Positions 1 to 36,440 of a stretch of DNA of 36,440 nucleotides are shown here, one piece after another; position 1 is the stretch's first letter, and the number at the start of each line of letters is the position of its first letter. Source of the DNA: an uncultured Desulfuromonadales bacterium (GTDB taxonomy: Bacteria > Desulfobacterota > Desulfuromonadia > Desulfuromonadales > Geopsychrobacteraceae); assembly GCA_947259715.1 (NCBI GenBank), contig CAMYNR010000207.1, forward strand, positions 1-36,440. Reading direction: 5' to 3'. A model generated the notes under the pieces. That model saw only the letters and a list, made by a program, of their open reading frames with translations. It had not been told where the DNA came from and did not search any database. The position numbers and the translations under genes were made by a program.

Positions 1-198
1 CGCTTCCCCGTTGAAATCCTTAACGACCCCGGCCATGATCCGCAATAGGGTCGATTTACCGGAACCGTTCAGGCCGAGGACGCCGATTTTGGCACCGTAA
101 AAATAAGAAAGGGAGATATCTTTGATGATCGGCTGCTTGTTGTAATGTTTGCTGACCCGCATCATCGAATAGATGATTTTTTTACTATCTTCACTCAT
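1..198 (-). CDS. ettA: EttA-type ABC-F translational throttle ATPase, N-terminal fragment cut by the window edge
   Basis: The first 66 codons of an ABC-F ATPase are visible, and the rest lies beyond base 1. The protein begins MSEDSKKIIYSMMRVSKHY and has a complete Walker A motif, GLNGSGKS, at about residues 42-49, followed by LLRIMAGV. The stretch GAKIGVLGLNG and the spacing from the start match EttA of E. coli closely. EttA binds the ribosomal E site and gates the first steps of elongation according to the ATP/ADP ratio. The ATG at 196-198 has no clear Shine-Dalgarno sequence. The gene lies 77 nt downstream of the HD-GYP gene on the same strand and could be co-transcribed with it or use the weak promoter at 239-268. 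EttA rather than another ABC-F paralog is inferred from the N-terminus alone. Confidence 0.85.
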   Translation of the reverse strand, partial: MSEDSKKIIYSMMRVSKHYNKQPIIKDISLSYFYGAKIGVLGLNGSGKSTLLRIMAGVVKDFNGEA

Positions 199-238
199 GG
201 TCACACCAGGGATAAGTTAAAGGTTTAAAGAAGGAGTC

Positions 239-268
239 TATATAGCATTTTGCCTGCTCTGGCGGCAA
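239..268 (-). promoter_or_regulatory. Possible sigma-70 promoter for ettA
   Basis: Read on the minus strand, TTGCCG (268-263) is followed after 18 nt by TATATA (244-239). The start would fall about 35 nt upstream of the ettA ATG. The hexamers match 4/6 and 5/6 consensus positions. The site lies in the only gap between the HD-GYP gene and ettA, where no good terminator is seen. Confidence 0.35.
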
Positions 269-275
269 GGGTGTG

Positions 276-1448
276 CTAGTTCGGCTGATCAGCCAGATCG
301 AACTGGCCCTGCTGATCGAGTTGCTGGACAGCTTTGAGGAGATTGCGCGTCAGCAGCGGGTGGAGAGCGGTGCCGGCTTCTTCAAGCATAATCGCGGCAA
401 TTTTGTTCAGATCCATGCCGATCCGGTAGGCTCGGTTGGTGCGCAAGGCATCGAAAAAATCGGATATGGTCGTCATCTGGCTGCACAGATGTTGCTTCCA
501 GCCTTTCGGTACCTGCGGGTAGCCGCTCTGGTTATAACGCAGGTGGTGCTCGTAGGCGGTTATCACGGCCAGGCGGGGAATGCCGGGAGTGTTGACCAGG
601 TACTCAGCTCCCAGCTGCGGGTGTTTGCGCATCTCCTGCCATTCTCGCTCTTCCAGCTGGCCAGGTTTCTGTAAAATCTCCTGGGAGACAAACAGTTTGC
701 CGATATCGTGCAGCATCGCCGCTATGCCAATATCGTGCAGCAGCTGGCCCTCGATGCCGAGCATGCGCGCCTGGGCAATATTGAGGATACAGACATTGGT
801 CGAATGGGTATAGGTGTACTCGTCCAGATTGCGCAGCGGCGCCAGGGCCATGAGAGGATTGCTCTGCTCACTGAAGGCATTGACGAAGCTGCCGACGATT
901 TCACTCAAGCCACGGACGTTGAGCTGCTTTCCGGCGCGCACGCTCTGGTAGAGGTCCATAAAGCGGTCCAGCTCTTCGGCTTCGATCTGCGCCAGTTCGG
1001 GAAACTGCTGAAACAGCTCCCTGGTGTTTTCATCCTGCTCTTGGCGGCTGTGAACCTCGACTCGCCCGAAGCGGATATTCTCGCTGGAGTTGATCTCCTG
1101 GCCTGGTTTCTCGGGAGCGGTCAGGGTGCTGATCAGCTGGCGTAATTCCTCGATCGAAACGCCAGCGCGAAGTTTCAGGTGTCCGATCCCGCGCTGTTTC
1201 AGCGCCCGAATCAGTTTGCTGACCATCAAATCGTTCTCCAAAGGAGCGTTGGTAAAAACAAGCTGATCATCGACCAGCAGCAGAGAGAGCGATGGCTGCT
1301 CGAGAAAAACCTGCTGCAAATGATCCAGGGCCTGCTGACAGAGGAAACTGACCTGCGGGTGCTGCACGTCATAGAGCCGAGCAGTCGCCATAGCCGTGGT
1401 CAGGCGGCGAATAAAGGCCAGCATGTCCTGGTTGCTATTTTCCTTCAC
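276..1448 (-). CDS. HD-GYP-type phosphohydrolase, copy 2 of the HEAT/HD-GYP cassette
   Basis: This 390-aa protein has no signal peptide or membrane segment. Residues 9 to about 135 form a domain (FIRRL..., HP at 30-31, LVDDQLVF, GIGHLKLRAGVSIEEL) that resembles the N-termini of the neighbouring HEAT proteins. The C-terminal half is an HD-GYP domain: DEYTYTHS with H215, HDIGK with H247/D248, KHP with H276, EHH at 300-302, GYP at 309-311 and ISD with D330. HD-GYP enzymes hydrolyse cyclic dinucleotides, usually c-di-GMP. The usual HHExxDGxGYP loop here reads HHLRYNQSGYP, so the glutamate, aspartate and first glycine are replaced. The predicted metal ligands remain, but substrate or activity may differ. 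The GTG start at 1448 overlaps the upstream HEAT stop (GTGA) and has AGGAG 6 nt upstream, so the pair is probably translationally coupled. Confidence 0.85.
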   Translation of the reverse strand: MKENSNQDMLAFIRRLTTAMATARLYDVQHPQVSFLCQQALDHLQQVFLEQPSLSLLLVDDQLVFTNAPLENDLMVSKLIRALKQRGIGHLKLRAGVSIEELRQLISTLTAPEKPGQEINSSENIRFGRVEVHSRQEQDENTRELFQQFPELAQIEAEELDRFMDLYQSVRAGKQLNVRGLSEIVGSFVNAFSEQSNPLMALAPLRNLDEYTYTHSTNVCILNIAQARMLGIEGQLLHDIGIAAMLHDIGKLFVSQEILQKPGQLEEREWQEMRKHPQLGAEYLVNTPGIPRLAVITAYEHHLRYNQSGYPQVPKGWKQHLCSQMTTISDFFDALRTNRAYRIGMDLNKIAAIMLEEAGTALHPLLTRNLLKAVQQLDQQGQFDLADQPN

Positions 1449-3670
1449 GGCGCGCTCCTGACCAGTTCTCTGAGTTTTTCGGCGGCAAGTTTCGACAGTT
1501 CGCCCCGGCGGTCCAGAGCAAGCTGCTGCAGCAGCGGTCGAACCCTCTGGTAGGGGTAGCGAGTCAGCTGCTGAATGATTTCCCGCTGGATTTGCTGCAG
1601 CCGGTTCGAGCTGAACAGTTTTTTACTGAACAACAGCTCACGCATGGCCGGCAGAGCGTCTTCATGACCGATGAGGCCGAGAGTTTTGATGATTTGAAGT
1701 TTCAGCGGCAGGCTCTGCTCGGTCAGCTTTTCGGCATTCAGAAGCTTAATCAGCTTTGCGGCAATGGCTGGATCGCTGCTCAGCTCGGCCAGCTGGATGG
1801 CATGGCTGCGCAGCGCCGGATCGGTGCTGTTGAGCTGCTTGAGCAGCAGGCTGTTCGCCCGGCTGTGGTCATTCTGGAAAAGCAATTTCAAGACCTCCTG
1901 ATTGACTCGCAAATGCGGGTGACGCTCCAGCGGTTCAATCGCGGCAAGCTCGACCGGCAGCTTCTGCAGTCTTAAAACGGCAATCAGGTTGCGCACCAGA
2001 AACCAGCGCTCATCCTGCAGCGCAGCGTAGATCGAGGGATGGGAGGCTTGCCCCAGACTGACCAGACTGTCGAGGTAAAAGCGTCGCAAGCCTTTGTCCG
2101 GCTCTTCGGCGAGGCGGCGGATCAGGGTTTCGGCAAAGGCAGCGCCGGTTGCCTGGATATAGGCGCGGATCTGCTGTTGTTTCGCTTTGCTCCAGCGCGG
2201 CAGGTTTTCCAGAACCTCCTGCTGAAATTCAGGGGTATGCAGGGTGTCAAATAGCTCCTGGCTCTGCTCAAGGGGATGTTCCGGTTGCTGGCGATGGGCG
2301 AGCAGCGCGCAATGCAGTTCCTGCAGACCGGTAAAATCGCCCACTTCTAAAAAATAATGGGCCAGATCGATCAGGTTCTGCTGTAGTCCGGCAATCTGCT
2401 CGGCGGTGAATTTGTTGTCTGCCAGCAACTGGAAGATGATCGCACAGCTGTGGCGCTCGGTGGAGAGCTCCGCCATGCTCTCCAGCAGCTCTGCGCGCTG
2501 CTCTTCCGGAAGTTGCAGCTCCCGATCGAAAGAGATGATCTGGTTCAAGGCGCGTTGGTAGCTTTGCGGGTTGAACTTATCATTCTCCTCTTCGCGAAAG
2601 ATGGTGCGCAATTTTTCTTCTTTTTGGTCTTCCGCCTGCTGTTTGCCGCTGGTCAGAGATTGCTGCTCGCTGCCCTGGTGATGACTGGAGAGTTTGCCGA
2701 GCAGGTTCAACATGGTTTCAGAAATATGCAAACGTTTCTGATTGACCTCCTGCAGCGATTCAAGGACCAGCTCGGGGGAGAAATTTTCCAGAACCTGCTT
2801 GCTGTTGTCCGGTTGCCCGGCGAGGTTTTGAAAGGTGCTGCTGAGAAATTGACGCTTCAGCTCCGGGGTGAGCTGAGAAATGAGCGAGCCAAGCTGTCTG
2901 CTGAGTTCAGCATTTTCGTCCAGGCTCTGCACCTTGCCGAGAAATGAGGTGATCGCCCGCTCATAATGTTGCTCCTTTTGGCCGGTTGCCTCGGAAAACT
3001 TCTGATTGAGCACTTCCGCGACGATCTTCGGGTCAAATTTATCCATGCGGGCACGTTTTCCCCAGGTCGGATCGAGGGAATCGCTGAGCAGACCGGAGAG
3101 GAAATTCTGCCAGATGGGTCTGGCATCCTGGCTCATTTCCAGGCGCTGTTCATCCGTGGCATGCAGGTTGCTGTAATCGAGCGGGGTCAGTTCGATGTGG
3201 TTGACCTGCAATTGTTCGAGCAGGCTGGCGAAGCCACCGCTCTGCGCAATCGTCTGCCGGTCGGAGCGCAGCAGCTGGTTAACACTGACCAGTTCGCTGG
3301 GAGTCGGCTGTCGATGAAAATGAATAGCGGCCACGCCGGCTTTGAACAAGGCTGCGGCAAAATCCCGATAGACCGGATTACTCCGGTCGAGCCAGTTCTG
3401 TTCGAACATCAGCGCATTTTGGGCGATGCCCAGCGTCACCGTTTCCCTGAAGTCGAAGAGCTGGCCGAGCAGAGCGAGGGCTTTTTCCGTCGAACTGAGG
3501 ATCATCGGGTGCCCGGGAGGGTAGGTGGAGAGATGGCGGCGGGAAATATTCAGCTCATAAATGAAATCGGACAGAATCTGGGTGTCCAGGATGGCGTCCG
3601 AATTGTTTTTCTCATGCACAGTCAAATTTCTTCCCATCAGCGCGATCGGTATCTTTTCAGGGCAACCCAT
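1445..3670 (-). CDS. HEAT-repeat protein with cassette-specific N-terminal domain, copy 2 (intact)
   Basis: This 741-aa cytoplasmic protein is not a family I can name. Residues 33 to about 180 form an N-terminal domain (DFIYELNISRRHL, PPGHP at 51-55, ALMFEQNWL, GVAAIHF) that aligns by eye with the N-terminus of the adjacent HD-GYP proteins. The middle, about 190-490, is helical, charged and glutamine-rich. From about residue 495 to the end there are HEAT-like helical pairs (RWFLVRNLIAVL, HPHLRVNQEVLKLL, DPALRSHAIQLAEL, LKLQIIKTLGLIG). HEAT solenoids are usually protein-binding scaffolds, so a role as partner or regulator of the HD-GYP enzyme is inferred. The ATG at 3670 has no clear ribosome-binding site; the next in-frame ATG is at 3637. 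The gene follows HD-GYP copy 1 by 29 nt and overlaps HD-GYP copy 2 by 4 nt. It is the intact paralog of the broken gene at 4860-6948. Confidence 0.75.
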   Translation of the reverse strand: MGCPEKIPIALMGRNLTVHEKNNSDAILDTQILSDFIYELNISRRHLSTYPPGHPMILSSTEKALALLGQLFDFRETVTLGIAQNALMFEQNWLDRSNPVYRDFAAALFKAGVAAIHFHRQPTPSELVSVNQLLRSDRQTIAQSGGFASLLEQLQVNHIELTPLDYSNLHATDEQRLEMSQDARPIWQNFLSGLLSDSLDPTWGKRARMDKFDPKIVAEVLNQKFSEATGQKEQHYERAITSFLGKVQSLDENAELSRQLGSLISQLTPELKRQFLSSTFQNLAGQPDNSKQVLENFSPELVLESLQEVNQKRLHISETMLNLLGKLSSHHQGSEQQSLTSGKQQAEDQKEEKLRTIFREEENDKFNPQSYQRALNQIISFDRELQLPEEQRAELLESMAELSTERHSCAIIFQLLADNKFTAEQIAGLQQNLIDLAHYFLEVGDFTGLQELHCALLAHRQQPEHPLEQSQELFDTLHTPEFQQEVLENLPRWSKAKQQQIRAYIQATGAAFAETLIRRLAEEPDKGLRRFYLDSLVSLGQASHPSIYAALQDERWFLVRNLIAVLRLQKLPVELAAIEPLERHPHLRVNQEVLKLLFQNDHSRANSLLLKQLNSTDPALRSHAIQLAELSSDPAIAAKLIKLLNAEKLTEQSLPLKLQIIKTLGLIGHEDALPAMRELLFSKKLFSSNRLQQIQREIIQQLTRYPYQRVRPLLQQLALDRRGELSKLAAEKLRELVRSAP

Positions 3671-3699
3671 ATAATTGATTGTAGCATTGTGATTTTAAT

Positions 3700-4863
3700 T
3701 TAGGAAATCTTGCTCGCCTGCTTGGCCGTTGCCCGGCTTTTGTCCAGCCTGTTAAGGACCTGAAGAAAGCCATAGGTCAATTGTGGGTGCAGTTTGCTGC
3801 CGCTGAGTTTGAGCATAACATCAGTAATCTCCTTGAGGGAAAGCGATTCCTCATAGCTTCGATGGGTGCGCATGGCATCGTAGGTGTCGGAGATTGCCGT
3901 CATATAGGAGCAGAGGTTCTGCTGCCAGGGGCGGCGGGTTTTCGGATATCCTGCGCCATCGAAGCGCATGTGGTGCTCAAAAGCGGTGATCACCGCCAGG
4001 CGGGGCACCCCTGGGGTATTCAACAGGTACTCGGCTCCAAGCACCGGGTGCTGCTGCATGATCTCCCATTCCTCGTCATCCAGGGCACCGCGTTTACCCA
4101 GAATATTCGGTGAGATGAACATTTTGCCGACATCATGCAGCATGGCGGCGATGCCGATATCGGTCAGCAGCGGCCCCTCAATGCCGAGCAGGCGCGCCTG
4201 AGCCAGATTGAGCAGGCAGATATTGGTGGAATGGGTATAGGTGTACTCATCCATCGAGCGCAGCGGGGCGATCGCCAAAAAGGCGTCGCTCTGGCTGCTG
4301 AAGGAGTTGATGAAGCTGTTGACGATTTCGTTGATGCCGGTGATGTTGAGCTGCTTGTTGGTGCGCACGCTGTCGTAGATTTCCATGAATTTATCCAGCT
4401 CATCGTCGGCGATCTGGGCCAGCTGCAAAAAAGCGGATTCGGCAAGTTGGCCTGACTCGCGGTGGCGAACGACCACCTTGCCGAATTTGATATGTTCGCT
4501 GTCGCTGACCTGCTGCTGCTGACTGTGCCGTTTGCTGAGCAGTCCGACCAGAGCGATCAGCTCTTCGGCATAAACACCCGATTCGATCTGCAGGTGACTG
4601 ATCCCTTTGAGCTGCAGGGCGCGCAGCAGTCTCTGCACCGCCAGATTTACCGCCACCGGTTGGTTGACGAAAATCAAGCGGCCATCTATGACCTTGAACG
4701 TTAAGGTTTCATGCAGGCCGAGCAGATGGTTGGCCTCCTGCAGCGCCTGGCGGCAGAGGCGCTGCACCTGCAGGTGCTCAAGGGCGTAGAGCGAGGCGTT
4801 GGTGGCTGCCGTGGTCAGCAGACGGATGAAGAGCTGGAGAGATTTCTCTTCGCCGGCGTTCAT
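3700..4863 (-). CDS. HD-GYP-type phosphohydrolase, copy 1 of the HEAT/HD-GYP cassette
   Basis: This 387-aa paralog of the protein at 276-1448 has the same two-part layout, and roughly half the residues agree by eye. The N-terminal domain (FIRLLTT, LYALEH, GRLIFVN, GISHLQIESGVYAEEL) is followed by an HD-GYP domain with H211 in DEYTYTHS, HDVGK (H243/D244), QHP (H272), EHH (296-298) and DG-AGYP (302-307). The loop reads HHMRFDGAGYP, so it keeps the DG and GYP residues and lacks only the usual glutamate after HH. This copy is therefore the more canonical enzyme of the two. Cyclic-dinucleotide phosphodiesterase activity is inferred from the family. The ATG at 4863 overlaps the stop of the upstream HEAT reading frame as ATGA. 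Because that HEAT gene is broken, normal coupling into this gene may be weakened. Confidence 0.87.
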   Translation of the reverse strand: MNAGEEKSLQLFIRLLTTAATNASLYALEHLQVQRLCRQALQEANHLLGLHETLTFKVIDGRLIFVNQPVAVNLAVQRLLRALQLKGISHLQIESGVYAEELIALVGLLSKRHSQQQQVSDSEHIKFGKVVVRHRESGQLAESAFLQLAQIADDELDKFMEIYDSVRTNKQLNITGINEIVNSFINSFSSQSDAFLAIAPLRSMDEYTYTHSTNICLLNLAQARLLGIEGPLLTDIGIAAMLHDVGKMFISPNILGKRGALDDEEWEIMQQHPVLGAEYLLNTPGVPRLAVITAFEHHMRFDGAGYPKTRRPWQQNLCSYMTAISDTYDAMRTHRSYEESLSLKEITDVMLKLSGSKLHPQLTYGFLQVLNRLDKSRATAKQASKIS

Positions 4864-6948
4864 GCTTCTATCCTTTGCAGTTGTAATAGCTGTTGCCGAG
4901 CCAGCTTGGCCAGGCTGCCCTGGCGGCGGTCGGCAATTTGTCGTAAAAAAGGCTCAGCCAGCCGGCCGGGGAATCTGGCGATAGAGAAAATGATCTCCTG
5001 CTGAAAGCGTTTCTGGCGCCGCCGCAGGAGCAGGTTCTTTTGCTTCAGCAGGCCCTGCAGGACGGTCAGGCTGGTCTCGTGACCGATTCTCGCCAGGCAG
5101 CTGAGCAATTGAATTTTAATGTCCAGGTCGGAATCGGAGGCGATCTTTTCTTGCAGGAGTTCATGCAACTGGGATAGGACCGCCGGGTCCTGACTGAGGT
5201 CTGCCACCTGAATTGCCGCCTGCAGGTTTTCCGGGTTGCGGCTGCGCAGCTCCTTGAGCAGCTGCCGATTGGCGGTGGCCGGATTGACGCGGAACAGGAG
5301 TCGCATCGCTTCCTGACGAACGCGCGGATGAGGATGGTCGATGAATTTATGGATAATCCGCAACGCAGAGCTTTCCGGTTGCTGGCCGAGCACGATCAGC
5401 AGATTGCGTACCAGGTACCAGCGGTCATCGTTCAGGGCTTCCATGATCAGTTTGGTGGCGTCGAGCGATCAGCTGCGGGGCTTTTTCCTTGCCCCAAAGC
5501 TCGATTCCGTCCAGAACCTCGATAATAAAGCTGAGCTGGGTCTGGTTGGCGAGAACCTGCTCATCGAAGATGGTCGCCTTGGAGCGGCCGCTGTGAAGAA
5601 ATTCTGACCAGCTCTGGTAAATCTCTTTAAGGGTCAGGAAGTCTCCGGTATCCAGAAAGAAGCGGGAAAGTTCGACCAGGTTCTGCTGCAGGGCGGCTTC
5701 CGTTTCTGCGGCGACCTGACTGTCCAGCATTTCGAAAATAACACCGCAGCACTGCCGCTCAATCTGTTCCGCCTCAATTGTGGCTCTAAGCTCTTTTTTC
5801 CGCTCTTCCGGGATCACCTTGGAGAGATCTTCATCAAGGATGTCGCGCAGTGCCCCCTGATAACTGGAGGGCATGTAAAGATCATGTTGCTCCTCGGAAA
5901 AAAGGACATCGAGGCGGGCTCTGATAACATCCTTTTCCAGGGGCTTATCCTCCCCCGCGGGGGAGTCGAGAATCGGCCCATGATCTACGGAGAGCCGTTG
6001 GACCAGCTTGATCATCCGGGCCGAAATCTTCATCTGTCGCTGGCTCTGCTTTTCAAGCGCCTCCAGCAACAACTCCTTAGGGAAATTGTTGAGAACACTC
6101 TCTGCGTTCTCCGGCTGTTTGTCCAGTTCGGTGAAGGTGTTGTCAAGGAAGCTCTGGCGCAAATCGGGACTCAGTTTGTCCAGCAATGCTGGAAGCTTCT
6201 GGATCGGCTGCTCGGTCGTGGGCTGCCCAGGCCTGGCATTGAGCATTCGGGCGATAAAAGAACGCACTGCCTGACCCTGCCGCTGAGGGTCATTGCCGGC
6301 GGGAAGCTTCTGGTTCAGCAGCGCGGCGACCAGGGCCGGATCGAGTTGCTCGGGCCAGCTGAAGCGGGTTCCCTCCGCATCAAGGCTGCCGGCCAGCAGC
6401 CCATGGAGGAAATTTTCCCAGAGAGTTCTTTCCGCCGGCAGGTCGATCGCAGAGTTGCTCTGATCCAATTGAAAGGCGGCATAGTCGATGGGGACGATTT
6501 CGATCTGCTCGATCTGCTGTTGACGCAGCAGCTCAGGGAAGCCGCCGCAAGAGGCAATGACTTCAGCTTCAGAACGCAGCAGCTGGTTCAATCTGAACAG
6601 TTGAGCCAAGGTCAGACCGCGTTTGAAGCTGATTGCGGCAATCCCTCTGTCGTAGAGAAACCTGGCGAACTCCTGGAAGGTTGGATTCTTCTTTTCCAGC
6701 CATTGTTGGTCAAGCATCAAGGCATCCGGAGCAACCCCCAGATGGAGCTCGCCTCTTTGCTTAAGTAACAATTGCAGCAACTCCAGGGCTTTTTTGTGGC
6801 TGATGGCAATTTTGGGATGCTCAGGCGGGTAGAGGGACAGGTTGCGCCGAGCGACATTCAGCTCATAAATAAAGTCAGCCAGCCGCTGGTTTTTCTGCTC
6901 ATTTATTATCTGTGGCGTGGTTACTTGGGTCAATGGAAGTCCAATCAC
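4860..6948 (-). pseudogene. HEAT-repeat protein, copy 1, broken by an out-of-frame deletion
   Basis: Two reading frames together match the intact 741-aa paralog. The first (6948-5425, 507 codons) carries the cassette-specific N-terminal domain (DFIYELNVARRNL, PPEHP, ALMLDQQWL, GIAAISF) and the middle region. The second (5444-4860, 194 codons) carries the HEAT repeats and is exactly as long as the matching end of the paralog. At the junction the first frame runs WGKEKAPQLI and then enters a short foreign tail ending at a TGA at 5427-5425. The second frame resumes with MEALNDDRWYLVRNL. About 37 residues present in the paralog are missing. I count a net loss of 113 nt, not a multiple of three. 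No ribosome-binding site precedes the internal ATG, so the C-terminal part is probably poorly made. The start used here is the GTG at 6948. Confidence 0.75.
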
Positions 6949-6977
6949 TGTGACAGTTCAGGCTCTTATCGCTCATC

Positions 6978-6986
6978 ATTATAGCA
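6978..6986 (-). promoter_or_regulatory. Extended -10 promoter for the HEAT/HD-GYP cluster
   Basis: On the minus strand the sequence reads TGCTATAAT: a perfect TATAAT -10 (6983-6978) with the TGn extension (6986-6984). The -35 region (GGCAAG or CGGCAA) is poor, as is usual for extended -10 promoters. Transcription would begin near 6970, leaving a leader of about 20 nt before the GTG at 6948. It faces away from phoH, so 6949-7099 is a divergent control region. Confidence 0.6.
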
Positions 6987-7029
6987 AATCTCGCCGTTTT
7001 CTTGCCGGAGAAAAGCTGCGTCCAGAATC

Positions 7030-7058
7030 TTGCAATAAGACACTTTTGGTGCTAGGGT
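7030..7058 (+). promoter_or_regulatory. Possible sigma-70 promoter for phoH
   Basis: TTGCAA (7030-7035), a 17-nt spacer and TAGGGT (7053-7058) stand about 40 nt upstream of the phoH ATG. The -10 is weak at 3/6, but the spacing is ideal and no better pair is seen in the divergent region. Confidence 0.35.
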
Positions 7059-7099
7059 TTGGTCCGTGAATTCATGCTTAAATCAGGTACATATCGCTT

Positions 7100-8086
7100 A
7101 TGACTCCTCGCGAACTGTTCGAGGTTGAAGATGCTGCGCTGGCCGCCCAGCTGTTTGGTCAGCAAAACCAGCATCTTAAACTGATCGAAAAGAAGCTCGG
7201 GGTCCGTCTCGGCAGCAAGGGGACCTGCCTTCACCTGTCAGGTGAAAAGCCGCAGATTCAGATTGCGTTGCGCTTACTCGAAGAGCTCTGCGCGTTGCTG
7301 CGTGACGGCATGCCGCTCTATCCGACCGACATCGATTACGCCATCCGGATCCTTTCCAGCGATTCTTCAACGAATCTCAAAGATATCTTTTTCGATACGG
7401 TTTTTGTCTCGGCGCGCAAAAAAATCATCGCACCGAAAAGCCTGGCGCAAAAAAAATATATCGACAACATTCGCCAGAATCACGTAGTTTTCGGCATCGG
7501 CCCGGCCGGCACCGGAAAAACCTATTTGGCGATGGCGATGGGGGTGGCCGCTCTGATGCGCAAAGAGGTCAGTCGCATCATGCTTGTACGCCCTGCAGTG
7601 GAGGCGGGGGAAAAGCTCGGCTTTTTACCGGGCGACCTGGCGGAAAAGGTCAACCCCTATTTGCGGCCGCTTTACGATGCGCTATACGACATGATCGATC
7701 TGGAGAAGGCCCGAAACCTGGTTGACACTGGCGTTGTCGAGGTGGCACCGCTGGCTTTCATGCGTGGTAGGACCCTGAACGATGCTTTTGTCATTCTGGA
7801 TGAAGCGCAAAACACCACGGCCGAACAGATGAAGATGTTTTTAACCCGCCTCGGTTTCGGCAGTCGGGCAGTGGTGACAGGCGATGTCACCCAGATCGAT
7901 CTGCCGCGCGATGCCCATTCTGGATTGCTGCATGCCATGGACGTCCTCGACGGCGTGCCGGGCATCGCTTTCAGCCAGTTCTCGGATGTCGATGTGGTAC
8001 GACACCCGATTGTGCAGTCGATCGTCCAGGCTTATCAGGTGGCCGAACGCCGGGTGCTCAATTCAGGTCGCCGCGGACGAGCGTAG
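7100..8086 (+). CDS. phoH: PhoH-like ATPase
   Basis: This 328-aa cytoplasmic P-loop NTPase has a typical PhoH/YbeZ length. Residues 134-141 are the Walker A motif GPAGTGKT. The Walker B region is AFVILDEAQNTT, followed by the family signatures EQMKMFLTRLGFGSRAVVTGD and DLPRDAHSGL. An N-terminal KH-like segment precedes the ATPase (LKLIEKKLGVRLGSKGTCLHL). PhoH proteins are associated with RNA metabolism, and in many bacteria they sit next to ybeY, as here. This supports a role with YbeY in rRNA or ribosome maturation (inference). It is the first gene of the plus-strand run phoH-pgpH-ybeY-corC-lnt. Upstream of the ATG there is no strong Shine-Dalgarno sequence. Confidence 0.93.
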   Translation: MTPRELFEVEDAALAAQLFGQQNQHLKLIEKKLGVRLGSKGTCLHLSGEKPQIQIALRLLEELCALLRDGMPLYPTDIDYAIRILSSDSSTNLKDIFFDTVFVSARKKIIAPKSLAQKKYIDNIRQNHVVFGIGPAGTGKTYLAMAMGVAALMRKEVSRIMLVRPAVEAGEKLGFLPGDLAEKVNPYLRPLYDALYDMIDLEKARNLVDTGVVEVAPLAFMRGRTLNDAFVILDEAQNTTAEQMKMFLTRLGFGSRAVVTGDVTQIDLPRDAHSGLLHAMDVLDGVPGIAFSQFSDVDVVRHPIVQSIVQAYQVAERRVLNSGRRGRA

Positions 8087-8123
8087 TTGTCTCCCGGGGG
8101 CACCGGGAGCTGCTTGAGGAATT

Positions 8124-10535
8124 ATGACGAAAAAAGAACGGGAAAAAATCCGTCGCCAGCGCTCAATGGTGCTTTGCGATGGAATGCAGGGACTGCGGAA
8201 CCGCCGGAAGGGGAACTTCGGCTTCTGGTTGCTGTTGGCGCTCGGCGTCCTGCTGACGTTGCTGATCATTCCCAAGGGTGGTTTTATCCCCGATTACCAT
8301 ACCCCGGGAGATATTGCTTCCCGCGATATAAAGTCGCCGCGGGATCTGCTGGTGGAAGATGTTCCTTTGACCGAAGCCAAGCGGGAAGAAGCCTCGGCGG
8401 CGGTTCCGCCAGTCTATGACTTTGATACCACCGCTGGCAGTAAGGCTGTCGAACGGATCCGCAGTGGGCTGAGCTTGCTGCAGAGCGCCCAGACATCTGA
8501 AGAGCCGCCGACCCAAGAGGAGCTGCTCCCGCAGCTGGAGTCCGATTTTGGCGTCCCGCTGACCCTGGCTGAATATCAGGCGCTGCTGCAATTGCCGGCT
8601 GATCAGGAGGTTTCAAGCCTGGCGGGTGAGCTGCTGAGCAAGGTTTTCAATCAACCGATCGTGGCCAACCTGCAGGTCTTTGAAGCCGACCGCGAGCGCG
8701 GCATCCTGGTCCAGGCGCTGGTTGGCGGCGAAGCCCTCAAAGAAAACCGGGCGTCGCAGGCAACCGGATTGAGTGAGGCTCTCGATCAGGCCAAACAGCT
8801 GCTCAGTGAAATTCCCAATCTCAACGCTGTCCAGCACCAGACTTTGCTGAAGCTGGTTCAGCAGCAATTGCGACCAAACCTGACCTACAATCAGCAGGAA
8901 ACCGAAAAACGTCGTCAGCAGGCGCGGGCTGAGGTCAAGCCGGTCCTCTTTCAGGTGAAAAAAGGGGAGATGATTGTCCGGGAAGGGGAGCGCCTGACCG
9001 CTGAGCAGATCACCAAGTTGCGGGCTATTCGTGATTCCGGTCGTGACAACCGCAGTTTGCAGACCGCGATGGGTTTGCTGATCTGCATTCTGCTGATCAT
9101 TTATATCGGCTTTCATTTTGCCCAGGGGAACATCCGTAAATTCCGTCCTGACTCCCGTGACCTGCTGTTTCTGGCGGTGGTTTTTTTGTCCCTGTTTGCG
9201 CTTATCAAGGTGGCCATCTTTGTCGCCACCGGGCTCGGCAATACCTTTGCCTACGTTGATTCCTCCGCCTATTACTACGCCATCCCTTTTGCCATGGGTG
9301 CAATGCTGGTGCGCATCGTCCTCAACTCGGAGACCGCCCTGCTGTTTGCGGTTCTCTGTGGTTTGTTGGTCGGGGTGCTGTTCGGCAATAGCCTGTTTAT
9401 GGCCTTTTACGCACTGGCCAGCGGTCTGGTCGGAGCAAATGGGGTCCGCCAATGTCAGGAGCGGACAACCCTCTATACGGCCGGGATGTGGGTCGGCCTG
9501 ACCAACGCTGCGCTGTTGATCGGGATTCATTTTCTCGCCGGCCGCAGCCTGGAGTTGCAGCTTGCCTGGAAGGTCTGTTTCGGTCTGTTCGGCGGTCTGC
9601 TCAGCGCGGTGTTTGTCAACGGTACTATTCCGCTGGTGGAATCCTTTTTCAAGTACACCACCGATATCAAGCTGCTGGAACTGGCCAATATGAATTCGCC
9701 GATCCTGCGCCAGTTGATGGTTGAGGCGCCGGGAACCTATCATCATTCGATCCTGGTCGGTAATTTGGTTGAATCAGCTGCCGAAGCGATCAATGCCAAC
9801 CCCCTGCTGTCGCGGGTGGCTGCTTACTATCACGATATCGGCAAGGTCAAGAAACCGCTTTATTTCATTGAAAATTCTGGCGGTCAGAGAAATCGTCACG
9901 ACAAGCTGGCGCCATCAATGAGCGGCCTGATCCTGACCTCCCATGTCAAGGACGGCGTTGAGCTGGCCAGGGAACATAAGCTGGGCGCCGAACTGATCGA
10001 TATTATTCAGCAGCATCACGGCACCGCCTTAATCAAGTTTTTTTACGACCGGGCCAAGAATCAGACCGGCGCCGATATGCCCCAACCGGACGAGCGGGAT
10101 TATCGCTATCATGGGCCCAAGCCTCAGACCCGAGAAGCGGCGTTGATCATGCTGGCTGATGCGATTGAGGCGGCCAGTCGCACCCTGCAGGATCCGACCC
10201 CGGCCCGGATTCAGGGGATGGTGCAAAAGCTGATCAACAATATCTTCATTGATGGGCAACTGGATGAGTGCGAGTTGACCCTGAAGGATCTTCACCTGAT
10301 CGCCAAGAGCTTCAACCGGGTGTTGGCCGGATCGTTCCACCACCGGGTTGATTACCCCGAGCCGGTGCATATCGTGCGGGAAAAGAGCGACCGTAGTGAC
10401 CGGGAAGCGGTGGTTGTAAAGACAGTGGAAAAGCATGAGAATTCAGATCGAGAATCGGCAGAGGAAACAAAAGATCCTGAAGCGCCCGCTACGAAAGGTA
10501 ACGCAGAGGATCTTAAACGTCTTGGCATCTCCTGA
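8124..10535 (+). CDS. pgpH: PgpH-like 7TM receptor with extracellular domain and cytoplasmic HD phosphohydrolase domain
   Basis: This 803-aa membrane protein has the 7TMR-HDED architecture. A signal-anchor helix lies near residues 33-52 (FWLLLALGVLLTLLII). A large extracytoplasmic domain follows to about residue 310. Seven hydrophobic helices then span about 312-510, and a cytoplasmic HD domain contains AYYHDIGK (H570/D571) and the later QQHHGT. In Firmicutes, PgpH hydrolyses c-di-AMP to pApA, and that activity is the family-based inference here. Whether this organism makes c-di-AMP cannot be seen. The ATG at 8124 follows GAGGAATT. The last 33 codons overlap ybeY in another frame, giving a hydrophilic tail (DRESAEETKDPEAP) that is probably not conserved. 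Confidence 0.9.
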   Translation: MTKKEREKIRRQRSMVLCDGMQGLRNRRKGNFGFWLLLALGVLLTLLIIPKGGFIPDYHTPGDIASRDIKSPRDLLVEDVPLTEAKREEASAAVPPVYDFDTTAGSKAVERIRSGLSLLQSAQTSEEPPTQEELLPQLESDFGVPLTLAEYQALLQLPADQEVSSLAGELLSKVFNQPIVANLQVFEADRERGILVQALVGGEALKENRASQATGLSEALDQAKQLLSEIPNLNAVQHQTLLKLVQQQLRPNLTYNQQETEKRRQQARAEVKPVLFQVKKGEMIVREGERLTAEQITKLRAIRDSGRDNRSLQTAMGLLICILLIIYIGFHFAQGNIRKFRPDSRDLLFLAVVFLSLFALIKVAIFVATGLGNTFAYVDSSAYYYAIPFAMGAMLVRIVLNSETALLFAVLCGLLVGVLFGNSLFMAFYALASGLVGANGVRQCQERTTLYTAGMWVGLTNAALLIGIHFLAGRSLELQLAWKVCFGLFGGLLSAVFVNGTIPLVESFFKYTTDIKLLELANMNSPILRQLMVEAPGTYHHSILVGNLVESAAEAINANPLLSRVAAYYHDIGKVKKPLYFIENSGGQRNRHDKLAPSMSGLILTSHVKDGVELAREHKLGAELIDIIQQHHGTALIKFFYDRAKNQTGADMPQPDERDYRYHGPKPQTREAALIMLADAIEAASRTLQDPTPARIQGMVQKLINNIFIDGQLDECELTLKDLHLIAKSFNRVLAGSFHHRVDYPEPVHIVREKSDRSDREAVVVKTVEKHENSDRESAEETKDPEAPATKGNAEDLKRLGIS

Positions 10536-10908
10536 TGCGGAACTGTCGATTCTGATTCTCGATAACGCCGGGATTCAGGAGATCAATCGCGACTACCTGC
10601 AGCGGGACCGGCCGACCAACGTCATCTCCTTCGCCATGCAGGAAGGGGAGGGGGCAGAGCTGACGCCGACGCTGCTTGGCGATGTGGTGATTTCCGCCGA
10701 GCGGGCCGCCAGTGACGCGGCCGAGGCACAGATCCCTTTTGAGCATGAGCTGGTGTTTTTGTTGCTGCACGGCATCTTGCATCTGCTGGGGTATGACCAC
10801 GAGCGGGGCACGGCGCTGCAGGCGGAACAGATGGAAGCGCGGGAGCGGGAGATTTTCTCCCTGCTTAAGCAAGAGTTTCTGACAAGTAATGGCTATCTAC
10901 AAAACTGA
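10435..10908 (+). CDS. ybeY: YbeY endoribonuclease (rRNA maturation factor)
   Basis: This 157-aa protein has the YbeY zinc motif HGxLHLxGYDH, with H112, H116 and H122 as the three predicted metal ligands. The N-terminus MRIQIENRQRKQKI is typical of the family, and RDRPTNVISF is the conserved central strand. YbeY is needed for 16S rRNA 3'-end maturation and ribosome quality control. The start at 10435 lies 101 nt inside pgpH. I keep it because the family's first strand (IENRQ) is encoded there, so the long overlap appears real. The neighbours phoH and corC are the usual ones. Confidence 0.93.
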   Translation: MRIQIENRQRKQKILKRPLRKVTQRILNVLASPDAELSILILDNAGIQEINRDYLQRDRPTNVISFAMQEGEGAELTPTLLGDVVISAERAASDAAEAQIPFEHELVFLLLHGILHLLGYDHERGTALQAEQMEAREREIFSLLKQEFLTSNGYLQN

Positions 10909-10922
10909 AGTGAGGGCCAAGC

Positions 10923-11780
10923 GTGGAAAGCGATAATTCGCAGGAGTCGAGTAGTTGGTCAGGTAAGTTGCGGCAGCTGTTTCGGAGCCGACCGCAAGCG
11001 AGCACCGAAGAGGAACTGCAGGAATTGATCGATGCCTCAGAGCAGCAGGGGATCATCGATGAAGATGAAGGGGACATGCTTCAGTCGATCCTGGAGTTGG
11101 ATGAAACGATCGTCCGGGAAATCATGGTCCCGCGCACCGATATGATCTGTGTCGACTGCGAAGAGTCGCTCAGCAATATTCTTAAAGCCATTCTCAAGTC
11201 GGGGCACTCGCGAATTCCGGTTTATCGTGAAAATAACGATAACATCATCGGCTTGATTTACGCCAAGGACCTGCTCCGTTACTGGGGGCAGCCGCTGGAT
11301 GAAATTCAGCTGGATGATGTGCTGCGGCCCCCGCTGCTGGTTCCGGAATCTAAGCTGGTCAGCGACCTGCTTAAGGAGTTTCGCGAGTCGCGGGTGCATA
11401 TTGCGATCATCATTGACGAATATGGCGGCACTTCCGGTTTGGTGACCATCGAGGATCTGATTGAAGAGATCGTCGGAGATATCCAGGACGAATACGATCT
11501 GGAAGAGGAGTGGATTGTCGAAGAGCCGAACGGCAGCGTTCTGGTAGACGGTCGTCTGAATATTGAAGAGTTCGAAACCCAGTTCGACATCGCCGTCGAG
11601 CGGGAAAAATTTGATACGGTCGGCGGCTACGTGGTTGAGCAGCTGGGGCGGGTGCCGGCCGCTGGAGAGCGTGTCAATATCGGTGATCTTGAGATGTTGG
11701 TGGTGCTCGGCGATCAACGCGCCATCCGGCAATTAAGAATCCTTCCCAGCGAAAAACCTCCCGCCACAGTCGAATCCTGA
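10923..11780 (+). CDS. corC: CorC/YbeX-type CBS-domain protein (HlyC/CorC family)
   Basis: This 285-aa soluble protein starts with GTG at 10923, preceded by GTGAGGG. It has an acidic N-terminus (EEELQELIDASEQQGIIDEDEGDML), a CBS pair (VREIMVPRTDMICV ... HSRIPVYRENNDNIIGLIYAKDLL, then VPESKLVSDLLKEFRES and IIDEYGGTSGLVTIEDLIEEIVGDI) and a C-terminal transporter-associated CorC_HlyC domain (VDGRLNIEEFETQF, FDTVGGYVVEQLGRVP). The family has been linked to Mg2+/Co2+ efflux and, for YbeX, to ribosome maturation. The second role fits this phoH-ybeY neighbourhood. It lies 14 nt after ybeY and 5 nt before lnt. Confidence 0.9.
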   Translation: MESDNSQESSSWSGKLRQLFRSRPQASTEEELQELIDASEQQGIIDEDEGDMLQSILELDETIVREIMVPRTDMICVDCEESLSNILKAILKSGHSRIPVYRENNDNIIGLIYAKDLLRYWGQPLDEIQLDDVLRPPLLVPESKLVSDLLKEFRESRVHIAIIIDEYGGTSGLVTIEDLIEEIVGDIQDEYDLEEEWIVEEPNGSVLVDGRLNIEEFETQFDIAVEREKFDTVGGYVVEQLGRVPAAGERVNIGDLEMLVVLGDQRAIRQLRILPSEKPPATVES

Positions 11781-11785
11781 ACCGA

Positions 11786-13300
11786 ATGGCTTTTTTGAAT
11801 CGAACCTGTCTCATCTCTGCCGGGTCCGGCCTGCTGCTGGCGGCCGCTTTTCCGCGACCGGACTTTTATCCTTTGGCCTGGGTCGCCCTGGTCCCGTTGT
11901 TGCTGGTCATGCGTCGACGCCCCTTTGCCAGCGGTTGGTCGGCCGGTTGCGCATTCTTTGCAGCGGTCCTCTATTGGGTGAATATTGTCATGACCACCTA
12001 TGGTGGTCTGCACCCCATACCTTCTTTGTTCGCCTATCTTTTTCTTGTCGGTTATCTGGCGCTCTTTTTTGCCGCTGCAACCTGGCTAAGCTGCCGCCTG
12101 GAGAGCGGCTTGCGGATACCGGTCCTGGTTAGCATGCCAGCTATCTGGGTCGCGCTGGAATACCTGCGGGGCCTGCTGCTGACCGGATTCCCCTGGGCTT
12201 TGCTCGGTTACTCGCAGCAGAATTTCAGTGCCGCGATTCAGAGCGCAGATGTGACCGGAGTCTACGGCGTCAGTTTTCTGCTGGTCCTGGTCAATTGCAG
12301 TCTTGCCTGGATTTTGCGCTCTCCAGAAAAAAAACTGGCCTGGTTGGGGGTCGCAGCGACATTGATGGTCTGTATCAGCCATCTGGGCTATGGCTTTTGG
12401 CGCATGCAGCAGCCGCTTGAGCAGCGGGAAGATCTTCTGACAGTCGCTCTGGTGCAGGGTAACATCGATCAGGCGATTAAATGGAGCCCGGACCACCGGC
12501 AGACGACCGTCGAGACTTATCGGCAGCTGTCCCTTAAGGCCGCTGAGCAGGGCACGCAGCTGACCATCTGGCCGGAGGCAGCGACACCGTTTTTTCTTCA
12601 GGATCCTTTAGCATTGGCCGAGGAGGTAAGGCGGCTGCCACAACAGACCGGTAACTATCTTCTGGTTGGCAGCCCTGCCTATGAGCAGGCAGGGGACAGT
12701 TATCGCTACTTCAATAGTGCTTTTCTGTTCTCTCCGCAAGGGGATGAACTCGGCCGCTCCGATAAAATTCATCTGGTGCCTTTCGGCGAATATGTGCCGC
12801 TAGGCAGCCTACTTTCCTTTATCAACAAGCTGGTGGTCGGGGTCGGCGACTTCTCTCCGGGGGTGGTGAATCCGCTGTCGCTGAACGGTCATAAGCTTGG
12901 GGTGCTGGTTTGTTATGAAGCTATTTTTCCTGAGCTGGCCAGGGATTATGTTCGTCAGGGAAGCAGTTTGTTGGTCAATTTGACCAATGATGCCTGGTTC
13001 GGGCGGTCATCGGCTCCGTACCAGCACTTGGCAATGACCCGTTTTCGCGCCATTGAAAACCGCATCTGGGTTGCCCGGGCTGCCAACACCGGAATTTCAG
13101 CGCTCATCGCACCCTCCGGGGAGGTCAAAGTCGCCGGGCCCCTTTTTGAGTCAACTGTGTTGGTCGATCAGGTGGGGTTGGGCAGTGAAAAGACCATTTA
13201 CACCCGCTTTGGCGATCTGTTTGCTTACAGCTGTCTGCTGGCTACTGGTTGCGGCCTGGTCTGGCTGTTGCTTGCCCGCCGGCGCAAGCAGACACCCTGA
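11786..13300 (+). CDS. lnt: Apolipoprotein N-acyltransferase
   Basis: This 504-aa inner-membrane enzyme adds the third acyl chain to the N-terminal cysteine of lipoproteins. Hydrophobic helices cover roughly residues 10-210, followed by a periplasmic nitrilase-like domain and a last helix near 475-495. The catalytic triad is visible as E264 (IWPEAATPF), K327 (SDKIHLVPFGEYVP) and C376 (VLVCYEAIFPEL). The motif LTNDAWFGRSSAPYQHLAMTR is also conserved. Length agrees with the family. The ATG lies 5 nt after the corC stop without its own clear Shine-Dalgarno sequence, suggesting coupled translation. The adjacent corC matches the order seen in many proteobacteria. Confidence 0.95.
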   Translation: MAFLNRTCLISAGSGLLLAAAFPRPDFYPLAWVALVPLLLVMRRRPFASGWSAGCAFFAAVLYWVNIVMTTYGGLHPIPSLFAYLFLVGYLALFFAAATWLSCRLESGLRIPVLVSMPAIWVALEYLRGLLLTGFPWALLGYSQQNFSAAIQSADVTGVYGVSFLLVLVNCSLAWILRSPEKKLAWLGVAATLMVCISHLGYGFWRMQQPLEQREDLLTVALVQGNIDQAIKWSPDHRQTTVETYRQLSLKAAEQGTQLTIWPEAATPFFLQDPLALAEEVRRLPQQTGNYLLVGSPAYEQAGDSYRYFNSAFLFSPQGDELGRSDKIHLVPFGEYVPLGSLLSFINKLVVGVGDFSPGVVNPLSLNGHKLGVLVCYEAIFPELARDYVRQGSSLLVNLTNDAWFGRSSAPYQHLAMTRFRAIENRIWVARAANTGISALIAPSGEVKVAGPLFESTVLVDQVGLGSEKTIYTRFGDLFAYSCLLATGCGLVWLLLARRRKQTP

Positions 13301-13325
13301 TTTCTCTCAATGTGATTAGTTCCTG

Positions 13326-13355
13326 TTCACGTTTCTGCTGAGATTCCGGTATACT
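13326..13355 (+). promoter_or_regulatory. Likely sigma-70 promoter for the Na/Pi cotransporter gene
   Basis: TTCACG (13326-13331), an 18-nt spacer and TATACT (13350-13355) lie in the 92-nt gap after lnt. The -10 matches 5/6. Transcription would start near 13362, about 30 nt before the ATG at 13393. Confidence 0.5.
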
Positions 13356-13392
13356 GGTAGCTCATTCCCAGTTCTTGCCTGGAGCCAGAGCT

Positions 13393-15153
13393 ATGCCCAG
13401 CAGTCGATCTCTCCTGTACAGAATCCTCCTTGTGTTGCCTCTGCTTGTCCTGCCTCTGTCTCTCCGGGCTGCCGATATTGGCGCCCATGAATTGACTCTG
13501 GGAACCATGGCGATGGGGGTGTTCGGTGGTCTGGCTCTGTTTCTGCTCGGCATGGGCGAGATGACCGATGCGCTGAAGGCTGCCGCCGGCGTACAGATGC
13601 AGAGTTTTCTCGCCAAGCTCACCTCCAATCGCTTCAGCGGGGCCTTTGTCGGTGCCCTGGTGACAGCAGTGATTCAATCCTCCTCCGTCACGACCGTCCT
13701 GGTGGTTGGTTTTGTCAGTGCCGGACTGATGTCTTTAAGTCAGTCGATCGGTGTGATTATGGGAGCAAATATCGGTACAACCATAACCGGCCAGATCATT
13801 GCCTTTAAGGTGACCAAAGTCGCTCTGGCATTTATCGCTGTCGGTTTTGGCATGACCTTTTTCGCCCGGCAGGAGCGAAGTAAATATTACGGGAAGATTC
13901 TCCTTGGCCTCGGGCTGGTGTTTTTCGGCATGAACGTCATGAGCGAAGCGATGCATCCATTGCGCAACTATCAGCCTTTTCTGGATCTGATGCAGCAGAT
14001 GGAGTATCCGCTCCTGGGGATTCTCGTCGGTGCCCTGTTCACCGCTCTGATCCAGTCTTCTTCCGCTGCCATCGGCATCGTAATCGTCATGGCCAGTCAG
14101 GGCTTTGTTTCCTTGCCGGCAGGGATTGCCCTGGCCCTGGGGGCCGATGTTGGGACCTGTGTTACCGCCTTGCTGGCTTCGTTGGGAAAGCCGCGCCTGG
14201 CGATACGGGCAGCTGTTTTTCATGTGCTTTTCAATGTCTTTGGCGTGTTGATCTGGGTTGGGTTTGTTGATCAGTTAGCCCAGCTGGCGACCTGGCTGTC
14301 GCCCGAACAGCAGACCTTGAGCGGCACGGCTCGTTTGTCCGCAGACGCCCCCCGCCAGATCGCGAACGCCAACACTTTGTTCAAAGTGGCCAATACGCTG
14401 CTGTTTATCGGTTTTACGCCCCAGCTGGCCAAGCTTGTCACCTGGCTGGTGCCGGAGAGAGAACCTGAGACCGGCAGGCCCATCGTCGCACCGAAATACC
14501 TTGAACCACAGCTTCTGGATACCCCCTCGGCGGCTTTGCGTCTGGTCCGTATGGAGCTCGGAGGCCTTGGCCAGCAGATTCAGCTGATGATGGCGATGTC
14601 GCGTAACGCTTTGGAGCAGCGTGATATCAAAATGTATCGGGAGGTTGAAAAGGCTGATGATGCGGCCGATATCCTGCATGCGGAAATTATCAGCTATTTG
14701 AACCGGGTCGGAAAGCGACAGTTGACCGATGCTGAATCGCTGGAGTTTTTTCAGCTGTCCCAGGCGGCCGATACTTTGGAGGGCATCGGCGATGTTTTGG
14801 AGACCGATCTATCGGAACTGGGGCTGAAGATGATCCAACGCAATCTTATGCCGAGCGAAACCACGCTGATGCTTATTGCTACCCTGCATGAAAAGGTTTA
14901 TCTGGCTCTTGAGTCCGCGGTCCGGGCGATTGTCGATAACGACCAGCTGGCCGCCCAGGAGGTGATCGCTCTGCGGACTGAGGTGAATCAGGCCGTCGAG
15001 GCCGCCTTTCGGCGGAAATCGCAAAGCCTGGCGATCAGTGGCGAGGAGCGTTTGGAGATTTTGCAGCTAGAATTTGAACTGACAGACAGCCTCAAGCGGA
15101 TCTATTCCCTGACCAAGCGGATCGCCCGACTTTATCTGCCGGCTCAGGTTTGA
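13393..15153 (+). CDS. Na+/phosphate cotransporter family protein with C-terminal PhoU-like domain
   Basis: This 586-aa membrane protein starts with a signal-like segment ending around LRAADIGAHE. It contains the two inverted Na/Pi-cotransporter repeats, each with the QSSS signature (TAVIQSSSVTTVLVV and TALIQSSSAAIGIVIV). The C-terminal third is a helical PhoU-like domain (MYREVEKADDAADILHAEI ... LAISGEERLEILQLEFELTDSLKRI). Such proteins mediate sodium-coupled phosphate movement or control cytoplasmic phosphate. The direction of transport cannot be told from sequence. I chose the ATG at 13393 over the TTG at 13375 because GGAG sits 8 nt before it and the predicted signal segment then starts cleanly. 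It interrupts an otherwise envelope-biogenesis run and has its own promoter. Confidence 0.88.
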   Translation: MPSSRSLLYRILLVLPLLVLPLSLRAADIGAHELTLGTMAMGVFGGLALFLLGMGEMTDALKAAAGVQMQSFLAKLTSNRFSGAFVGALVTAVIQSSSVTTVLVVGFVSAGLMSLSQSIGVIMGANIGTTITGQIIAFKVTKVALAFIAVGFGMTFFARQERSKYYGKILLGLGLVFFGMNVMSEAMHPLRNYQPFLDLMQQMEYPLLGILVGALFTALIQSSSAAIGIVIVMASQGFVSLPAGIALALGADVGTCVTALLASLGKPRLAIRAAVFHVLFNVFGVLIWVGFVDQLAQLATWLSPEQQTLSGTARLSADAPRQIANANTLFKVANTLLFIGFTPQLAKLVTWLVPEREPETGRPIVAPKYLEPQLLDTPSAALRLVRMELGGLGQQIQLMMAMSRNALEQRDIKMYREVEKADDAADILHAEIISYLNRVGKRQLTDAESLEFFQLSQAADTLEGIGDVLETDLSELGLKMIQRNLMPSETTLMLIATLHEKVYLALESAVRAIVDNDQLAAQEVIALRTEVNQAVEAAFRRKSQSLAISGEERLEILQLEFELTDSLKRIYSLTKRIARLYLPAQV

Positions 15154-15164
15154 GGAATTGTCGA

Positions 15165-15196
15165 TTGACAGACCAGCCGATTCGGGCAACTATCCT
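15165..15196 (+). promoter_or_regulatory. Possible promoter for kdsB
   Basis: A perfect TTGACA -35 (15165-15170) lies 12 nt after the preceding stop codon. The -10 is less clear: AACTAT (15188-15193) has the ideal 17-nt spacing, while TATCCT (15191-15196) has a better sequence but a 20-nt spacing. Confidence 0.4.
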
Positions 15197-15229
15197 GATT
15201 TTTTGTCATGCAACGCAAAGGACCCCGTT

Positions 15230-17777
<2,548 letters not shown>

Positions 17778-17780
17778 GCC

Positions 17781-18623
17781 ATGGTCAAGAAAATTTCCGT
17801 CGGTTCAACCTGCTTCGGCGGTCAACAGCCACTGGTTCTGATTGCCGGGCCCTGTGCCATTGAAGATGAGGGGATGACCCTGCGGATCGCCGAGCGCCTG
17901 AAGGTCCTCACGGGTGAACTGGGTTGCGGACTGATTTTCAAGGCCTCTTACGATAAGGCCAACCGCACCTCGGTCAGTTCCTACCGTGGCCCGGGCATTG
18001 AAGAGGGGTTGCGGATTCTGGAGAAGGTCAAAGCTCAGTTCGCTTTGCCGGTGATCTCCGACGTTCATGATGTCAGCCAGGTCGCCGCCGCTGCCGATGT
18101 GCTGGATATTTTGCAGATTCCGGCCTTCCTTAGTCGCCAGACCGACCTGCTGGTCGCGGCTGGCAAAACCGGCAAGCCGATTAACCTGAAGAAGGGCCAA
18201 TTCCTTGCTCCCTGGGACGTCGAGCACGGCATCAACAAGATCGCCTCGACCGGCAACGACCAGGTGCTGTTGACCGAGCGCGGCGCCTCCTTCGGCTACA
18301 ACAACCTGGTCACCGATATGCGTTCGCTGGTGATCATGCGTGAAATGGGCGATCCGGTCATTTTTGACGCCACCCACTCGGTGCAGTTGCCGGGCGGGGC
18401 CGGCGGCGCCTCCTCCGGGCAGCGCCAGTATGTTGGCGCCCTGTCCCGCGCCGCCGCCGCGACCGGCATCGACGGGCTGTTCTGGGAAGTCCATGAGAAC
18501 CCTGATCAGGCCCTCTGCGATGGGCCGAATTCATTGCCTCTCGGTCAGGTCAAGGCGATGCTGCAGCAGGTGCTGGCGATCGATGCCATTTTCAAGCAGG
18601 ATGTTTCAGGAGTCGACCATTGA
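17781..18623 (+). CDS. kdsA: 3-deoxy-8-phosphooctulonate synthase (Kdo-8-P synthase), metal-dependent type
   Basis: This 280-aa enzyme condenses phosphoenolpyruvate with arabinose 5-phosphate. Visible signatures are LIAGPCAIEDEG, FKASYDKANRTS, the HSVQLPGG motif and WEVHENPDQALCDGPNS. Residue C25 in AGPCAIE occupies the position that is Asn in the metal-free E. coli enzyme and Cys in metal-dependent enzymes such as that of Aquifex. The His, Glu and Asp of the later motifs complete the expected metal site. The gene starts 3 nt after the pyrG stop, and its stop overlaps the kdsD start (TGATG). Confidence 0.96.
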   Translation: MVKKISVGSTCFGGQQPLVLIAGPCAIEDEGMTLRIAERLKVLTGELGCGLIFKASYDKANRTSVSSYRGPGIEEGLRILEKVKAQFALPVISDVHDVSQVAAAADVLDILQIPAFLSRQTDLLVAAGKTGKPINLKKGQFLAPWDVEHGINKIASTGNDQVLLTERGASFGYNNLVTDMRSLVIMREMGDPVIFDATHSVQLPGGAGGASSGQRQYVGALSRAAAATGIDGLFWEVHENPDQALCDGPNSLPLGQVKAMLQQVLAIDAIFKQDVSGVDH

Positions 18624-19585
18624 TGCTCGAAACCGCGAAGAATGTCTTACAGATCGAAGCTGATGCAATCCTGGCGCTTAAATCCCGGCTGAATGGCGAT
18701 TTTTCCAGGGCGGTAGAAATCATCCTTGCCTGTCAGGGTAAGGTGGTGGTCACCGGCATGGGCAAGTCCGGGCTGATCTGTCAGAAGATCGCCGCGACCA
18801 TGGCCTCAACCGGAACGCCGACCTTCTTTCTCCATCCCGCCGAAGGGATCCATGGCGACCTCGGCATGCTCGCCAAGGGGGATGTGGTTGTCGCCATCTC
18901 CAACTCCGGAGAGACCGAGGAGGTCTGCCGGATTCTGCCGGTTATCAAGCGGATGGGGCTGCCGTTGGTGTCGATGTCGGGAAATCCGAAAAGCACTCTC
19001 GCCATCGCCGGCGATGTGCACCTGGATATCAGTGTCGCTGAAGAAGCCTGCCCGCTGGGGCTGGCTCCGACCGCCAGTACCACCGCCACGCTAGCGATGG
19101 GCGATGCCCTGGCGGTCGCACTGCTGGTCGAGCGCGGCTTTAAGGCTGAAGACTTTGCCCTGTTTCATCCCGGCGGCGCGCTCGGCAAGAAATTGCTGCT
19201 GCGGGTTGAAGACCTGATGCATACCGGCAAGGATATCCCCCTGGTGGCACCGCAGACTCTGTTGCGCGATGCCCTGTTCGAGATTACCAGCAAGAAACTT
19301 GGCGTGACCGGGATTGTCGATGCGGATAATAACCTGGTCGGCGTGTTTACTGATGGTGATTTGCGCAGAATTATGGAAAAGGGTCTGGAGAGTTTGCAGA
19401 TGCCGATTTCTGAGGTAATGACCCGATCGCCAAAGCGTATCTTGCGCCGTAATCTGGCGGCCAAGGCGCTGCAGATTATGGAGTCGCATTCCATAACCTC
19501 GCTCTTTGTTTTTGACGATGAGGATGGAACGGTTCCGGTTGGTGTTGTCCATCTGCATGATCTGCTCAAGTCGGGAGTGGTCTGA
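18623..19585 (+). CDS. kdsD: Arabinose-5-phosphate isomerase (KpsF/GutQ family)
   Basis: This 320-aa enzyme interconverts ribulose 5-phosphate and arabinose 5-phosphate, the first step of Kdo synthesis. A SIS domain occupies roughly residues 30-185 (VVVTGMGKSGLICQKIAATMASTGTP, HPAEGIHGDLGML, ISNSGETEEV, LAPTASTTATLAMGDALA). Two CBS domains follow (EDLMHTGKDIPLV ... GVFTDGDLRRIME; EVMTRSPKRIL ... VGVVHLHDLLKSG). The ATG at 18623 shares its A with the kdsA stop. A TTG one codon earlier is possible but less likely. The stop overlaps the kdsC ATG in the same way. Confidence 0.95.
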   Translation: MLETAKNVLQIEADAILALKSRLNGDFSRAVEIILACQGKVVVTGMGKSGLICQKIAATMASTGTPTFFLHPAEGIHGDLGMLAKGDVVVAISNSGETEEVCRILPVIKRMGLPLVSMSGNPKSTLAIAGDVHLDISVAEEACPLGLAPTASTTATLAMGDALAVALLVERGFKAEDFALFHPGGALGKKLLLRVEDLMHTGKDIPLVAPQTLLRDALFEITSKKLGVTGIVDADNNLVGVFTDGDLRRIMEKGLESLQMPISEVMTRSPKRILRRNLAAKALQIMESHSITSLFVFDDEDGTVPVGVVHLHDLLKSGVV

Positions 19586-20103
19586 TGCAAGCCAAGCTGA
19601 AAAAAATTAAACTGCTGCTCCTCGACGTTGACGGTGTTCTGACCGACGGCCGGATTATTTATGACAACCAGGGCGGTGAACTGAAGGCTTTTGATGTTAA
19701 AGACGGGCATGGCCTGAAATTAGTCCAGCGGGCTGGCATCCAGGTCGGGATTATTACCGGGCGACAGTCGCAGGTGGTCAGTAAGCGCGCCTCTGAGCTG
19801 GGGATTGAGATCCTCTATCAAAAGGCTCTGACCAAACTGGGTCCCTATGAGGAGATCCTCGCCACCCTGGGACTGAAAGACGAGCAGGTCGCTTACGTTG
19901 GTGACGATGTGGTTGACCTGCCGATTCTGCGCCGGGTCGGTTTCAGCGCGACTGTCGCCGACGCCGTCCCTGATTTGCTGCCGCTGGTCGATTATGTTGC
20001 TTCGCGCCCTGGTGGGCGCGGTGCGGTACGGGAGATCTGTGACCTCTTGCTGAAGCAGGCAGGGCACTGGGACGAGCTGACCTGTCGCTACTTCGACGCC
20101 TGA
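19585..20103 (+). CDS. kdsC: Kdo-8-phosphate phosphatase (HAD family)
   Basis: This 172-aa HAD phosphatase of class C0 removes phosphate from Kdo-8-P. The nucleophile motif LLDVDGVLTDG contains D14 and D16. ITGRQSQVV provides motif II, K104 lies in the region ILYQKALTK, and YVGDDVVDLPILRRVG provides motif IV. The length matches KdsC without extra cap domains. It is translationally coupled to kdsD (TGATG) and ends the kdsA-kdsD-kdsC run. With kdsB upstream, all four enzymes from ribulose 5-phosphate to CMP-Kdo are encoded here. Confidence 0.95.
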   Translation: MQAKLKKIKLLLLDVDGVLTDGRIIYDNQGGELKAFDVKDGHGLKLVQRAGIQVGIITGRQSQVVSKRASELGIEILYQKALTKLGPYEEILATLGLKDEQVAYVGDDVVDLPILRRVGFSATVADAVPDLLPLVDYVASRPGGRGAVREICDLLLKQAGHWDELTCRYFDA

Positions 20104-20116
20104 TAATTAGAAAATA

Positions 20117-20145
20117 TTTACAGTTTTGAGCGGTGGTGCTATAAA
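20117..20145 (+). promoter_or_regulatory. Strong sigma-70 promoter for lptC-lptA-lptB
   Basis: TTTACA (20117-20122), a 17-nt spacer and TATAAA (20140-20145) each match 5/6 consensus positions at ideal spacing. The start would be near 20152, about 17 nt before the lptC ATG, with GAGGA at 20160-20164 as ribosome-binding site. Confidence 0.65.
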
Positions 20146-20168
20146 ATCAATCAGGCGAAGAGGAATGC

Positions 20169-20744
20169 ATGTTTAACCTGCGCAGGCTGCTGGCCACCTT
20201 GATCCTCCTCGCCGTTGCCGTGATCGGCTTCATGCTCTGGCAATATTTTCTCCAGCAGTCGCCAGAGGACCTGCTTGAAGCTCTGCCGAGTCAAATTGAT
20301 CTGGCGCTGGAAGAACTGCATTACACGCAAAATGAAGATGGCAAGCGAAGTTGGACTTTGGATGCGGCCCAGGCCGAATATCAGCGTGAAAACAATCAGG
20401 CCCTGCTGGAGGCGGTACGTCTGACGTTGTATGATTCCGGCCGGTTTGGCGATATTCATCTCAAAGCCCGGCACGGTAAGCTTGAGCAGGAGCAACGGCA
20501 GGTCGAGGTCTGGGGGCAGGTCGAGGTGACCACAGCAACAGGGGAAACGCTCCTCACAGAACGCCTGCACTACGACGATCAGCGACGACAATTGAGTACC
20601 GACGAGCCGATCCGGTTCTTTTCGCCACAAATGGAATTGACCGGTGTCGGCTTGCAGGTCGAGGTTGAGAGCGGCCGCCTGCAGGTCAACAAGGATGTCT
20701 GGATGTTGCTGTTACCGAATGAGAAGGAAGAGGCGCAACCGTGA
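20169..20744 (+). CDS. lptC: LPS export protein LptC
   Basis: This 191-aa bitopic inner-membrane protein has a single N-terminal helix (about residues 6-27, LLATLILLAVAVIGFMLW) and a periplasmic beta-jellyroll (SWTLDAAQAEYQRENNQALLEAVRLTLYD ... VTTATGETLLTERLHYDDQRRQLSTDEPIRF). It links the LptB2FG extractor to LptA. Sequence conservation in the family is low, so the call rests on fold-like pattern, size and the lptA-lptB neighbours. The stop overlaps the lptA GTG start (GTGA), so the two are coupled. Confidence 0.9.
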   Translation: MFNLRRLLATLILLAVAVIGFMLWQYFLQQSPEDLLEALPSQIDLALEELHYTQNEDGKRSWTLDAAQAEYQRENNQALLEAVRLTLYDSGRFGDIHLKARHGKLEQEQRQVEVWGQVEVTTATGETLLTERLHYDDQRRQLSTDEPIRFFSPQMELTGVGLQVEVESGRLQVNKDVWMLLLPNEKEEAQP

Positions 20745-21232
20745 AAAAATTGCTTCTGTGTCTACAGCTATGGTGCCTGCTTATCCCTTTTTCAAGTTGG
20801 GCTGCAGAGCAGAGCCTGCCGCAACCCGCCGATTTACCGGTGGAAATTACGGCGCAAAGGCTTGAGGCGCACCAGCAGCAGCGCCAGGCGATTTTCAGCG
20901 GCGAGGTGGTCGCCAAGCAGGGTGATATGACCCTGTACTGCGACAAGCTGGTCGTCTACTCCCTGCCGGAAGAAGACAAGGTCGATCGGTTGGAAGCATT
21001 TGGTCAGGTCCGGGTTGTCCAGTTGGACCGGACAGCAACCGCTGATCGGGCTATTTACCGACAGCAAGCAGGCACTCTGGTGTTGATCGGCAATGCCAAG
21101 GTACATCAGGGGCAGAACCAGGTCGCTGGCGAAGAGATCACGGTTTTTCTCAATGAAGAGCGGAGCCAGGTGAAAAGTGGTGATGACGGTCGGGTCCGGG
21201 CGATTTTCTTCCCTAAACAGGGGCAACAGTGA
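20741..21232 (+). CDS. lptA: LPS transport periplasmic protein LptA
   Basis: This 163-aa protein starts at GTG 20741. It has a signal peptide ([22 protein letters not shown]) and one OstA-like beta-jellyroll ([71 protein letters not shown]). It forms the periplasmic bridge that carries LPS from LptC to the outer-membrane LptDE. The start overlaps the lptC stop by 4 nt, and its own stop overlaps the lptB GTG in the same way, giving a tightly coupled lptCAB unit. Confidence 0.93.
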
Positions 21233-21954
21233 AGCGTAATCTCAGGGCTCGTGGCTTACAGAAAACCTATTCCGGGCGTGCTGTCGTTGATGGCGTCGAC
21301 CTGGAGGTCTCCTCAGGCCAGGTGATTGGTTTGCTTGGGCCAAACGGAGCAGGGAAAACGACAAGTTTTTACATGGTTGTCGGCCTTGCCAACCCCGATT
21401 CCGGGGCTGTCTATCTGGATGAGCAGGAGATTACCGGGCTGCCGATGTACAAGCGCGCCCGGGCTGGAATTTCCTATCTGCCTCAGGAAGCCTCGGTTTT
21501 TCGTAAGCTGACCGTGGCAGAGAATCTGTTGGCCATTCTGGAAACCCTGGAGTTGAACTCCGGCCAGCGCCAGGAGCGCTTGGAGGAGTTGCTGGAAGAG
21601 TTGCGTATCGGGCATATTCGCAATTCACATGGCTACGCTCTCTCCGGTGGCGAGCGGCGGCGGGTGGAAATTGCCCGTTCCCTGGTTCTTGAACCGGCTT
21701 TTTTATTGCTTGATGAGCCCTTCGCCGGGATCGACCCGATTGCTGTGATCGATATTCAAAATATCATCTTTCAGCTCAAGGAGCGGGGGATCGGCATCCT
21801 GATTTCCGATCATAATGTCCGAGAAACCCTTGGCGTTTGCGATCAGGCCTATATTTTGAACGCGGGGAAGGTGCTTGAGTACGGGACCCCGGAGCAGATC
21901 GCCTCAAGCAGCGTCGCACGCGAAATTTATTTAGGTGACAAGTTCACTCTCTGA
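21229..21954 (+). CDS. lptB: LPS export ABC transporter ATPase LptB
   Basis: This 241-aa protein has the same length as E. coli LptB. Walker A GPNGAGKT is at residues 37-44, followed by the Q-loop region [15 protein letters not shown], the signature [15 protein letters not shown] and the Walker [16 protein letters not shown], then the H-loop [12 protein letters not shown]. It powers LPS extraction from the inner membrane with LptF and LptG, which are not in this window. The GTG start at 21229 overlaps lptA. The rpoN gene begins 80 nt downstream, the usual arrangement in proteobacteria. Confidence 0.97.
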
Positions 21955-21966
21955 GTGCTTTGCCTC

Positions 21967-21995
21967 AAGACATTTCCATCTGGTAGTGTTAGTAT
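21967..21995 (+). promoter_or_regulatory. Possible promoter for rpoN
   Basis: AAGACA (21967-21972), a 17-nt spacer and TAGTAT (21990-21995) lie in the 80-nt lptB-rpoN gap. Both hexamers match 4/6. No terminator is visible in the gap, so read-through from lptB is also likely. Confidence 0.35.
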
Positions 21996-22034
21996 CGAAT
22001 AAATAATTTCAAGGATATTACACAGAAAGAACCT

Positions 22035-23489
22035 ATGGCACTCGATCTTCGATTACAGGTAAAGCTGAGTCAACAGCTGGTTATGACCCCTCAGCTGCAG
22101 CAGGCGATAAAGTTGCTGCAGTTGTCGCGGATGGAACTGGTCGATGTCGTGACTCAGGAACTGGCGGAAAATCCGCTCTTGGAAGAGGGGACTGACCCCA
22201 AGGACGAGCGGGAAGAGCAGGCTGTCAGTGGCGAAGAAGAGGTGGCCCCCGCCAATGAGAATCAACCCGGGGAAGAGGTTAAGGCTGAAGCGGAAGGGAT
22301 GTCGGATATCGACTGGCAGACCTATCTGGAAGGCTATAGCCTGAGCAGTGGAGACTCCCGGGATGCTTATGAAGATCAGGAGGAACGGCCCAGCTACGAG
22401 AGTCTGCTGACCAAGCAGACCAGTTTGATCGACCATCTGATGTGGCAACTGAGCCTTTCTTCAATCGAGAACGACAAGCGTCTGGCAGCAGCAGAAATTA
22501 TTGGCAATCTGGATGATGTCGGCTATCTGCATGCTTCCCTCGAGGAGCTGGCGAGCTCGTCCCAGCTGCCGGTTGAGGTCTTTGAAGAGGCGCTCAACCT
22601 GGTGCGCAAATTCGATCCCCCCGGAATCGCCTGCTACAACCTTCAGGAGTGCCTGCTGCTGCAGTTGGAACGACTTGATCTCAGTGAGAGCCTGGCCGCG
22701 ACCATCCTGCGCGATTTTATCAGCGAGCTCGAAGGACGCAAGTATCCGGTGATCGCCAAAGCGCTGAAGGTCTCCGTGGATGAGGTTTTGGCCGCCGCCA
22801 AGTTGATCTCGGAGTTGGATCCTCGCCCCGGCCGTGCTTATAACGAAGAGGATGTGCACTATATCTCGCCGGATATCTTTGTACATAAAGTCGGTGATGA
22901 GTACGTGGTGACCCAGAACGATGAAGGCCTGCCGAACCTGCGGATCAATTCCTTTTACCGCAGTGCGCTGACCGATTCGTCCAGTGTTGATAAAAAAGCC
23001 GGCGAATATATCCAGGACAAGATGCGCAGTGCGGTCTGGCTGATCAAGAGTATTCATCAGCGCCAGCGTACGATCTATAAGGTCACCAAAAGCATCGTTA
23101 AGTTTCAGCGGGCCTTTTTCGATCATGGCATCGAGCATCTCAAACCCCTGGTTCTGCGGGATGTCGCGGAAGATATCGAAATGCACGAATCGACCGTCAG
23201 CCGGGTGACGACCAATAAATATGTGCAGACGCCGCAGGGGTTGTTCGAGCTGAAGTTTTTCTTTAACAGTGGCATCAATACCGCGGATGGTGACTCGGTA
23301 GCTTCAGAAAGTGTGAAAAACCGGATTAAAGAGATTGTTGCGACTGAAGATCCGAAAAAACCTTACTCCGATCAGAAGATCGTCGCTCTGCTTAAGGAGC
23401 AGGAGATCAATATTGCCCGGCGAACCGTCACCAAATACCGGGAGATGCTCGGCATCGGCTCTTCTACCGAGCGTAAACGTCTGTTTTGA
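22035..23489 (+). CDS. rpoN: RNA polymerase sigma-54 factor
   Basis: This 484-aa sigma-54 factor directs transcription from -24/-12 promoters with enhancer-binding ATPases. Region I is the glutamine/leucine-rich N-terminus (SQQLVMTPQLQQAIKLLQLSRMEL, ELAENPLLEE). An acidic region II follows, then the core-binding domain (DVGYLHASLEEL, FDPPGIACYNLQECLLLQL) and the DNA-binding part (HESTVSRVTTNKYVQTPQG). The RpoN box ARRTVTKYRE is at residues 461-470. The start ATG 22035 lies close to a purine-rich AGAAAGAA. It sits upstream of hpf, ptsN and rapZ as in many proteobacteria. Confidence 0.97.
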   Translation: MALDLRLQVKLSQQLVMTPQLQQAIKLLQLSRMELVDVVTQELAENPLLEEGTDPKDEREEQAVSGEEEVAPANENQPGEEVKAEAEGMSDIDWQTYLEGYSLSSGDSRDAYEDQEERPSYESLLTKQTSLIDHLMWQLSLSSIENDKRLAAAEIIGNLDDVGYLHASLEELASSSQLPVEVFEEALNLVRKFDPPGIACYNLQECLLLQLERLDLSESLAATILRDFISELEGRKYPVIAKALKVSVDEVLAAAKLISELDPRPGRAYNEEDVHYISPDIFVHKVGDEYVVTQNDEGLPNLRINSFYRSALTDSSSVDKKAGEYIQDKMRSAVWLIKSIHQRQRTIYKVTKSIVKFQRAFFDHGIEHLKPLVLRDVAEDIEMHESTVSRVTTNKYVQTPQGLFELKFFFNSGINTADGDSVASESVKNRIKEIVATEDPKKPYSDQKIVALLKEQEINIARRTVTKYREMLGIGSSTERKRLF

Positions 23490-23550
23490 TTTGCTGATTC
23501 TATTCGCCCCTACGCGGAGAGAGACGGATGTTTCCTGATTGGATCTGCGT

Positions 23551-23587
23551 TATACTTTACCTAATCCGGAGCCTGTTCCGGGCTCCG
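23551..23587 (+). promoter_or_regulatory. hpf leader: -10-like element and GC-rich hairpin
   Basis: TATACT at 23551-23556 resembles a -10, but no good -35 is seen. Just downstream, CGGAGCC (23567-23573) pairs perfectly with GGCTCCG (23581-23587) around a 7-nt loop. The hairpin ends 7 nt before the strong Shine-Dalgarno AAGGAGG (23595-23601). It has no T-run, so it could be a weak rpoN terminator or a leader structure affecting hpf translation. Confidence 0.35.
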
Positions 23588-23609
23588 TTCTTCGAAGGAG
23601 GTTTGTTCT

Positions 23610-24161
23610 ATGCAAATTGCCGTTACCTTCCGTCACATGGAAAGCAGTGAAGCCGTCCGTAGCTATGTGGAAGAGAAACTGGCCAAGGTTAAGAAGTACA
23701 TTGAGGAGCCGATCGATGCCCAGGTGGTGCTTTCGGTACAGAAGAAAATTCATCATCGTGCCGAGGTCACCATGGTCGCCAAAGGCTTGACCATGAAAAG
23801 CACCGAAGAAAAAGATGATATGTACGCCGCTATTGACCTGATGGTCGATAAAATCGAGCGGCAGTTAAAACGTTACAAAGAAAAACTTAAGCGACACAAG
23901 GGAAACAGCAGCAGCGTTCAGCGAAAAATTGAAAAAACGGTTATTTCTGCTCCGAGCGTTGACGCTGAAACAGCAAGCCCGGAAATTATTCGCAGTCACT
24001 CCTTTTTCGTCAAACCGATGTCGGTTGAAGAAGCGGTGATGCAGATGGATCTGCTGCATAAGGATTTCCTGGTTTTTACCGATGACAATTCCGAAGAGAT
24101 GAATGTTGTTTATCGTCGCAAGGACGGTAACTATGGACTGATCGTCCCCCAGGGCAGTTAA
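23610..24161 (+). CDS. hpf: Long-form ribosome hibernation-promoting factor
   Basis: This 183-aa protein has an N-terminal S30AE/HPF domain of about 100 residues (MQIAVTFRHMESSEAVRSYVEEKLAKV, HHRAEVTMVAKGLTMKS, DDMYAAIDLMVDKIERQLKRYKEKL). A linker leads to a C-terminal dimerisation domain of about 55 residues (IIRSHSFFVKPMSVEEAVMQMDLL, FVFTDDNSEEMNVVYRRKDGNYGLI). The second domain makes it the long form, which dimerises 70S ribosomes into 100S particles by itself, rather than the short E. coli type. The ATG at 23610 has AAGGAGG 8 nt upstream, the best ribosome-binding site in the window, which suggests high expression. Confidence 0.94.
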   Translation: MQIAVTFRHMESSEAVRSYVEEKLAKVKKYIEEPIDAQVVLSVQKKIHHRAEVTMVAKGLTMKSTEEKDDMYAAIDLMVDKIERQLKRYKEKLKRHKGNSSSVQRKIEKTVISAPSVDAETASPEIIRSHSFFVKPMSVEEAVMQMDLLHKDFLVFTDDNSEEMNVVYRRKDGNYGLIVPQGS

Positions 24162-24171
24162 TCAATCGACG

Positions 24172-24203
24172 GCGGGTGCTGCGGATTTTCCCAGCGCCCG
24201 CCA
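24172..24203 (+). terminator. Stable hairpin between hpf and ptsN
   Basis: GGCGGGTGCT (24172-24181) pairs with AGCGCCCGCC (24194-24203) over ten pairs, one being G-U, around a 12-nt loop. The following bases are ATATATTACTT rather than a T-run. It starts 10 nt after the hpf stop. It may attenuate read-through into ptsN or protect the hpf mRNA 3' end. Confidence 0.4.
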
Positions 24204-24230
24204 TATATTACTTCCAGAGCATTTATTATC

Positions 24231-24692
24231 ATGAGCATGAAAATTTCTGAACTTTTAAACCCTGAAGCGATCGTTGCCGATCTTCAGGCGGTTGATAAAA
24301 ACCGTGCCCTAGCGGAGCTGACGGATGCTTTGGTCGCCTCTCGGAGTGGCCTGAACCGAGATCAGGTCATTCAGGTTTTGCAGGAGCGGGAAAAGCTCGG
24401 CAGTACCGGCATCGGCGATGGGGTTGCTATTCCGCATGGCAAGCTTGGCGGTCTTCCTGAGCTTATGCTTGCGTTTGGCCGCAGTCGGTCGGGAGTCGAC
24501 TTCGAGTCGATGGATGGCCAGCCGGCCCATCTGTTCTTTCTGCTGGTGGCTCCTGAGGAGTCGGTTGGAGTTCATTTAAAAACCCTGGCCCGGATTTCCA
24601 AGCTGTTAAAAGATAATTCGGTTCGCCAGAAATTGCTTGAGGCCACAGATCAGAAAGCGATTTACCAGGTTATCCTTGACGAAGAAGATTGA
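24231..24692 (+). CDS. ptsN: PTS EIIA-Ntr regulatory protein
   Basis: This 153-aa protein belongs to the fructose/mannitol EIIA family. The phosphorylated histidine is H69 in GVAIPHGK. KISELLNPEAIV, REKLGSTGIGDG and HLFFLLVAPEESVGVHLKTLARIS are also typical. It receives phosphate from HPr-type proteins and acts as a regulator (potassium transport, phosphate signalling and sigma-54-linked genes in other bacteria) rather than in sugar uptake. No separate NPr or EI-Ntr is seen here, so the HPr and EI at 29017-31045 are its likely donors. An alternative ATG two codons later (24237) is possible. Confidence 0.93.
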   Translation: MSMKISELLNPEAIVADLQAVDKNRALAELTDALVASRSGLNRDQVIQVLQEREKLGSTGIGDGVAIPHGKLGGLPELMLAFGRSRSGVDFESMDGQPAHLFFLLVAPEESVGVHLKTLARISKLLKDNSVRQKLLEATDQKAIYQVILDEED

Positions 24693-24784
24693 TCCTGATG
24701 TGATATTTTATCGACCTGCTGCAGAGAAGGATTGTGGCAGACTTCATAGCCCAGCGGCGCTGCGTTGGCTGACTTCCCGGAAAT

Positions 24785-25759
24785 ATGGCTGAACTGACGA
24801 TCCAGGAAATTCTTGATGAGAAAGAGGCGGGGCTTGACCTGGAGCTTTTGGCCGGCGCCGGCGGACTTGGCAATCAGGTGTCGGTTCCGCGAATTCAAAA
24901 GCCGGGCCTGGCACTTGCTGGTTACAGCACCAATCTGCATCCTGACCGGATTCAGGTGCTCGGTTCCACGGAATTAAGCTTTCTGGATGAAATGCCGCAC
25001 GCTAAAGCGGTAGAACAATTTCATAACCTCTGCAAAAAGAATCTTTCCTGCCTGATTATCACCAAAGATCAGGCTGCTGCTGATTATATCCTCGCTGCAG
25101 CGGATGCTGCAAATATTCCCCTGCTTAAGACCAGTCATTTAAGCTCTGATTTCATCTCCCTGATTACCAAGTTCCTGGAGGAGCGGCTTTTGCCGACCTC
25201 CACCCTGCATGGGGTTTTGGTCGATATCCTCGGCGTCGGGGTTTTGCTGCAGGGGAAAAGTGGCGTCGGTAAAAGTGAGTGTGCCCTGGAATTGATTTTG
25301 CGCGGCTACCGGCTGGTTGCTGACGATGTCATTAAGGTCCGGTTAAAGCTTCCGTCGGTCATTTTCGGCGAAGGGATGGATCTGCTGCACTACCATATGG
25401 AGATCCGAGGCCTGGGCATTCTGAATATTAAGCACCTGTTCGGAGTGGCGGCGATCCGTGAACGAAAAAAGATTGACCTGGTGGTCGAACTGGTCGATTG
25501 GGAAGAGGGCAAGGAATACGATCGACTGGGACTCGAAGAGCAGAGCTATGAACTGCATGGAGTCCAGCTCCCGTTATTGAAAATTCCGGTTGGCCCCGGG
25601 CGCAATGTCAGTTCTATTGTTGAGGTGGCGGCCCGCAATCAGTTACTCAAAGAGATGGGCTATCACAGCGCGCGGGAATTTCAGGAGCTGCTGGAAAAGC
25701 GGATGGCTGAAGCGGCTCGCCTGCATGCACATACGATCATCGGAGATAATCTGGAATGA
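24785..25759 (+). CDS. hprK: HPr kinase/phosphorylase
   Basis: This 324-aa bifunctional enzyme phosphorylates HPr on a serine and removes that phosphate. It has an N-terminal domain of about 130 residues and a C-terminal kinase domain. The P-loop GKSGVGKS is at residues 157-164. The HprK signature EIRGLGILNIKHLFG and the preceding LVADDVI are intact. Its target serine is present in the HPr encoded at 29017 (S46). The gene starts 92 nt after ptsN, and its stop overlaps rapZ as ATGA. A hprK-rapZ-EIIA-Man order is known from several Gram-negative lineages, where it is thought to tune PTS activity. Confidence 0.95.
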   Translation: MAELTIQEILDEKEAGLDLELLAGAGGLGNQVSVPRIQKPGLALAGYSTNLHPDRIQVLGSTELSFLDEMPHAKAVEQFHNLCKKNLSCLIITKDQAAADYILAAADAANIPLLKTSHLSSDFISLITKFLEERLLPTSTLHGVLVDILGVGVLLQGKSGVGKSECALELILRGYRLVADDVIKVRLKLPSVIFGEGMDLLHYHMEIRGLGILNIKHLFGVAAIRERKKIDLVVELVDWEEGKEYDRLGLEEQSYELHGVQLPLLKIPVGPGRNVSSIVEVAARNQLLKEMGYHSAREFQELLEKRMAEAARLHAHTIIGDNLE

Positions 25760-26616
25760 GCCGTCATCTGCTGATCATCACCGGGATGTCTGGATCTGGC
25801 AAGAGTACCGCGGCACGGGTGCTGGAAGATCAGGGTTTTTTCGTTGTGGACAATCTGCCGCTGGTGATGCTGCCGTCTTTTATGCAGCGGGTTGAGGTCG
25901 GTCTGAATGAGGCAACCGAAGTTGCGGTGGTCACCGATGTTCGCAACCGCGGCTTTCTGGCTGATGAGCAGGCGACTTTCGAAGAGCTCAGGCGGAATGG
26001 CTGTGATCTGGATATTCTGTTTTTTGAGGCTTCAGATGAAGTTTTGCAGCGCCGCTATTCGGAGTCCCGGCGGTCTCACCCGTTAGCAGCAGAAAAGACC
26101 GTTCAGGCTGGTATCGATCGCGAACGTGAATTGATACGCCCTTTCCGTAATCTGGCTACCTGCATTATCGACAGCAGTAATCTGAACTCCCGGCTGTTGC
26201 GCGAGCAGGTGCTTAATTTTCTCGGTCACAAAGGGGAGTCGCTGCTGATGGTAAATTTAGAGTCTTTCGGCTACCGCTACGGTCTGCCGCCTGCGGCTGA
26301 TCTGGTCTTTGATGTCCGTTTCTTGCCGAATCCGCATTATATCGAAGAGCTGCGACCCTTGACCGGCCTGGAAAAAAAACTGCGTCAGTATGTTCTCTCT
26401 CAGCCGGTCTGTCAGGAATTCCGCCGCCATTTGGATCAGTTGCTCGGTTTTTTAATGCCCCATTACCGAGAAGAGGGAAAAAGCTACCTGACCATCGCTA
26501 TCGGCTGCACCGGTGGCCGCCATCGAAGCGTCTCCATCGTTGAGGACCTGGCGAGCAGCTTTCCCGACTCTCAAGTGCGCTTGCGGGTGAATCATCGCGA
26601 TGTTGAAAAGGGATAA
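25756..26616 (+). CDS. rapZ: RapZ/YvcJ-family nucleotide-binding protein
   Basis: This 286-aa P-loop protein has Walker A GMSGSGKS at residues 10-17, then ALEDQGFFVVDNLP-like text (VLEDQGFFVVDNLPLVML), a D-rich strand VVTDVRNRGF and the C-terminal RapZ motif GCTGGRHRSV. In E. coli, RapZ binds small RNAs and controls glmS. In other bacteria the family binds UDP-GlcNAc or nucleotides. No GlmZ/GlmY RNAs are seen here, so the role in this organism is open. The ATG overlaps the hprK stop, and 3 nt separate it from the EIIA-Man gene. Confidence 0.94.
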   Translation: MSRHLLIITGMSGSGKSTAARVLEDQGFFVVDNLPLVMLPSFMQRVEVGLNEATEVAVVTDVRNRGFLADEQATFEELRRNGCDLDILFFEASDEVLQRRYSESRRSHPLAAEKTVQAGIDRERELIRPFRNLATCIIDSSNLNSRLLREQVLNFLGHKGESLLMVNLESFGYRYGLPPAADLVFDVRFLPNPHYIEELRPLTGLEKKLRQYVLSQPVCQEFRRHLDQLLGFLMPHYREEGKSYLTIAIGCTGGRHRSVSIVEDLASSFPDSQVRLRVNHRDVEKG

Positions 26617-26619
26617 TCG

Positions 26620-27027
26620 ATGATCGGTATTGTTGTTGTCACCCATGCCCGCCTTGCCCAGGAGCTGCTGAATACGGCTGAAATGATTATCGGCCCGATT
26701 CCGTCCGCCAGGGCCGTGAGCATCGATCGCGGGCTCTCTCTTGAGGTCGCTAAGGCAGAGCTGCGCCAGGCGATAGAGGAGGTCAGCCAGTCCGATTCCG
26801 GGGTGATCATTCTGACCGACATGTTTGGCGGGACTCCCACCAACATCAGCGTCGAATTTCTCTCCGACCAGGTCGAAGTGCTGGCCGGGATCAGCCTGCC
26901 GCTTCTGCTTAAATGTGCGAATTCCAGAGCGGGGCTGGAACTGGCTGGGTTGGCAGCTATGCTCAAAGAGTATGCGCGCAACGCAATCATCAGGCCCGCC
27001 GAGCTGCTCTCGGCAAAAAAGAGCTGA
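26620..27027 (+). CDS. Mannose-family PTS EIIA component
   Basis: This 135-aa protein of the EIIA-Man fold has the phospho-acceptor H9 in IVVVTHARLAQ and the family motif ILTDMFGGTPTNIS. It takes phosphate from HPr and passes it to the EIIB encoded next. It is a free-standing domain rather than an EIIAB fusion. EIIA-Man genes beside hprK and rapZ also occur in bacteria that lack permease components, where they act as regulators, but here EIIB, EIIC and EIID follow directly. The start ATG at 26620 is 3 nt after the rapZ stop. Confidence 0.93.
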   Translation: MIGIVVVTHARLAQELLNTAEMIIGPIPSARAVSIDRGLSLEVAKAELRQAIEEVSQSDSGVIILTDMFGGTPTNISVEFLSDQVEVLAGISLPLLLKCANSRAGLELAGLAAMLKEYARNAIIRPAELLSAKKS

Positions 27028-27050
27028 ACCCTGATCTATCTGGAGAGCTG

Positions 27051-27542
27051 ATGAGTATCGTTCTCACCCGCATTGACAACCGGCTGATTCACGGCCAGGT
27101 GCTGGAATCCTGGGTCCCATATGTGCACGCCAATTGTATCGTTGTCGCAAACGACTCAGTTGCTGAGGCGCCGTTAAAAAAGATGATGATGGAAGCCTCG
27201 GTGCCCAGCCGAATGCGGGTCGAAATTGATCGAATCGAAAGAATCATTGAGCTGTTTACCAGCAGCTCTCTGGATGGCATGAAGGTTTTACTCCTTTTCG
27301 CTTCCACAGCGGATGCTTTGCGGGCTCACCAAGCTGGCCTGCATTATCGGCATCTCAATCTTGGCAACCTTCATGCCGGTGCCGGAAAGACCAGGCTCTC
27401 CTGCACGATTTTTCTCGATCCGGAGGATCTCAGTGATCTGGAAGAGTTGGAGGATGCTGGGGTTGATATTACCGCCAGGTGTATTCCCGCTGATGCCGAG
27501 CGGCCTTGGCGAAAACTGATTCCAAAAGGACGTGGCGCTTGA
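27051..27542 (+). CDS. Mannose/sorbose-family PTS EIIB component
   Basis: This 163-aa protein has the EIIB-Man signature TRIDNRLIHGQVLESWV, with phospho-acceptor H14. Later HLNLGNLHAGAGKTRLS and DLEELEDAGVDITARCIPAD fit the family. It transfers phosphate to the sugar at the EIIC/EIID complex. An upstream in-frame start exists at 26913, but that would overlap the EIIA gene by more than 100 nt. The ATG at 27051, with GGAG 5 nt upstream, gives the standard N-terminus. Its stop overlaps the chosen EIIC start (TTGA). Confidence 0.93.
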   Translation: MSIVLTRIDNRLIHGQVLESWVPYVHANCIVVANDSVAEAPLKKMMMEASVPSRMRVEIDRIERIIELFTSSSLDGMKVLLLFASTADALRAHQAGLHYRHLNLGNLHAGAGKTRLSCTIFLDPEDLSDLEELEDAGVDITARCIPADAERPWRKLIPKGRGA

Positions 27543-28228
27543 GCGTTGAGCTGTTTAGCGGAGCTTTAATCGCGCTGCTTTGTGGTCTGGACCGCACCGC
27601 GGCTTTTCAGGTGATGATCTCCCGGCCGCTTGTTGCCGGGCCCCTGGTGGCCTGGGTTCTGGGAGAGCCTCTGATCGGGCTGCAATTGGGGATGCTGGTT
27701 GAGCTGCTTTGGCTTGCCAGACTTCCGGTTGGAGCCGCGATTCCGCCAGACGACACTCAAGTTGCGATTGCGGGTACGGTTCTTGCCGTAAGTCTCGGCC
27801 GGGTTCTTGAAACGAGTGCCATTGAGCTGCAGCTCCTCTGCCTGCTGGTGGCGCTGCCCTTCGGGAAGTTCGGCCAGTTCTTTGATCGCTTCGCCCGGCA
27901 GTACAATATCCGCCTGGTTCATCAGGCGGAAGCCGCTCTCCTGGAAGGACAGCTAAGGAAGGCTGAATGGCAACATCTGCGTGGACTATTGACCTTTGCT
28001 CTGGCAGCCGTTGGAACCTACGCAGTGATTATTGGCGGAGGATTACTGGTTGTTCCCGTGCTCTGGCCATTGATTGAAAAATCTTTGGTGCATTCGGTCA
28101 GTTGGTTGCAACTGGCCCTGCCGCTGGTTGGTGTGGCGGTGATTCTGGGGACGATCAATGTCAGTCGGGCTCTGACTCTTTTCTGCGCTTCGTTCGGCAT
28201 GGCGTTTTTACTTATGTGGCTGGTGTAA
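27539..28228 (+). CDS. Mannose/sorbose-family PTS EIIC permease
   Basis: This membrane protein of about 229 aa has several hydrophobic helices (LFSGALIALLCGLDRTAAFQ, LIGLQLGMLVELLWLARLPVG, GTYAVIIGGGLLVVPVLWPL, LALPLVGVAVILGTINVS). The sequence GxxxGxxxELLWL...VGAAIPPDD is a family hallmark. I place the start at TTG 27539: AAGGA stands 8 nt upstream and the protein then begins LSVELFSGALIA. The frame is also open from a TTG at 27506. The assignment to the mannose family is firm, but the sugar transported cannot be told from sequence. Confidence 0.9.
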   Translation: MSVELFSGALIALLCGLDRTAAFQVMISRPLVAGPLVAWVLGEPLIGLQLGMLVELLWLARLPVGAAIPPDDTQVAIAGTVLAVSLGRVLETSAIELQLLCLLVALPFGKFGQFFDRFARQYNIRLVHQAEAALLEGQLRKAEWQHLRGLLTFALAAVGTYAVIIGGGLLVVPVLWPLIEKSLVHSVSWLQLALPLVGVAVILGTINVSRALTLFCASFGMAFLLMWLV

Positions 28229-28233
28229 TACCG

Positions 28234-29016
28234 ATGGCAGTGACTCGCATAACACGAATCCATGTCTGGCTCCGCCTGATGCTTCTGCAGGCAAGCTGGA
28301 ATTTTGAACGTCTCCAGGGACTCGGGTTTTTCTTTGCTATCCTGCCGGCATTGAAGAAGATTTATGCCGGAAAAGATCTACCGCAGGCGGCGCAGAAGCA
28401 TCTGAGCTATTTCAATACCCATCCCTACCTGACCCCGTCCGTCGTCGGCGCAGTTATCAAGCTCGAAGAGGAGCAGGCGGCAGGTCTGGAGGCAGAATTT
28501 CCGATTAATGACTTCAAGGAGATGGTTGCAGCGCCCTATGCGGCCATCGGTGATGCATTGTTCTGGGGAGGCTTGCGTCCTTTGGCCGCCGGGGTGGCAC
28601 TGTTTTTTGCCGCCAAGGGGATCCTTTGGGCGCCGTTAATTTTTCTTTTGTTCTACAACCTGGCGCCGACCTGGTTTCGTCTGGCCGGCTATGTTCGCGG
28701 TTACCGGCAGGGAATTCATTCCGTTGAATTCATGCAGCGTCACAGACTGCCAGATTGGGCCATTCATACCAAGGAGGCTGCGGTTGTGGTCCTCGCCGGA
28801 CTCAGCGCTTTTTTGGTCTTTCAACATCTGCAGCAACATCAGCTGCCTAGCTGGCTGGGGCTTTTCACGTTGTTGCCGATGATTTTATTGGGGTTGTTCG
28901 CCCGCAAGGGGATCTCGACTCTGCTACTGACGTTGCTGACCGCGATCGTGATTCTGGTGACATCTCTTTTTTGGACGGACCTCGCCGGTTGGCTTGAAAC
29001 GTATAAGGGATATTAA
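28234..29016 (+). CDS. Mannose/sorbose-family PTS EIID permease
   Basis: This protein of about 260 aa has the EIID pattern: an amphipathic N-terminus (LRLMLLQASWNFERLQGLGFFFAILPAL), the conserved HLSYFNTHPYLTPSVVGAVIKLEEE, and FKEMVAAPYAAIGDALFWGGLRPLAAG, then C-terminal helices. It forms the permease with EIIC. The ATG at 28234, 5 nt after EIIC, is chosen over an upstream open frame from 28102 that would overlap EIIC by more than 120 nt. The HPr gene follows without a gap. Confidence 0.92.
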   Translation: MAVTRITRIHVWLRLMLLQASWNFERLQGLGFFFAILPALKKIYAGKDLPQAAQKHLSYFNTHPYLTPSVVGAVIKLEEEQAAGLEAEFPINDFKEMVAAPYAAIGDALFWGGLRPLAAGVALFFAAKGILWAPLIFLLFYNLAPTWFRLAGYVRGYRQGIHSVEFMQRHRLPDWAIHTKEAAVVVLAGLSAFLVFQHLQQHQLPSWLGLFTLLPMILLGLFARKGISTLLLTLLTAIVILVTSLFWTDLAGWLETYKGY

Positions 29017-29283
29017 ATGCAAAGTCGTACTTTTACGATAAAAAATCGACTCGGCCTGCACGCCCGGGCAGCGGCCCAGCTGGTGCAGACTGCCAACCAA
29101 TTCAGTTCTGAGGTAACACTCCAGAAAGAGGATATGGAGGTGAATGGTAAAAGCATCATGGGGATCCTGTTGCTTGCCGCACCGAAAGGAACAGAAATCT
29201 CCGTGGCAATTGATGGAGCAGATGAGGCAGAAGCGATGCAGACGATCGCGGAGCTGATCGAGGATGGTTTTGGCGAAGAGTGA
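29017..29283 (+). CDS. ptsH: Phosphocarrier protein HPr
   Basis: This 88-aa protein has both regulatory sites: H15 in LGLHARAAA, phosphorylated by Enzyme I, and S46 in NGKSIMGILLLAA, the target of HPr kinase. The presence of S46 together with hprK in the same cluster means serine-phosphorylation control is likely to be active. The ATG follows the EIID stop directly, with AAGGG a few bases upstream. The last 20 nt overlap the ptsI frame. Confidence 0.96.
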   Translation: MQSRTFTIKNRLGLHARAAAQLVQTANQFSSEVTLQKEDMEVNGKSIMGILLLAAPKGTEISVAIDGADEAEAMQTIAELIEDGFGEE

Positions 29284-31045
29284 TGTTGTTCAAGATACCT
29301 ATCTGGTCGGCATAGGCGTCTCCCCCGGAATCGGTATCGGGGAGATCTGTCTGATCAGTCATCGCTCGACGGTTGATGAATGGCCGATTGAGGCTGATGC
29401 CGTTGAGAGCGAAGTGGCGCGTTTTCACTGGGCCATCGATCAGGCCCGACAGCAGCTGCAGGAGGTCAAGGAGAACGTCTCAAGCAAGCAGCATTTGCGC
29501 GAGCATTTATATATTCTCGATACCCATATCATGATTCTCGAAGATGAGATGCTGGTTAAAGGGACGATTGAGGAGATTCAGAAAAAATTAAATGCGGAAG
29601 GCGGCCTGAAGCGCGTTCTGTCCCGGTTACGGCAGATGTTCGACAATATTGAGGATGAATATCTGCGCGAACGCCGCTCTGATGTTGACGCCGTCGGCGA
29701 ACGTTTGATGAGGATCCTGACCGGCGAACATGATCGGCCATTAAGCGCCATCGGACAAAAGTCCCTGGTCTTTGCCCACGACCTGTCACCTGCTGATACC
29801 ATGCAGATGGATCGGCAGAATATTCTTGGGTTTGTCACTGACAAAGGTGGGCAAACCTCGCATACCGCGATCCTGGCAAGATCGATGGAGATCCCCGCCG
29901 TGGTCGGTTTGGAATCGGTCACCTCCCTGGTTCACGATGGTCTGCCAGCGATCATCGACGGCAGCACCGGAGTCGTCGTTCTCAATCCCTCGGCCGGAAC
30001 CTTCAAAGAGTATCTGCAGCGCAAGCAGGCCTACGAATATCTGGAAAAAGAATTGCACAGCTTCCGGGATCTGCCTGCTGTGACCACGGATGGGATAAGG
30101 ATTGCACTGCGGGGCAACCTGGAGCTGGCCAGTGATTTCCCCGTTGCCCGGCGCCATGGGGCGGAAGGGGTCGGGCTCTATCGCACCGAGTTTCTGTTCA
30201 TGGGGCGGGAGGAGCCTCCCGACGAAGAAGAGCAATTTAAAGCCTACCGGGAAATTCTTGACGAGATGACGCCGCACCCGGTCACGATTCGGACCCTGGA
30301 TATCGGTGGTGATAAGTTTGTCCCGGAGTTAAACCTGGCCGATGAGGCCAACCCGGCCATGGGGCTGCGAGCGATCCGCTTTTCTTTACGTGAGGGACGC
30401 CTGTTCAGGGTCCAACTCAGGGCGATCCTGCGGGCCTCGGTGTTCGGGAAGGTCCGCATCATGTTCCCAATGATCAGCGGCGTTGCTGAGGTCAGGACCT
30501 GTAAGCGGATTCTCAAAGAAGTGCAGGATTCTTTAACGGAAGAGGGGCATGACTATGACCAGGAGATCTGCATCGGGGTGATGATTGAAACCCCAGCAGC
30601 GGTGATGATTGCACCTCTGTTGGCCAAAGAGGTCGATTTTTTCTCTATCGGCACCAACGACCTGATTCAATACTGTCTGGCGGTCGATCGAGGGAATGAA
30701 CATGTTGCCTATCTCTATGATCCTCTTCATCCCGCAATTCTGCGGTCTTTGAAGATTGTCTGTGACGCCGCCAGACAGGAACAGATCAGTGTCAGTATCT
30801 GTGGTGAGACGGCGGGAGAGCCACTCTATACCATGGCACTGATTGGTCTCGGCCTCAACGAATTGTCGATGAACCCGGCAGCAATTTCGCGAGTCAAACG
30901 GGTGCTGCGACAGATTTCCCGGCAGGATGGTGAGGAGCTGGTTGAGCGTTTATTTGCTCTGCCGACCGGCAAGGAAGTCTCAGCGTTGATCTACAAGGAG
31001 ATGCGTCAGCGTCTGCCAGAGTTGTTTACCCAGTCGATCATTTGA
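29264..31045 (+). CDS. ptsI: PTS Enzyme I (phosphoenolpyruvate-protein phosphotransferase)
   Basis: This protein of about 593 aa starts the PTS relay by taking phosphate from phosphoenolpyruvate. The phospho-histidine is H200 in GGQTSHTAILARS. The PEP-binding barrel shows GVGLYRTEFLFM, TIRTLDIGGDKF, NPAMGLRAIRFSL, IGVMIETPAAV and FFSIGTNDLIQYCLAVDR, with the catalytic C513 in SICGETAGEP. It lacks the GAF domain of the Ntr-specific PtsP, so it is a sugar-type EI. The ATG at 29264 overlaps ptsH by 20 nt. A TTG at 29270 has a better-spaced GAGG and is an alternative start. Confidence 0.95.
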   Translation: MVLAKSDVVQDTYLVGIGVSPGIGIGEICLISHRSTVDEWPIEADAVESEVARFHWAIDQARQQLQEVKENVSSKQHLREHLYILDTHIMILEDEMLVKGTIEEIQKKLNAEGGLKRVLSRLRQMFDNIEDEYLRERRSDVDAVGERLMRILTGEHDRPLSAIGQKSLVFAHDLSPADTMQMDRQNILGFVTDKGGQTSHTAILARSMEIPAVVGLESVTSLVHDGLPAIIDGSTGVVVLNPSAGTFKEYLQRKQAYEYLEKELHSFRDLPAVTTDGIRIALRGNLELASDFPVARRHGAEGVGLYRTEFLFMGREEPPDEEEQFKAYREILDEMTPHPVTIRTLDIGGDKFVPELNLADEANPAMGLRAIRFSLREGRLFRVQLRAILRASVFGKVRIMFPMISGVAEVRTCKRILKEVQDSLTEEGHDYDQEICIGVMIETPAAVMIAPLLAKEVDFFSIGTNDLIQYCLAVDRGNEHVAYLYDPLHPAILRSLKIVCDAARQEQISVSICGETAGEPLYTMALIGLGLNELSMNPAAISRVKRVLRQISRQDGEELVERLFALPTGKEVSALIYKEMRQRLPELFTQSII

Positions 31046-31058
31046 GCTTTCTTTCTAT

Positions 31059-31087
31059 TTGACTCGCTATCGAGCCTTAATTACAAT
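31059..31087 (+). promoter_or_regulatory. Near-consensus sigma-70 promoter for metK
   Basis: TTGACT (31059-31064), a 17-nt spacer and TACAAT (31082-31087) each match 5/6 consensus positions. Transcription should start near 31094, giving a leader of under 40 nt with GAGGAG at 31115-31120. The leader is too short for a SAM riboswitch. Confidence 0.75.
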
Positions 31088-31130
31088 GCGTCGTTCACAT
31101 ATCACCTTGCTTCAGAGGAGTTAATTGCCA

Positions 31131-32300
31131 ATGGCCATGACCGATTTTCTTTTTACCTCGGAGTCCGTCAGCGAAGGACACCCCGATAAAGTAGCCGACC
31201 AGATTTCCGATGCGGTGCTGGATGCAATTCTGAGCCAGGATAAACATGCCCGGGTTGCCTGTGAAACCCTGGTGACCACCGGGATGGCAATGATTGCCGG
31301 GGAGATCACGACCACCGCCTATGCCGATTTGCCGACCATTGTCCGTGAAACCATAAAAGAGATCGGCTATTGCGATTCCGCCATGGGCTTCGACTATGAA
31401 ACCTGCGCGGTACTGACCACCATTGATCAGCAGTCTCCCGACATTTCCCAGGGGGTGACCGCTGGTGAGGGGATGTTCAAAGACCAGGGCGCCGGCGATC
31501 AGGGGTTGATGTTCGGTTTTGCCTGCGACGAGACGCCTGAACTGATGCCGATGCCGATCACCTTTGCTCACAAGCTGACGAAGACGCTTTCTGATGTGCG
31601 CAAGAGCGGACAACTCAACTTCCTTCGTCCTGACAGCAAGGCGCAGGTTTCTATTCAATATATCGATGATCGACCGACCCGGATCGATACGGTGGTCATT
31701 TCTTCCCAGCATACCCCGGATGTGAAGTATGAAGACCTGCAGGAAGCGATCATCGAAGAGGTCGTGAAACCGACCCTGCCAGCCGAGCTGCTGGACGATC
31801 AGACCCGCTACCTGATCAATCCGACCGGGCGCTTCGTGATCGGCGGTCCGATGGGTGATTGCGGCTTGACCGGGCGTAAAATTATCGTTGATACCTACGG
31901 CGGCCAGGGGTCCCATGGGGGTGGTGCCTTCAGTGGCAAAGACCCCTCCAAGGTCGATCGCAGCGCCTCCTATATGGCGCGCTATGTGGCGAAAAATATT
32001 GTCGCCGCCGGGTTGGCCCGAAAATGCGAGGTCCAGTTGGCCTATGCCATCGGCGTTGCCGAGCCGGTTTCGATCATGATCAATGCCTTCGGCACCGGCA
32101 AGATCGCTTCCAACAAGATTGCGGAAATTGTCAAAGCGGAATTTGATTTGCGTCCGGCGGCGATTATTGAGCAGTTGGAACTGTTGCAGCCGATCTATCG
32201 GCAAACTGCCGCTTATGGTCATTTCGGCCGTGAGCTGCCAGGTTTTACCTGGGAACGAACCGACCGGGTGGAGTCACTTAAAAGCCGCGCAGGCCTCTGA
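31131..32300 (+). CDS. metK: S-adenosylmethionine synthetase
   Basis: This 389-aa enzyme makes SAM from methionine and ATP. Signatures include [20 protein letters not shown], the P-loop-like [15 protein letters not shown] with the flexible loop after it, [22 protein letters not shown] and [16 protein letters not shown]. The ATG at 31131 is chosen because GAGGAG lies 10 nt upstream. A TTG at 31125 and an ATG at 31137 are in frame. The gene has its own promoter and ends in a strong terminator, so it is probably monocistronic. SAM also links to polyamine metabolism, and the agu genes lie opposite it. Confidence 0.97.
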
Positions 32301-32319
32301 GTTGACAGGTCAAAATTAA

Positions 32320-32357
32320 AACAAAAATGGCGAGCTTTGCGGCTCGCCATTTTTGTT
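32320..32357. terminator. Bidirectional rho-independent terminator between metK and aguB
   Basis: A perfect 16-bp inverted repeat, AACAAAAATGGCGAGC (32320-32335) and GCTCGCCATTTTTGTT (32342-32357), encloses a 6-nt loop. The GC core is flanked by A and T runs on both sides, so it should terminate metK from the left and aguB from the right. It overlaps the last 2 nt of the aguB stop. Confidence 0.92.
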
Positions 32358-33240
32358 AATCGCGAAATCTCTTCAACAGATCCTGATAGGCATCAATTCG
32401 CCGGTCGCGCAAAAACGGCCAGGCCTGGCGGACCTGCTCGGTTCGATTCCGATCCACCTCAGCGATCAGAACCTCCTCGCTATCCTCTGCTGCCCGGCCG
32501 AGAAATTCACCCTGACAGCCGACGACAAAACTATTGCCCCAGAATTGGGCACCGGCGCTGTTTTGACTGGGGTCAGCTTCAAAACCGACCCGGTTCACAG
32601 CAATCAGCGGAAGGTTGTTGGCAATTGCATGGCCGCGCTGGACAGTGATCCAGGCCTCCCTTTGGCGCTCCTGCTCAGCTTTTGAATCGTTCGGATCATA
32701 GCCGATGGCGGTCGGGTAGATCAGCAGATCAGCGCCAGCCAGAGCCATCAGACGAGCAGCCTCCGGATACCATTGGTCCCAGCAGACCAGCACACCAAGT
32801 TTGCCGACTGAGGTCGAAATGGGCTCAAATCCGATATCGCCAGGCGTGAAATAATATTTTTCGTAATAGCCGGGATCATCGGGAATGTGCATCTTCCGGT
32901 AACGGCCAGCGATCGAACCATCCTTCTCGAAAACCACGGCGGTGTTATGATAGATTCCCGCCGTTCGCCGCTCGAACAGAGAAGTTACAATCACGATCCC
33001 GAGTTCCCGCGCCAGGGCTGCAAAGTAATCACTCGAGGGACCGGGGATTGGCTCAGCCAGGGCAAAGTTGCTGGCCGTCTCCAGTTGGCAGAAGTAGAGA
33101 CTGGTGTGGAGTTCCTGCAAGACCACCAGTTCCGCCCCCTGGGCTACCGCCTGGCGAATGGCTTTACTGCTTTTCTGGCGATTCAGTTGTGGGTCGGCCT
33201 GGCAACTTTGTTGCACTAACGCGACTTTAAGGGGGGTCAT
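32356..33240 (-). CDS. aguB: N-carbamoylputrescine amidase
   Basis: This 294-aa nitrilase-superfamily enzyme converts N-carbamoylputrescine to putrescine, CO2 and ammonia. The catalytic triad is E43 (VVLQELH), K116 (YRKMHIP) and C153 (VLVCWDQWYPEAARL). DDPGYYEKYYFTPGD and QRGHAIANNLPLIAVNRVGFE are typical of AguB. The frame extends upstream, but the ATG at 33240 has AAGGAG 7 nt before it and overlaps the aguA stop as ATGA, which fixes the start. It forms a two-gene operon with aguA. Confidence 0.95.
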   Translation of the reverse strand: MTPLKVALVQQSCQADPQLNRQKSSKAIRQAVAQGAELVVLQELHTSLYFCQLETASNFALAEPIPGPSSDYFAALARELGIVIVTSLFERRTAGIYHNTAVVFEKDGSIAGRYRKMHIPDDPGYYEKYYFTPGDIGFEPISTSVGKLGVLVCWDQWYPEAARLMALAGADLLIYPTAIGYDPNDSKAEQERQREAWITVQRGHAIANNLPLIAVNRVGFEADPSQNSAGAQFWGNSFVVGCQGEFLGRAAEDSEEVLIAEVDRNRTEQVRQAWPFLRDRRIDAYQDLLKRFRD

Positions 33241-34271
33241 GGCAAAACTCCTTGTGGAATCTGCATTGTCAGGCAATGTAAAGAACCATGCTGCTGAATG
33301 ACCGGGCGGCAGTCGATGCCGATGATTTCCCGGCCCGGAAACGCCTGGCCAATAATATCGAGGGCGCGGTCGTCAGCCGGGTCGGCGTAGGTTGGGACCA
33401 GTACCGCGTCGTTGATAATCAGGAAATTCGCATAGGTCGCCGGCAGGCGCTGGCCAGCAGCGTCATATTGAGCTTGCGGCCAAGGCAGCGGCATAAGCTG
33501 AAAAGAAGTGCCGTTGCTTGAGCGCAGCTCTTTCAGTTGTGCAGCCATAGCTTGCAGGGCATGGTGATGCTCGTCTGCCGGGTCGTCGCAGCTGACATAG
33601 AGAATTCTGTTATCTGGCGCGAGGCGGGCCAGGGTGTCGATGTGCGAGTCGGTATCATCTCCGGCCAGATAACCATGTTCAAGCCAAAGAATCTGCTCGG
33701 CCCCGAGCAATCTCCGCAGCTCCAATTCCAGTTCTTGCTTGCTCAGTTGTGGGTTGCGATTCGGGCTGAGCAGACAATCTGCGGTGGTTAAGATGGTGCC
33801 CCGGCCATCACTTTCCAGGCTGCCGCCTTCAAGGATGAGTCCACAGGTCTTTAGCGCCGTCGCGCCGAAGGCTCCCTGCCGGTGCAGCCGCCGGGTCAAC
33901 TGATTGTCCCGGTCGGCGGGAAATTTCAGCCCCCAGCCGTTAAAGCCGAAGTCGAGCAGCAGCGGTTTCTCCTCGGCGATGATGCTGATTGGGCCAAAAT
34001 CTCGGGCCCAGGTGTCGTTACCTGGCAGCTGGTAGAGTGCAACCTTATCCAGATCGCAGTCAGCAGCTTGCAGCTGACTGACGACCCTTTCGGTATCTGC
34101 AGCGACGATCAGCAAGCGCTCAAAGCGCAGAATCTGCCGGGCGAGTTGCCGGTAGACCGCTTCGATCTCCGCGAGCATCGGTTGCCAGTCCGAATCGGCA
34201 TGGGGCCAGGCCAGCAAAACGCCATCCTGGGGCTCCCATTCAGCAGGAAAGCGAAAAACATTTTGCTTCAT
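33237..34271 (-). CDS. aguA: Agmatine deiminase
   Basis: This 344-aa enzyme of the guanidino-group-modifying family converts agmatine to N-carbamoylputrescine. Typical motifs are NDTWARDFGPI, LILEGGSLESDGRGTILTT, DDTDSHIDTLARL and YANFLIINDAVLVPTY. The nucleophile C333 lies in HGSLHCLTMQIP near the C-terminus. It is coupled to aguB, which carries out the next step, so the pair makes putrescine by the plant-type route. The arginine decarboxylase that would supply agmatine is not in this window. Confidence 0.95.
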   Translation of the reverse strand: MKQNVFRFPAEWEPQDGVLLAWPHADSDWQPMLAEIEAVYRQLARQILRFERLLIVAADTERVVSQLQAADCDLDKVALYQLPGNDTWARDFGPISIIAEEKPLLLDFGFNGWGLKFPADRDNQLTRRLHRQGAFGATALKTCGLILEGGSLESDGRGTILTTADCLLSPNRNPQLSKQELELELRRLLGAEQILWLEHGYLAGDDTDSHIDTLARLAPDNRILYVSCDDPADEHHHALQAMAAQLKELRSSNGTSFQLMPLPWPQAQYDAAGQRLPATYANFLIINDAVLVPTYADPADDRALDIIGQAFPGREIIGIDCRPVIQQHGSLHCLTMQIPQGVLP

Positions 34272-34283
34272 AATTTCCGTTCC

Positions 34284-34850
34284 TTACTGCAATAAAGTGT
34301 GCTCGAGAAGAATTTTCAAACCGATAGCCAGCAGAATCAGCCCGCCAAAGATTTCTACTTTCTGGCCCCAGGCGCTTCCTAAGCGCTGGCCAAGCAGCAT
34401 TCCGCAGAGCGTCAGGATGCCTGCGGTCAGACCGATAATCAGTGCTGGGGTCCAGATCTCCAGGCCAAGAACGGCCAGACTCAAACCGACCGCCAAGGCG
34501 TCAATGCTGGTGGCGACAGAAAGCATGACCAGTGACCAACCACGGGTGGGATCCTCCAGCCTTGGTGTATCATCCTGCTCCTGTAACGCCTCCCAGAGCA
34601 TTTTTCCGCCAACCAGGGCAAGCAGGCCGAAGGCCAGCCAGTGATCGACCGCCTCGATATACTCACGCAGGCTGACTCCAGCAAGCCAGCCTAAAACAGG
34701 CATCAGCGCCTGGAAGAGGCCAAAGTGAAAACCGAAGCGGAACAGATGCCGGCCGGTCAGTTCCGGCAATGTTAATCCTGCTCCCAGGGCAACGGCGAAG
34801 GCATCCATCGCCAAAGCGATAGCAATGCCAAATAGTGTTAAAGGGTCCAT
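34284..34850 (-). CDS. mntP: MntP-type manganese efflux pump
   Basis: This 188-aa membrane protein with about six helices has two inverted repeats, each with the conserved acidic motif: ALAMDAFAVALGAGL at residues 12-26 and ATSIDALAVGLSLAVLG in the second half. MntP exports Mn2+. The ATG at 34850 has AGAGG 5 nt upstream. Its neighbour aguA, 12 nt downstream on the same strand, has no obvious functional link. The region upstream has no yybP-ykoY-type Mn2+ riboswitch and now abuts an insertion sequence 60 nt away, which may have altered its promoter. Confidence 0.93.
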   Translation of the reverse strand: MDPLTLFGIAIALAMDAFAVALGAGLTLPELTGRHLFRFGFHFGLFQALMPVLGWLAGVSLREYIEAVDHWLAFGLLALVGGKMLWEALQEQDDTPRLEDPTRGWSLVMLSVATSIDALAVGLSLAVLGLEIWTPALIIGLTAGILTLCGMLLGQRLGSAWGQKVEIFGGLILLAIGLKILLEHTLLQ

Positions 34851-34910
34851 GTTAGCCTCTTGCCAGGCATTTCAGGGGGCAGAGGTTTTCGTATGCATAT
34901 AAACAATTTG

Positions 34911-34928
34911 TCACTACTGTCCGGTTAA
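34911..34928. repeat. Left terminal inverted repeat of the IS
   Basis: TCACTACTGTCCGGTTAA is the exact reverse complement of the right end. The ancestral transposase stop codon (TAA, 34927-34925 on the minus strand) would lie inside this repeat. Confidence 0.92.
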
Positions 34929-34952
34929 TAGTTGAATAAGTTCAACTGGTTA

Positions 34953-36128
34953 TCATCTGGGAGGTCTTGGATTTGCTTGAGAGCATCTGCAACCAGCGTT
35001 GAAATGGGCCTTGAGAGCATCTGCAACCAGCGTTGAAATGGGCTTTTTCTCGAACAAATTGACCTCCAAGATCTGTAAAAAAGTGTAGAGCGGACATGGG
35101 ATATTGAGCTTCTTTTGGGCAATCACCACTAGCAGATAGATGCTCAATGCAACCCAGATCTGACTCTTTACAGCATTAATTGATGTTCCGTAAAACGATT
35201 TGATCCGCAGATGTCCTTTGACCCATTTGAAGAACAACTCCACTTGCCAGCGTTGCTTGTAGATTTCGGCAACGGTCGGTGCAGGGATGGCGAAGTTGTT
35301 GGTCAAAAACACCAGATGCTTATTTCGTTCTTTGTCAACATAACTGACCCGGCGCAGCTTCGCTGGGTAGTCCTTTTTCGATTTGTAGGTCATCAGGACA
35401 ATGGTTTGGTCGGCTCTGATGCCAGCGTCTTTGTCCTTGGTTGCGGAGTACAAACGCTTGAAGCGCAAGTTGTCTTTTGCCCGGATGACAAAGAATGCCC
35501 CTTGTCGATGCAACGCATGGAGTCGTGAGAAATCGGTGTAGGCCTTGTCCATGGTGTAAATGGCATCTTCGGTTACCGGCAGAGTATCGAGCATCCGGAC
35601 ATCATGAACTTTGCCTGTGGTCACAGCAACATAGGTCGGGATTGTTCCTCGCAGATCAAGGAGCGTATGCATTTTTACCGCTGCTTTTGTTCTTCGAAAC
35701 TCAGCCCAAGGGAACAGGCTCAAGCACAAATCGATGGTCGTTGAATCGAAAGCATACAGCGGTTGTTCAAGTTCCAGCGCAAAAGGTTCGTCAAAATAAA
35801 GCTGCTGGGCTATGCGGATCAGAACGTGACCGAAGTCCTGAAAGATATGCCAGTCTCTACGCTCGTTGGCATCGGCCAGCGTCGACCGGGAAACGGAGCC
35901 ACGAAAGCCGATGTGGTAGAGCTTCTCCCGATGGGAGTTCAAACAGGTTTCAATGTCACGCAAGCTTTCGCGGCCAGACATCTGAGCATAAGCAAGGCAC
36001 AGAAACTGATCGAACGTGGAAAACGTTCTGGCCCTGTAGTCACCACGGTAGCGACGAGCACACAGGTTAAAGTCGTGCCGTGGCAGAAACTGCAGCAGTT
36101 GCCGGAAAACCGTTTGGCCTGAATTCAT
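34953..36128 (-). CDS. IS4-family transposase with altered C-terminus
   Basis: This 391-aa DDE transposase has the catalytic triad D128 (YAFDSTTIDL), D194 (YTMDKAYTDF) and E297 in YKQRWQVELFFKWVK. This last stretch is an exact Y-(2)-R-(3)-E-(6)-K match (Y290, R293, E297, K304). The N-terminus (FRQLLQFLPRHDF, FSTFDQFLCLAYAQM, ESLRDIETCL) is typical of DUF4372-containing IS4 members. The ATG at 36128 has AGGAGGG 5 nt upstream. A 34-bp tandem duplication near the 3' end shifts the frame. The present tail after VADALK is AHFNAGCRC... and ends at 34953. In the other frame the tail reads KQIQDLPDDNQLNLFNY, which looks like the normal family ending. The DDE core is untouched, so activity is uncertain rather than clearly lost. 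Confidence 0.9.
   Translation of the reverse strand: MNSGQTVFRQLLQFLPRHDFNLCARRYRGDYRARTFSTFDQFLCLAYAQMSGRESLRDIETCLNSHREKLYHIGFRGSVSRSTLADANERRDWHIFQDFGHVLIRIAQQLYFDEPFALELEQPLYAFDSTTIDLCLSLFPWAEFRRTKAAVKMHTLLDLRGTIPTYVAVTTGKVHDVRMLDTLPVTEDAIYTMDKAYTDFSRLHALHRQGAFFVIRAKDNLRFKRLYSATKDKDAGIRADQTIVLMTYKSKKDYPAKLRRVSYVDKERNKHLVFLTNNFAIPAPTVAEIYKQRWQVELFFKWVKGHLRIKSFYGTSINAVKSQIWVALSIYLLVVIAQKKLNIPCPLYTFLQILEVNLFEKKPISTLVADALKAHFNAGCRCSQANPRPPR
34976..35043. repeat. Perfect 34-bp tandem duplication inside the transposase gene
   Basis: The 34-bp unit CTTGAGAGCATC...AATGGGC occurs at 34976-35009 and again, identical and adjacent, at 35010-35043. Because 34 is not a multiple of three, it changes the reading frame of the last codons of the transposase. 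The perfect identity suggests a recent event. Confidence 0.93.
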
Positions 36129-36250
36129 TGATACCCTCCTGTGATAATGGATGGTATCTCCCCATATTGGCGGGGCGAATTCAAATCGAAAACGGAACAG
36201 TTATGTCAAAGAACAATTATTATCAATGGCTTACGCCGTTAACCGATTTT

Positions 36251-36268
36251 TTAACCGGACAGTAGTGA
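36251..36268. repeat. Right terminal inverted repeat of the IS
   Basis: TTAACCGGACAGTAGTGA is the exact reverse complement of 34911-34928. A second partial copy, GTTAACCG, lies just inside it at about 36238-36245. Confidence 0.92.
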
Positions 36269-36440
36269 TACTCCTACTTGATTTATTTTTGTGACATCAA
36301 CGTCTGAACAGCAGAAAAACAAAAAACATAACTGTCTTAAGGCCTTTCGAGCAAGTGATAAAATTGAAAAACACCGCAGGGCTCGTCAATTCAGGAAAAA
36401 AATTTCGCGCATCTACTGCGAGATGGTGCCGGCCCGGAAG
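36269..36440. other. A/T-rich end of window, no gene recognised
   Basis: These 172 bases after the IS have no convincing reading frame, tRNA or terminator. The composition is clearly more A/T-rich than the rest of the window. A weak promoter-like TAAAAT is present near 36359. Confidence 0.5.

Follow-up and report, generated by a model that had tools for sequence, protein, structure and literature searches.

The window, a stretch of 36,440 nucleotides of DNA from an uncultured Desulfuromonadales bacterium, carries two cassettes on its minus strand, in each of which a HEAT-repeat protein gene is followed by an HD-GYP gene (order HEAT1, HD-GYP1, HEAT2, HD-GYP2); all features below lie on that strand. 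HEAT2 (1445-3670, 741 aa) is intact, and its stop codon shares 4 nt (1445-1448) with the GTG start of HD-GYP2 (276-1448, 390 aa). An overlap of the same length, at 4860-4863, joins the stop of HEAT1 to the start of HD-GYP1 (3700-4863, 387 aa), confirming the 4-nt overlap claimed for both cassettes by the first-pass annotation. That annotation was right about both gene pairs but not in reading HEAT1 as a single open reading frame. Indeed, the frame changes near 5464, leaving an N-terminal open part (5425-6948, 507 aa) with the shared domain and a middle region, and an out-of-frame C-terminal part (4860-5444, 194 aa) with the HEAT repeats. Compared with its nearest relative, the HEAT1 of locus L035, about 110 bp are absent (a hand estimate from tblastn), and HEAT1 is broken in the present assembly.

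Catalytic and HEAT-repeat parts

HD-GYP enzymes are a main class of cyclic-dinucleotide phosphodiesterases, and the control of many of them is not known. Both HD-GYP proteins of the window score above the Pfam HD_5 cut-off of 27.2 bits (50.8 bits for HD-GYP1, 56.1 for HD-GYP2). The catalytic domain of HD-GYP2 (309-836, approximately residues 205-380) contains H215, H247, D248, H276, H301 and D330, the metal-ligand His/Asp positions of HD-GYP enzymes, and K251, the Lys after HD. The HD pair, the other metal ligands and this Lys, all marks of HD-GYP phosphodiesterases, are thus present. In 71 aligned proteins H215, H247, D248, K251, H276 and H301 are kept without exception, and D330 in 70, with one gap. 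The extended signature of the family is HHExxDGxGYP, in which the Glu after HH is not among the metal ligands. In contrast to this common signature, L or M follows HH in the window proteins. GYP after HH was found by pattern in 171 of 175 proteins, the other four being off-pattern, and its G and Y are present in 71/71 aligned; the residue after HH is M, L, I, V, A, T or F in all 171 pattern-fitting proteins and never E.

The relatives of HD-GYP2 in the PDB cover its HD-GYP part: 4mcw (Metal dependent phosphohydrolase, known as PmGH; query residues 209-377) and 5z7c (3'3'-cGAMP-specific phosphodiesterase 3; residues 210-374). They share the metal-ligand His/Asp residues and the GYP loop with the window enzymes, whereas the latter have another N-domain and a preceding HEAT partner gene. 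No NCBIfam cut-off was reached by the window proteins; the model NF053512 (NosR-family response regulator c-di-GMP phosphodiesterase) aligned at 66.6 and 68.2 bits to the C-terminal half, where the HD-GYP part lies, but not to the N-domain, and these scores, far under the 400-bit cut-off, place the proteins outside that family. Searching plasmids returned 528 records matching HD-GYP2, none across 80% of it, and therefore no full-length relative on plasmids. The HD-GYP protein probably destroys a signalling molecule; judging from its family, this would be c-di-GMP or 3',3'-cGAMP.

The HEAT proteins belong to HEAT_2 (PF13646), with 45.3 bits for HEAT2 and 55.8 bits for the C-terminal part of HEAT1 against a cut-off of 27.7, and a C-terminal HEAT_2 match above the Pfam cut-off was found in all 10 upstream partners scanned outside the window. 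These C-terminal repeats are shared with HEAT_2 / PBS-lyase type proteins (PF13646, PF03130), from which the window proteins differ in being fused to an N-domain with an LYxxxHP motif and in having an HD-GYP gene as partner. The PADLOC models of anti-phage defence (2023 library) gave no match for HD-GYP2, HEAT2 or HD-GYP1 at E<=0.001. Nothing in the titles and abstract openings of the literature searched pointed to such a HEAT/HD-GYP cassette; in the passages of PMC8835794 consulted, 'heat' means temperature.

The LYxxxHP N-domain

Four copies of this domain lie in the window, and since each is itself a row of profile A1 the E-values of that profile are those of its own members: HEAT1 (6460-6900, E=2.6e-47), HD-GYP1 (4450-4851, E=4.2e-42, HP reading HL), HEAT2 (3152-3586, E=6.5e-48, LY reading TY) and HD-GYP2 (1032-1442, E=1.1e-44). 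A search of the genome itself with A1, whose rows include these four, found no additional copy; a wider profile found a fifth, partial and at a contig end.

The first-pass annotation had proposed that the two N-termini are homologous, and this is now clearly supported. A profile-profile comparison of HEAT2 residues 31-137 with HD-GYP2 residues 7-112 gave a probability of 97.3% (E=1.7e-11), with at most 2.7% for 40 column shuffles, 0.1 for the reversed profile and less than 1 for five other HEAT/HD-GYP segment comparisons. No homology was seen outside the N-domain: all five stayed below 1, whether three further segments of HEAT were set against the N-terminal half of HD-GYP or the HEAT N-domain against the HD-GYP linker and the catalytic part. 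Within the genome, HD-GYP2 residues 2-109 matched the N-terminus of HEAT1 (E=3.6e-6, 28% identity). A larger set of 54 HEAT and 47 HD-GYP copies reached a probability of 99.8 (E=1.4e-29, 133 columns), in a comparison that is not blind, both sets having been collected with a joint profile. Predicted structures, which the first-pass annotation had suggested comparing, agree: separate AlphaFold2 models of the HEAT2 and HD-GYP2 domains (pLDDT 87.5 and 88.5) show the same H-H-E-E-H-E-H order of predicted elements at nearly equal positions. One could argue that the similarity is due to chance or to a general amphipathic-helix pattern, and direct BLASTP of HEAT2 against HD-GYP2 is indeed not significant (E=0.15), but the profile comparison with its shuffle, reversal and segment controls, the match within the genome and the agreeing models refute this explanation, to which we assign a negligible probability. 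The N-termini of HEAT and HD-GYP proteins are homologous.

The LYxxxHP alpha/beta domain is so far unnamed. Searches of Pfam and NCBIfam gave no match to it, and comparison of both models with the PDB by Foldseek and VIA-align gave no significant or domain-covering match. The best Foldseek E-values for the two models were 0.042 (PelD, TM 0.21) and 0.43 (Csa5), and the best VIA Z-scores 4.4 (rmsd 7.5, 81 aligned) and 6.4 (rmsd 2.0, 49 aligned, two helices only). A profile search of PDB sequences returned Octarellin V.1, a designed protein, at E=0.0012 over 40 positions, and four weaker rows. DUF3391 (PF11871), the N-terminal domain or extension of other HD-GYP proteins, was absent from the matches of the window proteins up to E=1; partial weak matches to it occur in L085 (14.6 bits) and L113 (19.4 bits), below the cut-off of 27.8.

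Spread of the domain and gene pairing

Profile searches of the class and of the phylum (150 matches listed for each) found domain carriers in 97 of 247 genomes of the phylum. Within the class, which to judge by record titles (Geobacter, Oryzomonas, Desulfuromonadales) includes Geobacter, 110 of 117 genomes carry the domain, nearly always in cassettes that indicate a probable regulatory subunit. By comparison, none of 249 genomes of the phylum of a Comamonas genome has the LYxxxHP domain. On a recount, 94 of these 110 class genomes have an even number of copies, since the domain mostly occurs in neighbouring HEAT and HD-GYP genes, one copy in each.

A survey of neighbourhoods clearly bears out the adjacency that had been read from the window. 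A HEAT gene lies directly upstream of the HD-GYP2 homologue in 45/45 loci (L006-L050), which are close relatives, at least three being present twice; for L006-L034 this closeness arises because they are the best-scoring loci of their search. The HD-only matches L003, L004 and L051 have no HEAT gene upstream. Pairing was found in 70 of 73 class regions (L170-L242), chosen by open-frame size among the matches listed and blind to neighbours; L179 is cut by a contig end, and L232 and L236 by the limits of the chosen stretch. A hand-picked spread had 14 of 20 paired, four of the other six being cut by contig ends. Pairs were present in 27 of the 40 regions L085-L124 (20 chosen to cover diversity, the other 20 among matches for which no partner had been listed) and in 23 of the 24 regions L243-L266 (L266 unpaired), which are not independent because they are mostly pairs known beforehand. 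Domain carriers without an HD-GYP neighbour in the stretch examined were L092-L094 (GGDEF type), L097, L105, L107, L109, L117, L118, L122, L124 and L168, and HD-GYPs without such a HEAT neighbour were L113 and L120. Several loci overlap (L006/L035, L015/L036, L017/L037, L038/L142, L039/L157, L043/L184, L045/L198 and L050/L212); L142 was removed from the pair set and the last four overlapping pairs were kept, so that the set of 178 pairs is slightly inflated. In 97 of 175 pairs the two genes could overlap by 4 nt, an upper bound since the start codon nearest that overlap was taken. Around type A cassettes no neighbouring gene recurs in over 5 of the 17 loci, so that the surroundings give no pathway hint.

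The recurrence of a matched pair across a large bacterial group suggests that HEAT and HD-GYP work as partners. A profile match, agreeing predicted folds and frequent adjacency, the three points on which the first-pass annotation had staked its reading, were thus all found.

Co-inheritance, other architectures and a possible complex

Trees of HEAT and HD-GYP proteins from 24 cassettes each contain three lineages, which agree between the partners, and in eight genomes with two tandem cassettes partners were never swapped, showing that the paralogous pairs are co-inherited. Since adjacent genes are co-inherited anyway, agreement between the trees is poor evidence for contact. Mean-field DCA of 175 pairs (Neff ~145) was used to see how often the HD-GYP N-domain figures in the top 20-200 couplings of its HEAT counterpart, and gave a representation of 0.65- to 1.13-fold; for 100 type A pairs (Neff ~80) the values were 1.13- to 1.29-fold, and three re-paired controls lay at 0.81- to 1.13-fold. 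The HEAT N-domain was coupled most strongly to the catalytic domain, as expected from clade signal. DCA, dominated by this signal, did not favour domain-domain couplings and is not counted here as support.

It could be that the domain was duplicated without any complex being formed, each protein homodimerising through it and acting separately in one pathway. Signalling input domains usually homodimerise, and the inter-protein DCA signal is not above that of the catalytic domain; yet the possible translational overlap and the unswapped paralogous pairs favour a stoichiometric complex, and we consider this explanation quite improbable.

The window shows just one form of a larger family. Outside it, proteins of ~1420 aa combine GGDEF, an AAA_16 ATPase, two tandem LYxxxHP copies and HEAT repeats. 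Each tandem copy could not be cleanly assigned to one partner, as all 8 of those tested score more HEAT-like than HD-GYP-like. In L117 and L118 an LYxxxHP protein is encoded after a Ser/Thr kinase gene. This occurrence with other outputs would fit a domain serving as input, through which both proteins, instead of binding each other, sense or dock on a common third component (ligand, membrane or polar complex). Weak GAF-domain rows in the Foldseek lists of both models, none significant, point the same way; a GAF row also appears in the VIA results (Z 2.5, rmsd 4.4, 71 aligned). A domain that acts as a pair is nevertheless the simpler explanation for two copies per locus and tandem copies per chain, and we regard the input-domain explanation as unlikely, if less so than duplication alone.

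Most likely, as we infer, the HEAT protein docks through the shared domain and so localises the phosphodiesterase or gates it. In favour of docking are the strict pairing, the matching trees and the single chains that combine tandem copies with HEAT repeats and GGDEF. Of the first-pass interpretation, domain homology and gene adjacency hold, while pairing through the domain, with docking or gating by HEAT, keeps the status of a proposal. In the resulting model, an LYxxxHP N-domain is borne both by an HD-GYP phosphodiesterase acting on cyclic dinucleotides and by its HEAT-repeat partner; the two copies would pair directly or jointly take up one signal, and the C-terminal HEAT solenoid would bind a target or input. 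The HEAT protein may thereby become a subunit dedicated to regulating or localising HD-GYP, and possibly gate it. Against this model stand the DCA result, the HEAT-like scores of all 8 tandem copies tested, and the domain carriers and HD-GYPs that lack the partner gene nearby. We judge this two-gene signalling cassette to have an even chance of being correct. Gating of HD-GYP enzymes becomes directly testable in laboratory strains of Geobacter.

More tentatively, and with rather less confidence, the cassettes may belong to a module of the phylum in which one new domain is used in twos, with an obligate HEAT/HD-GYP heterodimer whose HEAT solenoid gates messenger breakdown, and with the domain pair and HEAT arm also placed on a diguanylate cyclase whose ATPase switch is STAND-like. 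If so, the making and breaking of the messenger would be plugged into one kind of scaffold. One unnamed domain links phosphodiesterases, the cyclase-ATPase fusion and kinase-linked proteins; among the last, the C-terminus of the L117 protein weakly resembles GGDEF (17.3 bits, cut-off 23.8).

Homology of the HEAT and HD-GYP N-terminal domains

The window carries two cassettes in succession on the minus strand, HEAT1 followed by HD-GYP1 and HEAT2 followed by HD-GYP2, and in each of them the HEAT stop and the HD-GYP start share 4 nt. Pfam confirmed the HEAT repeats and the HD domains of these proteins; their N-terminal parts matched no Pfam family above cut-off, and none of the window proteins reached an NCBIfam cut-off. 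HEAT2 is intact. HEAT1 (4860-6948, minus strand) is broken in this assembly: relative to L035, the nearest relative, whose HEAT1 is intact at 742 aa, it lacks about 110 bp and shifts frame, which may stem from an assembly error or from a real loss. On the opposite strand, the cassettes are adjoined by genes for PhoH, a 7TM-HD protein, YbeY, a CorC-like protein and Lnt (7100-13300, plus strand). A DDE transposase with DUF4372 lies close to the contig end (34953-36128, minus strand).

The first-pass annotation had noticed by eye that the N-termini of both proteins follow one pattern, and it was right. BLASTP between HEAT2 and HD-GYP2 was not significant (E=0.15); searching the own genome with HD-GYP2 as query matched the N-terminus of HEAT1 (E=3.6e-6). 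Profile-profile comparison of HEAT and HD-GYP alignments with hhalign (19 and 18 rows from the window and L035-L050, chosen by gene and not by domain) was significant, with 97.3% probability and E=1.7e-11 over 106 columns. As controls, column shuffling gave at most 2.7% in 40 runs and reversing the profile 0.1%; against other segments, all five comparisons stayed below 1%. Larger sets of 54 and 47 copies, collected with one joint profile, matched at 99.8% (E=1.4e-29). Within the LYxxxH motif, the joint alignment (23 rows) keeps Tyr and His without exception; across all types (46 rows) Tyr alone is invariant, and in the tandem-domain proteins described below the His position is occupied by Ser or other residues.

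AlphaFold2 models, each built on its own separate alignment, predict nearly identical elements for both domains, judging from the element lists rather than from a superposition (H, helix; E, strand). The HEAT2 model (pLDDT 87.5, pTM 0.80) runs H2-25, H31-47, E53-59, E62-65, H75-86, E89-95, H100-109, then three helices and E135-139, and that of HD-GYP2 (pLDDT 88.5, pTM 0.82) runs H2-25, H31-48, E53-59, E62-65, H74-85, E90-94, H99-110 and E125-128. No PDB match was both significant and covering for the shared domain, from which novelty of the fold does not follow.

Distribution and fidelity of the pairs

The phenomenon extends beyond what the window shows. At E<=1e-20, 274 of 277 genomes of the class have matches to HD-GYP2, many of which, judging by scores, probably cover the HD part only. 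In 45/45 loci (L006-L050, at least three of which are present twice) the gene immediately upstream of the HD-GYP2 homologue is HEAT-related; no such gene is seen at L003, L004 and L051, which are HD-only matches. A1, a domain profile that includes the four window copies as rows, matched in 97/247 genomes of the phylum. The wider profile A4 matched in 110/117 class genomes (95% completeness required, own genome included at 77%), with an even copy number in 94 of these 110, and in 0/249 genomes from the phylum to which G513, a Comamonas genome, belongs. The own genome holds a fifth, partial copy, apparently truncated by a contig end (L129, G000:C42).

Among the 150 A1 matches listed there were 41 adjacent pairs, 5 tandem pairs and 58 singles; when 20 singles were refetched with wider flanks, 12 were in fact paired, the partner being weaker-scoring or unlisted. 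An own copy together with a copy-bearing upstream gene was found for 71/76 HD-GYP ORFs (one region, L038/L142, counted twice), the exceptions being L049, L113, L120, L141 and L147. In a spread of 20 class regions picked by hand, 14 were paired (one of them, L152, through a split HD-GYP gene), one had a HEAT next to a truncated HD-GYP, 4 were cut off by contig ends and one lacked a pair; further class regions were paired in 70/73 cases. The adjacency noted in the window is borne out elsewhere.

Trees of 24 HEAT and 24 HD-GYP proteins, drawn from 16 chosen loci with every pair kept, fall into three lineages, of 7, 5 and 12 rows, whose membership is identical in both trees. At the fork of the 12-row lineage support is 89/83 for HEAT and 96/96 for HD-GYP; within this lineage the branching order differs slightly between the trees. 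In 8 genomes two tandem cassettes belong to different lineages; HEAT adjoins the HD-GYP of its own lineage in 8/8, and in 8/8 transcription begins with the cassette of the 12-row lineage (window, L035, L130-L135). Since linkage alone could account for much of the lineage match, the agreement of the trees is support and not proof.

Catalytic site and proposed pairing

H215, H247, D248, K251, H276 and H301 are invariant in 71/71 HD-GYPs, and D330 is kept in 70 (1 gap). The Glu that follows HH in the common signature is present in 0/171 proteins fitting the pattern (171 of 175 fit). Among solved structures, 4mcw and 5z7c, a 3'3'-cGAMP phosphodiesterase, are the closest relatives. HD-GYP is expected to be an active phosphodiesterase.

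The best-supported reading is that the HEAT protein would be a dedicated partner of this phosphodiesterase, that two copies of the shared domain would join HEAT and HD-GYP, directly or over a common signal, and that the HEAT arm would then localise or gate the enzyme. Pairing through the domain is proposed because the domain is used in twos; DCA could not confirm this step. Against this mechanism count the domain carriers that have no HD-GYP neighbour (L097, L105, L107, L109, L117, L118, L122, L124, L168 and the GGDEF type) and the HD-GYPs that have no HEAT neighbour (L113, L120). The reasoning of the first-pass annotation mostly held. We class the cassette as a variant of cyclic-dinucleotide signalling modules, a known kind of system, founded on an unnamed domain; no earlier description was found in the open-access literature searched.

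Cassette types and other carriers of the domain

Type A, that of the window, combines a HEAT of ~710-760 aa with an HD-GYP of ~375-410 aa, and type B a HEAT of ~510-540 aa with an HD-GYP of ~430-485 aa; the remaining forms have HEAT partners of ~570-690 aa or more. HEAT_2 was above the Pfam cut-off in 10/10 upstream partners scanned.

Proteins of ~1420 aa bear two tandem copies of the domain each (L092:1530-5774; L093:2050-6393 and 6896-11176; L094:2666-6937). Pfam identified GGDEF, an AAA_16 (STAND-like) ATPase and C-terminal HEAT in those of L092 and L094, and by eye the L093 proteins agree with these across the GGDEF and ATP-loop parts. Their cyclase motif is AGDEF instead of GGDEF; such variants can be active. 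At L117:3060-6129 and L118:2864-6145 a Ser/Thr kinase gene is followed by a gene for a shared-domain protein; no HEAT was found in that of L117, whose C-terminus weakly resembles GGDEF, below cut-off (E=0.004). Near type B cassettes, a gene of ~188 aa, HEAT-repeat-like by eye, was seen in 8/16 loci (L086, L087, L088, L091, L106, L112, L116 and L119).
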